A DNA stretch of 64,000 bases. Origin: Phototrophicus methaneseepsis (GTDB lineage Bacteria; Chloroflexota; Anaerolineae; Aggregatilineales; Phototrophicaceae). Positions 1-64,000 of this stretch are shown here, piece after piece. The stretch lies in the NCBI RefSeq assembly GCF_015500095.1, contig NZ_CP062983.1, positions 2,914,001 through 2,978,000 on the forward strand, read 5' to 3'. Numbering within the stretch: the stretch's first letter is position 1; each line of letters starts with the position of its first letter. The notes under the pieces were generated by a model, which saw only the letters and a program-made list of their open reading frames with translations, was not told the origin of the DNA and made no database searches. A program made the translations under genes and the position numbers.

Positions 1-207
1 ATCACCTCAGAGGCTGATCAATATGTAATGCAGATGTTGGGGCGGCTGGAAGAACAGCTTAACCGCAACCTTGGCGAAGTTCGCAACGGGATTGTCATGC
101 TGCAATCCTCATCATCGGTGGAAGAACCGGTGACGAGCGTTCGTCAGCCGGTGCATGTACCCCAACATGTTCCTGAAACCGTTGAGGTCGAAGAAGACGC
201 CACTTAG
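1..207 (+). CDS. C-terminal fragment of a coiled-coil protein (5' end outside window)
   Basis: Frame 1 is open from the first base to a TAG stop, giving the last 68 residues of a protein that begins to the left. The visible part has an amphipathic helix (ADQYVMQMLGRLEEQLNRNL followed by GEVRNGI) and then a Val/Pro/Glu-rich tail ending EVEEDAT. The helix resembles the C-terminal part of small DivIVA-like or ATP-synthase-b-like coiled-coil proteins that lie near coaD in Chloroflexota and Actinobacteria; that assignment is from memory of the family and is tentative. A strong terminator follows 35 bases after the stop, so this is the last gene of its transcript. Codon use is like that of the neighbouring genes. 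Function cannot be stated from this fragment. Confidence 0.6.
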   Translation: MTSEADQYVMQMLGRLEEQLNRNLGEVRNGIVMLQSSSSVEEPVTSVRQPVHVPQHVPETVEVEEDAT

Positions 208-241
208 AGCATGTGATGGCTCATATTCAATGAACGCAATG

Positions 242-278
242 AAGAGGGTACGGTTTTTGGGCCGATACCCTCTTTTTG
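242..278 (+). terminator. Rho-independent terminator after the partial gene
   Basis: AGAGGGTA (243-250) pairs with TACCCTCT (266-273). The inner CGG/CCG bases can extend the stem, and the run TTTTTG follows. It ends the transcript of the partial gene and lies just before the left edge of the IS200 element. Confidence 0.8.
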
Positions 279-323
279 TTAGGCACTTCAGTGAGTTGAG
301 TGCCGAAGGCACGAAACAGAAAA

Positions 324-981
324 CCACCCGCTATGCGGGTGGAGAAGAAAAGCCTTATAGGAAAAGAAAATCACTCCCGTTAGGATGGCAGTGTTCAAGC
401 CGCCAACTCTATAACGAGGAGTGAAATCCATGAGCAAAAGTCTAGCACACACGAAATGGATGTGTAAGTATCACATCGTGTTCACGCCCAAGTACCGACG
501 GAAAGTAATCTACAACCAGTACAAAGCCAGTATTGTGGAGATATTGAAGGATTTGTGCAAGTGGAAAGGCGTGGAGATCATAGAGGGAAACGCCCGAATC
601 GATCACATCCATCTGTTAGTATCGATCCCACCCAAATATAGCGTGTCGGTTATCATGGGCTATCTGAAAGGCAAGAGTGCCACGATGATCTTTGACCGCC
701 ATGCGAATCTAAAATACAAGTTCGGGAATCGGCATTTCTGGGCGCGAGGCTACTACGTAAGCACAGTAGGACTGAATGAAGCGACGATCGCAAAGTACGT
801 GCGTGAGCAAGAGAAACACGATCAAATGATGGATCGGATCAGCACAAAAGAGCATGACGACCCCTTTAGGGGTTAGCCAGGTAATCGATGCATCGGCTTG
901 AACGCAGTGAAAGAGCACCTTGAGGTGCAGCAAGTGCCAAGCCCTTATAGGGCTGGATCAAGCCACCCGCTATGCGGGTGG
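324..981 (+). mobile_element. IS200/IS605-family element, tnpA-only type
   Basis: A Y1 transposase gene is flanked by two identical 19-base hairpins, CCACCCGC-TAT-GCGGGTGG, at 324-342 and 963-981. Family elements have no terminal inverted repeats and carry subterminal hairpins recognised by TnpA, which is what is seen here. Further small stems lie inside the right end: 861-872 (over the stop codon region), 915-928 and 941-953. A GGCACT/AGTGCC stem at 282-304 may belong to the left end. The true cleavage sites lie a little outside the hairpins and cannot be fixed without an empty-site copy, so the given limits are minimal. No TnpB gene is present. The element sits between the terminator of the partial gene and comEC and breaks no gene. 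Confidence 0.85.
430..876 (+). CDS. tnpA: IS200-type Y1 transposase TnpA
   Basis: This is a single-strand HUH transposase that cuts and rejoins the ends of its element with a catalytic tyrosine. The 148-residue protein has the usual length. The HUH motif is HIH at residues 59-61 in DHIHLLVSIPP, and the likely nucleophile is Tyr123 in AKYVREQ, with the conserved GYYVSTVG stretch before it. The start at 430 is chosen because AGGAG lies 8 bases upstream; an earlier in-frame ATG at 421 has no such site. The hairpin CCCCTTTAGGGG overlaps the last codons. The gene looks intact, so the element may be active. No second family gene is present. Confidence 0.95.
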   Translation: MSKSLAHTKWMCKYHIVFTPKYRRKVIYNQYKASIVEILKDLCKWKGVEIIEGNARIDHIHLLVSIPPKYSVSVIMGYLKGKSATMIFDRHANLKYKFGNRHFWARGYYVSTVGLNEATIAKYVREQEKHDQMMDRISTKEHDDPFRG

Positions 982-1070
982 TCTTGACTATTGTTATCTG
1001 GTGATGATTTGGTGGCTCGGTGTTTTTATGGGCATCGAGCTTTTATAGCAAAGGGATGATCGGCTAATCC

Positions 1071-3422
1071 ATGCGCCTCGTCTATGTGGTTTTAGGCTGG
1101 TTGGCTGGCATTTTGCTGGCGGCAGCCATGCCTCAACTTCCGGCGATCTTCTGGTTGCTGGCTGTGACTGCTGCTGTGTTTATCCTGGTGATTGGTTGGC
1201 GCAGCCCTCAGCGCGTCTTTTTGCTGTCACTCTGTGCACTCACATTAGGTAGTTACCGCATGGAATTGGTGCCACGTGCTGGGACAGTCGCTTACTTAAA
1301 TAGCACGCCGCAGACTGTACAGATTGAGGGATTGATCGTCAGTGAGCCTCGTGTGCGGACAGATCGCGTCGATCTACGCGTGGATGTCGCTTCTGCTTTT
1401 AATGGGCAGGATGTTTTGGATGTCAACGGGCTTGTGCTCGTCAGCGTGCGCGGTCAGTCCTCCCTATCGTATGGGGATCATATCCGTGCGAGTGGTTACC
1501 TGGGGCTGCCTGCCACATTCGATACCTTTTCTTATGCAGATTACCTGGCTCGCAGCGGCGTCTTCAGCGTGATGCAAAACGCGCGTGTTGAAGTGTTATC
1601 GCATGATGAAGGCTCGCCGTTATACGCGGCTCTCCTAAGCTCGAAGACGCGCGCACATCATTTGATTGAACAAGCATTACCAGACCCATCTTCTGCGCTG
1701 TTATCGGGTATTCTGCTGGGTGATGAAAGTGGGATAGACCCTCAGCTAGCGGATGACTTTAGCGCTGTGGGGGCGTCGCATATCATCGCAATCAGCGGCT
1801 TTAACATGGTTATTGTTAGTGGCGTCGTCATGGGCCTTTTGGGCCGCATCACAACGCAGCGTTGGTTGGCTGTCTTCATTGGCTTATTGGCCCTGGGGCT
1901 TTATACACTCTTCGTCGGGGCCAGTGCAGCTGTCGTGCGTGCGGCTTTGATGAGCTCGTTGTTGGTCATTGCGCCACTGTTGCGGCGTAAAACCTATGTG
2001 CCCGCTTCTCTGGCCTTTGTCGTGCTGCTGCTGACGATAGTGAACCCACTTTCGCTGTGGGATGTTGGTTTTCAGTTAAGCGCCGCGGCTGTCCTTGGTC
2101 TGGCTTTATTTGCAGAGCCTTTGCAGCGCTATATGGATGCTTTTATGGTGTGGTTGCTGCCTAATCGTGTGGAAGCGACCGCAGCGAAACTCATACGAGA
2201 ACCGCTTGTGGTGACGTTAGCTGTGCAGCTAACAACACTCCCTCTGACGATCCTGTATTTTCAAAAGCTCTCCCTGGTCGTGTTGGTTGTTAATTTGTTG
2301 ATTGTCCCTGTTCAGGCGGCATTGCTGATCGTTGGCGGTGTTGCGCTCCTGGTGGCTTTTGCCTCGCCTATGATCGCGCTGCCCTTGTTCTGGTTGGATG
2401 GTTTGCTGTTGGGTTGGACGATTGGAGTGGTGCGCTGGTTTGCCGCTTGGCCCGGTGCGAATATCACCTTCTATATAGATCCGCGTCTTATCGCGTTGTA
2501 TTTTTTGCTGGTTGTAGGAGGGGCCCTGCTGATGTCGGCAAAGCCTTTATGGGTGCTGCGACTGACGTCTTTTGTGCGTCAGCGCCTGGTCTTAAATGTA
2601 GTGATGTGGGGCGGGCTAGGGGTTGTGCTGCTGAGTGGTGCGATCTTACTCAGCCGCCCGGATGGCTTGTTACACATCTGGTTCCTTGATGTCGGACATA
2701 GCAATGCGATCCTGGTGCAGACGCCTGGTGGCGCGCAGATGCTTATTGATGGTGGGGCATATCCATCCCGCCTCTTAACCGCGTTAGGGGATCGCATGCC
2801 TTTTTATGACCGTGAGATCGAAGTCATCGTCGTGACACAGCCCGATGAAAACGATATTGCGGCCTTACCTGCTGTCCTCAATCGGTATCAGGCTGGGGTG
2901 ATCTTGACGAATGGACATCCCATTGTCACGCAGGTGCAGCAGGATATGATAGATCTGGCTGCGGATGCACCGGTTGTTCCTGTAACAGCCGGCTATGAGA
3001 TTGCCTTTGATGATACTGTGCGTGTTGAGGTGTTGCATCCGTCGCAGGCACCCCAAACGGATGAGGCATTCAACACGGATTCTGTCGTGCTGCGCCTTTA
3101 TTATGGGGATGTATCTTTTTTGTTGATGGGTGATCTGAGTGCAGAAGGGCAGGCCTCACTACTAGAAAACGGCCTATGGCCTGCTGCTAATATCTTACAA
3201 GTGCCGAACCACGCGCGAGAAGATGCAATCAACGAGGATTTCTTACAAGCGGTACAACCGCAGGTCGCCCTGGTCCATATTGACGAAGCCAATCGTTGGG
3301 GCGATCCTGGCGGTCGTTCACTGACTTTATTAGCTGATATGCCCTTGTATCGCAGTGACGTGATGGGTCCGCTCCATTTCTGGAGTGATGGCACAACAGC
3401 CTGGGTTTCGCCGGATTTTTAA
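1071..3422 (+). CDS. comEC: ComEC/Rec2 DNA-internalisation channel protein
   Basis: ComEC forms the inner-membrane channel that imports single-stranded DNA during natural transformation. The 783-residue protein has the family order: N-terminal membrane segments and a DUF4131-like region (about 1-180), the Competence domain with many membrane helices (about 200-500, containing HIIAISGFNM), and a C-terminal metallo-beta-lactamase-fold domain (from about 535). The fold markers FLDVGHSNAILV and LIDGG are clear. However, the usual HxHxDH metal motif reads TQPDEND (residues 589-595), and the later HHGS motif reads NHAR (713-716), so the metal ligands are largely lost. The gene stands alone between the IS200 element and a convergent small membrane gene. 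Family assignment is firm; nuclease activity of this copy is doubtful. Confidence 0.95.
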   Translation: MRLVYVVLGWLAGILLAAAMPQLPAIFWLLAVTAAVFILVIGWRSPQRVFLLSLCALTLGSYRMELVPRAGTVAYLNSTPQTVQIEGLIVSEPRVRTDRVDLRVDVASAFNGQDVLDVNGLVLVSVRGQSSLSYGDHIRASGYLGLPATFDTFSYADYLARSGVFSVMQNARVEVLSHDEGSPLYAALLSSKTRAHHLIEQALPDPSSALLSGILLGDESGIDPQLADDFSAVGASHIIAISGFNMVIVSGVVMGLLGRITTQRWLAVFIGLLALGLYTLFVGASAAVVRAALMSSLLVIAPLLRRKTYVPASLAFVVLLLTIVNPLSLWDVGFQLSAAAVLGLALFAEPLQRYMDAFMVWLLPNRVEATAAKLIREPLVVTLAVQLTTLPLTILYFQKLSLVVLVVNLLIVPVQAALLIVGGVALLVAFASPMIALPLFWLDGLLLGWTIGVVRWFAAWPGANITFYIDPRLIALYFLLVVGGALLMSAKPLWVLRLTSFVRQRLVLNVVMWGGLGVVLLSGAILLSRPDGLLHIWFLDVGHSNAILVQTPGGAQMLIDGGAYPSRLLTALGDRMPFYDREIEVIVVTQPDENDIAALPAVLNRYQAGVILTNGHPIVTQVQQDMIDLAADAPVVPVTAGYEIAFDDTVRVEVLHPSQAPQTDEAFNTDSVVLRLYYGDVSFLLMGDLSAEGQASLLENGLWPAANILQVPNHAREDAINEDFLQAVQPQVALVHIDEANRWGDPGGRSLTLLADMPLYRSDVMGPLHFWSDGTTAWVSPDF

Positions 3423-3465
3423 TCCGGCAGTGCTTGAGCTGAGACGCCGCACCGTTAACGCAGGC

Positions 3466-3879
3466 TTATATGCTGCTATAAACGATCTGTGGGGCGGTCA
3501 ATGCAAAGACTGCATAGAGTGAGCCTGTGATACCCGCAACGATAGCCAATGGAATTGAAAGACGCCCTTTGCGTTGACCTCGGAGCCGTACGGCTGTGGC
3601 TGCCATGAAGGGAATGATACCCATAATGATATGCAGGAGCATTGTGCCAAAGCCATAGTTATCAAACCCTTCAATCGGCATGATGGCCCCATTGCTGCCG
3701 CGCATGAGGTCAATCACACAGCAGAAGAGCACAAGGAGTATGAGGTAGTTGGCGTAATCGTTTTTCTCAGGTGTTAACGTCAGTACCACAAAGTTGAGGA
3801 TGATAAGCAGATAGACGAAATAATCACCTAACGTTTCTGGGCGCAGTTGAGCGCCGATTTGAGCCAGCAAATCTTCCAT
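3466..3879 (-). CDS. Small four-helix membrane protein, unknown function
   Basis: The 137-residue product has about four hydrophobic segments (starting YFVYLLIILNFVVL, then YLILLVLFCCVIDLM, MLLHIIMGIIPFM and IPLAIVAGITGSLYAVFAL), with charged loops containing RLRGQRKGR. The start at 3879 is chosen because GGAGA lies 7 bases upstream of that ATG; an upstream in-frame ATG six codons earlier lies in front of this site and lacks one of its own. It is transcribed convergently with comEC, with 43 bases between the stops, and divergently from the YihY gene. I do not recognise the family. It is probably an integral inner-membrane protein. Confidence 0.75.
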   Translation of the reverse strand: MEDLLAQIGAQLRPETLGDYFVYLLIILNFVVLTLTPEKNDYANYLILLVLFCCVIDLMRGSNGAIMPIEGFDNYGFGTMLLHIIMGIIPFMAATAVRLRGQRKGRLSIPLAIVAGITGSLYAVFALTAPQIVYSSI

Positions 3880-4003
3880 AAGATCGTCTCCGAACATGAA
3901 TTACCATGATAACATTGGTATTATAGCACCAGAGTGATGGTGCATATGCCATTAATTAATGAACCCTATATAATCACATCAATGCCAATGGTGATAATCA
4001 ACG

Positions 4004-4972
4004 ATGCTACGTGAACGGACCGAACAAATCCGCCAACAAGTGCATGAGATGGCAACGGAATGGTGGTCGCAGCGCAGTGAGGCGACCCAGCTTTTGCCGG
4101 GTTACGTCTGGCGTGCTGTTCGTAACTATTTGCGTGGTGGTTCCCGGCAGGCCGCTGCATTGGCCTATTATGCGATCTTTTCCGTTTTCCCGCTGGTGTT
4201 GCTGCTAGCTGTTGGCGTGGGGAGCCTGGTTGGTCCAGCCGTGGCGCAGGATCAGATTGCGAGCGGGTTACAACTCTTCTTGCCAGAAACCACAGTGATA
4301 GAAATTCAGGACACCATCGGTGCAGCCGTAAATCAGAGTACTGAGTTTAGTCTGATCGCGTTGGCAGGTCTGGTATGGTCTGCGACAGGGTTGTTCTCAA
4401 ATATCACGCTCGCTCTGGATACGATCTTTGCTGTGCCTGCAATACGCAGTTTATGGCGCATGCGGTTGCTCGCTGTGCTGATGGGCTTAACGCTCGTCAC
4501 ACTGGTCTTGGCTTCTTTTATCACATCCGGGGTGCTGCGGCTCTTACAAACCCCTGCTCTGGAACTAAATGTCTGGCTGACTATTGGCATCTGGTTTTTA
4601 CCGTTGGGCCTGGATCTGGTGATTTTTGCATTGCTGTTCCGCTATGTGCCAGCTCGCCATGTGCATTGGGATGCTGTCTGGCCTGCGGCTGTTTTTGGTG
4701 CAGTCGGTTGGGAAGTCGCCAAACAATCCTTCGAATGGTATCTGGGTAATCTGAACAACTTCAACTTGATCTATGGTGGTATTGCGACAGGTATTGTGCT
4801 GTTGTTCTGGGCATTTTTAATTGCTTCGATTTTTCTCTTTAGTGCGGAGCTTTGTGCGCGGCTTAACGAGTGGCTGATCGACTTGCGGGAGCGCGAAGCT
4901 CAACGGCGTATGGAAGAGCAGCCTATGGTCACGCTACACGGCCATCGTCGGACCCATTTTTTGGATTCCTGA
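4004..4972 (+). CDS. YihY/BrkB-family integral membrane protein
   Basis: The 322-residue protein matches the YihY/virulence-factor-BrkB family. Early residues include the family stretch GGSRQAAALAYYAIFSVFPLVLLL, and later come FLPETT, GLVWSATGLFSNI, FLPLGLDLVIFALLFRYVPAR and the C-terminal region with WEVAKQSFEWYLGN and YGGIATGIVLLFWAFL. Six hydrophobic segments are visible, followed by a charged cytosolic tail. The molecular role of this family is not settled (it was once misnamed ribonuclease BN). The gene has its own upstream region and ends before a bidirectional terminator at 5031-5055. The ribosome binding site is weak (GGTGAT), so the start is only moderately certain. Confidence 0.9.
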   Translation: MLRERTEQIRQQVHEMATEWWSQRSEATQLLPGYVWRAVRNYLRGGSRQAAALAYYAIFSVFPLVLLLAVGVGSLVGPAVAQDQIASGLQLFLPETTVIEIQDTIGAAVNQSTEFSLIALAGLVWSATGLFSNITLALDTIFAVPAIRSLWRMRLLAVLMGLTLVTLVLASFITSGVLRLLQTPALELNVWLTIGIWFLPLGLDLVIFALLFRYVPARHVHWDAVWPAAVFGAVGWEVAKQSFEWYLGNLNNFNLIYGGIATGIVLLFWAFLIASIFLFSAELCARLNEWLIDLREREAQRRMEEQPMVTLHGHRRTHFLDS

Positions 4973-5030
4973 GTGGCCTGTGTGTTACGTATCTGCGCAT
5001 TAAGTGTGTAAGGTGACGAAGATAAAAATA

Positions 5031-5055
5031 AAAAGAGGGCATTGCGCCCTCTTTT
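5031..5055. terminator. Bidirectional terminator between yihY and the small-protein genes
   Basis: AAAAGAGGGC (5031-5040) pairs perfectly with GCCCTCTTTT (5046-5055) around the loop ATTGC. It has T-runs on both strands and so can end the YihY transcript (+) and the small-protein transcript (-). Confidence 0.85.
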
Positions 5056-5076
5056 GTTTACATTATGCGGTTGTTT

Positions 5077-5250
5077 TTACTCAGCGGCGATGGATTTGCC
5101 GAGTTGGATGATGCTGCGGCCAATGGCCTTGCGAATCACGCCAACTTCTTGATTTTGGCGGATTGCTTCGCGTGCGATACGGTCCAGCTCAGCGCGTTGT
5201 TCCATATACCGAATACGTGATTGATGTTCTTGAAGGTGACTGTAATCCAT
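5077..5250 (-). CDS. Small amphipathic helical protein (57 aa), unknown
   Basis: The start at 5250 is preceded by GGAGAG with 6 bases of spacing, which argues that this is a real gene rather than chance. The 57-residue product is almost all helix-forming and charged. It opens MDYSHLQEHQSRIRYMEQRA and ends with an amphipathic stretch VIRKAIGRSIIQLGKSIAAE. It has no Cys and no signal peptide. The preceding small gene (5297-5518) ends 46 bases upstream, and the two share a similar layout: a hydrophilic N-terminal helix, then a basic amphipathic helix near the end. A strong terminator follows. I do not recognise the family. A peripheral membrane-binding or nucleic-acid-associated role is possible but unsupported. 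Confidence 0.6.
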   Translation of the reverse strand: MDYSHLQEHQSRIRYMEQRAELDRIAREAIRQNQEVGVIRKAIGRSIIQLGKSIAAE

Positions 5251-5296
5251 GATCTTCTCTCCGACGATGCCGCTCACTGGCGACATGGTTAAATGG

Positions 5297-5518
5297 CTAG
5301 CTGTTTTGTTGCTGTAGACGCATGTGTCTGCGTCCGACGGTTTCTTCAGAGCGCGCCTGAACGAACATGTTTGCGAGTCGTTCCCGCCAGGTCAGGCGCA
5401 ATGCAGTGAAGTTGTTGTTTCTTATATGTTTTTGATCTGATTGTCGTTGCTGCGCTTTGCGCAGGGTCTCTTGCATATGTAGTTCGTTGAGACGTTGCGC
5501 GTCATACCTCATAGTCAT
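5297..5518 (-). CDS. Small basic helical protein (73 aa), unknown
   Basis: The ATG at 5518 is preceded by AAAGGGAG at a suitable distance. The 73-residue product (opening MTMRYDAQRLNELHMQETLR) is rich in Gln, Arg and Asn. It contains the amphipathic segment LTWRERLANMFVQA near residues 42-55, and its tail is basic and glutamine-rich. It lies upstream of the 57-residue gene on the same strand. Two strong terminators (5621-5657 and 5690-5725) lie between it and the nearest good promoter, so expression needs read-through or a local promoter; TATAGATTATAT in its 5' region could serve. No family is recognised. Confidence 0.6.
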   Translation of the reverse strand: MTMRYDAQRLNELHMQETLRKAQQRQSDQKHIRNNNFTALRLTWRERLANMFVQARSEETVGRRHMRLQQQNS

Positions 5519-5620
5519 GATGACTGCTCCCTTTAATGCCTTGCCTGAACATCTTGATAATTGGGTGCCGATATAATCTATACCGGACAAGCGACTTGCA
5601 GGCTGTTCGCAAAGGTGCAG

Positions 5621-5657
5621 TAATTAAAAACAGCCGTTAGACATAGTCACGGCTGTT
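5621..5657 (-). terminator. Second tandem terminator upstream of the small-protein genes
   Basis: Read on the minus strand, AACAGCCGT pairs with ACGGCTGTT (5629-5637 with 5649-5657), an unbroken 9-pair stem followed by TTTAATT. It lies downstream of the first terminator and upstream of the 73-residue gene on the same strand. Confidence 0.75.
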
Positions 5658-5689
5658 GAGCGCATTGATCGTTAAATGACGAAGGGCGC

Positions 5690-5725
5690 TAAATTAAAAA
5701 CAGCCGCGAGTTTGGCCCGTGGCTG
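5690..5725 (-). terminator. First tandem terminator, after the 20-codon ORF
   Basis: On the minus strand, CAGCC-A-CGGG pairs with CTCG-C-GGCTG (5701-5725) and is followed by TTTTTAATTT. It begins about 30 bases after the stop of the 20-codon ORF, the place expected for an intrinsic terminator or an attenuator. Confidence 0.75.
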
Positions 5726-5754
5726 CTTGAGGTTGTTATGCTACCGAAGCGAGC

Positions 5755-5817
5755 CTACAGGCACATTGCTGCATCATATGCGATTGTCCCAGCCTTGCCG
5801 AACATTGATGGCAACAT
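5755..5817 (-). CDS. 20-residue ORF with strong ribosome binding site; leader peptide or microprotein
   Basis: An ATG at 5817 is preceded by AAAGGAGC with 7 bases of spacing. It opens a 20-codon frame encoding MLPSMFGKAGTIAYDAAMCL. A promoter-like TTGACA lies about 90 bases upstream, and a strong terminator lies just downstream. The peptide is mildly hydrophobic and shows no run of one amino acid that would mark a classic amino-acid attenuator. Good initiation signal, promoter and terminator in the right order support a real transcript. Whether the peptide or the act of translation matters is open. Only the sequence layout supports this call. Confidence 0.4.
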   Translation of the reverse strand: MLPSMFGKAGTIAYDAAMCL

Positions 5818-5881
5818 GTGCTGTGCTCCTTTCGGGCGTGATTAGTCAAAGTGTGTTTGTGTCATCGCTGATGACTTTGAT

Positions 5882-5911
5882 AGAGTATCATAGGTTGTTG
5901 GTCGGTGTCAA
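5882..5911 (-). promoter_or_regulatory. Sigma70-like promoter for the small-protein locus
   Basis: On the minus strand a perfect -35 TTGACA (5906-5911) is separated by 18 bases from TACTCT (5882-5887), which carries an extended -10 TG one base before it. The start site would fall near 5875, giving a leader of about 60 bases before the 20-codon ORF. Confidence 0.5.
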
Positions 5912-6107
5912 TAGGTTTAAAGAGTTTTTAATATCTATTTACAGGTTATAGTATCTATAAAGGGGTCGTTAGGGGTCAAAAGTTGAGAATTAAGTGTGAT
6001 TTGACATATCATATTTTCGTAATATCGGCGGAGAGACATGGCTAAAAGGGCCAAGCTGGTGTAGACTCTGGGATTACAAAACAGGACGTAACGATTTGTG
6101 AAACTAT

Positions 6108-6707
6108 ATGAGTGACGAACCACAATACATGGATTTTGACCCTGATGGCGACGACATCGTTGATCGTGTTGTTGTCGATCATGCTTCGCCTTCAACAGAC
6201 CGTAGTGTCGCAAGACGCGTCGCTTTGCAGGCGTTATATGAGATCGATGCGGCGGGCCACGCGCCAGGGGATGTGTTACTAAATATGATCACGGACGATG
6301 AAGATGTGCGCAAGGTTCGCGCATATATTCGTCGCCTTGTAACCGGCATTCTAGCTCACCGTGGTAATCTCGATGAGGTATTACAGACATATGCGCCGGA
6401 ATTCCCATTGCAGCAAATTGCCGTAGTTGATAGGAATGTCTTACGGATTGCCCTCTATGAAATGGCGATTGGTACGCGTACGCCGATTGGCGTTGCTATT
6501 GATGAAGCCGTTGAGTTGGCAAAGTTATTCGGTGCAGATGGTTCTGCTCGGTTTGTAAATGGCGTGCTTGGGACGATTGCTCTGAATATTGAGCCGCTGC
6601 GTGCTCAGTTGCGCGGTGAGGGCATGCCTGATGAAGATGACGACTTTGACGATGATTATATTGATGAAGCGGAGCCTGAAACAGAGCCGCCATCACCGTT
6701 GGACTAA
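6108..6707 (+). CDS. nusB: Transcription antitermination factor NusB
   Basis: NusB binds boxA RNA with NusE (S10) and supports antitermination on rRNA operons. The family core runs from about residue 30 to 165: SVARRVALQALYEIDAAG, then VRAYIRRLVTGILAHR, the central AVVDRNVLRIALYEM, and VAIDEAVELAKLFGADGSARFVNGVLG. At 199 residues it is longer than the usual 130-150 because of an acidic N-terminal extension (about 30 residues) and a very acidic C-terminal tail (DEDDDFDDDYIDEAEPETE). The gene is alone, is followed by a strong terminator, and has a weak ribosome binding site. The 290-base region before it, from the minus-strand promoter at 5911, shows no other gene. Confidence 0.95.
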   Translation: MSDEPQYMDFDPDGDDIVDRVVVDHASPSTDRSVARRVALQALYEIDAAGHAPGDVLLNMITDDEDVRKVRAYIRRLVTGILAHRGNLDEVLQTYAPEFPLQQIAVVDRNVLRIALYEMAIGTRTPIGVAIDEAVELAKLFGADGSARFVNGVLGTIALNIEPLRAQLRGEGMPDEDDDFDDDYIDEAEPETEPPSPLD

Positions 6708-6742
6708 TCTAAAAGCGTCACGGAAAATCTCGTTATGGTAAT

Positions 6743-6771
6743 AAAAAAGGCATCTCAAAGATGCCTTTTTT
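6743..6771. terminator. Bidirectional terminator between nusB and the calcium ATPase
   Basis: AAAAAAGGCATCT (6743-6755) pairs perfectly with AGATGCCTTTTTT (6759-6771) around CAA. It serves two convergent genes. Confidence 0.9.
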
Positions 6772-6793
6772 ATTGCTTGAGATCACTCTTATC

Positions 6794-9700
6794 TTAGGAG
6801 GCGGCTGCAAAAGCAGCTTGCTCTTCATCTTCTTCGCGGCGGTTGATGACCTTTTCGATCTCAACAGCGACGAGTACAAGCGATGCCAGTGCGAGCGATA
6901 GCAGGAGCTCGGTGCCTCCAAGGGGTGCTGTATGGAACGCATTCTGCAAGAAGGGCACGTAAATCACGGCCAATTGCAGTAGGAAGGTGCTGATGACGGC
7001 CCCCAGGAGCAGATTGTTTTTACCAAAGCCCTTACGGAAGAAGGAGATACGGTCACCAGCGTGGATGCCCATCACTTCGAACATCTGCGTAAAGGCCAGG
7101 ATTGTAAAGGCGATAGTACGCGGGATACGCTCAGCCTGACCGACAATATCATCATTAGCTTCATGCTCTAACAATGGGATATCTGCGCCTGCACCTTCAC
7201 CGAAGAAGGTCATTCGCGCTTCTTCATCAAGGCTATCCCAGTCAGATGGCAAGGCGACTTCATCACTCAGGATGGGTTCCAAGTCTGCACTGCTCAAGCT
7301 GGCATATTCTTCGTTGAGGATTGCAATCCGCTGACCCTCATTCAGACTATCCCAACTTTCCGGCACCAGGGCTTCATCGACAAGTTCTGTCAGTTCTTCA
7401 TAGGTGAAGTCTTCAAGGCCAAGTGTCGCGCTGAAGGGTTCCATACCATATTGATAATGGCCCCATAGGTAGCCACCCAGCGTCAAGGCTGCAATTAAGA
7501 GGCCGATGACGATGATATGGCGTCCGATACCACCTGCGAAAATACTCTCGTCCTTGGGGCGTGGGCGGCGTTTCATGACGCCTTCTTCCGCAGATTCAAA
7601 GCCAAGTGCAATCGCTGGCAGGCCATCTGTCACGAGGTTAATCCAGAGGATTTGGATTGCCAGTAACGGAATCTTCAGGTTCATCAGGAGCGCAACGAAC
7701 ATCACTAGGATTTCGCCAACGTTGGAGCTGAGCAGGTATTTGATGAACTTACGAATGTTATCGTAGATGGCGCGGCCTTCTTCTACCGCTGAGACGATAG
7801 AGGCGAAGTTATCGTCTGTAAGGACCATCTCTGCGGCACCCTTACTGACCTCTGTCCCGGTGATACCCATCGCGACGCCGATATCTGCTTGCTTAAGGGC
7901 GGGGGCGTCGTTCACACCGTCGCCTGTCATGGCTGCAATCTCGCCGTTTTCTTGCAGCAGCTTCACGAGCTTCAGCTTATGAGCAGGGGAGACACGCGCA
8001 AAGCAGGAAGTCTGTTTGAGGGCGGCCGTAATTTCTTGATCGCTCATCTTATCGAGCTGGCTGCCTGTAATGGCATGTTCATTCTCATTGAGGATGCCTA
8101 GGTCACGGGCAATGGCTTCGCCTGTTAGGGCGTGGTCGCCTGTAATCATAATGGTGCGGATGCCAGCCGCTTTAGCGACTTTAACGGCTTCTTTAGCTTC
8201 AGGACGAGCCGGATCAAGAATGCCGACCAGACCCAGCAGGACCAGTTCGCGTTCGATTTCTTCATCGAGAGTTTCGCCGGGGTCTGTTTCTAGCGGACGG
8301 TAAGCCACACCGAGGACGCGTAGCCCTTGGCTCGCCATTTCATTGACTTCATCGTGCCAGCGCTGGCGACGATCGTCAGAAAGAGCCCGTGGCCCACTGG
8401 GTAGATGTTCCTCAGTTGCCCAGGTAATCAAACGGTCTGGTGCACCTTTTGTGATCGAGACATATTCCATGTCCGTAAAGAGATCATTTGCAGAGGTGCC
8501 ACCCACTTTATGGACTGTCGTCATCGCCTTGCGTTCACTGCTGAAAGGCAGTTCAGCAATACGCGGCATGTCTTCTTCGAGCTTTTCGCGCGTCCAGCCA
8601 ACTTTACGTGCTGCGACCAGGAGTGCACCTTCGGTGGTATCGCCGACGATATTCACGCTGCCATTGTCGACTGGCTCCAGGAACGCATTGGTTGAGAGCG
8701 CCATCGCCTTGACGAAGCGTGCCACGGCAACATCATTGGATGGATCAAGCAGGTCACCATCTTCTTCGATAAAGTCACCTTTTGGTGTATAGCCAATGCC
8801 GCTGACGTTCACATCATCACGGCCCGGCAGCGCCAGGAAGGTGGCGGTCATCTCGTTCTTGGTGAGTGTACCTGTTTTATCGGAGCAGATGACGGTCACA
8901 GAACCCAGAGTTTCAACAGCGGGTAGGCGTCGTATCAGGGCGTGGCGGTTAACCATACGGCTGGCACCCAGCGAAAGCCCAATCGTCACGAGGGCAGGTA
9001 AGCCTTCTGGTACAGCAGCAACAGCCAGTGATACAGCGATCAGGAACATTTGCTGTGGTGCGATACCCTGTACCGCGACGCCGACAATGAACACAATCGC
9101 GACGACGAGGAGCGCCCCACCAGCCAGGACTTTACCCAGTTGGTCCAAACGGCGTTGCAGCGGCGTTTCGCCTTCTTCTACGCCCAGCAACATGCCAGCA
9201 ATTTTACCAATTTCTGTGCGTAGGCCGGTTTCGGTTACGAGTAAGGTCCCACGCCCATAAGTGACGGAGGTACCCATAAAGGCCATATTGGCCTGGTCGC
9301 CAACTGGGAGGTCATCATCGCTCTGGACGGCATGGACGAATTTATCGACCGGGACCGATTCCCCTGTTAGGGCCGCTTCTTCAATGCGGAGGTTGACGTT
9401 TGTAACCAGTCGACCATCTGCCGGTACACGGTCCCCTTCATCCAGGAGAACAATGTCACCAGGGACGAGATTTTCTGCACTCAGTTGATGGACCTCACCA
9501 TTACGCCGGACGCGTACCTGGGGGACTTGTAAGGCACTGAGTGCTGCGAGGGCTTGCTCGGCTTGATATTCCTGATAAATGCCAAGTGCGGCGTTGAGAA
9601 CGACAATGATGAGGATGACGATGACATCTGTCGTTTCTCCTAAAAATGCTGAAATCACAGCGGCGATAATCAGGATAATGACCATTAAGTCTGTAAACTG

Positions 9701-9865
9701 GCTTGTTATAAGCTGGAACCAGTTAATCCCTTCATCGCGTGGTAACTCATTCGGCCCGAATTCTTCACGTCTTTTGGATGCTTCTTCGGACGATAAACCC
9801 TTGTCGGCATCGACGTTGAGTTTTTCAAGGGCCTGGCTGGCTTCCAGCCGATAGTATTGTTCCAT
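6794..9865 (-). CDS. P-type (P2A, SERCA-like) calcium-transporting ATPase
   Basis: This membrane pump moves cations, most likely Ca2+, out of the cytosol using ATP. Visible marks are TGES in the actuator domain (near residue 168), the phosphorylated DKTGTLT (near 329), and GDGVNDAP (near 647). Ca2+-site residues match SERCA: PEGLP in M4, SSNVGE in M5 and NLVTDGLP in M6. The N-terminus has the cation-ATPase-N motif [20 protein letters not shown]. The 1023-residue length exceeds most bacterial homologues, largely because of an enlarged M7-M8 outer loop (about 800-905) holding two copies of a segment centred on WDSL. The start is supported by AAGGGA upstream. It is a single-gene unit with a 480-base repeat-bearing upstream region. 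Confidence 0.95.
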
Positions 9866-10350
9866 ACTCTTTCCCTTAGATCACTGAAGGTGGATAAGGC
9901 AAGCTAACCGTGTGTATAGAAAACATGAATAGATACACATACAAATACATAAACAGATACATAAATAGACACACTAAAAGTTAACTAGAAAACACGAACA
10001 GAAATTGACACTGTAATAAGTGGCAAACCATAAGAACCTTTATGATGATGGACTAAAGGGTCGTTATCAAAGAAGTGTGATCTTCACAGGTTGACATAAA
10101 TTATAGTGCATAACAATACTGGCTGCCTGTGGCAAGCGTCTCAGGCACATTAGAATGTATGAAGAATTTATGAGTTTGTTGTTATATGCCAGATTGTTAG
10201 GAACTTCCCTATCGTAGCCTGGATACATCACTTAAGTTACACAAAAGATACGCGGGCTACCCCCTTTTCGGAACCCCTAAAATTTGGGGGTATGTCGAGC
10301 TAAAAATGCCTATTTGGGGTGTGGTATGAGTAGCACATAAATAGATCTGT
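9866..10350. other. Non-coding region with A/C-rich repeats upstream of the ATPase
   Basis: No supported gene lies here. A 17-base direct repeat with two mismatches, beginning TAGAAAACA, occurs at 9917-9933 and 9986-10002. Between the copies lies a G-poor series of 12-base units related to AGATACATAAAT. A palindrome TGTGA-TCT-TCACA is at 10076-10088. A TTGACA sits at 10091-10096 on the plus strand. A run of alternative C/G stems (ACCCCC 10259-10264, CCCC 10274-10277, GGGGGT 10286-10291) lies near the right end. The region probably holds the ATPase promoter and leader, but I cannot place a clear -10/-35 pair on the minus strand. Confidence 0.5.
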
Positions 10351-10356
10351 CAATAA

Positions 10357-10388
10357 AACAGCCGCGCCTGTTTTCAGGCACGGCTGTT
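10357..10388 (-). terminator. Terminator of the secreted PPC-like protein
   Basis: On the minus strand, AACAGCCGTGCCTG pairs with CAGGCGCGGCTGTT with a short AAAA loop, followed by TTATTG. The stem base AACAGCCG/CGGCTGTT is the same as in the terminators at 5621-5657 and, less exactly, 5690-5725. Confidence 0.85.
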
Positions 10389-10420
10389 CTGGAAAATTGA
10401 CGTGTTTACCGGGGGTGGTT

Positions 10421-11143
10421 TTACTCTTCGGGCAGGAACAAGCCCAGGGCATATTCGGCTGTAATTTCACCAAAGCTGAAGGAGAAAAGCGGTTCTTCCA
10501 CAACCAGGACATACAGTTCACCACCCGGGATCACGCCCATGGTGCCACGAGTGACGGCTGGACCACCCATCGCTGCAACAGCATCCAGGCGGCCAGGCGT
10601 GGCACTTGTATCGACTGTGTTCACGGAAATCTGCGGTGCGTAGTCACCCTGGCGTGCAAAGGAAACCATGAAGTCTTCATCACCATCATACACGTAGTAA
10701 TGGGTGCTTTCATTGTCAATGGTGTTGCTCTGAGGTTCATCAATGGTGATGGGGGTGGGGTTGCGTAATGTGAGGGTATATTCACCAACGCTATCGCCAT
10801 CAGCATCATCACGACGGCCAGCCGTAATCGTATAAGTGCCATCGTCCGGTAATTGGGTGACGACTGTTGTTGCGCCGTAGCCATCGTAACGCAGGATTTC
10901 TACGCCATCTAATTCAATGATGACCGAAGGATTATCGTAATCAGCCAGGACATCAACCGGGAATAAATCGACAACGATAACTTCACCGGCGGTACCTATA
11001 TATTCGTAGGCAACAGCATATGTATCATCGGTGATTTCACCCTCGACAGTTTCGCCCGGTTTGATGCTGTCCTGCGCGCTCACGCTAAAGACAGTACTCA
11101 ACACGGCGACAAGGGCAAACAGTAAAATGGTCACTTTCTTCAT
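10421..11143 (-). CDS. Secreted protein with PPC-like beta-sandwich domains
   Basis: The 240-residue product starts with a clear signal peptide (MKKVTILLFALVAVLSTVFS, cut after SAQ). The body resembles pre-peptidase C-terminal (PPC) domains: IKPGETVEGEITDD, YEYIGTAGEVIVVDL, a segment PSVIIELDG, and LPDDGTYTITAGRRDDADGDSVGEYTLTL at about residues 95-125. A second, weaker beta unit follows. PPC domains are usually appended to secreted enzymes, but no enzyme domain is present here, so this is a stand-alone exported binding-type protein. AAGGAAA lies 6 bases before the start, and a strong terminator ends the gene, so it is monocistronic. The ligand is unknown. Confidence 0.8.
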   Translation of the reverse strand: MKKVTILLFALVAVLSTVFSVSAQDSIKPGETVEGEITDDTYAVAYEYIGTAGEVIVVDLFPVDVLADYDNPSVIIELDGVEILRYDGYGATTVVTQLPDDGTYTITAGRRDDADGDSVGEYTLTLRNPTPITIDEPQSNTIDNESTHYYVYDGDEDFMVSFARQGDYAPQISVNTVDTSATPGRLDAVAAMGGPAVTRGTMGVIPGGELYVLVVEEPLFSFSFGEITAEYALGLFLPEE

Positions 11144-11245
11144 GCGGCTTTCCTTGTGTAAATAGTAAGCAAAGTGAGATTACACTACAGAACAGACTAT
11201 AAGCTATTTTTCTCCTATCAGGGCTTGATGCCTATAAAAAAGTTA

Positions 11246-11273
11246 ATAAAAAGACCCCTCGTAAGAGGGGCCT
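11246..11273 (-). terminator. Terminator of the korAB operon
   Basis: On the minus strand, GGCCCCTC-TTAC-GAGGGGTC is followed by TTTTTATTAAC. It lies about 30 bases after the korB stop. Confidence 0.9.
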
Positions 11274-11303
11274 CAGTGTGCCGGTATGGTGGCTCTGCCG
11301 AAG

Positions 11304-12341
11304 TTAGCGGAAGCTCGCCATCACGTCCGCGAGTTGGTCAGCAGAGGGACGCAGGGCTTCTGCGGGTAGTTTTACTAAACCTGTAGGAACCAGATTTTCT
11401 GCTTCTGCCAGGGTGGGGCGTGGCTCTTCATAGTAGATTAGCCCTGTCAGGAAAAGTTCTTCTCGCTGAGCTTCTTCCAGTACCGTCAGTGCTTGCAGCC
11501 GATTGCGTGGATCATGGTCACGGCCAAGTTTTTTCAGGCGGACGAGCGTACCATCGTGCATATCGACATCGATGATTTCGCCAGCGTCGTAATCGCCAAT
11601 GGTGATTTCTTCTTTAGCTTCGACATAATCCGGCGCGACGACCTGGATCTCGTGCAAAGGAATTTCATTTTCTTTGCCGTAAGGGTAGCTCTTTGTCGAA
11701 AGCTCGCTGTTATTGAAAGTCACACATGGGCTGATGATATCGATAACCGCGATACCTTTGTGACGAATGGCTGCCTGTAACAGTGATTGGACTTGTTTGG
11801 CATCGCCGCTAAAGCTGCGCGCCACAAATGTTGCCCCTGCGATGATGGCTTCCAGGGCGAGATCAATAGCGGGTAGATCATTACGGCCATAGTATTTCAG
11901 TTCCTGGCCTTCGTCTGCTGTGGCGCTGAATTGGCCCTTCGTCAGGCCATAGACCCCATTGTTCTCGATAATATACACAAAGGGGATGTTACGGCGAATC
12001 ACATGTTTGAACTGGCCCATGCCGATGCTGCCCGTATCGCCATCGCCGCTGACGGCAACCGCTTTAAGTTCCCGGTTCGCCATCAGGGCACCGGTGACGA
12101 CAGAAGGCATACGGCCATGCAGCGCGTTAAACCCGTGTGAGCGCCCCAGGAAGTAAGCAGGTGTTTTGCTAGAGCAGCCAATGCCGCTCATTTTAAGTAA
12201 ATTATGTTGTTCAAGGCCCAGGTCAAAGGCCATGCTGATGATCTGATTGCTGATGGAATCATGGCCGCAGCCAGGGCATAGGGTACTTTTGCGGCCTTTA
12301 TAGTCGTTACGGCTTAAACCCAGTACGTTTTCGCTTGGCAT
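11304..12341 (-). CDS. korB: 2-oxoacid:ferredoxin oxidoreductase, beta subunit
   Basis: The beta subunit binds thiamine diphosphate in the enzyme that oxidatively decarboxylates a 2-oxoacid (2-oxoglutarate or pyruvate class) to its CoA ester with reduction of ferredoxin. The 345-residue protein shows CPGCGH near residue 23, GIGCSSK, GRMPSVVTGA, the TPP/Mg site GDGDTGSIGMGQ and NNGVYGLTKGQ. No separate ferredoxin subunit is visible nearby. It starts 6 bases after the alpha-subunit stop and ends at a strong terminator. The exact substrate cannot be set from sequence, but the fused gamma-alpha partner favours the KorAB type common in aerobic or facultative lineages. Confidence 0.93.
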   Translation of the reverse strand: MPSENVLGLSRNDYKGRKSTLCPGCGHDSISNQIISMAFDLGLEQHNLLKMSGIGCSSKTPAYFLGRSHGFNALHGRMPSVVTGALMANRELKAVAVSGDGDTGSIGMGQFKHVIRRNIPFVYIIENNGVYGLTKGQFSATADEGQELKYYGRNDLPAIDLALEAIIAGATFVARSFSGDAKQVQSLLQAAIRHKGIAVIDIISPCVTFNNSELSTKSYPYGKENEIPLHEIQVVAPDYVEAKEEITIGDYDAGEIIDVDMHDGTLVRLKKLGRDHDPRNRLQALTVLEEAQREELFLTGLIYYEEPRPTLAEAENLVPTGLVKLPAEALRPSADQLADVMASFR

Positions 12342-12347
12342 GCTGTT

Positions 12348-14192
12348 TTACCCTTCATATTCCAGAATGCTATCGATGATCCAGCGGGCGGCCATGGGAA
12401 GGCCATCACCCAGCGAGAGCGATTTTGTATTCGCTATCTGTTCAGCGAATTCAACCTTCATAATCTGGTGGAGCTGTCCATCGAAGTTATTTTCAATGAC
12501 ATAAACGCGGTCATGGGCTTTGATGAATTCCAACACGCTTTCTGCCAGGGGCAGAGAGCGTACGCGCAGATAATTGGTTTCGATGCCCTGCGCCGCCAGT
12601 AGATCGCGTGCCTCAACGATAGCTGGCTCATTGGTGCCGAATGTGATGATGCCGATGGATTTACTCTCGTCATAATCAATGATCGGCTGTGGCAGCATCT
12701 GCCGCCCGGTGTGGTAATGCTTATGCTTGAGGCGGGCCATATTCTTCAGCCAGGTATCGCTACGTTCACTGTAGACCGCATATTCATCATGCCCTGTACC
12801 ACGAGCAAAATAGGCCGCCATAGGATGATCTGTGCCCGGAATCGTCCGGTAGCCAACACCATCGCCATCGACATCCAGGTAACGTCCCCAACTGCCGTGC
12901 TCCCCAATGAACTGCTGCAACTGTTCTGCATTGAGGACTTTGCCGCGTTTAACGGGCTCATCGGGATAGGTGAATGGCTCAGCCATCCAGTTATTCATAC
13001 CCAGATCCAGATCGCTCAGGACGAAGATAGGAGCCTGGAGTTGCTCTGCTAAGTCGAATGCGCGCCAGCCAAATTCAAAGGCTTCTTCTGGCGACCCAGG
13101 CATCAGGCAAAATTGGTGGCTATCGCCATGGCCAAGGTAGTAAGTAAACAGAATATCGCCCTGGCTGGTACGCGTTGGCATCCCTGTACTGGGACCCATA
13201 CGGGTGATATCCCAGAAGACACAAGGAATTTCAGCATAGTGGGCCAATCCGGCGAATTCGGCCATCAGGCTGATACCGGGGCCGCTTGTTGCTGTCATTG
13301 ACCTGGCACCGGCGAAGCCTGCCCCGATGATCATCCCGGCAGCGGCCAGCTCATCTTCTGCCTGGATGACGGCTACTGTCGATTGGCCCGTTTCTTTATC
13401 ATTGCGCAGATGCTTATATGTGATGATGCCATCCACGAGGCTGGTTGATGGGGTGATGGGATACCAGGAGACGACCTGCACACCGCCAAATATAGCGCCT
13501 AACGCCCCCGCTTCGTTACCTGTGATCAGGATTTTACCTGCTGTGCCATTCATCTTCTCAAAGCGATAAGGATCGACTTTTTCTACGTTTTCTTTGAAGT
13601 AATCATAAGCCAGTTGGATGACGGCGAAGTTCATCTCAGCAGGTTTAGCTTTGCCGTTGAAGTTCTTCAAGAGGCTGGTATAGATCATGTCCAACGGAAT
13701 ATCAAAGAGCTGGGCCACGGCGCCAACATAAGTCATATTTTCAACGCGCTTAGAGAAGGCGCTGGGGACGTCTGCCTGGTTCATCAGGTCTTTGATGGGC
13801 ACAACATAGGTTACGATATCATCTCGCTGGGGAGCCATGCGCTGGATATCGTCGCGGATGATACAAACGCCACCGCTTGGCAGATCGTGAACATCTTCGA
13901 CAACGGTGGCACTATTATAGGCGACCACGATTTCCGTTGTGGCACGACGTGCCGTATAGCCATCTTTGCTGGCGCGGATTGTGTACCAGGTCGGTAGGCC
14001 TTTGATATTGGATGGGAAAAGATTTTTACCGTTAACGGGAATGCCCATGTTGAACAGGGTTTGCACAAGGACATTATTCGATGTCTGGCTGCCGGAGCCG
14101 TTTGCTGTGGCAACAGAGAAGGCGAAGTCGTTGATGATGACGTCACCTGGAGATTGTGTTTGGAAGTTAGTAGGAGCTTGCAAAGCACACAT
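12348..14192 (-). CDS. korA: 2-oxoacid:acceptor oxidoreductase, fused gamma-alpha subunit
   Basis: At 614 residues this is the fused form. An N-terminal gamma domain (about 1-190, with GDVIINDFAFSVATANGSGSQT and ASKDGYTARR) precedes the alpha pyrimidine-binding domain (from about 205, with ITGNEAGALGAIFGG, YPITPSTS and a TSGPGISLM stretch). It then carries the alpha C-terminal domain ending in SILEYEG. With KorB it forms the heterodimeric enzyme linking 2-oxoacid oxidation to ferredoxin. The best Shine-Dalgarno, AAAGGAGC, is about 30 bases before the ATG at 14192, and the frame has no other usual start between them, so the true start is uncertain. It lies just downstream of a GntR-type regulator in the same direction. 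Confidence 0.93.
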   Translation of the reverse strand: MCALQAPTNFQTQSPGDVIINDFAFSVATANGSGSQTSNNVLVQTLFNMGIPVNGKNLFPSNIKGLPTWYTIRASKDGYTARRATTEIVVAYNSATVVEDVHDLPSGGVCIIRDDIQRMAPQRDDIVTYVVPIKDLMNQADVPSAFSKRVENMTYVGAVAQLFDIPLDMIYTSLLKNFNGKAKPAEMNFAVIQLAYDYFKENVEKVDPYRFEKMNGTAGKILITGNEAGALGAIFGGVQVVSWYPITPSTSLVDGIITYKHLRNDKETGQSTVAVIQAEDELAAAGMIIGAGFAGARSMTATSGPGISLMAEFAGLAHYAEIPCVFWDITRMGPSTGMPTRTSQGDILFTYYLGHGDSHQFCLMPGSPEEAFEFGWRAFDLAEQLQAPIFVLSDLDLGMNNWMAEPFTYPDEPVKRGKVLNAEQLQQFIGEHGSWGRYLDVDGDGVGYRTIPGTDHPMAAYFARGTGHDEYAVYSERSDTWLKNMARLKHKHYHTGRQMLPQPIIDYDESKSIGIITFGTNEPAIVEARDLLAAQGIETNYLRVRSLPLAESVLEFIKAHDRVYVIENNFDGQLHQIMKVEFAEQIANTKSLSLGDGLPMAARWIIDSILEYEG

Positions 14193-14272
14193 AGTATTAC
14201 GGACGCTGTTAGCCGCGTCACGCTCCTTTCTAAAAAACTACATACAAATAAAAGTTCTTTGTAAGATGAAAT

Positions 14273-14995
14273 CTATTCGTTTTCTGGCTCCTTTCCATCC
14301 AGATCATGCAAAGCTGTGGATTCGGACGGGGGTTGGTAGCGCCTCAGGCGAGTGTGATCGATGAAATGCTGCTGTGCTTGGTCGAAGTCCCCGGTGCAGA
14401 TGGCATCCAGGATTTGCTGATGAAAGCGCCAGACCTCTTGGAGATAACGATATTCTGCATAGTGGTTGGCTGCGACAGCATCGTAGGCATCCCAATAAGC
14501 TTCTAGCAGGCCCAGGACAAAGGCATTATCCAGGTCTGTATACATAGCGAGATGAAAGCGCCGATGTTCTTCGAAGGGGATGCGGATCGGATGCGAATTA
14601 AGCTTATATTGGGCCTGTACGATGGCGTCTCTCATGATCGCTTTACTGCGATCCGTCATACTGTAACAAGCTTGATGCCAGAAGGACTGCTCAATGCCGA
14701 TGCGAAGATCATTAAAAGGCTCAAAGCTATCAGGATTCTGGCCCATGGCATAGAGGGCTGCTAACCGCACAGGTGGGGCGAAGTTAAATGTCTTCAACTG
14801 CATTCCTGTGCGAGACTTTACTTCAACAATGCCCAATGCGCGCGCGACTTCTAATTGCTCGCGCACTTTGCTCGTGCTAATGCCAAGATGTTCTGCGCTG
14901 GAAAGGTCTTTGATCGTAGGCAGTGTATCACCTGGTTCAAAGCCCGATGCGAGGATATAGTTCAAAAACTCGGAGCCGAGGTCGATTTGTCTCAT
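14273..14995 (-). CDS. GntR-family (FCD-type) transcriptional regulator
   Basis: The 240-residue protein has an N-terminal winged helix (about 1-75, including LGSEFLNYILASGFEPGDTLPTI and STSKVREQLEVARALGIVE). The C-terminal all-helical FCD ligand domain contains EEHRRFHLAMY and RFHQQILDAICTGDFDQAQQHFIDH, with the His residues that often hold a metal. Such regulators respond to small organic acids. It lies upstream of korAB on the same strand with 80 bases between, so korAB is the obvious candidate target; that is inference. It has no Shine-Dalgarno. Its start overlaps a triple TGATT repeat and an extended -10 lies upstream, which suggests autoregulation. Confidence 0.9.
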   Translation of the reverse strand: MRQIDLGSEFLNYILASGFEPGDTLPTIKDLSSAEHLGISTSKVREQLEVARALGIVEVKSRTGMQLKTFNFAPPVRLAALYAMGQNPDSFEPFNDLRIGIEQSFWHQACYSMTDRSKAIMRDAIVQAQYKLNSHPIRIPFEEHRRFHLAMYTDLDNAFVLGLLEAYWDAYDAVAANHYAEYRYLQEVWRFHQQILDAICTGDFDQAQQHFIDHTRLRRYQPPSESTALHDLDGKEPENE

Positions 14996-14996
14996 T

Positions 14997-15019
14997 AATC
15001 AGATGAATCAGTTTAATCA
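14997..15019 (-). repeat. Triple TGATT direct repeat at the GntR gene start
   Basis: Three copies of TGATT on the minus strand (AATCA on plus at 14997-15001, 15006-15010, 15015-15019) are spaced exactly 9 bases apart. They lie between the -10 element and the start codon of the GntR gene. Position and regularity suggest an operator for the regulator itself. Confidence 0.45.
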
Positions 15020-15032
15020 CATTTATTTAAGC

Positions 15033-15041
15033 AGTATAGCA
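15033..15041 (-). promoter_or_regulatory. Extended -10 promoter of the GntR gene
   Basis: On the minus strand TGC-TATACT forms an extended -10 (TGnTATACT). The expected start site lies about 30 bases before the ATG. No good -35 is visible, as is usual for extended -10 promoters. Confidence 0.45.
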
Positions 15042-15269
15042 CATTTTTTTATGGATACCAGCTAAATCGAAGCTACTTTTTCTGTAAAGTGTCGATAAAA
15101 ATGCTCAGTGATGCATTACAAGAGGCGTACTTTATACAGGGGCTCATTAAGTTTTCGTGATTGGTCTGTTCGGTGCTACCACCTTGACTGGTTTGCTGGG
15201 CCTGGTTGTGGCAGAATAACGCCGTTAATCTTAGAGACTTAAAAACCAGAATTTAAGAGGTGAGGGGAT

Positions 15270-15836
15270 ATGCCCAAGTTTGAGCAGCTATCGTTACCGG
15301 GGGCTTATGTGATTACGCTGGAGCCAATTGGGGACAAGCGTGGTTATTTTGTGGAAACTTACCGCGCAGATGCCTATGCGTCGCACGGATTGGTGACGAA
15401 TTGGCTGCAAGAGAATCAGTCCCTTTCTAGCCGTAAATATACGCTGCGTGGAATGCACCTCCAGATGCCGCCCCACGCACAGACAAAATTATTCCGCGTC
15501 CTACAAGGTGCAGCCCTGGATGTCATTGTGGATTTACGAGTTGGTTCACCAACCTATGGGCAGAGCGCGGCGGTTGAACTCACAGAGGATAACAATCGGT
15601 TGATCTATATCCCACGTGGCTTTGCACATGGCTTTTGCACGGTGACAGAAGATGTGATTGTTTCTTATAAGGTGGATGCTTATTACGCCCCCCAATCAGA
15701 AGCAGGCTTGCTGTGGAACGATCCGGCTCTGAATATTGATTGGCCCTGTGATAAGCCGATTCTTTCTGAGAAAGATGGCAAGCTGCCACGACTGGCGGAA
15801 TTTGAATCACCGTTTGAAATGCCAGCACAAGCCTGA
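15270..15836 (+). CDS. rfbC: dTDP-4-dehydrorhamnose 3,5-epimerase
   Basis: This enzyme epimerises dTDP-4-keto-6-deoxyglucose at C3 and C5 in dTDP-L-rhamnose synthesis. The 188-residue cupin protein has the expected length and motifs: RGYFVETYR, QSLSSRKYTLRGMHLQ with the catalytic His, KLFRVLQGAALDVIVDLR, SPTYGQ, IPRGFAHGFCT and a C-terminal YKVDAYYAPQSEAGLLWNDP. The start is fixed by AGGTGAGGGG just upstream. The other three rml genes are not in the window, so the pathway is scattered. The 270 bases upstream hold no firm gene. Two GT2 genes at 35.7-37.4 kb could use such sugars, but there is no direct link. Confidence 0.95.
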   Translation: MPKFEQLSLPGAYVITLEPIGDKRGYFVETYRADAYASHGLVTNWLQENQSLSSRKYTLRGMHLQMPPHAQTKLFRVLQGAALDVIVDLRVGSPTYGQSAAVELTEDNNRLIYIPRGFAHGFCTVTEDVIVSYKVDAYYAPQSEAGLLWNDPALNIDWPCDKPILSEKDGKLPRLAEFESPFEMPAQA

Positions 15837-15844
15837 TGCTGGCG

Positions 15845-16480
15845 TTACAGCATGCGGCGGGTGAGTGGGATCGTCGATTCTATTTCTTTGATAATGTGAT
15901 CAAAATCTGCCGGACGATGCTGGAAATCCAGGTTATCGACGGGTAGGCGCAAGATAGGGCAAACGCTCCAATCTGCAATCCAATTTTCGTATAACTCATT
16001 GAGTTGCTGTAGATAATCAGACGCAATGTCGCGTTCAAAATCGCGTCCTCGTTTGTTGATGTGGGCCTGTAGCGTTTCGACCTTGGCTTCCAGATAGATC
16101 ATTAAATCCGGCGGTGGTAAGAAAGATGCAATCGCCAAGTAGAGGCGGCGATAAGCATCATAATCTCGCTGGGACATGTGACCTTGTTTGTAGAGATTAC
16201 AGGCGAAGATTTCGGCGTCTTCATAGACGGTGCGATCCTGTACGACGCTGCCAGGGTGGTCAACGAGCTGGCGATGATGCTCTAGCCGCTTCCCCAAAAA
16301 GAACACTTGGGAATGAAAGCTCCATCGCTCCATATCCCCATAAAAATCTGCGAGATAGGGATTTTCTGCGTTGGCTTCGTAGAATGGTTCCCAACCATAA
16401 TGCGAAGCTAGCATACGCGTCAATGTACTCTTGCCTGCCCCGATATTCCCGGCAATGGCGATAAACAGGTGCTTTCCCAT
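15845..16480 (-). CDS. Deoxynucleoside kinase (dAK/dGK family)
   Basis: The protein phosphorylates deoxynucleosides for the salvage pathway. From the start at 16480 it is 211 residues, the usual length for bacterial dGK/dAK enzymes. Visible are the P-loop AGNIGAGKSTL near residue 10, WSFHSQVFFL, the DRT motif in VVQDRTVYEDAEIFA, and a lid-like arginine segment KRGRDFERDI. The longer in-frame start at 16546 adds 22 residues before the natural hydrophobic start of the P-loop strand and has no ribosome site. The gene ends 8 bases from the convergent rfbC stop. The preferred nucleoside cannot be read from sequence. Confidence 0.88.
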   Translation of the reverse strand: MGKHLFIAIAGNIGAGKSTLTRMLASHYGWEPFYEANAENPYLADFYGDMERWSFHSQVFFLGKRLEHHRQLVDHPGSVVQDRTVYEDAEIFACNLYKQGHMSQRDYDAYRRLYLAIASFLPPPDLMIYLEAKVETLQAHINKRGRDFERDIASDYLQQLNELYENWIADWSVCPILRLPVDNLDFQHRPADFDHIIKEIESTIPLTRRML

Positions 16481-16595
16481 AAGTTGCTGCTCTTGATGTG
16501 TATGCAATAAAACGCGGGAGGCGATTGGCTCAAGCCATATCGTCATATGTTCATGATAGTACAGATATTCTATGTCGCCAACTGATATTTGGCCC

Positions 16596-17291
16596 TTATC
16601 CAGCGATAGCTGTCAGCACAATACTTACTTCATCCAGCAAATTTATCGTCCCATCCGAGTCAGTATAGCTCAGGCTGATAGTCGCTGGCCCAGTTTGCTC
16701 GGACGTCACTAAATCTGCTTGCCAGGGGATTTCATCCATGCGGTTCGGATAGTCAATAGGAATCGTTTGTGTGCTGGTGTCGCCAGAACTCATCGTGAGC
16801 GTGATAGTGAGTTCATCAGCTTCGACGCCGGAAATAATGCCGAACAAGGGGACTTGTTCGCCCCCAGCTGTATCGCCCTCTGTGGGTTGCAAAATCAGCC
16901 CATAGGTGCCCTCTGGCCGATTTTCTACGGGGGAGAGGACCGCTGATGTAATATCGTATTCTTCGCCGGAATCAGGCGCAAAAGCGCTAATGGTAATTTC
17001 TGTGGGGTCGCCTTCATAGTGATGGGGCAGTTGGCTATTCCAGGTGCCATCCTGGGGCTGGATGATGCCTTCCGCAATCACTTGATCGTCCCCGGTTGTC
17101 GCCCGGACCTGGAAACGACTTGCTGGCAGGCCATCTGCTGTCCCTGCGACGTAAATCGTGTCGGAATAGATAATGGTGCCAATACTTGGGTGGTTCATGG
17201 TGACGCTGGCACTAGGCGTCGGGCTGGCGGTTTGTGAAGAAGTACAGGCTGCACAAAGGCATAAGAGCGCAATGGCACAGTAACGGATCAC
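16596..17291 (-). CDS. Lipoprotein with Ig-like/Gmad2-type domains
   Basis: A lipobox LCAAC puts the lipid-bearing Cys at residue 16 of the 231-residue protein, followed by a Ser/Thr/Pro spacer. The body begins with NHPSIGTIIYSDTIYVAGTADG, close to the Gmad2-type immunoglobulin-like domain found in spore-germination and other exported proteins (about 32-120). A second beta-rich domain fills the C-terminus. No catalytic motif is present. It begins 5 bases after the stop of the 89-residue gene, so the two are probably translated from one message. A surface-exposed structural or binding role is likely. Confidence 0.75.
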   Translation of the reverse strand: MIRYCAIALLCLCAACTSSQTASPTPSASVTMNHPSIGTIIYSDTIYVAGTADGLPASRFQVRATTGDDQVIAEGIIQPQDGTWNSQLPHHYEGDPTEITISAFAPDSGEEYDITSAVLSPVENRPEGTYGLILQPTEGDTAGGEQVPLFGIISGVEADELTITLTMSSGDTSTQTIPIDYPNRMDEIPWQADLVTSEQTGPATISLSYTDSDGTINLLDEVSIVLTAIAG

Positions 17292-17296
17292 AGAGC

Positions 17297-17566
17297 TTAA
17301 TCCTTTGTGAGGGTCTGATCTTCAATATACTTTGCAGCAAACCGGATCTTGCGGATCGTATTTTCATTGGATTGCAAAGCAATTTCGAGAATGACCTGGA
17401 GTTCTTCCAGATCAACGTCGTTGCTCTCAATCAAGTTCGTAATCATCGTTAGCGAGCTCTGCACAATGCCCGCTGAACTGACTGCATCGTATTGCCACTG
17501 CTTGACAAATGTGTCGACAGGTACATCCTTGTACTTGGCGCGTAGGTCATCGAATTGATCTGACAT
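17297..17566 (-). CDS. Small helical protein (89 aa), unknown
   Basis: The product is a soluble, acidic, mainly helical protein opening MSDQFDDLRAKYKDVPVDTF and carrying IVQSSLTMITNLIESNDVDLEELQVILEIALQSN in the middle. GGGGAT lies before the ATG, and codon use fits the neighbours. It stands directly upstream of the lipoprotein gene with a 5-base gap. There is no signal peptide, Cys or known motif. I do not recognise it. Its pairing with a lipoprotein suggests they act together, which is inference only. Confidence 0.65.
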   Translation of the reverse strand: MSDQFDDLRAKYKDVPVDTFVKQWQYDAVSSAGIVQSSLTMITNLIESNDVDLEELQVILEIALQSNENTIRKIRFAAKYIEDQTLTKD

Positions 17567-17660
17567 CGTATATCCCCGGAAGCTTACCGCAACATCATAC
17601 CATAATCAGTCATACCTGGGAGGTGGCGATTGGTCCTATGGTGAAGAGGTGGCTGATTGC

Positions 17661-18827
17661 TTATTTTGCTCGTAATTTCGCGAGCTTCTCCGCGCCTGCC
17701 AGGAGCACATCATCCACTTTACAGTAGGTAAAACGGACGTGATCCTTTGCCAGATGCTTATGCTCTGGGCTGAAAAATGCAGAGGGTGGAATACAGGCAA
17801 CGCCCACTTCACTGATGAGATACTTGGTAAAATCGACATCGTCGCCATCAAAAATATCGCTGAAATCCGCCATGATATAAAAAGCACCTTCCGGCGAAGA
17901 GACCTTTAAGCCTGCGGCTTCCAGCCCATCAATGAGAATCTGGCGCTTACTCGCATACATCGCATGATAGGCATCGTAGTAATCGGCCCCTAATTGTAAC
18001 GCACAGGCCACGCCGACTTGGCCGGGGTGGTTCACAGCGAAAGTGACGTTTTGGCGGATGCGCCATGCCCCTGTTAGGAGTTCTGGCGCGCCCATAATCC
18101 AACCCACCTTCCAGCCGGTGACGCTGAAGGTTTTGGCGGCACTGCTGACGGTCAGGGTGCGCTCAAACATGCCTGGGAGGGTTGAAATGGGCGTATGTTT
18201 GGCCTCTTCATAGGTGAGGTGTTCATAAACCTCGTCTGAGATGACAATAGCATCGAATTCTTTGCATAGGTCCGCGATGACGGCGAGTTCTTCTTTATCG
18301 TAGACGCGCCCTGTGGGGTTATGGGGCGTGTTGATGATGATGGCGCGCGTCTTCTCGCTGAAAGCGGCCCTTAGTTCCTCTGGGTCGAAGCGCCATTCAG
18401 GCGGGCGCATAGGCACGAAGACGGGTACTGCCCCAGCCCATTCGACAATCGGCAGATACACATCAAAATACGGTTCAATCAAGATGACTTCATCGCCGGG
18501 ATTAACAACGCCCATGATGGCCGCGTAGACGCCTTCTGCCGCGCCGGAAGAAATCAAAACATCTTGCGGGGTGATAGGCAAATTATAGAAGTGCTGCGCA
18601 TGGTCAGCAACGGCCTGACGCATTTCCGGGATGCCATAGCCAGGAGGGTACTGATTGGCTTGTCCGGTGCGTATGGATTCGATAGCGGCATCCAACATAA
18701 CCTGCGGCCCATCGAAGTCTGGCTTTCCCTGGCTGAGGTTGAGTGCATTGTGTTTTTGGGCGAGTTCGTTAATTTCAGAAAAAATGGTTGTCCCAAATGG
18801 CACAACACGCTGTGCATAAGTTGGCAT
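17661..18827 (-). CDS. Class I/II PLP-dependent aminotransferase
   Basis: The 388-residue enzyme matches the fold-type I subgroup that includes kynurenine/glutamine transaminase and methionine aminotransferase. Evidence is NLSQGKPDFDGP near the N-terminus, YPPGYGIPEMRQAV, SSGAAEGVYAAIMG, NTPHNPTGRVY, SDEVYEHLTYE and the PLP-lysine site SSAAKTFSVTGWKVGW. The ATG at 18827 is preferred; the codon before it is a TTG. It is divergent from the acidic coiled-coil gene. A TGCTAC/GTAGCA inverted repeat (18841-18866) lies just upstream and may overlap its promoter. The amino-acid substrate is not determined. Confidence 0.92.
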   Translation of the reverse strand: MPTYAQRVVPFGTTIFSEINELAQKHNALNLSQGKPDFDGPQVMLDAAIESIRTGQANQYPPGYGIPEMRQAVADHAQHFYNLPITPQDVLISSGAAEGVYAAIMGVVNPGDEVILIEPYFDVYLPIVEWAGAVPVFVPMRPPEWRFDPEELRAAFSEKTRAIIINTPHNPTGRVYDKEELAVIADLCKEFDAIVISDEVYEHLTYEEAKHTPISTLPGMFERTLTVSSAAKTFSVTGWKVGWIMGAPELLTGAWRIRQNVTFAVNHPGQVGVACALQLGADYYDAYHAMYASKRQILIDGLEAAGLKVSSPEGAFYIMADFSDIFDGDDVDFTKYLISEVGVACIPPSAFFSPEHKHLAKDHVRFTYCKVDDVLLAGAEKLAKLRAK

Positions 18828-18840
18828 CAAAAACGACTCC

Positions 18841-18866
18841 TGCTACGATAATGGTATATTGTAGCA
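18841..18866. promoter_or_regulatory. Inverted repeat TGCTAC-N14-GTAGCA in a divergent region
   Basis: Six-base arms are perfectly complementary and enclose an A/T-rich core with GGTATATT. It lies 14 bases upstream of the aminotransferase start, in the gap before the divergent coiled-coil gene. It could be an operator or part of the 5' leader. Confidence 0.3.
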
Positions 18867-19007
18867 AGTCTTTAACCTTGTGTGCATCTACAGGCTGCAC
18901 CAATTTAAATGTGAACATGCCTGAATTGAAAGGCATTTTCCTGCGACCCTGGCGTTGCGAAGACGTATAGACTTGTGTAACGAGTATTGCAGGTAGGAGC
19001 TTTGGTG

Positions 19008-19994
19008 ATGAGCAAAAACGATCCCTATCCCCCTGAAGAAGAGAATGAAACGCCGCTGACTGATGAACCAGAACAGGCAGAGGCTCCTGATACAGCCATC
19101 GATACAGACCTTCTTGAGGAACGAATTGAAGAAGACCAGACTGAAGAAGAGAATGTCATCAAACAAGACATTCCTATTGAAGCACTTGATAGCGATGAAC
19201 TGGATGAAGAAGAAGACGTGACGAGCAGCGGTGGTAAGCAGTTCCCACCGGGGCATCTGGATGTCGCGTCGAAGGTGCGCGCGCCCAATGAGCAGGAAAA
19301 AATCATGGGCCGGATCATGGATGAATTTGAGAAGATCGACGATGTCGCAGAAGAAACAGGTTTCCGGCTGGAATCTTCTATCGCCAAAGAGGAAATTTTG
19401 CAGGGCGACGAAGCGGCTGAGGAAGAACAGGCTCAGTCTACGCAGTATGACGAGAAACCAGCCTGGAAGGCGGAAGCAGAACAGCGCTATAACGCCCAGG
19501 AAGCCAAACGTCAGCGCTTGCTTGAAGAGCGGCGTAAGCTGGATGAAGAGCGTCGCCAGAAGCGGGAAGCCCATCAGGCGCGTATGAAAGTAGAACGCGA
19601 AGCTTACGAGCACGGTTACCTGAGTGAACGGGCAGAACGTGAGGCCAGAATGCGTGCTGAGCGAGAAGCCGCCGATGCTCGCCTCAAAGCAGAGCGCGAT
19701 GCTAAATTGAAGGCTCGTCAGGCTTATGAGGCTCAGCAGCACGGGGAGTACTCTCCAGAATCGAAGGTCATGCCTGCAGCAAGTGATCCTTCTGTTTCTG
19801 AGATGCCAGCACCCGCGGCTGATTTACCCGTTGTTAAGGCCCCTGATGTGCAGCCGGAGCAATCGCAGCCTGTTGAACCTCCTGTGGCCCAAACGCCAGC
19901 GCCGGAAAAACGTACTGAGCCAAAGCCAACAGAACGCGAGCGCGAAGCCGTTAATCGGTTGGGCAAGCCACCCAGTGACGAAGACGAAAGCTAG
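19008..19994 (+). CDS. Acidic, charged coiled-coil protein, unknown
   Basis: Residues 1-85 of this 328-residue protein are very acidic and low-complexity (runs of Glu and Asp). Residues about 155-250 form a strongly charged single helix or coiled coil full of Glu-Arg-Lys (RLLEERRKLDEERRQKREAH and similar). The tail is Pro/Ala-rich. The start at 19008 has TAGGAGC 7 bases upstream. No signal peptide, membrane helix or enzyme motif is visible. It is a stand-alone gene with its own upstream region and a bidirectional terminator after it. It resembles IF2-like or TolA-like charged linkers only in composition. Function is unknown. Confidence 0.75.
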   Translation: MSKNDPYPPEEENETPLTDEPEQAEAPDTAIDTDLLEERIEEDQTEEENVIKQDIPIEALDSDELDEEEDVTSSGGKQFPPGHLDVASKVRAPNEQEKIMGRIMDEFEKIDDVAEETGFRLESSIAKEEILQGDEAAEEEQAQSTQYDEKPAWKAEAEQRYNAQEAKRQRLLEERRKLDEERRQKREAHQARMKVEREAYEHGYLSERAEREARMRAEREAADARLKAERDAKLKARQAYEAQQHGEYSPESKVMPAASDPSVSEMPAPAADLPVVKAPDVQPEQSQPVEPPVAQTPAPEKRTEPKPTEREREAVNRLGKPPSDEDES

Positions 19995-20003
19995 CTTTGA
20001 ATT

Positions 20004-20039
20004 AAAAAGGGCACGCTAATAAATAGACGTGCCCTTTTT
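20004..20039. terminator. Bidirectional terminator between the coiled-coil gene and acnA
   Basis: AAAAAGGGCACG (20004-20015) pairs with CGTGCCCTTTTT (20028-20039) around a 12-base loop, with T-runs on both strands. The two genes converge on it. Confidence 0.88.
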
Positions 20040-20059
20040 CTTTAATGCAGCGTGATGCG

Positions 20060-22771
20060 TTATGCCTGGTTGACGAAACCACGCAGAACGGTCTGCAAGA
20101 TACCACCATTGTTGTAGTATTCCACTTCCACCGGGCTGTCGAGGCGGACAATGGTCGTGAAGGTCTTTGAGGTGCCATCTGCACTACGAGCAGTAACTTC
20201 TACTTCTTGCAGCGGCTGGATATTATCAGGCAGCTTGATGTCGTAGAATTCCTGACCCGTAAGGCCCAGGCTGTTCCAGCTTTCACCTTCTTTGAAGACC
20301 AGCGGCAGCACGCCCATCATCACCAGGTTGCTGCGGTGAATACGTTCGTAGCTTTCAGCAATGACAGCACGCACACCGAGCAGCAGTGTGCCCTTTGCGG
20401 CCCAGTCGCGGCTGGAACCCATACCGTAGTCTTTGCCTGCCAGGATAACGAGATCGGTGTCATTAGCCTGATATTTCATGGCGGCTTCGTAGATGGTCAT
20501 TTCTTCCATCTCAGGCAAATAGTAGGTTACGCCGCCCTCGCTGCCAGGGACCAGCAGGTTACGCAGGCGCACATTGGCGAAGGTCCCGCGTGTCATGACT
20601 TCGTCATTACCACGACGTGCACCATAGCTGTTGAACATGCGGTGTTCAACGCCTTTTTCCAGTAGATACTGGCCTGCCGGGCTGTTGATCGCAATCGTGC
20701 TAGCCGGGGAGATGTGGTCAGTGGTGATGCTGTCGCCACCCAGGACCAGAACGCGAGCATCCCGAATCGGTTTGATGGGTTCCGGCTCAACGGGCATGTC
20801 GATGAAGAAGGGCGGCTCCTGAATATAGGTGCTGTTGTCGCTCCACTCATAGACAGCTTCATCTGTGCTTGGGATAGCGTTCCAGGCTTCGTTGCCATCG
20901 TAGACGTTGCCATATTGTTCGTTGAACATATCTGGCGTCAGGGCATTCTGGATGACATCTTTGACTTCTTGCTGTGTGGGCCAGATCTCTTGCAGGTAAA
21001 CCGGGTTACCGTCTTTATCGGTGCCGAGGGGTTCGTTGTTCAGGTCAATATCGACAGTGCCAGCCAGGGCATAGGCGACGACCAGCGGCGGTGATGCCAG
21101 ATAGTTCGCGCGTACATCCGGGCTGATGCGACCACCGAAGTTACGGTTACCACTCAGAACAGAGGTTGCGACGAGATCGGCTTCATTGACGGCTTCACGG
21201 ACAGGCTCCGGCAGCGGACCACTGTTACCGATACAAGTCGTACAGCCATAGCCAACGGTATAGAAGCCGAGCGCTTCTAGATATTCCGTCAGGCCTGCTT
21301 TGTTGAAGTATTCCGTCACCACCTTGGAACCGGGTGCGAGGCTCGTTTTGACATAAGGCTTACGCATCAGACCTTTTTCAACGGCGTTTTTGGCGAGCAA
21401 ACCAGCGGCAACCATCACCGAAGGGTTACTGGTGTTGGTGCAGCTTGTGATTGCTGCAATCACCACCGAGCCATGTGTCATTTCGGTGCTGTGGCCGTTA
21501 TCCAGGTACATTGCTTTGTTATTGAGTTGCTCTTCTGGGATTTCCAGGCCTTGTGGGCCGACAGGTGCACGCAGCGTCTTCTGGAAAGTTTCCTTCATGT
21601 CGCGCAACAGGATACGGTCCTGCGGTCGCAGCGGACCAGCCATACTGGGTTCGACAGTGCTCAGTTCCAGTTCCAGCGAATCAATGAATTCCGGGTCTGG
21701 CGTAGCATCAGTGCGGAAGATGCCCTGTTCCTGGCAATAACGACGGACCAGTTCAATGGTCTCTGCGTCGCGGCCAGTGCGTGCCATGTAGTTGAGTGTT
21801 TCTTCATCGACCGGGAAGAAGCCCATTGTCGCACCATATTCTGGTGCCATATTGGCGAGTGTTGCACGGTCCGGCAGGGTCATATTGCTCAAGCCAGGTC
21901 CGTAGAACTCGACGAACTTGCCGACGACGCCCTTCTTACGCAGCATCTCAGTCACCACGAGCACCAGGTCGGTTGCAGTCGCGCCTTCTGGCAGGCTGCC
22001 TGTCATCTTAAAGCCGATGACTTCCGGCATCAGCATGTAGATGGGCTGACCAAGCATGGCGGCTTCTGCTTCGATACCACCCACACCCCAGCCGAGTACG
22101 CCCAGGCCGTTAATCATAGTTGTGTGGCTGTCTGTGCCGACGAGCGTATCCGGTAGGGCGACTTTGCCTTCGCCGTTAGGATCATCGTAGAGCTGGACAC
22201 CCTTGGCGAGGAACTCCAGGTTGACTTGATGAACGATGCCTGTGGCTGGCGGGACAACTTTAAAGTTGTCGAAGGCTTTCTGGCCCCAATGCAGGAATTC
22301 GTAGCGTTCCTGGTTGCGTTCAAACTCGAATTGGCTGTTGAGTAAGATCGCATCATTGCGACCGAAGACATCAACCTGCACGGAGTGATCAATGACAAGA
22401 TCAACGGGCACAATCGGGTTGACCTTCGCCGGATCGCCACCCATACGCAGCATGGCGCTGCGCAGTGCTGCCAGGTCTACGACGGCTGGGACACCTGTGA
22501 AATCCTGCATGACAACGCGTGCAGGTTTAAACGGAATTTCAATGGGTTCGTAGTTTGCTTTGCTCCAGTTGGCGATGTTACGAACATCTTCCTCTGTGAC
22601 TTGCACACCATCTACGCTACGAAGTGCGTTTTCCAGCAGAATTCTCATGCTGAACGGCAACTTATCCACATTGCCGATCCCTTGTTCTGCCAGTTTGCTC
22701 AGCCGATAAATAATGGCTGAGCCGCTACCCGTATCGAAGGTTCCGCGTGCGCCAAATGGGTCTTGTGACAT
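20060..22771 (-). CDS. acnA: Aconitate hydratase A
   Basis: Aconitase interconverts citrate and isocitrate in the TCA cycle through a [4Fe-4S] cluster. The 903-residue protein has the AcnA/IRP1 length and layout. Cluster cysteines are in [10 protein letters not shown] and [11 protein letters not shown]. Other marks are [39 protein letters not shown] near the N-terminus, and the swivel-domain active site [20 protein letters not shown] lies 7 bases before the start. It appears monocistronic, ending at a strong terminator. With KorAB elsewhere in the window it indicates a working oxidative TCA segment. Confidence 0.97.
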
Positions 22772-22966
22772 AATAAATCCTTTGCTGCTAACGCGCTTAA
22801 ATACCCCGACAATAGTCTGCCAGTTAAATGAGTGAGGCTGATCCCCAAATTATCAGGAAACTATCTATACACAATTGTACCGAAACTGCGCCGAATATGT
22901 CAGATACTATCAGGCCGCTCATGTGGCGTTTTTTGATTCGTATCTCATGCGCTTTATAGACTGCTC

Positions 22967-23743
22967 TTAAGCTGGTTTGCGCCCGGCAATAATGATGTAA
23001 CGATGCTGAATCGTCATCTGGTCTTCGCCAAAATCTTGTGGCTGGTACCATTCCCGTGCGCCTGCTGGCCCTGTTTCTAACTTCGTTTCTAGCTGTTGTA
23101 CGATCTCAGGCGTGGTGTCTTGCGTCTGGCACCAGGGGTAGAAAGCCTTGCGTTTGGCGAGGGTTTCCGTATGTGTGACAGTAAGCCCCGCTTCTTCGTA
23201 CATCGTTTGCCACTCAGCTTGTGTATAAACACGGTAGTGGCTAGGGTCCCGCAGCGTTTCAAAATCATTGATAAACTGCGCAGATTCGACATCATCAGGG
23301 ACAACTTGGTCTTCGATGAGCAGGAGACCACCAGGTTTGAGGACGCGTGCCGCCTCTTTTACGAATTGACCTGCTTTAGGGAAGTGATGCGGCGCGATCC
23401 GGCAGGTCACGAGGTCAAATTGATTTGCTTCAAATGGCAGTTTCTCTGCATCTGCTTCTTCAAAAGAGACATTCGTGATGCCTTGCTCTAAGATATGTGA
23501 TTTGGCAGCAGCGAGCATATTCTCTGCGATGTCGCTGGCGACAACATCCGCCACGAACGGGGCAAAGGTGCGTGCTGTATGACCGCCCCCCGTCGCAATA
23601 TCGAGCACATGCCAATCCGGTTGTGGTTGAGCGAGGTCGACGAGCGTCGTCAGGTCATCGCCCTTTGCATGAGTTGGACTGTTGACGTAACCTTCTGCGA
23701 ATTGATTAAAGCGATCTCTGGATAAAGCTTTTTTGTCACTCAT
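22967..23743 (-). CDS. Class I SAM-dependent methyltransferase
   Basis: The 258-residue protein has the Rossmann methyltransferase motifs in order: LDIATGGGHTARTFA (motif I, near residue 47), ASDIAENML (motif II), EEADAEKLPFEANQFDLVTCR, and the segment VLKPGGLLLIEDQ (motif III). It is closest to UbiE/Methyltransf_11-type enzymes acting on small molecules, with substrate unknown. It is divergent from a LysR-family gene across 119 bases, the classic arrangement for a LysR target; that link is inferred. A CTCC box complementary to a ribosome site lies just upstream of the start. Confidence 0.9.
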   Translation of the reverse strand: MSDKKALSRDRFNQFAEGYVNSPTHAKGDDLTTLVDLAQPQPDWHVLDIATGGGHTARTFAPFVADVVASDIAENMLAAAKSHILEQGITNVSFEEADAEKLPFEANQFDLVTCRIAPHHFPKAGQFVKEAARVLKPGGLLLIEDQVVPDDVESAQFINDFETLRDPSHYRVYTQAEWQTMYEEAGLTVTHTETLAKRKAFYPWCQTQDTTPEIVQQLETKLETGPAGAREWYQPQDFGEDQMTIQHRYIIIAGRKPA

Positions 23744-23795
23744 GGAAGAACGCTCCTTTGTGCTGCCATAAGTCGATTACTACAAGCATAGGTTG

Positions 23796-23824
23796 TTGAC
23801 CATATAATGTAAAGTGATTATATT
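23796..23824 (+). promoter_or_regulatory. Sigma70-like promoter of the LysR gene
   Basis: TTGACC (23796-23801), a 17-base spacer and TATATT (23819-23824) match the consensus well. The start site would fall about 30 bases before the GTG start. Confidence 0.6.
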
Positions 23825-23838
23825 TAGGTTGTGTATAA
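23818..23838. promoter_or_regulatory. LysR-type box TTATA-N11-TATAA
   Basis: The arms are perfect complements and keep the T-N11-A form typical of LysR-type operators. The site overlaps the -10 element of the LysR gene, a position that fits negative autoregulation and control of the divergent methyltransferase gene. Confidence 0.5.
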
Positions 23839-23862
23839 ACAAAATTTATAGTAGGGGCCTCT

Positions 23863-24777
23863 GTGGAAATTGGTCAGTTAGAAGCATTTGAGCGGGTCGC
23901 ACGTGAGGGCAGTTTTACCAGGGCGGCAGATGCTCTTGGCCTGACGCAACCGGCCGTCAGTACGCGGATTAGCACGCTTGAAGCTGAACTACGTGGCTCG
24001 CTCTTCGAGCGGAAAGGGCGGCAGTTGGTGCTCTCGCCATTAGGGGAGCGGTTTTTGCCTTATGCACAGCGTATGCTCGTCGTCATGTCAGAAAGTTTGC
24101 AAACCGTCCAGAATTATCATGAAAATAAGCTGGGAGAAGTGCGTATTGCCGCGCCAACGCCATTTTTGCTCAGCTTTTTGATGGATACCCTGACGACATT
24201 TCGTAAAGAACATCCCACAGTTGATATTCTCATTCGTGAACGTAACAAAACGACGATCTTTGATTTGCTGCTGGATAATGCCATGACGTTGGGTCTGGTG
24301 AATGCGCCTGTCTTTGATCGCAGTTTTGTTCACCTAGCACGCTTTCGTGATCCAATTGTGGCGGTTGTTGGCAAGGCGCATCCACTTGCGGCAAAAAGTG
24401 AATCGCTTGCGATGGATGCGATCTACCAGTACACCATTTATCGTGTATCGATGTTCCCGCAGATGACAGCATTTATTGATGAAGTTGTCGAAGATGGGCG
24501 GCGAGGTAGTGGCGGGGCGGTCATCGCGCTGCCGATGGTTATGGCGCGTGAGTTGGTGCTGACGGGGGAAGGGGTTACTTTTTTGCCGGAGAGTTACATT
24601 AAGCCTGCGCTGGAAAGTGCGCAGTTAGTGCAGCTCAAAATAACTGATATGCCGCAGCTCTATAGTGAGCCTATTCTGATTGCCCTGAAGAGCCGAAAAT
24701 TAGATGCTGTTCATCAATTGTTTTGTAAGATTCTCGTGTCACGCTGGCGCCAGTTGCTCGTAAAAAGTGTTGTATGA
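23863..24777 (+). CDS. LysR-family transcriptional regulator
   Basis: The 304-residue protein starts with GTG and the typical LysR winged helix (MEIGQLEAFERVAREGSFTR, AADALGLTQPAVSTRISTLEAELRGSLFERKGR). A linker helix and a periplasmic-binding-protein-like effector domain (about 90-295) follow. GTG at 23863 is the natural start since the helix-turn-helix begins at once. The ligand is unknown. It is divergent from a methyltransferase gene and is followed after about 60 bases by the DsbA-like gene, which has its own ribosome site. Confidence 0.93.
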   Translation: MEIGQLEAFERVAREGSFTRAADALGLTQPAVSTRISTLEAELRGSLFERKGRQLVLSPLGERFLPYAQRMLVVMSESLQTVQNYHENKLGEVRIAAPTPFLLSFLMDTLTTFRKEHPTVDILIRERNKTTIFDLLLDNAMTLGLVNAPVFDRSFVHLARFRDPIVAVVGKAHPLAAKSESLAMDAIYQYTIYRVSMFPQMTAFIDEVVEDGRRGSGGAVIALPMVMARELVLTGEGVTFLPESYIKPALESAQLVQLKITDMPQLYSEPILIALKSRKLDAVHQLFCKILVSRWRQLLVKSVV

Positions 24778-24838
24778 ACTATGTCGTACAGGTACACTCT
24801 GAGCAAGTTATCAAAAAATCCAGATGGAGCATACACAT

Positions 24839-25801
24839 ATGACAAAGAGTAGAACCCAAAAAGTGCGAGAAGCGCGTGAAAAACAGCGTCGCCGCAACCA
24901 ACAACGGAATATCGCCATCGGCGTTGCAGTGGTGGCTGTGGTCATCTTGCTGCTGCTGATTGTATCCAATACCCCCTCAGAAGCGTCAATTCCAGAAGGC
25001 GTGGCTGAGCGCTACGAGGGCATCCAGACCGGAGAAACGGAAGAAGGCTATGCCATCCTGGGCGATCCAGATGCTCCGGTAAGTGTTGCTGAGTATTCGA
25101 GCTTCTCCTGCCCGCACTGCCGCGAATTCCACGATACCACCTTCGACTTGCTGGTAGACCGTGTACGCGAAGGCCAGATTTCCGTCACCTATATTCCGCT
25201 CAATACGGCGGGTAACAACGTTGAAGGTGCGAACAAGGCTGCTATCTGTGCGCTGAATCAGGATATGTTCTGGGAGTATCACGATACGCTCTTTAGCTGG
25301 CAGGGCCTGTATGGTGCGTCTGCATTCACACAGAATCGTTTAGTCGCCGGTGCAGATGCCCTGGGCATGGATATGAGCGCGTTCAATAGCTGTGTCGCTT
25401 CTGGTGCGACACAATCCGTGTTGGATAATGCTGTTGCAGCAGCGGCCAGCGATGGCATTTCCTCCACACCGACGATCCTGATTAATGGCTCGCAACTGCC
25501 AACTGATCAGCTCACGACGCAGGGTGTCGCCAACGCGATTGATACGGCTTATGCGCCGTTTGCCGGCCAGGAAACAACGCCGGACGAGGTGGAGGTCACG
25601 GAAGAGGCGACTGAAGAAATGGAAGCCACCGAAGAAGCCACTGAAGACGTTGCAGAACCAACGGAGGCGATGACAGAAGAGGCGACCGACGAAGCAGATA
25701 TGACTGAAGAAGCGACTGAAGAGCCTGCTGAAGAAGCGACTGAAGAGCCTGTTGAAGAAGCGACCGAAGATGCAACGGTTGAAGCAACCAGCGAATCATA
25801 A
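24839..25801 (+). CDS. Membrane-anchored DsbA-like thioredoxin-fold protein with acidic repeat tail
   Basis: The protein is a probable extracytoplasmic thiol oxidoreductase. A short basic cytosolic start (residues 1-24) precedes one membrane helix (about 25-43). A DsbA/Thioredoxin_4 domain follows (about 70-235) with catalytic CPHC at residues 91-94, FSCPHCREFHD, and the cis-Pro strand SSTPTILING. The last 75 residues are a low-complexity acidic tail of repeating EEATEEP-like units, probably unfolded and outside the cell. The start at 24839 is preferred over an upstream in-frame ATG because TGGAG is 9 bases before it. No DsbB/VKOR partner is in the window. Confidence 0.9.
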   Translation: MTKSRTQKVREAREKQRRRNQQRNIAIGVAVVAVVILLLLIVSNTPSEASIPEGVAERYEGIQTGETEEGYAILGDPDAPVSVAEYSSFSCPHCREFHDTTFDLLVDRVREGQISVTYIPLNTAGNNVEGANKAAICALNQDMFWEYHDTLFSWQGLYGASAFTQNRLVAGADALGMDMSAFNSCVASGATQSVLDNAVAAAASDGISSTPTILINGSQLPTDQLTTQGVANAIDTAYAPFAGQETTPDEVEVTEEATEEMEATEEATEDVAEPTEAMTEEATDEADMTEEATEEPAEEATEEPVEEATEDATVEATSES

Positions 25802-25840
25802 ACATACGCGTCATAGCATGCAAGCCATTTGCTAGAATAA

Positions 25841-25874
25841 AAAGAGGCCGTACAATGCGGCCTCTTTGTTTTTT
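25841..25874. terminator. Bidirectional terminator between the DsbA-like gene and the HIT gene
   Basis: AAAGAGGCCG (25841-25850) pairs with CGGCCTCTTT (25858-25867), followed by GTTTTTTG on plus and TTATTC on minus. Confidence 0.88.
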
Positions 25875-25904
25875 GGGTAGCTTTCCCCGATGGGGATGGC
25901 GTGG

Positions 25905-26255
25905 CTAGTCTTGTGGTACGAGCATTGGCCCCAGTGGCCGCCCACCTAATAGATGCATATGGATGTGGTAGACTTCCTGGCCGCCATATTTGTTCGTATT
26001 GACCATCACACGGTAACCATCTTCTGCGATGCCATTTTCCTCGGCGATTTTGGCCGCCACTGTGAAGAGTCGCCCTAATGCCGCTTCGTCTTCTGGCGTC
26101 GCATCATTGATGGTTGGGATTTCTTTCTTGGGCACAATGAGAATATGAACAGGTGCCTTTGGGTCAATATCTTTGAAAGCAATAACGAGGTCATCTTCGT
26201 AAACGATATCGCTCGAAATTTCTCGGTTGATAATTTTGGTGAAGATACTGGGCAT
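25905..26255 (-). CDS. HIT-family purine nucleoside phosphoramidase (HinT-like)
   Basis: The 116-residue protein matches HinT. It opens with [21 protein letters not shown] and has [19 protein letters not shown] and the catalytic triad HIHMHLLGG at about residues 98-106. HinT proteins hydrolyse AMP-lysine and similar phosphoramidates. It lies 44 bases downstream of fabG on the same strand, with AAAGG before the start, so it may share the transcript. It ends at a strong terminator. Confidence 0.95.
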
Positions 26256-26299
26256 ATGCTAACCTTTCTAATTGTCAGTCGGTCGCCGATGACCGCTGC

Positions 26300-27046
26300 T
26301 TACATGAGCATGCCACCATCAACGACGAGGACTTGCCCGGTAATATAAGCGGCATCATCACTAGCCAGGAATGCCACTGCTTTGGCGACATCTTCTGGCG
26401 CTCCCATGCGGCCCAACGGAATATGGCTGATGGCTGTTGCTTTGATCTCGTCGCTGAGTTCATCTGTCATATCTGTGCCAATGAAGCCCGGTGCCACCGC
26501 ATTGACGGTGACGCCACGCGTGGCAATCTCTTTTGCCAGCGATTTTGTCAGGCCGATCATCCCGGCTTTGCTGGCCGCATAATTCGTCTGGCCGCCATTG
26601 CCCGCCATGCCGACAACGCTTGTAATATTGATGATACGGCCGCTGCGCTGCTTCATCATAGTGCGGCTGGCGGCTTTACTGCATAACCAGGCGCTGCGTA
26701 AGTTGGCATTGATGACTGTATCAAAGTCATCTGGCTTGAGCATCATAATCACATTATCGCGCGTGACGCCTGCGTTATTCACCAGGATATCGATCTGCCC
26801 ATATGTCTTGGCGACGTCTTTGAACATCGCTGTGACCTGCGCATCATCGCTGACGTCACACTGATAGGTCATGCCGTCACCGCCGCTCGCCTTAATCTCG
26901 GCCACGACTTCTTCCGCCGCGGTAGCGCTGCTGCGGTAATTGACGACGACTGTCGCGCCCTGTTTGCCCAGTTCAGTGGCAATGGCACGCCCAATACCGC
27001 GGCCCCCGCCCGTTACAATGGCAATTTTTCCCTCAAACTTGGTCAT
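26300..27046 (-). CDS. fabG: 3-oxoacyl-[acyl-carrier-protein] reductase
   Basis: FabG reduces 3-oxoacyl-ACP with NADPH in fatty-acid elongation. The 248-residue short-chain dehydrogenase has TGGGRGIGRAIA (cofactor loop), NNAGVTRDN, the catalytic Ser in ITSVVGMAG and the YAASK motif, and the family ending ITGQVLVVDGGM. The start at 27046 is fixed by AGGAGG 5 bases upstream; the longer reading frame is not used. It is not in a fab cluster here, so a related SDR function is possible, but every diagnostic motif fits FabG. Confidence 0.92.
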   Translation of the reverse strand: MTKFEGKIAIVTGGGRGIGRAIATELGKQGATVVVNYRSSATAAEEVVAEIKASGGDGMTYQCDVSDDAQVTAMFKDVAKTYGQIDILVNNAGVTRDNVIMMLKPDDFDTVINANLRSAWLCSKAASRTMMKQRSGRIINITSVVGMAGNGGQTNYAASKAGMIGLTKSLAKEIATRGVTVNAVAPGFIGTDMTDELSDEIKATAISHIPLGRMGAPEDVAKAVAFLASDDAAYITGQVLVVDGGMLM

Positions 27047-27184
27047 TCTTTCCTCCTCGCTGGACCTTTTGATCGCTGTAAAGCCATCAAAGACCTGATT
27101 AACCCGCTTAATATAACACCCGGAGCGGGACAAGCTACGAATGCTGTCTTTATCGCTGTCTAGATTGTCGCCGCCTACATTCGC

Positions 27185-28774
27185 TTATGATTGCGGCCCA
27201 ACCCAGCCAATGAGCGTCATCGTACCTCGCAAATTTGCCGTCAGGTTAACCTGGCTAAAGCCATTTGCGCTCGCACTATAAACATCAACGCGGCCATCGA
27301 CCGTTGCATTTGCGCCGGTAAAAGCCAGTGAATTGCCATCCGGGGAGTACATCGGGTTGCACATACTTGGCGGTGGGTTGCCATTGGCGACAAAATCAAA
27401 GTTCGGGTCTGTGACGATGACGCCATAGGGGCATTGTCCATCGACACCGCCTATTGCGATGCGATCTCCTGTGCTGGACCAGTCGGCGGCCATGCCGTAG
27501 CGTGGGAAGTTAACGCCATCTTGCCGGGAACGGATGAGTTCGCCATCGGCACTGAGCATAATGAGATCCGTGTGCTCGCCTGTGATGCGCTGTATCAAGA
27601 CTGTGGCGCCAGAAGGTGACCATGCATCACTGAGATAAAGCGCATTTTCGTCACCGGGTAGCAAAACCTGCTGTGTCGTCTCGACCTGTACGTTTGCGAT
27701 CCAGAGCGTGCGCTGTGGATTTAACAAATCTAATTGATCACCGCCTGCGAAGACGATTTGACGATTGTTGAGCCAGCGAGGTGGTTCTGTGACGGGCACA
27801 TCTGAAACCTGCCGGATTGCACCGGATTGGGAATCATAGACATGGACCGTACCGCTGGTTGGTGCTGGCGTCGTCGTTGCATCACAGAATTCCGGGTCTG
27901 ATGGGTTCCAGCTAGGGCAGGTCTCGCGATCAGACACAAAAGCGATATAGCGCCCATCAGGGGACCACGCAGGCCACCAGTCGTATGAGCCAGATTGCGT
28001 GAGATTCGTCGGGATTGGCGGCTCGCCATTGCGCGGGAAGAGATAAATATCAAGCCCATAACCATTATCAAGCGACATCGCCATTGTTTCACCATCTGGC
28101 GACCACACAGGTTCGCTCACGAAGCCGCCCTGGACCAGCGTTGAAATAGGGACGAGGCGACCCGTAAATCCGTCTGTCGTATCCAGGATATAGAGGCCCG
28201 GCGCGCCACCGATGGGTTGGAAATAAGCAATGGTACGACCATCTGGCGATGGATAAATGCGGTTGCCCGTCGCGACATCGAGTTGGAGCAGAACTTCGCG
28301 GCTGTTGGGTGCTCCTGGCGAGACAGCATACAGAAACATGGTGGTATTTTCAGGCTCTGCTGTGGCGATGCTCGTGATATTCTGCTGATCGTTGCTGTTG
28401 GTGAACAGAATCAACGGGGATTCAATCCCATTGCGGATATTATCCGAAAGGGAAGTGCTGCCCCAGTTATCCAGGTTGAACTGAATCTGTACCCGTGGCG
28501 TGGCAGATGGAGGCGGTGTGTTAGTCGGCAGTGGGGTCACTGTCGGCGTTAGTGTATGCGTCGGCGTCATGCTCGGCGTAAACGTCGCGGTTGCGGTTGG
28601 TGTGATGGTTGGTATCGGGGTTTCCGTCGCCGTTGATGTCGCGGTTGCCGTTGGTGTGGCTGTTTCGGTGGGGGTTGGCGTCGGCGCAGGTGCAAAGGCA
28701 TCACAGGCCGTTAACATGCACGCACTGAGGATTGCAAATATCAATGTTAGAGAGAAACGAATGCGATTGCTCAT
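27185..28774 (-). CDS. Lipoprotein with Thr-Pro spacer and TolB-like beta-propeller
   Basis: From the start at 28774 the protein is 529 residues, with a lipobox LTAC (Cys24). A 65-residue Thr/Pro/Ala/Ser-rich spacer follows (TPTPTETATPTATATSTATE-like). The rest is a beta-propeller of the TolB/PD40 kind. Repeated units carry SPDG, for example YPSPDGRTIAYFQP, WSPDGETMAMS, WSPDGRYIAFVSD and YSPDGNSLAF. Such proteins sit on the outer face of the membrane and bind partners. No catalytic residues are visible. It lies downstream of the AlbA_2 regulator gene on the same strand. The longer in-frame start adds a basic stretch before the signal peptide and is less likely. Confidence 0.88.
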   Translation of the reverse strand: MSNRIRFSLTLIFAILSACMLTACDAFAPAPTPTPTETATPTATATSTATETPIPTITPTATATFTPSMTPTHTLTPTVTPLPTNTPPPSATPRVQIQFNLDNWGSTSLSDNIRNGIESPLILFTNSNDQQNITSIATAEPENTTMFLYAVSPGAPNSREVLLQLDVATGNRIYPSPDGRTIAYFQPIGGAPGLYILDTTDGFTGRLVPISTLVQGGFVSEPVWSPDGETMAMSLDNGYGLDIYLFPRNGEPPIPTNLTQSGSYDWWPAWSPDGRYIAFVSDRETCPSWNPSDPEFCDATTTPAPTSGTVHVYDSQSGAIRQVSDVPVTEPPRWLNNRQIVFAGGDQLDLLNPQRTLWIANVQVETTQQVLLPGDENALYLSDAWSPSGATVLIQRITGEHTDLIMLSADGELIRSRQDGVNFPRYGMAADWSSTGDRIAIGGVDGQCPYGVIVTDPNFDFVANGNPPPSMCNPMYSPDGNSLAFTGANATVDGRVDVYSASANGFSQVNLTANLRGTMTLIGWVGPQS

Positions 28775-28879
28775 AGTCAAGCAGGTTCTTATCTTTAGGA
28801 TTCTAATCTGTTGGCGTAAGTGGCGCATAGCATACCATGCTTATCAGGCGTGCCCAACGCGCAATATCCACCTTTTAGC

Positions 28880-30403
28880 CTACGCTGAGGAATTATCCGT
28901 GTTGGAAGCCGCATCAGTGGCATGATCAACTGTTTCGCCATCTGTCTCCGTTGCCGCATCTGCGGCGGCATCCGCATCGCGGCGCAGGACATAGTAGGAG
29001 CCGCGTTTCTGGCCCATTTTGGCGAGAATGTCTTTGCTCACAAGGTCAACTAGGTCGCGACGGATCGTCTCAGAGTGGACATCTGGGAAGAGCTGCTGTA
29101 AGTCACTGTTGGTGATGCGTGTATGGTTGGTCTTATGTAGATACATCAAGGCCGCTTCTTGCCGAGGATTGATGGCATGACCGCGATAGGTGCCGTCAAA
29201 GACGACATCGTCTTTAGGAGGCTTTATCTGGCTTTGTTTCTCTTGCTGCGGTTGGGCGCTCTGTCCTCGTAAAGTGACAGTAAAGCCACCTGCACGTTCT
29301 GTAAAAGCAGGCTCACCCATATTTTGTTGGCGCATCAATTCAATGACTCGGTCAACCCCATAGCCCAACCGCTCGATGAAGTTCAAATCAGCAAGCACCT
29401 GCACAATGATCGGATTACGAGAAAAGCGCTCATCCTTGATGTTTTCAACCGTGATGGGGCCGGGTAAGCCGCCGGGGCTATGTACTTCCATGCGATTGCT
29501 GAAGATGAACAAACGGATTGTATCGCCGCTGATGCTGTAGTCCCGGTGAGCAACCGCATTGACGACCAATTCACGTGCGGCTTCCAGGGGATATTCATAT
29601 TGTTCAGCACGTGCCATAGCTTCTGAGAGGACAACATCACGGCGGAGATGGTCAATTAAGAAGGTTTCTGCACGTTTGATCTGGTCGATAAGCGTGCCTG
29701 CAATATCCTGCCGACTGTGATGATCCGACATAGCTTCACCGCCGAATCGAACAGCCGTGACTTCTGCCCCGCGAATAAACCGCTGCGGCTCTTTGCCAAA
29801 GAGTAAGACGCCAGCGTTTGTTGGCTGGCGTTTACCGCCTTGTTCTTTCAGGCAACCGCGCCGGATTAAGGCAATTTGTTCATCACTGCTGCCTGTGCCG
29901 CGCAGGTTCTTCACATAGTCAGTTACTTTCTCCCAGTCCAGATCATCCAGCGTGGCTCCCTGGCTGATTTCATTCTCAAAACTGAGATCGCCACGTTCTA
30001 GCATCAGCCGTCGGAGGTCACGCGGCGTCAATGCAACGTTTTGTGTGCCGTCACGCTGTAAAAAACGCCCCTGATAAGCATAGACGCTGGGTAGTCCGGG
30101 CGGAATCAGCGAGACGACGACATCCGCGCCGCCTAACTGGGTTGCCTGTGGAACCGGGATGATGAGTGGTGGCGAGATAGCCAGCGCTGCCTGTATCAAA
30201 CGGTCGATTGCGTCATCCGCATTCTTAACGCCTTCAATCTGGCCTTCTTTTGAGATGCCAAGCACAATCTGGCCGCCAGTTGTATTTGCAATGGCGACCA
30301 TGTGCTCCCCAAGCTCTGACTGCGGAGCACTCTCCGGCAGCCACTCAAAATGAGTCGAGCGACCTTGTTTAAAGCGCGTTTCTAAATCGGTGACGCTAAT
30401 CAT
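28880..30403 (-). CDS. AlbA_2 (Schlafen-type) regulator with GHKL ATPase-like and winged-helix domains
   Basis: The 507-residue protein has three parts. An N-terminal AlbA_2 domain (about 1-130; HMVAIANTTGGQIVLGISKEG) is known for DNA/RNA binding in this family. A GHKL-like ATPase-C4 domain (about 260-400) contains ELVVNAVAHRDYSISGDTIRLFIFSNRMEVHSPGGLP. A C-terminal winged helix (about 430-480; TNSDLQQLFPDVHSETIRRDLVDLV) is followed by an acidic tail. These are often annotated as RecG-like or ATP-binding transcriptional regulators. It begins 36 bases after the lon stop and so is probably cotranscribed with lon. Its regulon is unknown. Confidence 0.88.
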   Translation of the reverse strand: MISVTDLETRFKQGRSTHFEWLPESAPQSELGEHMVAIANTTGGQIVLGISKEGQIEGVKNADDAIDRLIQAALAISPPLIIPVPQATQLGGADVVVSLIPPGLPSVYAYQGRFLQRDGTQNVALTPRDLRRLMLERGDLSFENEISQGATLDDLDWEKVTDYVKNLRGTGSSDEQIALIRRGCLKEQGGKRQPTNAGVLLFGKEPQRFIRGAEVTAVRFGGEAMSDHHSRQDIAGTLIDQIKRAETFLIDHLRRDVVLSEAMARAEQYEYPLEAARELVVNAVAHRDYSISGDTIRLFIFSNRMEVHSPGGLPGPITVENIKDERFSRNPIIVQVLADLNFIERLGYGVDRVIELMRQQNMGEPAFTERAGGFTVTLRGQSAQPQQEKQSQIKPPKDDVVFDGTYRGHAINPRQEAALMYLHKTNHTRITNSDLQQLFPDVHSETIRRDLVDLVSKDILAKMGQKRGSYYVLRRDADAAADAATETDGETVDHATDAASNTDNSSA

Positions 30404-30439
30404 AGCGCGAGCCTGACTTGTTACTTCGCGATATTATCC

Positions 30440-32902
30440 TTAATTATCCTGATCTTCACGTTCTGCGCCAGTATCGTCGTCGTCATCTTCTTCGCGGGCG
30501 GCATCGATGTCGCGTTGGCGCTGCTCTGGTGGGTCCAGCAGGACGAGATCAATGACCTGCTGCATGTTATCGACGAAGTGAATATTCAGGTCTTTGAGTG
30601 CCTGCTTTGGGATATCGGGCAGGTCCTTCTTGTTATCTGAAGGCAAGATGACATTCGGGATACGATAACGGCGCGCTGCCAGCACTTTTTCCTTCACACC
30701 ACCAATGGGCAAAACGTGCCCGCGCAATGTGACTTCACCTGTCATGCAAAAGTCATGGCGCACTTGACGCTCTGTAAATGCACTGATGATGGCAACGGCC
30801 AATGTAATCCCTGCGCTGGGGCCATCTTTGGGGACTGCGCCTTCTGGCATGTGAATGTGAATATCGTAGTTCTCAAAGTCATCATGCGGGATGCCCCATT
30901 CGCTGGCGCGGGACCGCATATAGCTTAAGGCTGTCTGCGCTGATTCTTGCAGCACATCGCCAAGCTGGCCCGTTAAGGTCAGGTTGCCTTTACCAGGGAG
31001 CAGGGACACTTCGATAAGTTGGAAATCGCCACCATTACTCGTCCAGACAAGGCCTGTTACCAGGCCAACCAGGTCTTCATTGTTGATGTGCGCATCCAGG
31101 ATGGCGGGCGGCCCCAGGTATTTTTCGACTAGGAGCGGTGTGATTCGCTTGGGATAGTTGCGCTTGGTTGCAACCAGCCGCGTGATCTTACGGCAGACAT
31201 TTCCAATCTCACGTTCCAGATTACGTACACCTGCTTCAATCGTGTAGTTGCGGATGATCGTCAGCAAAGCATCATTCTGAAAGTGAATACCACGTCGGCT
31301 GATGCCATGCGCTATGAGCTGCTTTGGGATCAGGAAGCGTTTGGCGATCTCCATCTTTTCTTCTTCGGTATAAGCCCGAAATTCGATGACCTCCATGCGA
31401 TCTTCTAACGCTTCCGGCAATGTGTAGAGCTCATTGGCCGTGGTGATGAAGAGTACATTGGAGAGATCGTAAGGCACTTCCAGGAAGTGATCGCTGTATT
31501 CATTATTCTGTTCAGGGTCGAGCACTTCCAGCAGGGCAGCAGCCGGGTCGCCGCGATAATCAGCGCTGAGCTTATCAATTTCATCCAGCATAAAGACCGG
31601 GTTGTTGGTTCCAGCTCGCTTCATCGTCTGGATAATGCGACCTGGCAGAGCACCGATATACGTCCGGCGATGCCCACGAATTTCTGCTTCGTCGCGCACC
31701 CCACCCAGTGAGACACGCACAAACTCGCGTCCCAATGCTTTGGCGATGCTGCGCCCAAGAGAGGTCTTACCAACACCTGGGGGCCCCACAAAGCAAAGAA
31801 TAGGACTATTCATTTTGTCCTTTGCGAGCTTTCGCACGGCGATATGCTCAAGGATGCGGTCTTTGACCTTATCAAGCCCAAAATGGGCCTCGTCGAGTAC
31901 TTTTTCCGCATGGGCCAGGTTGAGATTATCGCGTGTGCGCTGCTGCCAGGGAATATCGACAAGCCATTCAATGTAATTACGAATCACACTAGCTTCTGGC
32001 GCGATAGGTGGCATTGTTGAGAGTCGCTTGAGTTCTGTCAGTGCCTTTTCAAGCACTTCATCAGGCATCTTAGCTGTGACGATGCTCTGGTGCAGTTGAT
32101 CAAGATCGTCTTGCATAAATTCGCCGTCGCCCAGTTCATTCTGGATGACGCGCATTTGCTCGCGCAGATAAGCTTCTCGTTGAATGCGGGCCATTTCGCC
32201 ATAGACTGCGCTGTCCACTTCGTCGCGGACTTCCTGCGAGCTAATCTGGCGGGCCAACAGGTTGATGAGTTTATCGTAACGAGCCAGCAGATCATCTTGT
32301 TCAAGCAGTTCCTGGCGTTCATCGACAGTGGTATCCAATGTCGAACTCATGAGATCGCAAAGCTCGGAAGGGTCTTCAACCTGTTCGATCATCTCTGCGA
32401 TGTCGTCTGGGATGAATATGTTTAGCTCCGCAAGCTGATCGAACATATCCAGGGCTGTATCTGCCAAGTCAGCAAGCTGTTCTTCATCGCCTGAAAAAGT
32501 ATCTTCGACGATACGCGCACGTGCAATCAAGAACGGCTCGGTCTGCGTCAGTTCAACGATACGGACGCGTTGGCGTCCTTGTGAGAGTATGGGCGGGATC
32601 GGTCCTCTTACCTGACGGATGGGCATAGACTGCACAGCGATTTCTGTGCCGATAGCGTTGAACTGGTCAATGAGTGCGGCGTCGCTGTCATGGCGCTTCG
32701 CCAGGACGCTAATGACAGTCGTCTCTGTTTCCAGGGCGTGTTGTATCGCTGCGCGGCCCCGATCACCATCAGGTGCGAGGGGGACCAATGTATGGGGGAA
32801 TATCACTTGAGCTGACAAAACGACGACCGGCAGTTCGATCATGCCAGTGCTATCAGGGTCAGCGTTTTGGATTTGCTCAAATTGCAAAAAGCCGGATGTC
32901 AC
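30440..32902 (-). CDS. lon: ATP-dependent protease Lon (LonA type)
   Basis: Lon is a cytosolic hexameric AAA+ protease. The 820-residue protein has the LAN domain (about 20-220; [19 protein letters not shown]), the AAA+ module with Walker [11 protein letters not shown] and MLDEIDKL, and the protease domain with catalytic Ser in [10 protein letters not shown] and Lys in [11 protein letters not shown] 30-residue acidic tail ([14 protein letters not shown]) is an addition. Start choice: GTG at 32902 has GAGGA 7 bases upstream, while the TTG one codon earlier is only 4 away. The AlbA_2 regulator follows after 36 bases. I found no HrcA or HspR type heat-shock operator upstream. Confidence 0.96.
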
Positions 32903-33183
32903 CAAATTATCCTCAAATGTCGTGTGTTTGTGATGCCGGGGGCTATGTAAGCGATTAGTCTACCTGACAATGCCTGAAACTTAAAGCGTCAGACACCTGG
33001 CGCCGTCATAGCTTAGTATGCGTATTGCGGCTTGTCTCGCGCATTGTTGCGCTTGATCGTATGTATGACGTCGGGGAGGTGCTGTAACTTACTCTTGTCG
33101 GCCTGGGGGCGCTTTTGTATAGTCTTTGGGCAATTTACGCAGTCATAAGAGGCACTGCCAAGCGTGCCCAGAGAGTAGCAAGA

Positions 33184-34581
33184 ATGCGTATACCTGTTAT
33201 ATGGACGATAGTTGCAGCGGTGGTGGGCGTTATCGCCGTAATTTTTGTTGGATCGCTGCTGATTCAGCCAGATTTACCCCTTGTGGTAGAAGCTGGCTTT
33301 GACCGCGAAGGGATTACCCCGAATGCGGATGGCGATAATGACATTGCCACCTTTTCCTATGAACTAACGCGTAATGCCCGCGTGAGCATCTTGTTGGAAG
33401 ATGCTGGTGGGCAGATATACGCCTTTCGCGATGCGCAACAGCGCATTGCTCAAAAATATAACGTCCAATTCAGCGGCGTTGTGGATGGCTATGTGCTACC
33501 TGGTGAGCAACTTGGTGGCACTGTGATGCAGCGCCTTATCCCGGATGGCAACTATACCTGGCGCCTCAGGGCGGATGCGCCGGATGGGGAAACACAGGAA
33601 GTATCGGGCACGCTGTCAATCCGCGATGCGGATGTGCCGCTGCCGGATATTACGACCTTTACGATCAGCCCGTCGACGTTTACCCCGAACCAGGATGGTC
33701 GTGCTGACCGTGTGGCGATCAATGTTTATGTGGCTAAGCCAGATGCCGATGTGCGCGTTGTACTATTGGGCGAAGAAAACAGCGAAATACCCATTTCCGC
33801 CCGCAAAGAAGGCAATATTAACGAAGATGCCCAGCGCTATATCTTCGATTATGCGGGTGGTGTCGATTTGAATGCAGACCCACCTCCCGATGGCACCTAT
33901 GAAGTGGTCGTCACAGCGCAGGATGAGGAGGGCCAGATTGTGCGTGCCAGCAGTGAATTAACGATACGCGATGGGGGTAAGCCCTTTGCGGAGATCGTTG
34001 CACAATCTACTGGCGTGGATGTGGCTTTTGTCGCGGTCCCTTATGATGAGCGCTTTTTTAGCGATGCGTCTGGTTTGGGTGATCTGGTAGAGATCCCTGA
34101 AGACGGCGATATTCTGGCGCAGCAGGCTATCACCATGAATGTGGGTGATATGCTCGTCTTTAAGCTCACTGTAGAAAATTACTCCGATGTGCCTATCCGG
34201 ACGACATGGCCGCTCCCAGGTACGGTCTATCAGCAAGATCAGCTAGCGGCTGCGATGGGCCGGAACGAATCTTCTGGTGCGTGGCGTGTGGGCATTGAGT
34301 GCGAAAGCTCCACCAATACCTATCCCTATCGTTGGGCTATTGGTGGCGATGACGTGCTTGTGACGGAAACGGGCCAGACGGGGGAGGTCTTTAAATATCT
34401 CCCGGCAAATTCTCGCTCAACGGTGTGGGGCGCTATACGGTTTACGGACCTTAACGAGAACTTCAATCCACAAACCTGTTATGCGGGCCTGATTCATGAA
34501 GATGTGGCGGTTTCGGAGCGTAACAGCCGGGTTGGACCTGTCGAGATTGAGCTTGTTGATCCGAATGCCGGGGAAGAATAA
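33184..34581 (+). CDS. Membrane-anchored protein with FlgD-like Ig domains
   Basis: From the ATG at 33184 the protein is 465 residues. An N-terminal membrane helix (about 4-28) leads to an extracytoplasmic part. It contains two FlgD Ig-like (FlgD_ig/CHU-like) modules marked by the ITPNADGDNDIATFSYEL and TPNQDGRADRVAINVYV openings (about 45-150 and 165-265). A further beta domain follows, with ENYSDVPIRTTWPLPGT, resembling DUF-type intracellular-proteinase-inhibitor folds. Such modules shape or bind extracellular structures. It is the first gene of an operon with the solute-binding-like lipoprotein and two glycosyltransferases. The longer frame from 33115 lacks a good ribosome site. Confidence 0.75.
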   Translation: MRIPVIWTIVAAVVGVIAVIFVGSLLIQPDLPLVVEAGFDREGITPNADGDNDIATFSYELTRNARVSILLEDAGGQIYAFRDAQQRIAQKYNVQFSGVVDGYVLPGEQLGGTVMQRLIPDGNYTWRLRADAPDGETQEVSGTLSIRDADVPLPDITTFTISPSTFTPNQDGRADRVAINVYVAKPDADVRVVLLGEENSEIPISARKEGNINEDAQRYIFDYAGGVDLNADPPPDGTYEVVVTAQDEEGQIVRASSELTIRDGGKPFAEIVAQSTGVDVAFVAVPYDERFFSDASGLGDLVEIPEDGDILAQQAITMNVGDMLVFKLTVENYSDVPIRTTWPLPGTVYQQDQLAAAMGRNESSGAWRVGIECESSTNTYPYRWAIGGDDVLVTETGQTGEVFKYLPANSRSTVWGAIRFTDLNENFNPQTCYAGLIHEDVAVSERNSRVGPVEIELVDPNAGEE

Positions 34582-34684
34582 ACATTCTCTTGCGTGTCGC
34601 GTGCGGCAGCGTGTGTTATGCTGAGTGGGGCTGTTTATCCTGTTTGAGCTTGGCCTGCTTGGAAAGCCGCTGAGGTTATGACAT

Positions 34685-35659
34685 ATGTGGAATCGCTGGC
34701 ATTTGATCCCTTTGGTGAGCTTCATGCTCCTGATTGCATCAGCGTGTGGGCCTGCGGCTGTTCAGCCGACTTTGCGCCCGACAGTCACGCCTTTTTCAAC
34801 GCCATTGCCATGGATTAACACGCCTGTCGCGGCAGGGACCGCCAGTAATCCGCTGCGCATGGTATTGATTCCGGCTGATTTTGAAGCGGCTCAAGAGCGC
34901 GCCTCGGATTTTGAAACGCTGCTTTCTGCTTCCGGCGTTACGGTGGATCTCGAACTGGCTGAATCCCAAGCTGATGTTATCCGTCTACTGTGCGAGAATA
35001 CATCTGCTGAGGAGGCCGTTGTTGCCTGGGTTGATGGCCTTGGATATGCCTCTGCACGCGCTAATTTATGCGGTGAGGCGGCTCTAATGCTCAGCAGTGA
35101 CCAGACTGGTGATTTGCATTTTGGTGAGCAGGCCCAATTCATCGTCAATGACGAGTTTGGCACGGAATCTGTCGGCGTGCTGGAAGGGCGCACTTTGTGC
35201 CGCCTGGGCTATGAGGACGTTATAAGCTGGCTGGTGCCGCAGCTATGGTTTGCTCAGGATGCTTACGATGTTGCAATCATAGATGATATTGAAGATGTCG
35301 AAGATTATGCAGCCATCGTTACGGATGTTGCCGCAGGGCGTTGTGCGGCTGGTACAGTGCCTGCCTCTTATATTGAAACCCTGGAAGATGATGAAGCCCT
35401 GAGTGGCGTTGATCTGGCTCGCATTAGCCCCCCGATCCCCTATGGTGTCCTGGTTGTGCCGCCCGGTTTGCCCGCTGAACGGCGTGATCCACTTGTGAGT
35501 GTTCTCGTGAGCGCTGCTAGCAACAATGAACGTGCTGATTTATTGGCGGCATTCTTTGGCGAGTATTCGATTGAAGCTGTTGATGAAGAAGTGTTGACAG
35601 CGTTTAATGATTTCATCGCAGCGACAGGTTTTAACTTCTCTCAGGCAAGCCGTTCGTGA
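34685..35659 (+). CDS. Lipoprotein resembling a PhnD/type-2 solute-binding protein
   Basis: The 324-residue protein has lipobox ASAC (Cys21) and a Thr/Pro spacer. A domain about 56-320 follows with the look of a phosphonate/thiamine-type periplasmic binding fold: NPLRMVLIPADFEAAQERASDF at the start, then LCRLGYEDVISWLVPQLWF and a tail YGVLVVPPGLPAERRDPLVSVLV. No ABC permease or ATPase gene accompanies it, so it may be a sensor or structural part rather than a transporter component. Its stop overlaps the GTG start of the next gene by 4 bases, which points to translational coupling with glycosyltransferases. Confidence 0.75.
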   Translation: MWNRWHLIPLVSFMLLIASACGPAAVQPTLRPTVTPFSTPLPWINTPVAAGTASNPLRMVLIPADFEAAQERASDFETLLSASGVTVDLELAESQADVIRLLCENTSAEEAVVAWVDGLGYASARANLCGEAALMLSSDQTGDLHFGEQAQFIVNDEFGTESVGVLEGRTLCRLGYEDVISWLVPQLWFAQDAYDVAIIDDIEDVEDYAAIVTDVAAGRCAAGTVPASYIETLEDDEALSGVDLARISPPIPYGVLVVPPGLPAERRDPLVSVLVSAASNNERADLLAAFFGEYSIEAVDEEVLTAFNDFIAATGFNFSQASRS

Positions 35660-36618
35660 GTGATTTGGGCGTTATCATCGTCACCTGGAATACGCGTGAG
35701 CTAACACTCCAAACGCTGCAGAGCCTCTATGCGGACCTGGCGACAGTTGCGCTCTCTGTGCGTGTGCTCGTCGTTGATAATGCCTCTGATGATGGGTCCG
35801 TTAAGGCGGTGCAGGCCCAGTTCCCTCAAGCTGAAGTGTTGACCAGCGACGTTAACCTGGGTTTTGGCGGTGCGAATAACCTGGGGATGCGGTATTTTGG
35901 TTTTGGTAAGGCCGATGCAACGGATTTGCCAAAAGCAATCTACCTCCTCAACTCGGATACCGTCACGCAGCCTGGGGCGACTGAGGCCTTATACCAGGCG
36001 CTATTTTCCGCGCCAGATGTTGGTCTGGTAGGTGCTCATTTGACGTATGGCGATGGGAGCTTTCAGGATGGAGCTTTTTCGTTCCCTGGGTTACGCCAAA
36101 TGTGGGCCGAATTCTTCTGGATACCGGGACGCCTGCGATTAGGTCGTTTTAATGGCCGCTACCCAGAAGAAGCCTACGTCTCTGGTGAGCCATTTGACGT
36201 CGATTTTACGTTGGGCGCTACGATGATGCTGCGGCAGGACGTCATCCGGCAGACGGGCATGTTCGACAGCGAGACATTTTTCATGTATTGCGAAGAGATT
36301 GATTGGGCATGGCGCATCAAACGGGCTGGTTGGCGCGTATTATGTGTGCCTCGTGCTCATGTGGTGCATCTGGCAGGGCAAAGCACAAAGCAGGTTAAGC
36401 CGCGCAGCGTGATCAACCTCTGGGAGAGCCGTTTGAAGCTGATGGATAAATATTATCCAGCCTGGAAGCGCTGGCTAGGGCGACGGCTCGTTGCTGTTGG
36501 GATGCGTTATAAGCTGCAGCAGTTGCTCGCCCAACCAGCTAACCAAGAGAGAGACGCTATCCAGGTGGCTTACGAACACGTAATTGCCTTAGCGGAAGGT
36601 CGTTCCAGCGATGCCTGA
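35656..36618 (+). CDS. GT2 glycosyltransferase (rhamnosyltransferase-like)
   Basis: The 320-residue GT-A enzyme opens with LGVIIVTWNTRELTLQTLQS. It has VDNASDDGS, the metal-binding-type LLNSDT and later EEIDWAWRIKRAGW, the usual ED-containing acceptor motif of this subfamily. A C-terminal amphipathic region suggests membrane association. The GTG start at 35656 overlaps the previous stop (GTGA). The next gene overlaps by 8 bases, so the set is translated together. Sugar and acceptor are unknown; a cell-surface polysaccharide role is likely by family. Confidence 0.9.
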   Translation: MSDLGVIIVTWNTRELTLQTLQSLYADLATVALSVRVLVVDNASDDGSVKAVQAQFPQAEVLTSDVNLGFGGANNLGMRYFGFGKADATDLPKAIYLLNSDTVTQPGATEALYQALFSAPDVGLVGAHLTYGDGSFQDGAFSFPGLRQMWAEFFWIPGRLRLGRFNGRYPEEAYVSGEPFDVDFTLGATMMLRQDVIRQTGMFDSETFFMYCEEIDWAWRIKRAGWRVLCVPRAHVVHLAGQSTKQVKPRSVINLWESRLKLMDKYYPAWKRWLGRRLVAVGMRYKLQQLLAQPANQERDAIQVAYEHVIALAEGRSSDA

Positions 36619-37369
36619 ACTTGTCGCCATCATCCTGACCTATAACGAGGCGAGTCATATTCAGGGGTGCATTGAGTCGCTCTCGTTTGCGGATGATGTG
36701 CTGGTCTATGATTCCTTTAGCACAGATCACACGGTTGCATTGGCACAGGAAAAGGGTGCCCGCGTCCTACAACGGACTTTTGATGATTATGCGGGCCAGC
36801 GGAATGCAGCATTACAAAGTGTGGCTGATGCGGCAGAATGGGTGCTGTTTGTTGATGCGGATGAACGCGTCACGCCGGAGTTGGCTCAAGAAATACGCAT
36901 TGTGATCCAGCAGCCTGATTACGCCGCATGGCGAATCCCACGTCATAATTACCTCTTTAAACACCTGACGCTTGGTGCTGGCTGGTACCCTGATTATCAA
37001 ACGCGTTTACTCCGGGTTGGCAAAGCACACTATGACCCAACGCGTAAAGTTCACGAATTAGTGGTGCTTGATGGCCTGGAAGGTACCCTGACAGAACATC
37101 TTGTGCACTACAATTATCGGAGTATCGCGCAGTTCCATAAGAAACAACGTCAGTATGTGGCCTATGATGCTCAGATCATGTATGAGCAGGGGATACAGCC
37201 CAAACCACAGAACTATATCTTGCAGCCCCTGCGGCAGTTTCGGTGGCGATTTGTTGAGCTTCAAGGTTATAAAGATGGCTGGCATGGTTTGCGCCTAAGC
37301 GCATTTATGGCCTGGTATGAATTCATCAAATACTTGAAGTTGCGCGCATTGTGGCGGCAAAAAGCCTGA
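36611..37369 (+). CDS. GT2 glycosyltransferase (WaaE/KdtX-like)
   Basis: The 252-residue protein belongs to the small GT2 group that includes WaaE/KdtX. Marks are VAIILTYNEASHIQGCIESL, VYDSFSTDHTVALAQ, GQRNAALQ, VLFVDADERVTPEL and the later acceptor region GWYPDYQTRLLR. It overlaps the preceding glycosyltransferase by 8 bases and ends the operon. In Gram-negatives relatives act on lipopolysaccharide core. In a Chloroflexota-type envelope the target is more likely a surface glycan; this is inference. Confidence 0.9.
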   Translation: MPELVAIILTYNEASHIQGCIESLSFADDVLVYDSFSTDHTVALAQEKGARVLQRTFDDYAGQRNAALQSVADAAEWVLFVDADERVTPELAQEIRIVIQQPDYAAWRIPRHNYLFKHLTLGAGWYPDYQTRLLRVGKAHYDPTRKVHELVVLDGLEGTLTEHLVHYNYRSIAQFHKKQRQYVAYDAQIMYEQGIQPKPQNYILQPLRQFRWRFVELQGYKDGWHGLRLSAFMAWYEFIKYLKLRALWRQKA

Positions 37370-37393
37370 TCAATGATCAGAAACCATAGCACA

Positions 37394-37425
37394 ATAAAAA
37401 CGGGGCAGCCGATAGGGCCGCCCCG
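37394..37425 (-). terminator. Terminator of the hpf transcript
   Basis: On the minus strand, CGGGGC and GGC pair with GCC and GCCCCG around CTATC with one mismatch per arm, followed by TTTTTATTG. It may also slow plus-strand transcription from the GT2 operon. Confidence 0.8.
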
Positions 37426-37460
37426 ACGATTTACGGAACAGGTTGATTAGGTATTCTACT

Positions 37461-38072
37461 TTACTGTATTTCTAAAGAGATAAGGCCGTAGCCGCCTGCT
37501 TTGCGCTTATAGACCACGTTGATTTCTTCCGTATCGCCATTATAGAACATGAAAAACGTATGGCCGAGCAGTTCCATTTGTTCGATGGCTTCGTATTCGT
37601 TCATGGCAGGTGTTGCAACACGTTTACGGCGAAAAATCTGCGATTGTTCATCCGCAACCATGGTCATGACCTGTTCTTCTTCAAGAGCGAGTTCCTCTGG
37701 CATCGCCTCTGCTACTAAAAGTTCTTCTGGCGTTGCCATGTAGGCGTCACGACGCCTGTTCTCTCGCTTCCCCTTAAAGCGCCGGATGCGGCGATACATC
37801 TTATCAATGGCACCATTGAGGGCCTGCTTGATGGTATTATGATCTTCTTTCTCAAGCTTTTCTTCTGCTCTGAGGATCGCGCCGCGCTTGTGCTTCACGG
37901 TGATCTGGGCGGAAACCATATCAGGCCCACGATTGCTATTCTGATGTGCCAGTTCGACATGGACGCTACTGATGTTCGGTAAGTAGCGTTCGAGCTTATC
38001 CAGTTTTTCGAGGGCGTATTCTTCCATATTCTCTGTAACAGTCATATTGTTACCACGAATTGTCACGTCCAT
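37461..38072 (-). CDS. hpf: Ribosome hibernation promoting factor, long form
   Basis: Long HPF dimerises 70S ribosomes into 100S particles in resting cells. The 203-residue protein has the N-terminal S30AE domain (about 1-105; MDVTIRGNNMTVTENMEEYA), a linker, and the C-terminal dimerisation domain (about 145-203; EAIEQMELLGHTFFMFYNGDTEEINVVYKRKAGGYGLI). It follows comF on the same strand with a 38-base gap. The comF-hpf order is also conserved in Firmicutes. A terminator follows. Confidence 0.96.
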   Translation of the reverse strand: MDVTIRGNNMTVTENMEEYALEKLDKLERYLPNISSVHVELAHQNSNRGPDMVSAQITVKHKRGAILRAEEKLEKEDHNTIKQALNGAIDKMYRRIRRFKGKRENRRRDAYMATPEELLVAEAMPEELALEEEQVMTMVADEQSQIFRRKRVATPAMNEYEAIEQMELLGHTFFMFYNGDTEEINVVYKRKAGGYGLISLEIQ

Positions 38073-38110
38073 TAAAGCCTCCTAACGGAATAAGCGGATC
38101 TGAGTTGCAA

Positions 38111-38812
38111 TTAGAATGAAGCGACAGTCACTGTCGCTGCATACACAAGGGTAATCCCAGCTTCTTGTAGCGCTGCGGCGCAGGCCCGTAAGGTCGCGCC
38201 TGTGGTGCGGACATCGTCAATCAGTAGTGCGGATTTTACGTTTCCCGGCGAAACAGCCACAAAAGCTCCTTCGACGTTGGTGAGGCGTTCAGTGCGGTTA
38301 AGGCCAACTTGGGATGGGGTGTCTCGTTCACGTTGTAGGGCATCTACGACGGGGACATTCACGACCTTTGATAGTGCCTCACTGAGTAGTTTAGCCTGAT
38401 TATACCCTCTTTGTGCAAATCGCGTGCTGTGCAATGGCACTGGGACGATCATGTCAAACTTCCATTCTTGCGATTGCAACGCCATAGCCAGACGCTGGGC
38501 CAGTAAGGGTGCTACCTGGGGAACATCGTGGTATTTCAGGGCCTGTACTGCTTTTTGTAAGATAGCCTCGTGCACACCTGTAGCGATTGCTCCCTGGAAG
38601 GGGGGTAAGTCGGCTATAAAGGGCTCAAATTGTGCGTGAGTCAATTCGTGTGTACAGACTTCGCACCACTGAGCATCGACTCGTCCACAGTTGACGCACG
38701 TCGGCGGGAAAATCCAATCCAGCAAGGTACTGGAAAACTGCTGCCAGGCACCCTGTAGGGTATAGGCAAATGGCCCGGTTTGTAACCGGGCTATGACGGA
38801 TCGATTGGTCAT
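38111..38812 (-). CDS. comF: ComF-family phosphoribosyltransferase-like competence protein
   Basis: ComF is a cytosolic protein needed for DNA uptake in transformable bacteria. The 233-residue protein has the zinc-binding N-terminus (CVNCGRVDAQWCEVC near residues 38-52). It also has a phosphoribosyltransferase-fold domain with VPVPLHSTRFAQRGYNQA and the PRPP-loop-like ALLIDDVRTTGATL. Its start lies 12 bases after the tadC stop, so it is read from the pilus operon. With comEC at 1-3.4 kb, two core competence genes are present in the window. Confidence 0.94.
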   Translation of the reverse strand: MTNRSVIARLQTGPFAYTLQGAWQQFSSTLLDWIFPPTCVNCGRVDAQWCEVCTHELTHAQFEPFIADLPPFQGAIATGVHEAILQKAVQALKYHDVPQVAPLLAQRLAMALQSQEWKFDMIVPVPLHSTRFAQRGYNQAKLLSEALSKVVNVPVVDALQRERDTPSQVGLNRTERLTNVEGAFVAVSPGNVKSALLIDDVRTTGATLRACAAALQEAGITLVYAATVTVASF

Positions 38813-38824
38813 TGGGGAATCCAG

Positions 38825-39769
38825 TTACAGTGAGATGTTTGATTCCATGAGCTGCAACAGTGCTGGGCCAAGCAGCACGATCCAAATCGATGGGAAGATA
38901 AGCAGCACCAACGGGAACATCATTTTTACAGGGGCCTGCTGTGCTTTTTCCTGCGCACGCTGACGCCGCTTAACGCGCATCTGGTCGGATTGAACGCGTA
39001 GAATTTTCGACATACTCACGCCGAGTTGTTCAGCCTGGATGATGGCGGCGACGAAAGAGTTCACGTCTGGTACATCCAGCCGATCGGCCATATCTTTAAG
39101 GGCCACTTTACGCTGTTTACCTAGCTGGATCTCGCGCAAGACGCGACCAAATGCTAAGGAGAGTTCGTTATCCCACTTTTCGTAGACTTTACCCATTGCC
39201 TGATCAAGGCCAAGACCTGCTTCAACGCAGATAACGAGGAGATCCAGAGCATCGGGCAGCGCCTTCTGAATAGAATCTTGGCGACGGCGGGTCCGGCTTC
39301 TTAAGAGCAATACAGGCAGATAGTAGCCAAATGCAGCACCACCAAGTGTCCAGGCCAAGCCTTGCAGCAATTCTGACTTCATAACCTGGAAGCCAAGAAT
39401 CAAGCCGATAATACCCAGGATCACCGTGAACATGATACGTTGTAGGAAAAATTGCGTGGGGTCCGTGGTCTGGCCAGCACGTTCGAGCTGGAGACGCATA
39501 CCTTCTAGCTGGCTTTGGGGGGTAATGCGCGACAGCGTATTGGCTAACCTGCCAAATACCGGGACGATAACACGATCCTTAAAGCCAACAGAAAGCTCGA
39601 CCTCTTCAAGTGAATCGACTTCGATATCATTGATGCCGTAGTGCTCCAGGCGTTCCTGCAGGGGATCACGCCCACTATCGTCGCGTAGACCAATATAGAG
39701 CATAAAACCAACAATGATTAAGACGGCCATGCCAATGATAAATGGCAAATAAGCTTGGAGGGCTTCCAT
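38825..39769 (-). CDS. tadC: Tad pilus inner-membrane platform protein TadC
   Basis: The 314-residue protein contains a T2SSF domain (about 155-290; DALDLLVICVEAGLGLDQAMGKVYEKWDNELS and later EQLGVSMSKILRVQSDQMRVKRR) and membrane helices at both ends and mid-protein. It pairs with TadB to form the platform through which Flp pilins are assembled by the TadA ATPase. It lies after tadB with a 111-base gap that holds a hairpin and an extended -10 promoter, so it can be transcribed on its own with comF and hpf. Confidence 0.93.
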   Translation of the reverse strand: MEALQAYLPFIIGMAVLIIVGFMLYIGLRDDSGRDPLQERLEHYGINDIEVDSLEEVELSVGFKDRVIVPVFGRLANTLSRITPQSQLEGMRLQLERAGQTTDPTQFFLQRIMFTVILGIIGLILGFQVMKSELLQGLAWTLGGAAFGYYLPVLLLRSRTRRRQDSIQKALPDALDLLVICVEAGLGLDQAMGKVYEKWDNELSLAFGRVLREIQLGKQRKVALKDMADRLDVPDVNSFVAAIIQAEQLGVSMSKILRVQSDQMRVKRRQRAQEKAQQAPVKMMFPLVLLIFPSIWIVLLGPALLQLMESNISL

Positions 39770-39812
39770 CGTTTCACTCTCCGGTTACGCTAATAACGAC
39801 AATGTTTTCTTT

Positions 39813-39821
39813 ATTATAGCA
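39813..39821 (-). promoter_or_regulatory. Extended -10 promoter before tadC
   Basis: On the minus strand TGC-TATAAT forms a full extended -10. A GGTTAG-TCTTTG-CTAACC stem-loop (39862-39879) lies just after the tadB stop, upstream of it. Together they suggest an internal promoter for tadC-comF-hpf. Confidence 0.5.
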
Positions 39822-39880
39822 CGCAACTGAAACACAACAGCACGCTGTGATGTGGTTTTGTGGTTAGTCTTTGCTAACCG

Positions 39881-40870
39881 TTAAATCTCAATATCGACGA
39901 TCTTCTGGATCGCGGCGGCACCCATGCCGATAAGCGCCAGACCAAGGCCAATCATCGGCCAACCACATTCGCGATTTTCGAACATACGGTTCATATACTG
40001 TTCATTTATTGCCATCAGCAAGAGGGCAACACCGATAGGCAGCATGCTAATCGCGTAGCCGGTGATGCGTCCCTGTGATGTTAGAACGCGGATTTCACCT
40101 TTTAGCTTGATACGCTCGCGAATGGTTCCGGCAATCACTTCCAGGATTTCTGCCAAGTTACCACCAACTTCACGCTGAATATTGACTGCTGTGATAACGA
40201 GATCAAGGTCGGGACTATCAAGCCGTTGCAGCATATGATCAAGTGCATCTGGCATGCTAATGCCAATCTGAACTTCTTGAACGACGCGCTGGAACTCCGT
40301 TTGGGTGGGTTCTGGTGCATCTTGTGCGATAGCTTCCATCGCCTGCAAGACGCTGTAGCCAGAACGAATCGCATTCACCCACAGGCCCAGCGTATCGGGC
40401 AATTGATTTTCAAAGGTGATAAGTCGTTTATTGACGGCGCGCCCCACATAGATCACTGGCAAGAAGAACCCAATCGCCGCACCAATCAAGGCGATACTGA
40501 TGCTGCTCCAGCCAAGAAAGCCAATCGCGAAACCAGCAGCGACACTGGCGACACGGGCAACTGCGTATTCTGCGACAGTCAGCTTGATATCAGCACGAGC
40601 GAGCTTTTGCCGGGCATTTTTGCCGAATCGTCGCTCGACTAAATAGTTATTGATCGGTTCGAGAAGTTTTCGGCCTTCATCAAGGGCCGAAGAATCTTCA
40701 TCACTTTCACCCGGTGCAAAATCAGGAAACTCATCGAGATCATTCTCAATTTGTCCCAGGCGCGCTTCTACAAGGTCTTCTCGGCGGCTGGTGACGGCCC
40801 CAAATATGATGATACCGATGGCAATTGCACCCGCAACACCAAGTATCAGTATTTGCTCAGGTCCTAACAT
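39881..40870 (-). CDS. tadB: Tad pilus inner-membrane platform protein TadB
   Basis: The 329-residue protein has an N-terminal membrane helix, a cytosolic stretch, two more helices, and the T2SSF domain (about 165-290; LPDTLGLWVNAIRSGYSVLQAMEAIAQDAPEPTQTEF and VGGNLAEILEVIAGTIRERIKLKGEIRVLTSQG). The C-terminal helix contains AISMLPIGVALLLMAIN. It is TadB by gene order (tadA-tadB-tadC) and length. It begins about 106 bases after the tadA stop on the same strand. Confidence 0.93.
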   Translation of the reverse strand: MLGPEQILILGVAGAIAIGIIIFGAVTSRREDLVEARLGQIENDLDEFPDFAPGESDEDSSALDEGRKLLEPINNYLVERRFGKNARQKLARADIKLTVAEYAVARVASVAAGFAIGFLGWSSISIALIGAAIGFFLPVIYVGRAVNKRLITFENQLPDTLGLWVNAIRSGYSVLQAMEAIAQDAPEPTQTEFQRVVQEVQIGISMPDALDHMLQRLDSPDLDLVITAVNIQREVGGNLAEILEVIAGTIRERIKLKGEIRVLTSQGRITGYAISMLPIGVALLLMAINEQYMNRMFENRECGWPMIGLGLALIGMGAAAIQKIVDIEI

Positions 40871-40976
40871 GGACGTGTGCCTCTCAGCTTGTGATCAATC
40901 ATCCGATAATTGAGCAGGTAACAAAAGCCAATGTCTGATCACGTTAATAGGACGTTGGATGACCTGTTCACTTGGC

Positions 40977-42353
40977 TTAGCGTCTACCAACACCGAAAAC
41001 AGTCGGTGGCAGTGTGATACCAGCGTCTTCGATCTGGTCGATGAACTTTGGACGGATACCCGTTGGGCGGATGCGCCCGACGATGCGGCCATCTTCATAA
41101 CCTGTCTGTTCGAACTCAAAGATGCTCGACATGGTGATCATTTCACCTTCCATACCTTGCACTTCAGAGATTTCTACAATCTTACGTGAACCATCACGTA
41201 AACGTGATTGCTGGACAATACAATCGACAGCACTGGCGATTTGTTCGCGGATAGCGCGTGTCGGCAAGTCCATACCAGCCATCAGCACCATGACTTCCAG
41301 ACGAGCCACACTGTCGCGTGGTGTGTTCGCATGGAGGGTAGTCAGGGAGCCATCGTGACCTGTATTCATGGCCTGGAGCATGTCCAGCGCTTCACCACTA
41401 CGACATTCCCCGACGACGATGCGTTCAGGGCGCATACGCAGGGCGTTAACCACCAGATCACGGATTGTAACCGCGCCTGCGCCTTCAATGTTGGCTGGGC
41501 GGCTTTCCAACGGTACGACATGTTCCTGTTGGAGTTGCAGCTCGGCGGCGTTTTCGATGGTTACAATGCGCTCGTCATTCGGGATGAAGCTTGAAAGCAC
41601 ATTGAGTAAGGTCGTTTTACCAGAACCTGTACCACCAGATACGAGCATATTAAGGCTGGCGACCACACACGCTCTTAAGAATTGAGCAATTTCTGTGGTC
41701 ATGGAGCCAAAACCAATCAAGTCCTGGACGGTGAAAGGCGTTTTGGAGAATTTACGAATTGTGATCGTTGGGCCGCACAAGGCAACAGGGCGGATAACCA
41801 CATTCACACGAGAGCCATCTGGGAGGCGGGCATCGACCAACGGCTGGCTTTCATCAACACGGCGGCCAAGTGGCGCCACGATGCGGTCAATCACACGCAG
41901 AACGTGGTCTTCGTTATCAAAACTGACGCCAGCTAAAGTGATACGGCCTTTACGTTCTACAAAGACGTTTTTAGGGCCATTGACCATAATTTCAGTAATC
42001 GTATCGTCACCCAGCAGTGATTCCAAAGGGCCGAAGCCGAGAATATCCGCGACGATGGTTTTGAATAAGCGCTCACGCTCCGATTTTGCGATGACGATAT
42101 TCTCTTCTGCCAGGATATTGTTGAATAGCTCCTGGATTTGGCGGCGAATATCATCTTTACGGGTAATATCCAGCGATGGGTCAAGCTCTGAGAGGAGCTT
42201 GTTCTGGATGCGTGTTTTAAGGTCTGCGTAACCATCGGTTGCATTAGGAGCTGGCTTACGATTGGGTGGTGGTGTGCGCTGTGGTGAAGCCTGGGGCTGC
42301 TCGCCACCCTTATTTGTATTACCACCTTTTTCGATGCGTCGTAATAATGACAT
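40977..42353 (-). CDS. tadA: Tad pilus secretion ATPase TadA/CpaF
   Basis: CpaF powers assembly and retraction of Flp/Tad pili. The 458-residue protein has an N-terminal Pro-rich region, then [20 protein letters not shown]. The GSPII-E domain shows [51 protein letters not shown], Walker [17 protein letters not shown], an Asp box, and the [20 protein letters not shown] Walker B region. All catalytic residues look intact, in contrast to CpaE beside it. It lies 85 bases downstream of cpaE. Confidence 0.96.
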
Positions 42354-42438
42354 TCGGTTACTCCGTAACTACTGCGGGCGCGTCTGATTGTGATTGGTTT
42401 GTCTCATAGCAGCTAGGTTTTTGATGAATAGCGACAGA

Positions 42439-43767
42439 TTAGCGATTACCGAAAGAGAATAAACCTCGTTTTTCTTTTGGCTTCTCGGTCTCTGCTTCTT
42501 CCACCAATGAACCCATCATATCGCTATATATTGTATCCGCCAATTCTAACAGACGCTTTACAATCGGCTTATTTGGATCTCGCATGGCGATGACAGGCAC
42601 GCCTTTGTTGATCGCATTTAGGATAAAGTACTCTTCTGATAGTGGGATTGATCCCACGACAGGCATCTTGAGGTAATTCGAGATACGTTCGGGCGTCGGA
42701 TGGGCGCGCTGATTGCGTGAGGGATTCTCTATCGCCTTATTGACGACCAAGGCCACTTTATCGTTGCTGACATCGCTCTTTGTGAGCAAATCTAGCACGA
42801 GCTTGACGTTTTTGATTGCTGGTAACGTCGGTGTGACAACAAGGACAATCTTGGTTGCGATCTCTAGCAGAGAGGCGACAACGGCGTCAATGTTGCAGCT
42901 CGTATCGACGACCACAAAATCGTAATAGTAACGAATTTGCTCGATGATAGAGGTTACCGCGTCCGGGTTAAGTTCCCGTATATCGGCGCCAACGTTCGGC
43001 AGGGAAGGGCTGAGCAAGACGCGGATACCGCTGTTATGCGTCGCCACAATACTGTCGAAGTATTCTGCATCGAGGTCGTCTGTCTTATCAGCGAGTTCAG
43101 AAATTGTTGATTGAGAACGTAAATCCAGGAATGTACCAACATCACCAAATTCCAGATCTGCATCGACCAGGAGCGTCTTGACGTCTTCCTTCATAAGGCC
43201 AGAAGCCAGATTCGTCGCTATCGTTGTGCAGCCTGTACCGCCGGATGGGCTGTAGACAACCACAATATGGCCTGCACGCGTCCCATCATCCGGGCGATTT
43301 TCTTCAGTCGGGTCCATCAGCAGTGCCGATGGATCATTCATCCGGCGGAAGCGCTCGCGGATTGGACTGTACTGCTCATAGACGTTACGAATGGTGCTGT
43401 AAAGCTGGTCTGTGCTGGGGGGCTTACTCAGGAAGAAGCGGGCCCCGGCCAGCATCGCTCGTTGCATATAGTCAGGGTCATCCTGAACAGACATCATGAT
43501 GACCCCAACGAATGGTAGCGCTTTCGTGATACGGCTGGCAGCCTCTAGACCATCCATATCCGGCATGTTGATGTCCATGATCACGATGTCTGGCTGGTGT
43601 TCCTGCGCCAGCGCGACGCCTTCGCGTCCGTTGCTGGCTGTTCCAACGACCCGGAAGTCCTGTTCAAAGGAGAGCAGGCGCTGAATACCATCGCGTGCAT
43701 CCTGGATATCATCGACTAACAGAATGTCGATAGTATCGTTGCCATCATCGTGGGCTTGACGTTTCAT
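42439..43767 (-). CDS. cpaE: CpaE/TadZ-like protein: receiver domain fused to atypical MinD/ParA ATPase
   Basis: CpaE/TadZ places the Tad machine in the cell. The 442-residue protein has a receiver domain (about 13-135) and a MinD/ParA-like domain (about 165-410). The receiver keeps the acid pair (VDD, residues 18-20), phospho-acceptor Asp65 (IVIMDINMP), a Ser after beta4 (MMS) and the Lys in LSKPP. The P-loop reads SPSGGTGCTT where ParA has KGGxGKT, so both signature lysines are absent, as is known for TadZ proteins. A C-terminal tail follows (KPKEKRGLFSFGNR). It sits between cpaB and tadA in the pilus operon. Confidence 0.92.
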   Translation of the reverse strand: MKRQAHDDGNDTIDILLVDDIQDARDGIQRLLSFEQDFRVVGTASNGREGVALAQEHQPDIVIMDINMPDMDGLEAASRITKALPFVGVIMMSVQDDPDYMQRAMLAGARFFLSKPPSTDQLYSTIRNVYEQYSPIRERFRRMNDPSALLMDPTEENRPDDGTRAGHIVVVYSPSGGTGCTTIATNLASGLMKEDVKTLLVDADLEFGDVGTFLDLRSQSTISELADKTDDLDAEYFDSIVATHNSGIRVLLSPSLPNVGADIRELNPDAVTSIIEQIRYYYDFVVVDTSCNIDAVVASLLEIATKIVLVVTPTLPAIKNVKLVLDLLTKSDVSNDKVALVVNKAIENPSRNQRAHPTPERISNYLKMPVVGSIPLSEEYFILNAINKGVPVIAMRDPNKPIVKRLLELADTIYSDMMGSLVEEAETEKPKEKRGLFSFGNR

Positions 43768-43786
43768 TAGATCACCTAGACTTTAA

Positions 43787-45001
43787 CTAGTTACCAGTAT
43801 CTTCTGCTGTTGTTTCTGTATTATTCAGGCTGATGCGCGTGCCTACTTCCAACTGACGGATACTGCGAATAGCCGGTTCGATGCTATATGGCAGGCGATC
43901 TGGCAGTGAGATGCGGAAGCGATTCAAGATGTAGTCCAGCGTGACCGGGTCTGTTTCTGCAAGAGATGTGCTAGAAGCCGAACGCAGTGCGAATGTAATC
44001 GGGACACCAGCTTCGACATACCACGTCAGGACCACGGCATCCTGTGGCGATACCGCCAGAGCGATGATGTCAGGCCGTGGAATGGCTGTCGGTGGCAATG
44101 GAGTGCCTTCCAATTCGGTACGGCGTGCTTCTTCAGCAGCGGCTTCGCTATTATCATCTGGCACGGGGGTTGGTGTTGATGCGACAAAGAGACGCCCATC
44201 AGCGGGGAAGTCGCCAACGTTCACGACCAGCGCATTCTGAATCGTGCGTTGGGTTGCCAGACGCGGACGCGGATTTTCTGATGGCCGGACAAGGACCGGG
44301 ACCGTACCCAGATTCGGGATAATGCGTGTGTCAAAACGACCCTGAACGGATTCAGTAATTTCATAAGTGATATTACCATCTTCATCGACGGTGACGCCGA
44401 TAAAGCTAAATGCGTTTGGCTCTTGTGATTGGAAGCTTTCATCAACATTGACGAAGAGCAGTGAAACGATGACATCAACGCGGTCACCTGGTTGAATGGC
44501 ATAAGCCACACTCGTCAAGCGATCCATGGGCACGGCGACCATGACGCGATTCGACGGCAAAACGGCCGCTGCATCGGAACCAACAGCACCGCTATTCGCT
44601 AATTCGACAAGGTTCTCAACCACTTTACCTTGAATAATAATTTCTTCGCGCGCGATATCGGTACGTGCAATTTTGCCAATGACGTCTTCAACGCGGACGA
44701 ATGCGCTGAATGGAGCGAACTGCTCCGGCATCGTTACAACAGAAACCATATTTTCAGCGATTGGTAAGCCGCGAGGAATATCCTGAATCGCGATAACAAC
44801 TTCTGATACAACGATTGGCTCTTGAGTTGGTATTGGGGTTGCATCATCATCTGGATCACGAGTCGCAGGTTGAGCTACGTCTGTAGAATCTGTCGCTGTC
44901 GGTGTTTGCCCGCCTTCGTTCCCCAACAAAACCGCGGCTACTACCGCTACAGCGACAATGATTAAGGCGATAATCAGGAACAAACGAGTCCTTGAATTCA
45001 T
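43787..45001 (-). CDS. cpaB: Tad pilus assembly protein CpaB/RcpC
   Basis: From the start at 45001 (GGAGAG 4 bases upstream) the protein is 404 residues. A single N-terminal membrane helix (about 5-27) is followed by a Thr/Asp/Pro linker. A SAF domain comes next (about 55-125; VVSEVVIAIQDIPRGLPIAENMV and VIGKIARTDIAREEIII), then the RcpC/CpaB domain (about 140-230; RVMVAVPMDRLTSVAYAIQPGDRVDVIVSL). In Gram-negatives CpaB works with the CpaC secretin. No secretin gene is seen here. It is the first pilus gene and follows a good promoter. Confidence 0.92.
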   Translation of the reverse strand: MNSRTRLFLIIALIIVAVAVVAAVLLGNEGGQTPTATDSTDVAQPATRDPDDDATPIPTQEPIVVSEVVIAIQDIPRGLPIAENMVSVVTMPEQFAPFSAFVRVEDVIGKIARTDIAREEIIIQGKVVENLVELANSGAVGSDAAAVLPSNRVMVAVPMDRLTSVAYAIQPGDRVDVIVSLLFVNVDESFQSQEPNAFSFIGVTVDEDGNITYEITESVQGRFDTRIIPNLGTVPVLVRPSENPRPRLATQRTIQNALVVNVGDFPADGRLFVASTPTPVPDDNSEAAAEEARRTELEGTPLPPTAIPRPDIIALAVSPQDAVVLTWYVEAGVPITFALRSASSTSLAETDPVTLDYILNRFRISLPDRLPYSIEPAIRSIRQLEVGTRISLNNTETTAEDTGN

Positions 45002-45119
45002 ATTTCTCTCCGTATTGGAAATGATCGCCCCCACATGAGCGATGAGTCGCCAAAAGTACTTCAGTCAATAGTATATATTGAAGTTGACAATCCGATATTA
45101 AGGTTGTCTGTCATTTTTA

Positions 45120-45147
45120 AGTGTAATGCAATGCAAGTAATTGTCAA
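45120..45147 (-). promoter_or_regulatory. Sigma70-like promoter of the cpaB-led pilus operon
   Basis: On the minus strand a perfect TTGACA (45142-45147) is separated by 16 bases from TACACT (45120-45125). The start site lies about 110 bases before cpaB. The rest of this 290-base gap shows two small inverted repeats, at 45182-45200 and 45267-45280, the second of which may end the kinase transcript. Confidence 0.45.
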
Positions 45148-45288
45148 ACTGACCCTATCGTCCTAAATGTTGACGATTGACAACCAAAAATTAATGGTTT
45201 GTTACCTTTTGTGCCCTGAAAACGAGCCTGAGCTTGGGGACGATGAGGTTGTTTGCTGGTAGTAAAGGCCTGAGCAGGCCAGCTTTGA

Positions 45289-46383
45289 TTAGCTGACCTG
45301 AACAGTTTCACCTGCCGGAATTTCGATACGAACGACGGTGCCATCGACTTCAGAACTCTGGACGTGAATCACGCCCCCGACGAGTTCAATTGTGTTTTTA
45401 AGCATGTTCAGCGCCTGCACACGCGCATCGCTTGTTTGCTCTGCAAGGTCTTCATCGTCCAACACAGTCGCATCAAAGCCATTGCCGTTGTCCTCGATGC
45501 TGGCTTTGACCGTCTCCCCAGACATATCCAGGCGAATTTCAATACGACTAGGGGAGGCGTAATCACGAGCCATGCTGAGCGAATCCTGGATGCTGCGGAA
45601 GATGAGGACTTCTCTGTAGTTTTCCAGGCGGCGATCTTCGCTGAGGATCTGTACGCGGGTTTCGATGTCGTTTTTCTCTTGGTAGCTTTCGAGGTAGCGG
45701 CGTACTGTCGGAGCGACACCGAGGTCGTCAAGCATCATCGGGCGCAGATCAAAGATAAAGTCGCGCACCTTTTGGAACGTTTTGCTTGCATTGACCTTCA
45801 AGTTTTCAAGTTCTTCTGCTGCACGATCCGGGTTGCGATCAAAGAGACGTTGGCAAATTTCTGCCTGGAGGATGAAGTTCGTCAACGATTGGGCCGGACC
45901 ATCATGCATCTGGCGGGCCAGGCGTTGTCTTTCTTCTTCCTGTGCCCGAATCACGCCTACAACGTCGAAGCCACGTCCACCTTCTACCGAGCCGTTCGCA
46001 TCTGGCAGGACTTCGTAACCCTGTAAAATGCTCAGCACTTGCGAGAAGAGTGATTGATACTGCTCCAACAACTGATAGTTTGATTCGAACTTTTCTAGCT
46101 GGCCGCGCATTGTCGCCAGACGAAAACGAACGTCAAGCGCTTCATCATATTTATCACGGATATCTTCACGGGGGACTGTTGCCAGATTTTCTTTGATATT
46201 GCGCAGTTCGGTAGCGATACCGGTATAGCGGCTCTGTTCACGCTCGACCGAATTTTGCATACTTTCGATCTGGTCTTTGATTTCATTCAGGCGTCGGCGG
46301 GCGACATCCATCTCTTTAGAGATCAGAGCGATGATTTCAGACCGTGGGTCCTGTTCATCTCCATATGTATCGAAGTCTGACAT
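45289..46383 (-). CDS. DegS-like cytosolic sensor kinase with degenerate ATP-binding domain
   Basis: The 364-residue protein has no membrane helix. Residues 15-120 are coiled coil, similar to the DegS sensor region. The HisKA_3 H-box is intact (RQMHDGPAQSL, His160), followed by FIFDLRPMMLDDLG. The HATPase domain is altered. The N-box position reads QDSLSMARDYA (266-276), with Met271 where Asn is expected. The G2 region reads DARVQALNMLKN (319-330) without the usual glycines. Asp298 in EDNGNGF remains. The ATG at 46383 has GGAGG 10 bases upstream. It follows the response regulator gene directly and precedes the pilus operon. Confidence 0.88.
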   Translation of the reverse strand: MSDFDTYGDEQDPRSEIIALISKEMDVARRRLNEIKDQIESMQNSVEREQSRYTGIATELRNIKENLATVPREDIRDKYDEALDVRFRLATMRGQLEKFESNYQLLEQYQSLFSQVLSILQGYEVLPDANGSVEGGRGFDVVGVIRAQEEERQRLARQMHDGPAQSLTNFILQAEICQRLFDRNPDRAAEELENLKVNASKTFQKVRDFIFDLRPMMLDDLGVAPTVRRYLESYQEKNDIETRVQILSEDRRLENYREVLIFRSIQDSLSMARDYASPSRIEIRLDMSGETVKASIEDNGNGFDATVLDDEDLAEQTSDARVQALNMLKNTIELVGGVIHVQSSEVDGTVVRIEIPAGETVQVS

Positions 46384-46388
46384 GGTCA

Positions 46389-47078
46389 CTAGGCCTCCTG
46401 CTGATTATCGTTGACGCGCACCCAACCACGTCGTAGCGCCATGATCGCGGCCTGCGTACGGTCATTGACATTCAGCTTTTTCAAGATCGACGTCATATGA
46501 TTTTTAACGGTTTGCTGGCTAATGCCAAGTTTGCTGGCGATTTCTTTATTGATCAGCCCGCTTGTGACGTACTGTAGAATTTCCATTTCCCTTGGGCTAA
46601 GCGGGATGTAGTGCGCTTCAGCATCCGTTGTATAGCCAATATTATCTTCTAGTTGGGTGTTCAACCAATTAAGGTATTCGTTGTGGCTCATCTGTTTATC
46701 GCCGACAACGTAATATCCTTCAGCAACGGATCGAATAATACTGACGAGTGTATCCGCGTCTACATCTTTAGCACAATAAGCAGAAGCACCGGAGCGCATG
46801 GCATGCAGCGTCTGTTCTTCATCATGATGTGCCGTAAGAATGACAACGGATGTGTCATTATCACTTGCATTTAGTTTGCGGGCAATTTGCAGCCCATTAA
46901 CGTCAGGAAGGTTGATGTCCAAAAGGACGACATCCGGACTAAGTTCTTTGATTTTTTTCAAAGCTGTCAGGCCGTCTGCACAAATGCCGACGACTTCAAT
47001 ATCATCTTCATAACTGAGCGCCCCCATCAATCCTTCGCGAAAGAGGGGATGGTCATCAACTATAAATACATGGATCAT
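46389..47078 (-). CDS. NarL/LuxR-family response regulator
   Basis: From the start at 47078 the protein is 229 residues. A receiver domain (about 1-120; IHVFIVDDHPLFREGL, phospho-Asp in VVLLDINLP, HDEEQTLHAMRSGASAYCAKD) is joined to a C-terminal LuxR helix-turn-helix (LSPREMEILQYVTSGLINKEIASKLGISQQTVKNH). All receiver residues are present. It lies upstream of the DegS-like gene with 5 bases between, so the two form a two-component pair. The pilus operon downstream is the natural candidate target. The start with an extra 15 residues is less likely because MIHVFIVDD is the usual opening. Confidence 0.93.
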   Translation of the reverse strand: MIHVFIVDDHPLFREGLMGALSYEDDIEVVGICADGLTALKKIKELSPDVVLLDINLPDVNGLQIARKLNASDNDTSVVILTAHHDEEQTLHAMRSGASAYCAKDVDADTLVSIIRSVAEGYYVVGDKQMSHNEYLNWLNTQLEDNIGYTTDAEAHYIPLSPREMEILQYVTSGLINKEIASKLGISQQTVKNHMTSILKKLNVNDRTQAAIMALRRGWVRVNDNQQEA

Positions 47079-47442
47079 TGTTACGTTCACACCTTCCGTA
47101 GGATGACGGGGATGGTGGGTCACTTCATTACAATTTGCAGGGCGTACTATTTGGCGGTGTGGTGCCGGGTTTATCAGGCACCCGTCAGATAATCAGCATG
47201 TTCACACCAGTTCCCGATACGACGAATTAAGGAACGTCACTGTACGTTAGCAAGCTTACGTTACAGTATATCTTATCGTCTACCACGGATGGAGTATAGC
47301 ATGGATTAAAGTTCCGTTACAACGAGAATAGAGGATCATGTTGTCTCTGTATATATTTTTTATCATTGGTTGGTATAGGTCGTCGCTTTTTATGGCATTG
47401 TGTTTCTCGTTATAATGCAATCTCGTAGTCTAGGATTAGCCC
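47079..47442. other. Divergent intergenic region between the response regulator and pgeF
   Basis: No gene is seen in this stretch. On the minus side, TATACT (47265-47270) could be the -10 for the response regulator. Close by is a direct repeat TACGTTA-GCAAGCT-TACGTTA (47243-47263). On the plus side, TATAAT (47411-47416) lies about 30 bases before pgeF and is a likely -10, with no clear -35. Confidence 0.4.
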
Positions 47443-48222
47443 ATGCTCAGCGCAGTAAACGTAGATAACCTCAAATACTATCGTGAACCGGATTGGACAG
47501 GGATCAAACACGGCATCTTTACCCGTCATGGGGGCTATAGTGCAGCGCCCTGGGCGTCTCTAAACGTTGGTGGCACGGTTGGCGATGATGTTGATGCTGT
47601 CCGGGCGAACCATCGCCTTATGTATGAAGCACTGGACGTTGCAGGCGCACAGGCGTGTACGACCTGGCTTGTACACAGCGCGGATGTGGTCGTGGCATTG
47701 GGCCCTGTTGAAAATCGGCGATGGCTGGCAAAGGCTGATGGCATCATTACCAATCAACCGGATATACCGCTTGTCATGCGTTATGCGGATTGCACGCCAT
47801 TGTTGTTTTATGATCCGATTCAGCAGGTCATCGGCCTGGCACATGCGGGTTGGCGTGGTACGGTACAGGGCATGGCTTCTAATATGGTCCTGGCAATGCA
47901 GGATACGTATGGCTCTAAACCAGGGGATATACAGGCCATCATTGGGCCAGCGATCTCTTGTGAAGCCTTTCAAGTTGGGGAAGAAGTTGTAAAAGCTGTC
48001 GAAGATCATTTTGGGACGCTCGATGGCTTGATGCGACGTGACCCGGCAGATGGCACAGCATATGTTGATTTGTGGGCTGCCAATATGCTCGACTTGGAAC
48101 GTGCAGGTGTTGAAAATATTACGGTGGCTGGCCTGTGTACGTACCAGCGGACGGATGAGTTCTTCTCTCACCGCGCCGAAAAGGGGCGTACAGGTCGGTT
48201 CGGCGCAGTAATTAGTTTATGA
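47443..48222 (+). CDS. pgeF: Peptidoglycan editing factor PgeF (YfiH, laccase-domain)
   Basis: The 259-residue protein belongs to the multicopper-polyphenol-oxidoreductase-fold family, whose E. coli member corrects L-Ser for L-Ala in muropeptides. Family motifs are GIKHGIFTRHGGYS, WLVHSADVV, MRYADCTPLL and AHAGWRGTVQGM, with the Cys and His residues of the active centre, and AIGP-like IIGPAISCEAFQVG. Its stop overlaps the start of yggS by 4 bases (ATGA). The pgeF-yggS-yggT-yggU neighbourhood is widely conserved near cell-division loci. Confidence 0.95.
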   Translation: MLSAVNVDNLKYYREPDWTGIKHGIFTRHGGYSAAPWASLNVGGTVGDDVDAVRANHRLMYEALDVAGAQACTTWLVHSADVVVALGPVENRRWLAKADGIITNQPDIPLVMRYADCTPLLFYDPIQQVIGLAHAGWRGTVQGMASNMVLAMQDTYGSKPGDIQAIIGPAISCEAFQVGEEVVKAVEDHFGTLDGLMRRDPADGTAYVDLWAANMLDLERAGVENITVAGLCTYQRTDEFFSHRAEKGRTGRFGAVISL

Positions 48223-48968
48223 AGGCGAATATGGTACAGAATTCAACGATTGCAGAGAATATCGACCACGTGCGAGAGACAATTGCTACGGCCTGCGCAC
48301 GCGCGGGGCGTTCAGAAGATGATGTGCGACTGGTTGCTGTCAGTAAGAAAAAGCCTGTATCGGATGTGTTGGCCGCTGTAGCCGCAGGGGTATATGACTT
48401 TGGGGAAAACCGCGTTGAAGAAGCCTTGACGAAAATCCCCCAGGTTGAGCAGCAGGTGGAACGCATGCCTACATGGCATATGATCGGCCATATTCAGAGC
48501 CGTAAAGCACGGGATGTGGTTTCGCTATTCACACATGTTCATTCGCTGGATTCTCTGAAGCTTGCCAAGAGGCTTTCAGGCTTGGCTGAGCAAGAGAATA
48601 AAACGCTCAATGTCTTGCTGGAGGTTAACATTTCTGGCGAAGCAGGAAAATATGGCTTTGAAGCGTTTGACTGGGATAAATCATCACAGGTACATGATGC
48701 CCTCTGGCAGGATATTCGCCAAGTGATGGCCTTGCCCGCTCTCAATATCATTGGCTTGATGACGATGGCCCCGTTTGTTGATGATGCTGAAGAAGCCCGC
48801 CCTGTTTTCGCCGGATTAGCTGGCTTACGGGATGCTCTGGCAGAATCCCTGGCCGTTTCCTTGCCACACCTCAGCATGGGGATGACAAATGATTATCCCG
48901 TTGCTATTGAAGAAGGGGCGACGATGGTACGTGTCGGCACAGCGATCTTTGGTGCGCGTACAGTATAG
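48219..48968 (+). CDS. YggS-family PLP homeostasis protein
   Basis: This is the PLP-binding alanine-racemase-fold protein that keeps vitamin B6 and amino-acid pools in balance. The 249-residue protein has RLVAVSKKKPVSDVL with the PLP lysine, YDFGENRVEEAL, WHMIGHIQSRKAR, VNISGEAGKYGF, GLMTMAPF and the ending SMGMTNDYPVAIEEGATMVRVGTAIFG. The start at 48219 overlaps the pgeF stop. The ATG at 48231 has AAGG 5 bases upstream and is an equal alternative. Confidence 0.94.
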   Translation: MKANMVQNSTIAENIDHVRETIATACARAGRSEDDVRLVAVSKKKPVSDVLAAVAAGVYDFGENRVEEALTKIPQVEQQVERMPTWHMIGHIQSRKARDVVSLFTHVHSLDSLKLAKRLSGLAEQENKTLNVLLEVNISGEAGKYGFEAFDWDKSSQVHDALWQDIRQVMALPALNIIGLMTMAPFVDDAEEARPVFAGLAGLRDALAESLAVSLPHLSMGMTNDYPVAIEEGATMVRVGTAIFGARTV

Positions 48969-49182
48969 AGCACGGCAAGTATTTCTTATATATTTTATAA
49001 ATTAGCGGGCATTTTTGCGGATGATCGCTTACAGATTGATAACAATTACCGTGTAAGCTTGTTCTATCTTGTAGGAAAAACACGGATTCAGAAGCCTGGG
49101 ACCCTCATATGGGTTATAGCCAATATAGGTTTATCTCAGTGTGTATAATGAGTTTGTGATGTAAAGGTATGGAGAAATCAAT

Positions 49183-49437
49183 ATGGGAATCGTTGTAGCC
49201 ATTATCGTATGGGCTTTGCAGATTTTTAGTTTCATCCTGATGGCGCGCGTTTTGATGACGTGGATTCCGAACCTGGATTATAGCAATCCGATTGTACGGT
49301 TTTTGCTGGATGTGACAGAGCCAGTCTTGCAGCCAATTCGTAATGCACTGCCATCGGCTAGCGGGATGGACTTCAGCCCGATTGTGGCCTTCCTGGGCAT
49401 TTGGGTGCTGCGCATGCTCTTGATTTCAGTGGTCTAA
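49183..49437 (+). CDS. YggT-family membrane protein
   Basis: The 84-residue protein has two membrane helices (about 2-22 and 62-84) joined by the family signature SNPIVRFLLDVTEPVLQPIR. GGAGAAATCA lies before the ATG. YggT proteins are linked to osmotic stress and cell division by gene neighbourhood. The 214 bases before it contain no gene; TATAAT at 49144-49149 may be its -10. A strong terminator follows. Confidence 0.92.
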   Translation: MGIVVAIIVWALQIFSFILMARVLMTWIPNLDYSNPIVRFLLDVTEPVLQPIRNALPSASGMDFSPIVAFLGIWVLRMLLISVV

Positions 49438-49522
49438 GTTGGTCTGCTTGTGCGGTCGCTGGGCATTCTCAAATAGATATGCTCTAGTAGTATGCGCCGC
49501 AGTAGGATGATAGGACACGATA

Positions 49523-49561
49523 AAAAGAGTGCTTTATCAGCCATCTGATAGGGCACTTTTT
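49523..49561 (+). terminator. Terminator after yggT
   Basis: AAAAAGAGTGC with TTATCAG pairs with CTGATA and GGCACTTTTTC around CCAT, a long stem with a T-run on both sides. Confidence 0.85.
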
Positions 49562-49707
49562 CATATTGTGATCAGGTCCATGTGCAAGCCAGCACAACCT
49601 GTTGTAAACTACATATATGACTCAAAACAATCATGTAAGGTCGTGTCGTTTTTACGTCATGATATGTGCAGTGTATGCTCTGGTGACCGATTTAAGGAAT
49701 ATCAACC

Positions 49708-50016
49708 ATGTCGGAACGAAAGTTTGAATTTACAGATGTACGGGGTGGGGCCGCTATTGGGGTACGTGTTGTTACACGTTCTGCCGCAACCGAGCTTGTT
49801 GGTCGCTCAGAAGATGGTGCGCTGAAGGTTCGCTTGCAATCTGCTCCGGCCGGTGCTCCGGCGGCTAATGATGAGCTGATTCAACTCATCGCAGATTTGC
49901 TAGGAGTTAGCGCCTCAGCTATCGAAATCGTTGCAGGTGCTGAAAAGCGCGATAAGCTACTGAGCATCGAAGGTCTTTCTACTGCTGACGTTGAGGCTCG
50001 CCTGCGCGTCGATTAA
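49708..50016 (+). CDS. DUF167/YggU-family protein
   Basis: The 102-residue protein matches the YggU family: GAAIGVRVVTRSAATELVG, LKVRLQSAPAGAPANDE-like core (written here as APAANDELIQLIADLLGVSASAIEIVAG, in pieces) and EKRDKLLSIEGL. AAGGA precedes the ATG. Members are small, of unknown role, and commonly next to yggT, as here. It is followed after 30 bases by a lipoprotein gene. Confidence 0.9.
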   Translation: MSERKFEFTDVRGGAAIGVRVVTRSAATELVGRSEDGALKVRLQSAPAGAPAANDELIQLIADLLGVSASAIEIVAGAEKRDKLLSIEGLSTADVEARLRVD

Positions 50017-50046
50017 CCATCTTTGTCCTGGTAAGTAAGGCACATC

Positions 50047-50862
50047 ATGCAAAAGCCAATATGTGTGTTGGTGTTTAGTTTGCTATTGGCCTGCCTGTGT
50101 GGTTGTGTTTCCACATTAACACCTACGCCTGTGCCGACTCAGCCACTTCGCATGGCGACATCGACACCGACGATGCTGCCTGCCACCCCAACGCCAACAC
50201 CTGAAGACCTTCCCTCTGCTTTTGAAATCAACGCGGCTGCTGCGACGCCAGTGCATAGTCTGGTGCCGTTACTTGCTGGCGATGCCTCTCTGGATGAGGT
50301 TTTTCTATCTCAGATGCAGTCTGACTTGGCTGAACGTACAACGATTCCCACTGAGCGCATCTTGCTAGGGCGCATTGTCCCTGATACATGGACGGACGCC
50401 GACTTGGGCTGTACATCATCAGTGGGTTCTGGTTCTTTTGAACGGGAGCGCACAGGTTACGTGGTCACCTGGCTTATTGGCGACAGCGTTTACACCTATC
50501 ATACCGAGCGTGAAGATCGTTATGTGCTGTGCCCAGGCTCAGAAATTGCCCAGGATGACTTGCTGCTGGCAGTTGATCTTATCGCGAATGACCTTTTGGG
50601 GCTGGCAAAGCGCCGTCTAGCACGTGAATTAGACTTGCCACAAGAACGGGTGCGCCTGGTAAATATCGTGCCCGTCACATGGCAGGATACCAGCCTCGGT
50701 TGCCCCCAACCGGATACCCATTATGCCTCGGCTGATCTACGTGGTTACCGCATTGAGGTCGCTGTTGGTAATGAAACCTACATCTATCACACAGATGATT
50801 CTCGCCTGATTGCTTGTAGCGCTGATCTAGAGCAACTCCCTCCCGGCCTCTTAAATCGGTAA
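50047..50862 (+). CDS. Lipoprotein with two copies of a W-x-D-x-x-LGC domain
   Basis: The 271-residue protein has lipobox LCGC (Cys20) and a Thr/Pro spacer to about residue 55. Two homologous units of about 90 residues follow. The first has TIPTERILLGRIVPDTWTDADLGC and the end YTYHTEREDRYVLC. The second has DLPQERVRLVNIVPVTWQDTSLGC and YIYHTDDSRLIAC. Each unit holds two Cys that could form a disulfide. The repeat is seen in other Chloroflexota lipoproteins, as far as I recall, without known function. Its 3' end overlaps the convergent NTPase gene by 12 bases. Confidence 0.8.
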   Translation: MQKPICVLVFSLLLACLCGCVSTLTPTPVPTQPLRMATSTPTMLPATPTPTPEDLPSAFEINAAAATPVHSLVPLLAGDASLDEVFLSQMQSDLAERTTIPTERILLGRIVPDTWTDADLGCTSSVGSGSFERERTGYVVTWLIGDSVYTYHTEREDRYVLCPGSEIAQDDLLLAVDLIANDLLGLAKRRLARELDLPQERVRLVNIVPVTWQDTSLGCPQPDTHYASADLRGYRIEVAVGNETYIYHTDDSRLIACSADLEQLPPGLLNR

Positions 50863-53412
50863 GGGCAAATCGGCCCCAATCCTATTCTGGAAATGAGCCA
50901 ATGTTCGATAGGCTGTGTCTCGCACCGCTTCGTTGGGGTCGTGCAGATGCTTATAAACGTTGCTAATCTGGTTTAAAAGGCCCAACTGCGTGATGGTCAA
51001 CAGGGCCAGATAGCGAGTCTGGGGTTGTCGGCTTTCCAGGGCAAAGCTAAGCATTTCATCCCCTGTGACATCATCAGATATTGCCCCCGTGCGTTGCTGC
51101 TGTTGGCCCCATTCCAACAGCCAGGGGATTGCATTTGCACTGGGGTAGCCATTGACCCCCTGACTTTCTTTTTCATACAACACCCTGAAGACTTCCATGG
51201 CTGCTAGCCGGACGTAGTATTCTTCCTTGCCAGAAGAGACGACTTCATTAATCGTGATCAACGCCCAGTTTGTACGGATGCGCCCCAGGCCAAACAGGAT
51301 AGCGCGGCGCAGCAGAATATCCGTTTCTTCATTGATGGCTTTATATAAAGTTTCATAGCCGATGTCTGGGTACATAGCTAACATTTCAGCCGCCGCACGT
51401 CGCACGCCTCTGTTTTCTGAGCGCTGCATAGCTTCTAGCACGACATTAAGTGCATCTTTTGTGCCGATTGCCCCTAAGGCAAGTGTTGCAGAAATCTGGA
51501 CCATTTCATCTGGAATGGTAAAGAGCTTTCTCAGTGGGTTGATTGCCCCGGCATCATGCAGTGCGCCCAGGCCCAGGCTGCTTAAAATGCGTATATCCGG
51601 GTTTGGGTTTTGTAGGGCAGCGCGCAAGATCATCTTGCTGCCTTCGTCACGGCTGGCGACTAACGCCGCCGCGATTTGTTCCCGGACGCGGATGAACTGA
51701 TTCGGCGCAACGAACATATTGCCCAGTAAACGCAAGATATGCTGGCGCCAGGTGGCTTGTTTACCCGCATATGCCAGCCATTGTGTGATATCGAGAACGT
51801 GAGATAAGAGCACATCTTTGGGTTGTTGCAAGTGTGCCCGTACAGCGGCATCAATTGGGACAAGCTCTGCCGCGTACCCAATGGCTCTCATCCAGCGAGG
51901 CTGACTTGCTTTTTCAATGAGCTCTGTTTCTTCTGCATATTGCAGGCCCTGGGCCGCAATATATGCAGCCAAGACATGGTGCCGGAACTGATACTGGCCT
52001 GGAGCAAGCTGTCTTAGAACTCCCTGGGTTTTTAAGTGCGTCAGTATAAGCTGCGTCCGGCGCTGTGGCATGCGCTCTCGTGATTTTTCTGTTGTGTCTT
52101 CAGCGGCGTCACTGGCAATGTCGAAGGGCGTCCACGTATGAAGGACAGCCTGCTTTTCTGTTGTGACGGCGACCGTAACTCGTCCTGTGTCGAGTTCCTG
52201 TTCCGCGAGTTGTTGTAAATAGGGTAACCATGCTTCTAAATCCGCAAGGCGCTGGTCCAGGAAGTGATGAGGCCATTGGCCCGCTTGAGATGTGAGCATC
52301 TCTGAGTCAGAAGAAACGATATTGCTCAGCAGCGCGATATCGACCGGATGTAAGAGTTGTGATGCGGCTACAAGGTCTATATAAACCAACTCATTCAGGG
52401 CGGTTTCACTGGCTTTGAACTGATTGCTGATTGCTGTGGCGACGTTGGTCTCCGTCCATGGACGTAAGAAAACGGGCACAATATCCAACTCGCTCAGCCA
52501 ATGATAGCCTGTCGGCAGCCCTGTCACGATCAACGTGTTGTTCGGATAGGTTGAAATCAGCGCTTCCAGCCATGTTTGCGCTAATTGCTGCTCAGTTTCG
52601 TTCAGGTCCTCATAACCATCAATGAGCAGTAGCGCATGACCTGTTGCAATGGCACGATACAGGCTTTGTGGTAATGTCTTGGCCGCGATGAAGCTGTATT
52701 GATCCTGCAAAGATTCGATCAATTGCTCTGCCGGGTCCAGCGGAGATTTTGCGCGAGCTAAGTGGCGGCTCAGGCTGGCGAGGTGGCAGTAAATGGGGAT
52801 CGTGCGACGCAGTAGATTGACTTCGTGGTCCTCTTCTTCATCCCCAGTACCGATATATGTGCCACCATCGGCTTCAGCCATGCGCTCCTGTGCTTGTTGG
52901 GCCACGCGGATGCGGTGTTTAATCCGGTTTGCGCGTTCTTCCGGGGAGAGTTTCTCTTCGTAGCGGTCAATCTGGGCCTGAATCTTGTCATAGGGTGGTT
53001 TAAAGTCGAGCAGTTCCAGGCTCCATAAGGCGATGCACATGAGGGCCGTTGTTCGCCCACTTCCATTCACGCCAAGCAGGGCGATGCGCTGTGTTCCCTG
53101 GCTTAATTCTGGGATGCCGAGTGTCGGAATATTATAAGGGGCGTGCATAAACGGGTAGGTGTGGTTTTGTGGCACGACCCGGAAAACGTCGGGGTCTACT
53201 TCTTCTTCTGGCGCGCTAACCAGTGGGTCTGGTGGGATGAAGCGGGGTTCAACAGCAATATCGCTCAAATTATAGCGATCGCCAAAGAGATGGTTTTGCT
53301 GGCAAAAACGCACGAATTCATTCAAGTAGCGACGGTCACCATGCCTGGCTGCATAACGCTGTGTGATCGTTGTGGCCGCAGTTTGTGAGCGCCCAGGAAT
53401 TCTACTTAGCAT
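50851..53412 (-). CDS. NACHT-like P-loop NTPase with C-terminal HEAT repeats
   Basis: The 853-residue cytosolic protein has a basic N-terminus and a P-loop domain (about 90-400). The Walker A stretch reads GVNGSGRTT (114-122), with Arg120 in place of the invariant Lys. The Walker B-like strand is ALLLIDGYEDL, and there is a sensor-like TLIVTGLPTGY. Helical regions follow, then HEAT repeats from about 600 to 850 (ILSSLGLGALHDAGAINPLRK, SATLALGAIGTKDALNVVLEAM). This layout resembles STAND/NACHT regulators, with HEAT repeats as the sensing part. It follows the zinc-ribbon gene on the same strand. Its role is unknown. Confidence 0.8.
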   Translation of the reverse strand: MLSRIPGRSQTAATTITQRYAARHGDRRYLNEFVRFCQQNHLFGDRYNLSDIAVEPRFIPPDPLVSAPEEEVDPDVFRVVPQNHTYPFMHAPYNIPTLGIPELSQGTQRIALLGVNGSGRTTALMCIALWSLELLDFKPPYDKIQAQIDRYEEKLSPEERANRIKHRIRVAQQAQERMAEADGGTYIGTGDEEEDHEVNLLRRTIPIYCHLASLSRHLARAKSPLDPAEQLIESLQDQYSFIAAKTLPQSLYRAIATGHALLLIDGYEDLNETEQQLAQTWLEALISTYPNNTLIVTGLPTGYHWLSELDIVPVFLRPWTETNVATAISNQFKASETALNELVYIDLVAASQLLHPVDIALLSNIVSSDSEMLTSQAGQWPHHFLDQRLADLEAWLPYLQQLAEQELDTGRVTVAVTTEKQAVLHTWTPFDIASDAAEDTTEKSRERMPQRRTQLILTHLKTQGVLRQLAPGQYQFRHHVLAAYIAAQGLQYAEETELIEKASQPRWMRAIGYAAELVPIDAAVRAHLQQPKDVLLSHVLDITQWLAYAGKQATWRQHILRLLGNMFVAPNQFIRVREQIAAALVASRDEGSKMILRAALQNPNPDIRILSSLGLGALHDAGAINPLRKLFTIPDEMVQISATLALGAIGTKDALNVVLEAMQRSENRGVRRAAAEMLAMYPDIGYETLYKAINEETDILLRRAILFGLGRIRTNWALITINEVVSSGKEEYYVRLAAMEVFRVLYEKESQGVNGYPSANAIPWLLEWGQQQQRTGAISDDVTGDEMLSFALESRQPQTRYLALLTITQLGLLNQISNVYKHLHDPNEAVRDTAYRTLAHFQNRIGADLPLPI

Positions 53413-53486
53413 CGCTGTTCCTTCGCTTATTTATCCAGCTTCCATCTATCATGTGAACGCAATAGCGATTGTGATCTAGCCCAGAT

Positions 53487-54194
53487 TTAAAGATCAACCA
53501 GGATACGGCCGCAGTTACGGCAAGTCACCAATTCATCCTGATCAGATGCACGGACGGCCCTGGCGACACTGTCAATTTGAGTTACGCCGCAGACGGTGCA
53601 GGTATCTTCTTTCATGACTGAGACAGCTCGATTGTTTTTCGTGCGGCGCAGCATGACATACTGATCCAGGATCGATTTATCAATGTGGGTTGCCATTTCC
53701 TGCCGCTGTTTTTCAAGGGCCTGATTATTTGTTTCTAAATCGCCCTTTTCAGTGATGAGGCCTTCGTTGTTGGCTGCGGCGGCTTGTAAAGCATCGTCAT
53801 AGGCTTGCTTGCTGGTATCGAGGACAGCCTGTGCTTGTTCCAATTCCTCCATGGCTTTCAAAAGACGATCATCCCATTCTTCACGCCACTTTTTCAGGGA
53901 ATCCACTTCTTGCTGCATATCTTGCAGTTCTTTTGGATTGGTGACGTTGCCACTATAGAGCCGAGATTCTGTTGTTTTTTGTTTTTCTTCATTAACCTGG
54001 ATGCGGTGCTCAATATCGCTGAATTCTGCTTTGGCAGGTTTGAACTTGGCTTCGGCTTCTTCGAAGTCGGCTTTGGCTGTTTGAACCTCACCATTATCTT
54101 CTAACGAAGTCGTGATTTCGCGCAGGCGCCGCTTATTACCGATGAGTTTCAGCTCCACTTCCTGGAGGTCATACAAGGCACGGGCAGTATTCAT
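53487..54194 (-). CDS. Coiled-coil protein with C-terminal C4 zinc ribbon (CT398/DUF164-like)
   Basis: The 235-residue protein is a long antiparallel coiled coil (about 5-180). A zinc ribbon ends it, with Cys pairs CTVC and CRNC (about residues 200-230; EDTCTVCGVTQIDS and LVTCRNCGRIL). This is the layout of the zf-RING_7/DUF164 family, whose members have been linked with sigma54 and secretion components in Chlamydia and with RNA-associated roles elsewhere. It starts with MNTARALYDLQEVELKLIG, the usual opening. It precedes the NTPase gene by 74 bases. Confidence 0.9.
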   Translation of the reverse strand: MNTARALYDLQEVELKLIGNKRRLREITTSLEDNGEVQTAKADFEEAEAKFKPAKAEFSDIEHRIQVNEEKQKTTESRLYSGNVTNPKELQDMQQEVDSLKKWREEWDDRLLKAMEELEQAQAVLDTSKQAYDDALQAAAANNEGLITEKGDLETNNQALEKQRQEMATHIDKSILDQYVMLRRTKNNRAVSVMKEDTCTVCGVTQIDSVARAVRASDQDELVTCRNCGRILVDL

Positions 54195-54402
54195 AAGGAA
54201 ACGGGCTTTCTATTGAGTCGTATAGTTAAGTATCACGAGCGCTCTACAACACGTTAATCGTGATTTTCGACAGAGAATCTCGCTATCCACAGAGCCTATT
54301 CAACACCATAATAAAGATATTCATAGATGTGCTACCCTGTGAACCATGATACTCTAATTCTAACGATAGTCTGCGAAATCCCCAATTAAAGAGTAGCGGA
54401 TT

Positions 54403-56079
54403 GTGGTGAATCAAGCGAAGGTGAATGGAATGCAATCGACGTATACGGGTTATGTTGGGCGTGCAGAATGGCGCTGGGTGAGTGTTGTTACAGCGCTGGT
54501 CGTGATTTTGACCACACTGCCTTATCTCGTTGTTGCCTTCTATCCTTCTTCTGAACATTTCCTAGGTGTGCTGTATCACTATCAAGATGGGGCTGTTTAT
54601 CTTTCCAAGATGATGCAGGGTGCGCAGGGGGCCTGGCTTGTACACTTCCAGCATACGCCGGAACCTCATCTGAGCGCTTTGATTTATCCGATCTATATCA
54701 TTCTGGGGCAATTAGCGCGCTTATCTTTCATCCCGATTGTGCTGGTCTTCCATGTCGTGCGTTTGCTATCGATGCTGGTGATGTGCTCTGCTTTGTATCA
54801 GTTAGGCGCGTCGATATGGGTTAAAGTGCGGGCTCGCCGGATTTTCTTCATCATTGTGATGTTCGGCTCTGGCTTTGGCTGGCTGGTTGCGATCGTAAGC
54901 GGCGGTGATTTTTCTACGCCTGATCTGACGATGCCTTCTATTTATCCGCTCTATGCCAGCATTGTAAATGTGCACTACCCACTGACGATTGCCTTCCTGG
55001 CCTTACTCGCGACAGTATTTGTGCACGTCTTCCGCCCAGGTTTTGAGGCTAACCCAACTGTTGATAATGGTGGCGCGATTGCTTTCCTCGTTGGGATTGT
55101 ACTGGCCTTTCTATATCAAGAAGCTTTGTTGGCTATTGTTGTTGCGGTCATTGGCAGCACCCTGGCACAATGGATTTTGCAGCGCAAGGTCACAGCTATG
55201 GAATATCGATGGGCGTTGTGGTTTATCGTCCCGTCCTTGCCCATCGTGCTTTACTATATCGTGGTCAGCGCGAGTAACAGCGCTGTTGAATTGTGGCTCT
55301 CTCAGCGTACAGGGATGCTGCCGTCTCTGCCGTTGATGTTGTTGGGGTTCGGGTTACCCCTCATCCTGGCTATACCGGGCTTAGTGCGTGCGCTTCGGCG
55401 GTTTGAGCCTGATGGCGACCGTTTTATGCTGCTATGGATTTTTTCGATGGTGGTTTCATGTCTTGTATCCACAAACGGGCGGGCGAACTATCTGGCTGGC
55501 TTGATGATCCCGTTAGCTTATTTTGCAACGCGAGCCATTGAAGACTTCTGGTTTAAGAAGATTGTGCTTCGGCGGGCATATCAGCAGCAGCTTTATATTG
55601 TTTTTGTGCCTTTGATTGCGCTGACGAATATTTTTGTTTTGCTATTGCCGGTTCATGGCGTCTTACAAAATCAGCCCATTGGGGCCTTTGTTTCCAATGA
55701 TTATAGAGAAGCCTTCCGTTGGTTAGCTGACCATACGACGACAAATCAGGTTGTGCTTGCCGCTCCCGATGTTGGCACCTGGGTTCCGGTTGAAGTGGGT
55801 GCCCGTGCCTATTATGGCCACCCAATTGAAACTCTCCATGCACGTCAACGCTTGGGAGAGGTAAATCAATTTTATTCGGCTGAAAGTGTAGATGATTGTA
55901 TATTCATCGAAGATGCCGACTTCATACAACAGAATCAGTTTCTCGTCCCATATGTGCTTTTTGGCCCTCAGGAAGCCGCCATTGGTACGCCCCCGTGCCT
56001 GAATGACTTCGTTCTCGTCACACAGTATGGCAATGTTGAAATCTATGCGACTCAGTTTGCAAGTGCGAACCCGGAGTAA
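54403..56079 (+). CDS. Multi-pass GT-C-like membrane protein
   Basis: The 558-residue protein has about 10-11 membrane helices and a C-terminal soluble domain (about 430-550; EAFRWLADHTTTNQVVLAAPDVGTW). Asp62 in YHYQDGAVYL lies just after the first helix, the place of the acidic catalytic residue in GT-C enzymes. Such proteins transfer sugars from polyprenyl donors on the outer face. The start is a GTG at 54403 in the longest frame; an ATG at 54430 with AAGGTG upstream is just as good. It is the first of five related genes but is separated from the next by 80 bases. Confidence 0.75.
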   Translation: MVNQAKVNGMQSTYTGYVGRAEWRWVSVVTALVVILTTLPYLVVAFYPSSEHFLGVLYHYQDGAVYLSKMMQGAQGAWLVHFQHTPEPHLSALIYPIYIILGQLARLSFIPIVLVFHVVRLLSMLVMCSALYQLGASIWVKVRARRIFFIIVMFGSGFGWLVAIVSGGDFSTPDLTMPSIYPLYASIVNVHYPLTIAFLALLATVFVHVFRPGFEANPTVDNGGAIAFLVGIVLAFLYQEALLAIVVAVIGSTLAQWILQRKVTAMEYRWALWFIVPSLPIVLYYIVVSASNSAVELWLSQRTGMLPSLPLMLLGFGLPLILAIPGLVRALRRFEPDGDRFMLLWIFSMVVSCLVSTNGRANYLAGLMIPLAYFATRAIEDFWFKKIVLRRAYQQQLYIVFVPLIALTNIFVLLLPVHGVLQNQPIGAFVSNDYREAFRWLADHTTTNQVVLAAPDVGTWVPVEVGARAYYGHPIETLHARQRLGEVNQFYSAESVDDCIFIEDADFIQQNQFLVPYVLFGPQEAAIGTPPCLNDFVLVTQYGNVEIYATQFASANPE

Positions 56080-56159
56080 GCTGAGTTTAGGCCTCGTACT
56101 TGGCATCCTTTATGCAGTAATACAAATTTTTCTTGTAATCTGAACAACGATAGACTGTC

Positions 56160-57686
56160 GTGTTTTTTCAACCAGGCAGGCACATTTTGAGCAGTCTTTG
56201 CCCCTGGTCCAACCATGTGAAGAAAGCCAATATCGTGCAACGATTAACCATCCAGAGAACAGCCATCATTGTCCTGTTCTTGCTTTTGTTTGCGATGGCC
56301 TCACGCATTCCTGTTGATGGCGATATGTGGTGGCATCTCGGTAGCGGGCGCGCCATCCTGACAGAAGGCCACCTGATCTATAACGATCCTTTTTCTCATA
56401 CACTTCCCGGTGCGTATCGCGTGAACTTTGATTGGGGGATGCAGGTGATGATGTATCCTCTCTGGCAGTTGGGCGGCATGACGGCCATGATGCTGATGAC
56501 ATCAATCCTGGCTGTGGCTGGCATGTTTTTTGTTTATAAAGCGATGCCAGATAACCCCTATTTGAATGCTATTCTGATTGTGCTCACTGCTGCGGCTGCG
56601 GCTGTTTTCTGGTCTCCGCGGCCACAAATGGCGACTTTCATCTTCACCTGCCTGACGGTGTATCTTTTGTGTCGGTATAAGTGGTACGGTGAAGACCGTC
56701 TGTGGCTTTTTGTGCCGCTGATGCTGTTTTGGTGCAATATGCATGCTGGATATATCGTCGGGTTTGTCTTGCTGGGTGGTCTGACGGCAGGGGAGATCCT
56801 CAATAACTTGCTCCAACCCGGTAAAGTTTCAAACATAGGGTGGCCCGGTGTGCGCAAGCTCATTATCGTAGGCATATTGGGTTTACTTGTGCTACCCATC
56901 AACCCATATGGGCTGGATTTGCTGATTGTGCCGTTTCAGACCTTCGGCATGCAGTTCTTGCGAGATTATATCCAGGAGTGGCAGCGCCCGGTTTTGACGG
57001 ATACGCAGGTATTGCCCTTCACATTGATGCTGATCCTCACACCAGTGAGCATGTTACTCAGTAAGCGGCGAATTGATTTTGGTGAGATTATCTTGCTCTT
57101 GGGGCCAGCGTATCTGGCGTTGACGGCAGCGCGTAACATATCTGTGTTTGCTGTCGTCGCTGCGCCGGTTATTGCCGTACATCTAAATGCCTTTTTACAG
57201 CGTCGTGGTTGGGTCATCAATGCGGTGCAGCGCCCCACACGCATGATGGTGCGGATGAATGTGGTGCTAATTGCTGTGGTTGGATTGAGCGTTGGCCTTC
57301 ATGTACTCTCGAATGCACTACCCAGCGTACAGGCAGATGCATTGGAGGATTTTTTCCCTGTCGAGGCTGTTGAATACATGCGGACCCAGGATTATGAGGG
57401 CGAGATGTTCAATAGCTATAACTGGGGTGGTTATTTAATCTTCTTTTATCCAGAAGCACGCGTGTTCATTGATGGGCGCTCCGATATGTATCGCGATTTT
57501 GTGGATGACTTCGCCCAGGTTGCTTTGGGTGCGACGGATTTCCGCCCCATGTTCGATGAATATAACGTGGGCTATGCGCTCATTGAATCAGGTGGCGAAA
57601 TGGACGCCGTGCTTAGCGAGGCGGATGGCTGGCAGAGGACCTACGAAGACGAGATGGCAACGATCTTTGTGCGAGAGGATGCTTAG
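56160..57686 (+). CDS. Multi-pass GT-C-like membrane protein
   Basis: The 508-residue protein has about 10 membrane helices. The first outer loop has PVDGDMWWHLGSGRAI (Asp53, Asp55) and PFSHTLPG, the pattern of a common uncharacterised Chloroflexota/Actinobacteria family. The C-terminal soluble part (about 400-500) has SYNWGGYLIFFYPEARVFIDGRSDMY. The true start may be later: GTG codons at about residues 20 and 26 precede the first helix. The ATG start of the next gene lies 1 base after the stop, which indicates translational coupling. Confidence 0.75.
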   Translation: MFFQPGRHILSSLCPWSNHVKKANIVQRLTIQRTAIIVLFLLLFAMASRIPVDGDMWWHLGSGRAILTEGHLIYNDPFSHTLPGAYRVNFDWGMQVMMYPLWQLGGMTAMMLMTSILAVAGMFFVYKAMPDNPYLNAILIVLTAAAAAVFWSPRPQMATFIFTCLTVYLLCRYKWYGEDRLWLFVPLMLFWCNMHAGYIVGFVLLGGLTAGEILNNLLQPGKVSNIGWPGVRKLIIVGILGLLVLPINPYGLDLLIVPFQTFGMQFLRDYIQEWQRPVLTDTQVLPFTLMLILTPVSMLLSKRRIDFGEIILLLGPAYLALTAARNISVFAVVAAPVIAVHLNAFLQRRGWVINAVQRPTRMMVRMNVVLIAVVGLSVGLHVLSNALPSVQADALEDFFPVEAVEYMRTQDYEGEMFNSYNWGGYLIFFYPEARVFIDGRSDMYRDFVDDFAQVALGATDFRPMFDEYNVGYALIESGGEMDAVLSEADGWQRTYEDEMATIFVREDA

Positions 57687-57687
57687 C

Positions 57688-58962
57688 ATGCAACGAGAAC
57701 CGCTGCGGCTGCATCAACTTCTGGCGGATTTTCGGCTATTGATGATCTTGTTCATTTCATTCCGGGTTATGATGTTGCTGGCTTATCAGCCTTTTTTTAT
57801 TGATGGCAATGAACGGGGTGTTGGGACCGGCGGCGACCGACTCTACTACTATCAACTCACTGCGCTTGCTGATGAGGGATACTTGCCATTTCGTGATTGG
57901 TGGAGTGAGTTCCCGCCCCTGCTATATGTGGTGACAACGGGCGTGTATCTGGGTCTGGGGCAAAGTGCGACATACGATACCTGGTCGCTAATCATGGGCT
58001 TGCTGAGTGTGGCTTCGGAAACAGGTGTTTTGCTACTGTTATACGCTATCGCGAGTAAGCTGCACGGTAAAAGCACAGCCATCGCGCTCTCCTGGGTTTA
58101 TGCCGTTCTGTTTATGCCGATTGTGTTTGCATGGTGGAATATGAACACTTTCGTGCTTTTCTTCCTCCTGTTGGGGCTCTATTGGATGATCCGTAATCAG
58201 GATATGCGCTCCGCTATTGCAATTGCAATCGGTGCGCTTTTTAAATTCGTCCCCATATTGGCTATTGGGGCTGCGATCCGTTTCTGGCACCCTGAGCGGG
58301 CTCTGCGCTATGTTGCGATTGCATTGGGCTTTTTTGCACTGGTTTATGTGCCGTTTTTCATGATTAACAGTGAGACTGCGAGTATTTCGCTCACGGTACA
58401 ATTTGGCAAACCTTCTTACCAAACTATCTGGGCTCTTATTGACGGCAATTATACGACCGGTAATTTCGGCGCTGTGGAAGAACGTCTCGATCCATCATCG
58501 GCTGCGAATGCCGACGAGGCGAAAAATCCGTCTGTGGTCCCTGGTTGGTTACGCCTGGGTGTGGCTGCGTTGATCGGCTTATTTGTCTTTATGCGTGTGC
58601 GCCGTTTTGATGACCGGGGGATGATTGCGTTTGTTGCCATTACCCTGCTCATCTTTTATCTGCAATCGCAGGGATGGAGCCCACAATGGCTGGCGGAAAT
58701 TATTGTGCTGACGCTGCTCATCTTCCCAACGCGTGATGGGGTCCTTGTATGTATCATGCTGAGTTTCCTCGCATTGATTGAATATCCGTTTATTTTCATT
58801 CGCACAGCGGAAACAGGCGGTTACATTCTCCCGGCGCATCCGATGTTCTGGCCGTGGGTGGGTGTGGTTGTCTTGCGCACGCTCGTGCTGATCGGCTTGG
58901 CCGTTGCTCTTTATCAAAAGCTGCGCCAGCCTCCATTACCGGAAGGTGTAATCCGTGAATAG
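57688..58962 (+). CDS. Multi-pass GT-C-like membrane protein (GT87/DUF2029-like)
   Basis: From the ATG at 57688 the protein is 424 residues with about 9-10 membrane helices. The first outer loop has GTGGDRLYYYQLTALADEGYLPFRDWWSEFPPLLY (in pieces, with Asp50 in the GGD position), typical of polyprenol-mannose-dependent GT87-like proteins. It lacks the C-terminal soluble domain of its neighbours. It begins 1 base after the previous stop and overlaps the next gene by 8 bases. The longer frame that runs back into the previous gene is not used. Confidence 0.78.
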   Translation: MQREPLRLHQLLADFRLLMILFISFRVMMLLAYQPFFIDGNERGVGTGGDRLYYYQLTALADEGYLPFRDWWSEFPPLLYVVTTGVYLGLGQSATYDTWSLIMGLLSVASETGVLLLLYAIASKLHGKSTAIALSWVYAVLFMPIVFAWWNMNTFVLFFLLLGLYWMIRNQDMRSAIAIAIGALFKFVPILAIGAAIRFWHPERALRYVAIALGFFALVYVPFFMINSETASISLTVQFGKPSYQTIWALIDGNYTTGNFGAVEERLDPSSAANADEAKNPSVVPGWLRLGVAALIGLFVFMRVRRFDDRGMIAFVAITLLIFYLQSQGWSPQWLAEIIVLTLLIFPTRDGVLVCIMLSFLALIEYPFIFIRTAETGGYILPAHPMFWPWVGVVVLRTLVLIGLAVALYQKLRQPPLPEGVIRE

Positions 58963-59494
58963 GATGTTAGAAGCCTGGGAAACATTGCTCGAACAGGCGG
59001 AAAATGGCGATTATGATGAACAGCAAGATGCCCTCTTCCAGATCGGGCTGATATTGGAGCGCCATAATCCGGCCATAGAAGGGGAGCCGGATATGTACGA
59101 AGAAGCGCTCTCAAGAGAGCTACTTCGTTTGACGCTGGCCCCATCACGTCAGGCTGATGCTATCAATGATCTGCTTAAGTGGGCTATTCAGGATGCCGCT
59201 GCCGCGGATGCGTGCCTTTATGCGGTTAGCCGAGCTGAGGTTGGTCTCGTGATTGAGCCGTTGCTGCAGTTCATTCAGCGGCAAGGGCCCAAAATGAACG
59301 ATGAAGTTGCTTACCAGACTGTTGTGGCGTTGGATACTTGCCTGCGCCAAGGCTTGGATGCCGTTAAGCAAGCCCTTGCCAAGTATGACCCCACGGCACA
59401 ACTGGATGAATGGCAAGATGCGGATGATGATTTGCTGGCTGATAAAGCTTTGTTTGCCCTGCGCCGGGTGAATCATCTGTTGGGGCAAGCTTAG
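58955..59494 (+). CDS. Alpha-helical cytosolic protein (179 aa) inside the GT-C operon, unknown
   Basis: The protein starts with GTG at 58955, overlapping the preceding gene by 8 bases, and the next gene begins on the base after its stop. It is acidic, has no membrane helix, and consists of short paired helices, for example LEAWETLLEQAENGDYDEQQDALFQIGLILER and DEVAYQTVVALDTCLRQGLDAVKQALAKY. The pattern suggests a HEAT/Armadillo-like solenoid. Its strict coupling with membrane glycosyltransferase-like genes suggests that it is a cytosolic partner. No known family was recognised. Confidence 0.7.
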   Translation: MNRMLEAWETLLEQAENGDYDEQQDALFQIGLILERHNPAIEGEPDMYEEALSRELLRLTLAPSRQADAINDLLKWAIQDAAAADACLYAVSRAEVGLVIEPLLQFIQRQGPKMNDEVAYQTVVALDTCLRQGLDAVKQALAKYDPTAQLDEWQDADDDLLADKALFALRRVNHLLGQA

Positions 59495-61069
59495 ATGAAG
59501 CGACTTTTACAACGCCCATATCCCCTTGTCATGCTGATCCTAGCGGTCGTGGTGGTTCGCTTTTTTAATGAACGTCCTGGATATACAGATGCATTTTATC
59601 ATTACAATGCTGCTGTCCGTGTTGCTTCTGGGGATGGCTTTGTCGATGATTATCTATGGACCTATATCGGTGCACCGGATGAGTTGCCCGCGCCATCGCA
59701 TCTTTACTGGATGCCGTTGACGAGTATGGTGGCCGCTTTGGGTATGTGGTTGTTTGGTACGACTTACCTGGCGGCACAAATCGGCCTGATTTTATGCATC
59801 TGGGGAGCTTTGCTGATCACGTATTGGCTTGCCTTGCGGCTGACAGGGCGCCTGATGTATGCGTGGGCATCCGGCTTGACCTTGCTGATGGGTGGTTTCC
59901 TCATGCGCGTTTGGGGCGTGACGGATACCTTCGCAATTTATGCTTTTGTGGGGGCTGCTGCGCTGGCCTGTATGGGGCTGGGGCTGACGGAAACGCGCCG
60001 ACCATGGTTGTGGTGGCTGTTGGCGGGTCTCTTCACAGCGCTAGGCCACCTGACGCGCAGTGATGGCTTGATTTTGCTGATTGTCGCTGGTGTGGCTCTT
60101 TTCTGGCCGGGGGATTTTTTGCAAAAGCGCGGTACGCTGCTGCAACGGCTGCGTTGGCTTGTGATTTTCCTGGTTGCTTATGGGATCATCATGCTGCCCT
60201 GGTTTTTACGCAACCTGGACGCTGTGGGTCATATTTTGCCCGTCGGAGGTACACAGGCGGTCTGGTATACCGAATATAATGATCTGTTCAATTATCCGCC
60301 GGATGCAAACCCACAGACTTTTTTCGCAGATGGGTTGGGTTTGCTGGTTGAATCGCGCTTGCAAGGCTTGTCTTCTGCTTTGCAGAATTTGCTAGCAATT
60401 GAAGGTTATATTGTCCTGCTGCCCTTTATGCTTTACGGCTTATGGCTCAAACGACGCGATCCATTCCTGCGGCCAATGTGGTTGTTCGCCCTGGGTATTC
60501 ACCTAGCCTTTGCCTTTGTCTTTACATTCCCTGGCATTCGGGGTGGTATGTTCCATGCGCTGGTTGCTCTGATGCCGTTCTGGTGTGTGCTTGGTTTTGC
60601 TGGCCTGGATGCCTTTATAGATGTGATTGGTAAGCGTTATCGTCGTTGGAACGTGCGTCGTGCCAAAATGGTGTATCCGTGGATGCTGGTCGGGGTAATT
60701 ATCATCATGGGGCTGGCGCTATCGCTGCCGCAGCGCCTCGTTGATCGGCAGATTGTACCCGATCTTTATCAGGCCTTGATAGAGACCTTACCAGACGATG
60801 CCCGTGTGATGATCAACGACCCGGCGCAATTATATTATTATACGGGGCTGGGCGGTGTAACCTTAGTCAATGAGCCGCCTGAGACGGCTTTAGCTGTCGC
60901 CGATCAGTATCATGTGGATTATCTTGTGATTGAGTATCGGGATACGCCGGAAGGGCAGTATATATCTGCGCCAGAGCCTTTCTTTTTTGACCTTGATGAG
61001 CCACCTGCTTTCTTTGATCCCATTGAGTTAAATATTTCTGGAGCGCGCCTGTATGCAATCAATCATTAA
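59495..61069 (+). CDS. Multi-pass GT-C-like membrane protein (ArnT/PMT-like)
   Basis: The 524-residue protein has about 10-11 helices. The first outer loop reads PGYTDAFYHYNAAVRVASGDGFVDDY with Asp32 at the GT-C acidic position, and SHLYWMPLTSM follows. The C-terminal soluble part (about 430-520) includes LPDDARVMINDPAQLYYYTG and YHVDYLVIEY, like the equivalent regions in its neighbours. It starts directly after the stop of the helical gene and overlaps the next gene by 17 bases. It is likely a polyprenyl-phosphate-sugar-dependent transferase; sugar and acceptor are unknown. Confidence 0.78.
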   Translation: MKRLLQRPYPLVMLILAVVVVRFFNERPGYTDAFYHYNAAVRVASGDGFVDDYLWTYIGAPDELPAPSHLYWMPLTSMVAALGMWLFGTTYLAAQIGLILCIWGALLITYWLALRLTGRLMYAWASGLTLLMGGFLMRVWGVTDTFAIYAFVGAAALACMGLGLTETRRPWLWWLLAGLFTALGHLTRSDGLILLIVAGVALFWPGDFLQKRGTLLQRLRWLVIFLVAYGIIMLPWFLRNLDAVGHILPVGGTQAVWYTEYNDLFNYPPDANPQTFFADGLGLLVESRLQGLSSALQNLLAIEGYIVLLPFMLYGLWLKRRDPFLRPMWLFALGIHLAFAFVFTFPGIRGGMFHALVALMPFWCVLGFAGLDAFIDVIGKRYRRWNVRRAKMVYPWMLVGVIIIMGLALSLPQRLVDRQIVPDLYQALIETLPDDARVMINDPAQLYYYTGLGGVTLVNEPPETALAVADQYHVDYLVIEYRDTPEGQYISAPEPFFFDLDEPPAFFDPIELNISGARLYAINH

Positions 61070-62600
61070 ACCGCGTGATGGCTTGTTTTTTGTGCTGGCG
61101 CTGGGATTGGTGCTCGTTTATGTGGCGGCTTCAGGCGGCGGCTTTCCATTAGATGATAGTTGGATTCACCAGACCTACGCTCGCAATCTGGCTCAGTATG
61201 GGGAGTGGTCTTTTATCCCTGGCCAGCCAAGCGCGGCTTCGACTTCACCATTGTATACACTGCTGCTCTCGATTGGCTATCTGTTAGGATTGCCTTATGC
61301 CTTGTGGACGCACAGCTTGGGCGTGCTCGCTTTAACAGTGACGGGTATCCTTGGAGCACGCATGGTGGAGCAAGTCATGCCTGAAAGCCGACGGGCCCCT
61401 GTTATTGTTGGCTCCGCGTTGGTGCTGACGTGGCAACTCATCTGGGCGGCTGCCAGCGGTATGGAAACGATGTTGTTCGCTATGTGGACGTTGTGGCTGA
61501 TGTGGCTGGCATGGCGGCAAATGAACGCTGAGTCTATGCCTGATCAGCGTCTGATAATACGCGGTGCTGTGCTGGGTATTTCGGTTGCATTGATCACCCT
61601 GACGCGCCCGGAAGGCATCGCACTGGGTGGATTGATTGCTGGTTTATTGCTGATTGTACGGCCCCAGGGTCGCTGGCGAGATGTATTTGTCTACGGTGTT
61701 GCGGCGGCTGTTGGCTTCGCTGTGACGATTGCTCCCTATCTACTACTGAACCTGCAATTAACGGGTGGTTTATTGCCCAATACGGCAGCGGCGAAGTTCG
61801 CTCAACATGCCATTCTGTTGCAGCTACCATTGCATGAGCGCTTTTTAAGCCTTTTTGGGACGCTCCTCATTGGTGGGCAGATTGTCCTCCTTCCAGGTAT
61901 TGTGGTTTATATTGTCTATAGTTTGCGCCAACCACCGCAGCGTATGTGGTTTTTATTGCTGCCCGCTTTCTGGGTGGTTGGGCTGGTACTGCTCTACGCT
62001 ATACGGTTGCCTGCCGCCTATCAACATGGGCGTTACATCATGCCTGCTTTGCCAGCTCTTGTGTGGATGGGTATGTGGGGCACATGGATGCTTGTCCCAA
62101 CTGCAAGGGATCGGCGACGCAGCCCGATGCTGCAACGTGTTTTTTCGCAGGTGTTATTTCTGGCGGCAGCGGCTGCGATGATATTATTCGCTCTAGGGCT
62201 AGGCTTGCAAGCTTATGCTCAGGATGTCGCCATTATTAATGAAGAGATGGTAGCAACGGCTCATTGGATTGATGAGAATATCCCTCAGTCTGACCTCATG
62301 GCGATTCATGATATCGGGGCAGTGGGGTACTTTGCACCTCGTGAGGCGATGCTTGATATTGCGGGGTTGGTATCTCCAGAGGTGGTGCCCATCGTTGCTG
62401 ACGCGGATGGCCTATGGGACCTGATGCAGGCGAGTGGTGTCGCTTATCTGATGGCTTTCCCGGACCAGATACCCGGCGATGATATCAATGATCCTCGCTT
62501 GTGCCAGGTTTTCATCACCAATGGCCCCACAGCACAGAGCGTACAGGGGCCGAATATGGCTGTCTATCGCTTAGCCTGGGATGAAAACTGTGATGCCTGA
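61053..62600 (+). CDS. Multi-pass GT-C-like membrane protein with DD motif
   Basis: The 515-residue protein has about 10-11 helices. The first outer loop has FPLDDSWIHQTYARNLAQYG (Asp34, Asp35), followed by STSPLYTLLLSIGYLLG. The C-terminal soluble part (about 400-510) has TAHWIDENIPQSDLMAIHDIGAVGYFAPREAMLDIAGL and ends with a Cys pair region. It overlaps the previous gene by 17 bases and is the last gene of the series. The DD form of the motif is shared with arabinosyl/mannosyl GT-C families. Confidence 0.78.
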   Translation: MQSIIKPRDGLFFVLALGLVLVYVAASGGGFPLDDSWIHQTYARNLAQYGEWSFIPGQPSAASTSPLYTLLLSIGYLLGLPYALWTHSLGVLALTVTGILGARMVEQVMPESRRAPVIVGSALVLTWQLIWAAASGMETMLFAMWTLWLMWLAWRQMNAESMPDQRLIIRGAVLGISVALITLTRPEGIALGGLIAGLLLIVRPQGRWRDVFVYGVAAAVGFAVTIAPYLLLNLQLTGGLLPNTAAAKFAQHAILLQLPLHERFLSLFGTLLIGGQIVLLPGIVVYIVYSLRQPPQRMWFLLLPAFWVVGLVLLYAIRLPAAYQHGRYIMPALPALVWMGMWGTWMLVPTARDRRRSPMLQRVFSQVLFLAAAAAMILFALGLGLQAYAQDVAIINEEMVATAHWIDENIPQSDLMAIHDIGAVGYFAPREAMLDIAGLVSPEVVPIVADADGLWDLMQASGVAYLMAFPDQIPGDDINDPRLCQVFITNGPTAQSVQGPNMAVYRLAWDENCDA

Positions 62601-62678
62601 TGCGGGTTTTGACACGCTGGGCACCATAAATACGTTATAATAAAATCACTGTGACGCACATATTTAAGGTGCAGGCAT

Positions 62679-63431
62679 ATGACCGGCTTCTGGAAAAAGT
62701 TAGATACTGTCATCAGGGCGCAGATTAACGACCTGATTGATGTCAATAAAGATGATGATACAAGCCGTGCTCGGCGTAAATATCTGGCACGACATGATGT
62801 GAATCGTAGTTTGCAGGGCGACGTGAAGCAGCTCCAACAGCGCATTCAAGATGCCCTCGCATACGAAGAAGAATTACAGGCCAAGATAGATGCCCTTTAT
62901 GCTTCTATTGCAGAGTGGGACGCAAAGGCCGACGAAGCCGTTGGGGCAGGCCGTGACGATGATGCACGGCTGGCTTTAGGGCGCTTGCAGCAAGCACAGC
63001 GCGAGCTTGAAATGGAAGAATCTGCACTATCCGAACACCGCTACCTGACGCGCGAGTTAATGAGCCAGGTTGGTGCACTGGAATCCGCTTTGTTTGAGGC
63101 GAATCAATCTGAGGGCGAAGCTGTAGAAGCGCCTGATGTGCCGGAACAACGGACGACTTCCAGCGTGCTGGATGGGCTATCCAAACAGCTAGACCAGACG
63201 CGTGAAACGCTCAGCCAACTGGTAGAAGAGAGCTTCAAGAGCGTGACTGGCATTGGTGAGACGCCAGATGATGCCCCAAATAAGGCTCCCAACCGTCAGC
63301 AGCCCATCGAAGAAAAGCCGAAGCGGCCCGCCTACCCGGTGAATCAGCGTGTGGTTGACGATGATCTGGCGCGCAGACGGTCCCGGCTGGCAAAGCCCCC
63401 AACATCCGGCGATAGTGAAAATAGCGAATGA
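62679..63431 (+). CDS. PspA/IM30-family protein
   Basis: PspA-type proteins form ESCRT-III-like assemblies that protect and reshape membranes. The 250-residue protein opens with an amphipathic helix (MTGFWKKLDTVIRAQINDLIDV) followed by long coiled coils (about 45-165; VKQLQQRIQDALAYEEELQAKIDALYASIAEW). It has a Pro-rich linker and a basic tail with LARRRSRLAKPP. AAGGTG lies upstream. TATAAT at 62636-62641 with TTGACA at 62609-62614 is a possible promoter, but the 21-base spacing is too long for a normal one. No PspBC or pspF partners are in the window. Confidence 0.88.
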   Translation: MTGFWKKLDTVIRAQINDLIDVNKDDDTSRARRKYLARHDVNRSLQGDVKQLQQRIQDALAYEEELQAKIDALYASIAEWDAKADEAVGAGRDDDARLALGRLQQAQRELEMEESALSEHRYLTRELMSQVGALESALFEANQSEGEAVEAPDVPEQRTTSSVLDGLSKQLDQTRETLSQLVEESFKSVTGIGETPDDAPNKAPNRQQPIEEKPKRPAYPVNQRVVDDDLARRRSRLAKPPTSGDSENSE

Positions 63432-63445
63432 TTTGGCTTTTTATG

Positions 63446-63474
63446 AAGCAGGCCCTAAGACCTGCTTTTTCTTC
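63446..63474 (+). terminator. Terminator after the PspA-like gene
   Basis: AAGCAGG (63446-63452) pairs with CCTGCTT (63461-63467), followed by TTTCTTC. Confidence 0.78.
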
Positions 63475-63501
63475 TAATGAGCCGAGCCACTTTTGGGCAG
63501 T

Positions 63502-63876
63502 TTATTCGGCTTCATCATATTGAGTTTGTGCTTCGGCAACGGCCTCGATATGATTTTCAGCCCATTCACGGATGGCGGTCAACGGTGCGACGAGTGTATT
63601 GCCCAAGGGCGTGAGGGTATATTCAACACGCGGCGGCACTTCTGCATAGACAGTCCGTGTCACCAGGCCGTCGCGCTCCAGACTGCGCAGCGTTTGCGTC
63701 AGCATCTTTTGGGAGATGCCGCCGATACCGCGCTTAATCTCAGAGAAGCGTAGTGTCTGGCCATCCTCTAACAGACCAATGACCAGGGCTGTCCATTTAT
63801 CGCCAATCCGATCCAGGATTTGCCGTGTCGGGCAGTCGCCAGAATAAACATTGCCGTGCAGTTCAACAGTTTCCAT
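63502..63876 (-). CDS. HxlR-family transcriptional regulator
   Basis: The 124-residue winged-helix protein has the HxlR signature. A Cys near the N-terminus (SGDCPTRQILDRIGDKWTAL) is typical of redox- or electrophile-sensing members. The DNA-binding helix follows in RFSEIKRGIGGISQKMLTQTLRSLERDGLVTRTVY, then PPRVEYTLTPLG. It is divergent from the gene starting at 63978, its likely target, with a palindromic operator between them. Confidence 0.95.
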   Translation of the reverse strand: METVELHGNVYSGDCPTRQILDRIGDKWTALVIGLLEDGQTLRFSEIKRGIGGISQKMLTQTLRSLERDGLVTRTVYAEVPPRVEYTLTPLGNTLVAPLTAIREWAENHIEAVAEAQTQYDEAE

Positions 63877-63919
63877 CAGGTAAGTATCCCACTTTTGAGT
63901 GCCTACTTCCGACTATTGC

Positions 63920-63942
63920 AATAATCACTTATAGTGACTATT
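63920..63942. promoter_or_regulatory. Palindromic operator between hxlR and the divergent gene
   Basis: AATAATCACT-TAT-AGTGACTATT has 10-base arms with a single mismatch. The core TCACT-TAT-AGTGA is perfect. It is centred 55 bases from the hxlR start and 47 bases from the divergent start, as expected for an HxlR site. Confidence 0.55.
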
Positions 63943-63977
63943 GAGATTTAATGCAAGTGTCATATGAGGAGTTTTCT

Positions 63978-64000
63978 ATGTCTGATAACCTGCAAGCTTC
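63978..64000 (+). CDS. Start of a gene cut by the window end
   Basis: ATG at 63978 is preceded by AGGAG with 7 bases of spacing. Only MSDNLQAS is visible. It is divergent from hxlR and probably controlled by it; such targets are often oxidoreductases or NAD(P)-binding proteins, but identity cannot be given here. Confidence 0.55.

Follow-up and report, generated by a model that had tools for sequence, protein, structure and literature searches.

Background

In Bacillus subtilis, the ABC-F resistance gene vmlR is preceded by an upstream ORF (uORF) for the tripeptide MIN, which lies in an anti-antiterminator hairpin followed by an antiterminator and an intrinsic terminator, with read-through when the ribosome stalls (PMC9226507). 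The bmrB leader of the same organism places a leader ORF and alternative stem-loops before an ABC exporter, the multidrug transporter bmrCD, which is induced by ribosome-targeting antibiotics (PMC4191407). In Sinorhizobium meliloti, a uORF attenuator precedes a DUF1127 small-protein gene, has its ribosome site paired with uORF codons and responds to tetracycline (PMC12218461), while in Escherichia coli one uORF, toiL of topAI, senses several classes of ribosome inhibitors (PMC12121999). Among the matches listed, the open-licence PMC literature held no leader of this kind in Chloroflexota or Anaerolineae, and the terms Chloroflex and Anaerolinea do not occur in PMC2965389.

The locus described here belongs to a 64,000-nucleotide stretch of the Phototrophicus methaneseepsis genome (the whole stretch is called the window) and is probably a ribosome-mediated transcription attenuator, in which an anti-antiterminator, an antiterminator and two relay-linked terminators would control an operon for two small proteins. 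For this locus and its relatives we computed the pairing segments, their alternative complementarity and cognate preference, the conserved ORF geometry, the predicted switch of the leader and the classes of the genes that follow related leaders. By analogy, the layout is that of vmlR plus a second terminator that would work in relay, the likeness being one of layout and not of aligned sequences. A few of the elements also have apparent three-codon ORFs that recall MIN, and some precede ABC-F-like genes. Unlike in vmlR, the ORFs are usually 20–40 codons long with a stop codon at a fixed distance past segment 2 (the end of the short ORF) in 40/66 elements, a second terminator is often tied in by pairing of segments 4 and 5, and the window has two small proteins without known family in place of a resistance gene. 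The bmrB leader differs in that its terminator lies within the 53-aa leader coding region, and a tandem relay is not described in the parts of PMC4191407 consulted. Termination in the S. meliloti case is attributed in PMC12218461 to a factor, presumably Rho, and no Pfam DUF1127 match is listed for the window proteins at E up to 10; toiL acts via translation repression and Rho, not via intrinsic terminators (PMC12121999).

Layout of the locus and its conservation next to nusB

The order and coordinates given in the earlier note for the promoter, the 20-codon ORF, the terminators and the two genes on the minus strand were right. The features, in the direction of transcription of the leader, are:

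6108-6707, plus strand: nusB, divergent from the leader (Pfam NusB, E 9e-31)
5884-5911, minus strand: promoter-like site TTGACA-16-GATACT (TTGACA 5911-5906, GATACT 5889-5884; 10/12)
5816-5830, minus strand: segment 1, AGGAGCACAGCACAT, formed by the Shine-Dalgarno (SD) AGGAG (5830-5826) and spacer; can pair with segment 2
5755-5817, minus strand: 20-codon leader ORF, MLPSMFGKAGTIAYDAAMCL (ORF reading, SD AGGAG upstream)
5751-5766, minus strand: segment 2, ATGTGCCTGTAGGCTC, end of the short ORF; can pair with segment 1 or 3
5696-5728, minus strand: terminator 1, segments 3 and 4, AAGCAGCCACGGG-CCAAA-CTCGCGGCTGTTT, then a T run; segment 3 can pair with segment 2
5626-5657, minus strand: terminator 2, segments 5 and 6, AACAGCCGT..ACGGCTGTT, then a T run; segment 5 can pair with segment 4
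5297-5518, minus strand: 73-residue gene, first after the switch (ORF; syntenic 74-aa counterpart in a related genome, G001)
5077-5250, minus strand: 57-residue gene (ORF; match of 48% identity in G001, E 5e-10)
5031-5055, minus strand, also reading on the plus strand: final, bidirectional terminator between the operon and brkB/yihY (terminator scan)
4004-4972, plus strand: convergent brkB/yihY (Pfam BrkB, E 1e-49)

Taken alone, neither the promoter-like sites (5 in the stretch vs. 3.3 in shuffles) nor the terminator-like sites (4 vs. 2.6) are clearly above chance. The TTGACA-like and −10-like boxes do occupy matching positions across the aligned leaders. The simple terminator scan lists neither terminator 1 nor terminator 2, which we put down to the stem mismatch in the former and the 11-nt loop in the latter. 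A copy of about 30 bases of the final terminator (window 5025-5055; 94%) is found elsewhere in the genome (G000:C1:925182-925211). The window also carries, at 421-876, a putative IS200/IS605-type transposase ORF.

A single further genome of the genus, G001, was among those searched; there the order runs brkB, a 56-aa gene, a 74-aa gene, the leader and nusB. The leader is again divergent from nusB and consists of a promoter, an SD, a 23-codon ORF, hairpin 1 and terminator 2; the hairpin of terminator 1 is without a T run there, so that regulation would depend entirely on the relay to terminator 2. In the DNA alignment of the two genomes, identity is 65% for the leader ORF, 58% from the promoter to terminator 2, 54% and 43% for the 57- and 73-aa genes and 44% for the interval between terminator 2 and the 73-aa gene. 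In the taxonomic family, nusB is present in 95/98 genomes, and the regions upstream of 91 of these 95 nusB genes were examined. Scan and reading together recognized in 17/91 regions, the window included, a divergent leader that has an SD, an ORF and a terminator; the strict scan returned 16/91 on the leader strand, of which L013 and L025 do not resemble the others, vs. 2/91 on the other strand. Since the same nusB-divergent layout recurs in G001 and in 17/91 family regions, we consider it real beyond chance; the earlier note had named missing conservation in close relatives as what would speak against its reading, and conservation was found in both places. Behind the family leaders that were read lie one to a few small-protein genes, and in four loci (L005, L016, L069 and L113) an ABC ATPase gene follows the leader.

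Predicted switch of the window's leader

While the leader is free of ribosomes, segment 1 would pair with segment 2 (1:2, other pairings being written likewise), 3:4 and 5:6 would fold as terminators, and transcription would end at about 5696 or 5626. Under normal translation, the terminating ribosome would sit on segment 2 and both terminators would form as well. A ribosome stalled on the first codons would instead cover segment 1, leaving segment 2 to capture segment 3; the freed segment 4 would then capture segment 5, neither terminator would form, and the polymerase would read through into the 73- and 57-residue genes. This scheme presumes that the leader ORF is translated, and its usual signal would be ribosome-blocking antibiotics.

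The minimum-energy fold of the 256-nt leader contains 1:2 together with terminators 1 and 2 (−87.1 kcal/mol). When the nucleotides that a ribosome at the first codons would cover are barred from pairing, 2:3 and 4:5 appear and both terminators are gone (−66.0), while both stay with a 28-nt mask inside the ORF or with segment 2 alone masked. The 2:3 duplex has an energy of −16.9, or −12.0 with shorter segments, and the 4:5 duplex one of −18.9. As in attenuators of the vmlR/bmrCD type, a leader ORF with a ribosome site and two intrinsic terminators precede the first gene, and complementarity and folding yield mutually exclusive anti-antiterminator, antiterminator and terminator pairings. The earlier note had proposed either an attenuated or anti-terminated operon or a small stand-alone transcript next to a second unit; the first of these readings gains computational support from the cognate-preferring alternative pairings, the predicted fold switch, the conserved ORF geometry and the related leaders before large genes. 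In the Rfam search, no listed match (E up to 1) reached its gathering score, all being sub-threshold. A type I toxin mRNA, whose 5′-3′ pairing hides the ribosome site, was considered and seems less likely: no membrane stretch in the peptides was clear by eye, and an operon follows.

Pairing and ORF geometry across elements

Leaders of different genera have in common a pairing of the ribosome site with a stretch close to the ORF end (for example AGACGCAATA with TATTGCGTCT, AGGAGCAAT with ATTGCTCTT, and GGCGCATAA with TTATGCGCC), and this segment 2 stretch is also complementary to terminator 1, in its 5′ arm and loop. For cognate 1:2 partners, 18 leaders gave −15.3 vs. −11.5 kcal/mol for swapped ones (0/20,000 permutations), and for 2:3 partners −15.0 vs. 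−13.7 (262/20,000; one segment misplaced). In the larger set of 74 elements, the values were −12.57 vs. −10.81 kcal/mol for 1:2 and −17.94 vs. −15.87 kcal/mol for 2:3, and 50 elements gave −20.50 vs. −15.35 for 4:5, each with 0/20,000 permutations. The cognate preference persists in non-redundant subsets of 48 (1:2), 48 (2:3) and 28 (4:5) elements, although the permutations ignore phylogeny and such subsets thin kinship but do not remove it. Segment 2 is the best partner of segment 3 within the leader in 49/74 elements and not the best in 25/74, and a second terminator lies at most 160 nt away in 50/72 elements vs. 21/720 shuffles.

An SD and a start codon stand at segment 1 in 66/74 elements, including the window, and are absent by the scan rule in the other 8. 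Because the first leaders had been selected for an ORF, the open frame was counted in 54 held-out elements; the leader frame runs uninterrupted to segment 2 in 49 of these, compared with 23 and 17 for the two other frames. Relative to the end of segment 2, the stop codon falls between −6 and +45 nt in 61/66 elements and at exactly +13 nt in 40/66. In four g12 leaders (L038, L039, L042 and L050) the stop codon touches terminator 1, and the switch may work differently there because a terminating ribosome would cover or block the terminator arm. The three-codon ORFs are apparent in L136, L139, L144 and L146 (M-V-L, M-V-H, M-F-S and M-V-Q; L139 and L146 from the scan, L136 and L144 by eye), which precede GNAT acetyltransferase or methyltransferase genes.

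The ends of the leader peptides bear on two other explanations. Were the peptide, with its conserved C-terminal PCR[SI]AP[VA]xx, functional in itself or able to arrest the ribosome, RNA pairing would be secondary, and the retention of Arg in 33/37 peptides picked by [RQC][SIN]A[PSL] through four codons (CGT, CGC, CGG, AGA) agrees with this. In the same peptides, however, Ala is always GCG and Pro is CCT in 33/37, as pairing needs, 12 elements carry the RNA motif in a different reading frame, and the motif is absent from the window peptide; we regard a peptide signal of this sort as improbable. The conserved peptide end (ASAC, IAPVR) as a signal on its own had been dropped for that occurrence in other frames in 12 elements. 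It is very unlikely, in our judgment, that the locus is an amino-acid attenuator whose ORF senses charged tRNA (e.g., Cys or Arg) and controls an uptake or synthesis operon: PCR[SI]AP occurs in 18/66 leader peptides, with Cys and Arg frequent there, and several peptides end in Cys, but runs of a single codon were not seen by eye, the motif falls in other frames in 12/62 tallied elements, the window's included, the window peptide contains one Cys and no Arg, and the scanned downstream genes encode mainly ABC ATPases and acetyltransferases.

Folding of related leaders

The proposed ribosome-mediated attenuator was also followed by folding in the related leaders. In the free RNA up to the end of terminator 1, 1:2 and terminator 1 occur together in 63/73 leaders. 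With segment 1 masked and the fold taken up to the last arm, 2:3 forms in 71/73 (vs. 410/730 with the letters of segment 2 permuted), and terminator 1 is present in 72/73 when it is segment 2 that is masked. When nothing masks segment 1 and the fold stops short of the last arm, the minimum fold has 2:3 in 66/73 and 1:2 in 26/73 leaders (1:2 with permuted letters, 113/730); because 2:3 dominates at this stage, the choice between the two pairings would be a matter of timing.

For the 47 complete two-terminator leaders at equilibrium, masking segment 1 gave 2:3 in 20 vs. 2 when free, both terminators in 25 vs. 34, and neither terminator in 15 vs. 11 already when free; the corresponding numbers under a control mask were 3, 33 and 12. 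As this whole-leader switch is only partial at equilibrium, the model has to assume a kinetic advantage. The switch of the window's own leader is complete in its predicted folds.

Spread of the element and presumed membership of the window copy

The first covariance model (R1) describes helix 1:2 and terminator 1 only, and the 2:3 and 4:5 pairs are in none of the models. R1 matches 16/98 genomes of the family and 41/154 of the order, 25 of the latter outside the family. A second model (R2), built from 49 elements, matches 165/396 genomes of the class (113/222 genera). In the phylum it matches 38/400 genomes; the 6 that lie outside the class have weak matches throughout (E 1e-5 to 9e-4). About 60 of the matched loci, not every match, were read individually. 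Matches near E 1e-3 are uncertain because one genome, the window's, has a match of 25 bits within a coding region (a 518-codon ORF). Outside the class, the locus L191 has a leader ORF, segment 2 and a terminator, and scores 31.4 bits with R3, the model from which the window copy was left out; its leader ORF, translated by eye, holds CSAPA.

The window copy is a training row of both R1 and R2. R3 scores it with 22.3 bits (E 2.4e-4 over the 80.5 kb searched), and no other match in the window is better; genome-wide it ranks second with E 0.017, within noise, behind the 25-bit match in the 518-codon ORF. R3 does not match the G001 leader, R1 finds no match anywhere in G001, and the whole-genome searches with R2 missed the window's genome (G000). 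Membership is therefore argued from the 2:3 and 4:5 pairings, which no model contains, and from the small-protein operon and the position at nusB; on these grounds we hold the window copy to be a presumptive divergent member of a Chloroflexota element.

Genes behind related leaders

Outside the family, a script picked one downstream gene of at least 90 codons per locus and skipped smaller ones. Such a gene follows on the sense strand in 55/58 loci, less than 240 nt of downstream DNA having been examined in the remaining 3. According to Pfam (E up to 1e-5), the 55 genes include 30 with ABC_tran, 18 with Acetyltransf_1, 6 with the ABC-F linker ABC_tran_Xtn, 2 with RIO1, 1 RtcB and 1 methyltransferase, counts that are not independent since many loci are orthologous. 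The NCBIfam comparison likens one ABC ATPase to DrrA (TIGR01188, E 2e-74), while a ribosomal-protection model matches two ABC-F-like proteins (E 4.2e-87 and 3.5e-95), all below the curated cut-offs. The RIO1-type kinase genes (L132 and L153) are an unusual target for such an attenuator, and the RtcB gene lies about 530 nt downstream of its leader, in a locus that we identify from its sequence as L164. An ABC permease is encoded on the leader's contig in three relatives (G002, G005 and G023) and was not found in the window's genome, in G001 or in five other family genomes.

These genes also weigh on whether the leader is a small structured RNA or small mRNA standing alone, with the two small genes forming a separate unit under their own promoter. 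Strong terminators do close the first unit, and a weak promoter-like site (9/12) lies inside it at 5801-5773, one of the 5 sites set against 3.3 in shuffles. However, sense-strand genes follow the leaders in 55/58 loci, and terminator 2 has a locus-specific complementarity to terminator 1 for which a stand-alone transcript would have no need; it is less likely for these two reasons, and we think it an unlikely account of the locus.

The two small proteins

The 57-residue protein shares 48% identity with its G001 counterpart (56 aa) and the 73-residue protein 25% with its own (74 aa). Searches of 101 relatives matched the former in 3, itself included, and the latter only in itself, its G001 counterpart being known by synteny. 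The 73-residue protein has no Pfam or NCBIfam family, and the 57-residue protein has no NCBIfam family and no Pfam family at cut-off; I_LWEQ was tried for it and rejected (E 0.018, 15.5 bits vs. a cut-off of 27.5). AlphaFold2 predicts a single long helix for each, with pLDDT 87 (3 sequences) for the 57-residue and 77 (2 sequences) for the 73-residue protein, and their net charges without His are +2 and +7. The idea of the earlier note that both end in basic amphipathic helices is not supported, as the hydrophobic moment is not clearly above shuffles: its largest value was reached by 213/2000 shuffles (57 aa) and 1127/2000 shuffles (73 aa).

The small proteins of the family share a helix with a Q/R-A-E/Q..R core (profile A9, 18 rows, one nearly invariant Ala). 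A9 matches 40/98 family genomes, a figure from which no count is drawn because most of the best matches are rows on which it was trained, and those that are weak (E 1e-6 to 1e-3) may reflect helices of a generic sort. G001 contains a paralogue of the 57-residue protein (L006 1498-1656, L175 4001-4153) beside a gene that by eye encodes a small membrane protein; the other neighbour is presumably a Dps-like gene. The type of regulator suggests a role for the small proteins when ribosomes stall; as related leaders precede genes that resemble those for drug export and ribosome protection, we infer that the 73- and 57-residue proteins may act in the response to ribosome-blocking antibiotics.

Implications

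We tentatively propose, as a possibility that falls somewhat short of an even chance, that the leader is a portable, class-wide ribosome-stress sensor of Chloroflexota, in which a six-segment relay would stand before at least five unrelated classes of genes (ABC exporters, ABC-F proteins, GNAT acetyltransferases, RIO1 kinases and methyltransferases) and, in the window's lineage, would drive small helical proteins of a so far unknown family that share a QAE..RL core, these acting as new survival effectors under ribosome-blocking antibiotics. The relay, in which the freed arm of the first terminator dismantles the second, would explain why two terminators follow one another and why they have sequence in common. 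The leader would provide a testable rule for the phylum, namely that the genes behind it should rise when ribosomes stall, and it would mark exporters, acetyltransferases and small proteins that are so far uncharacterised as candidate antibiotic-response genes.
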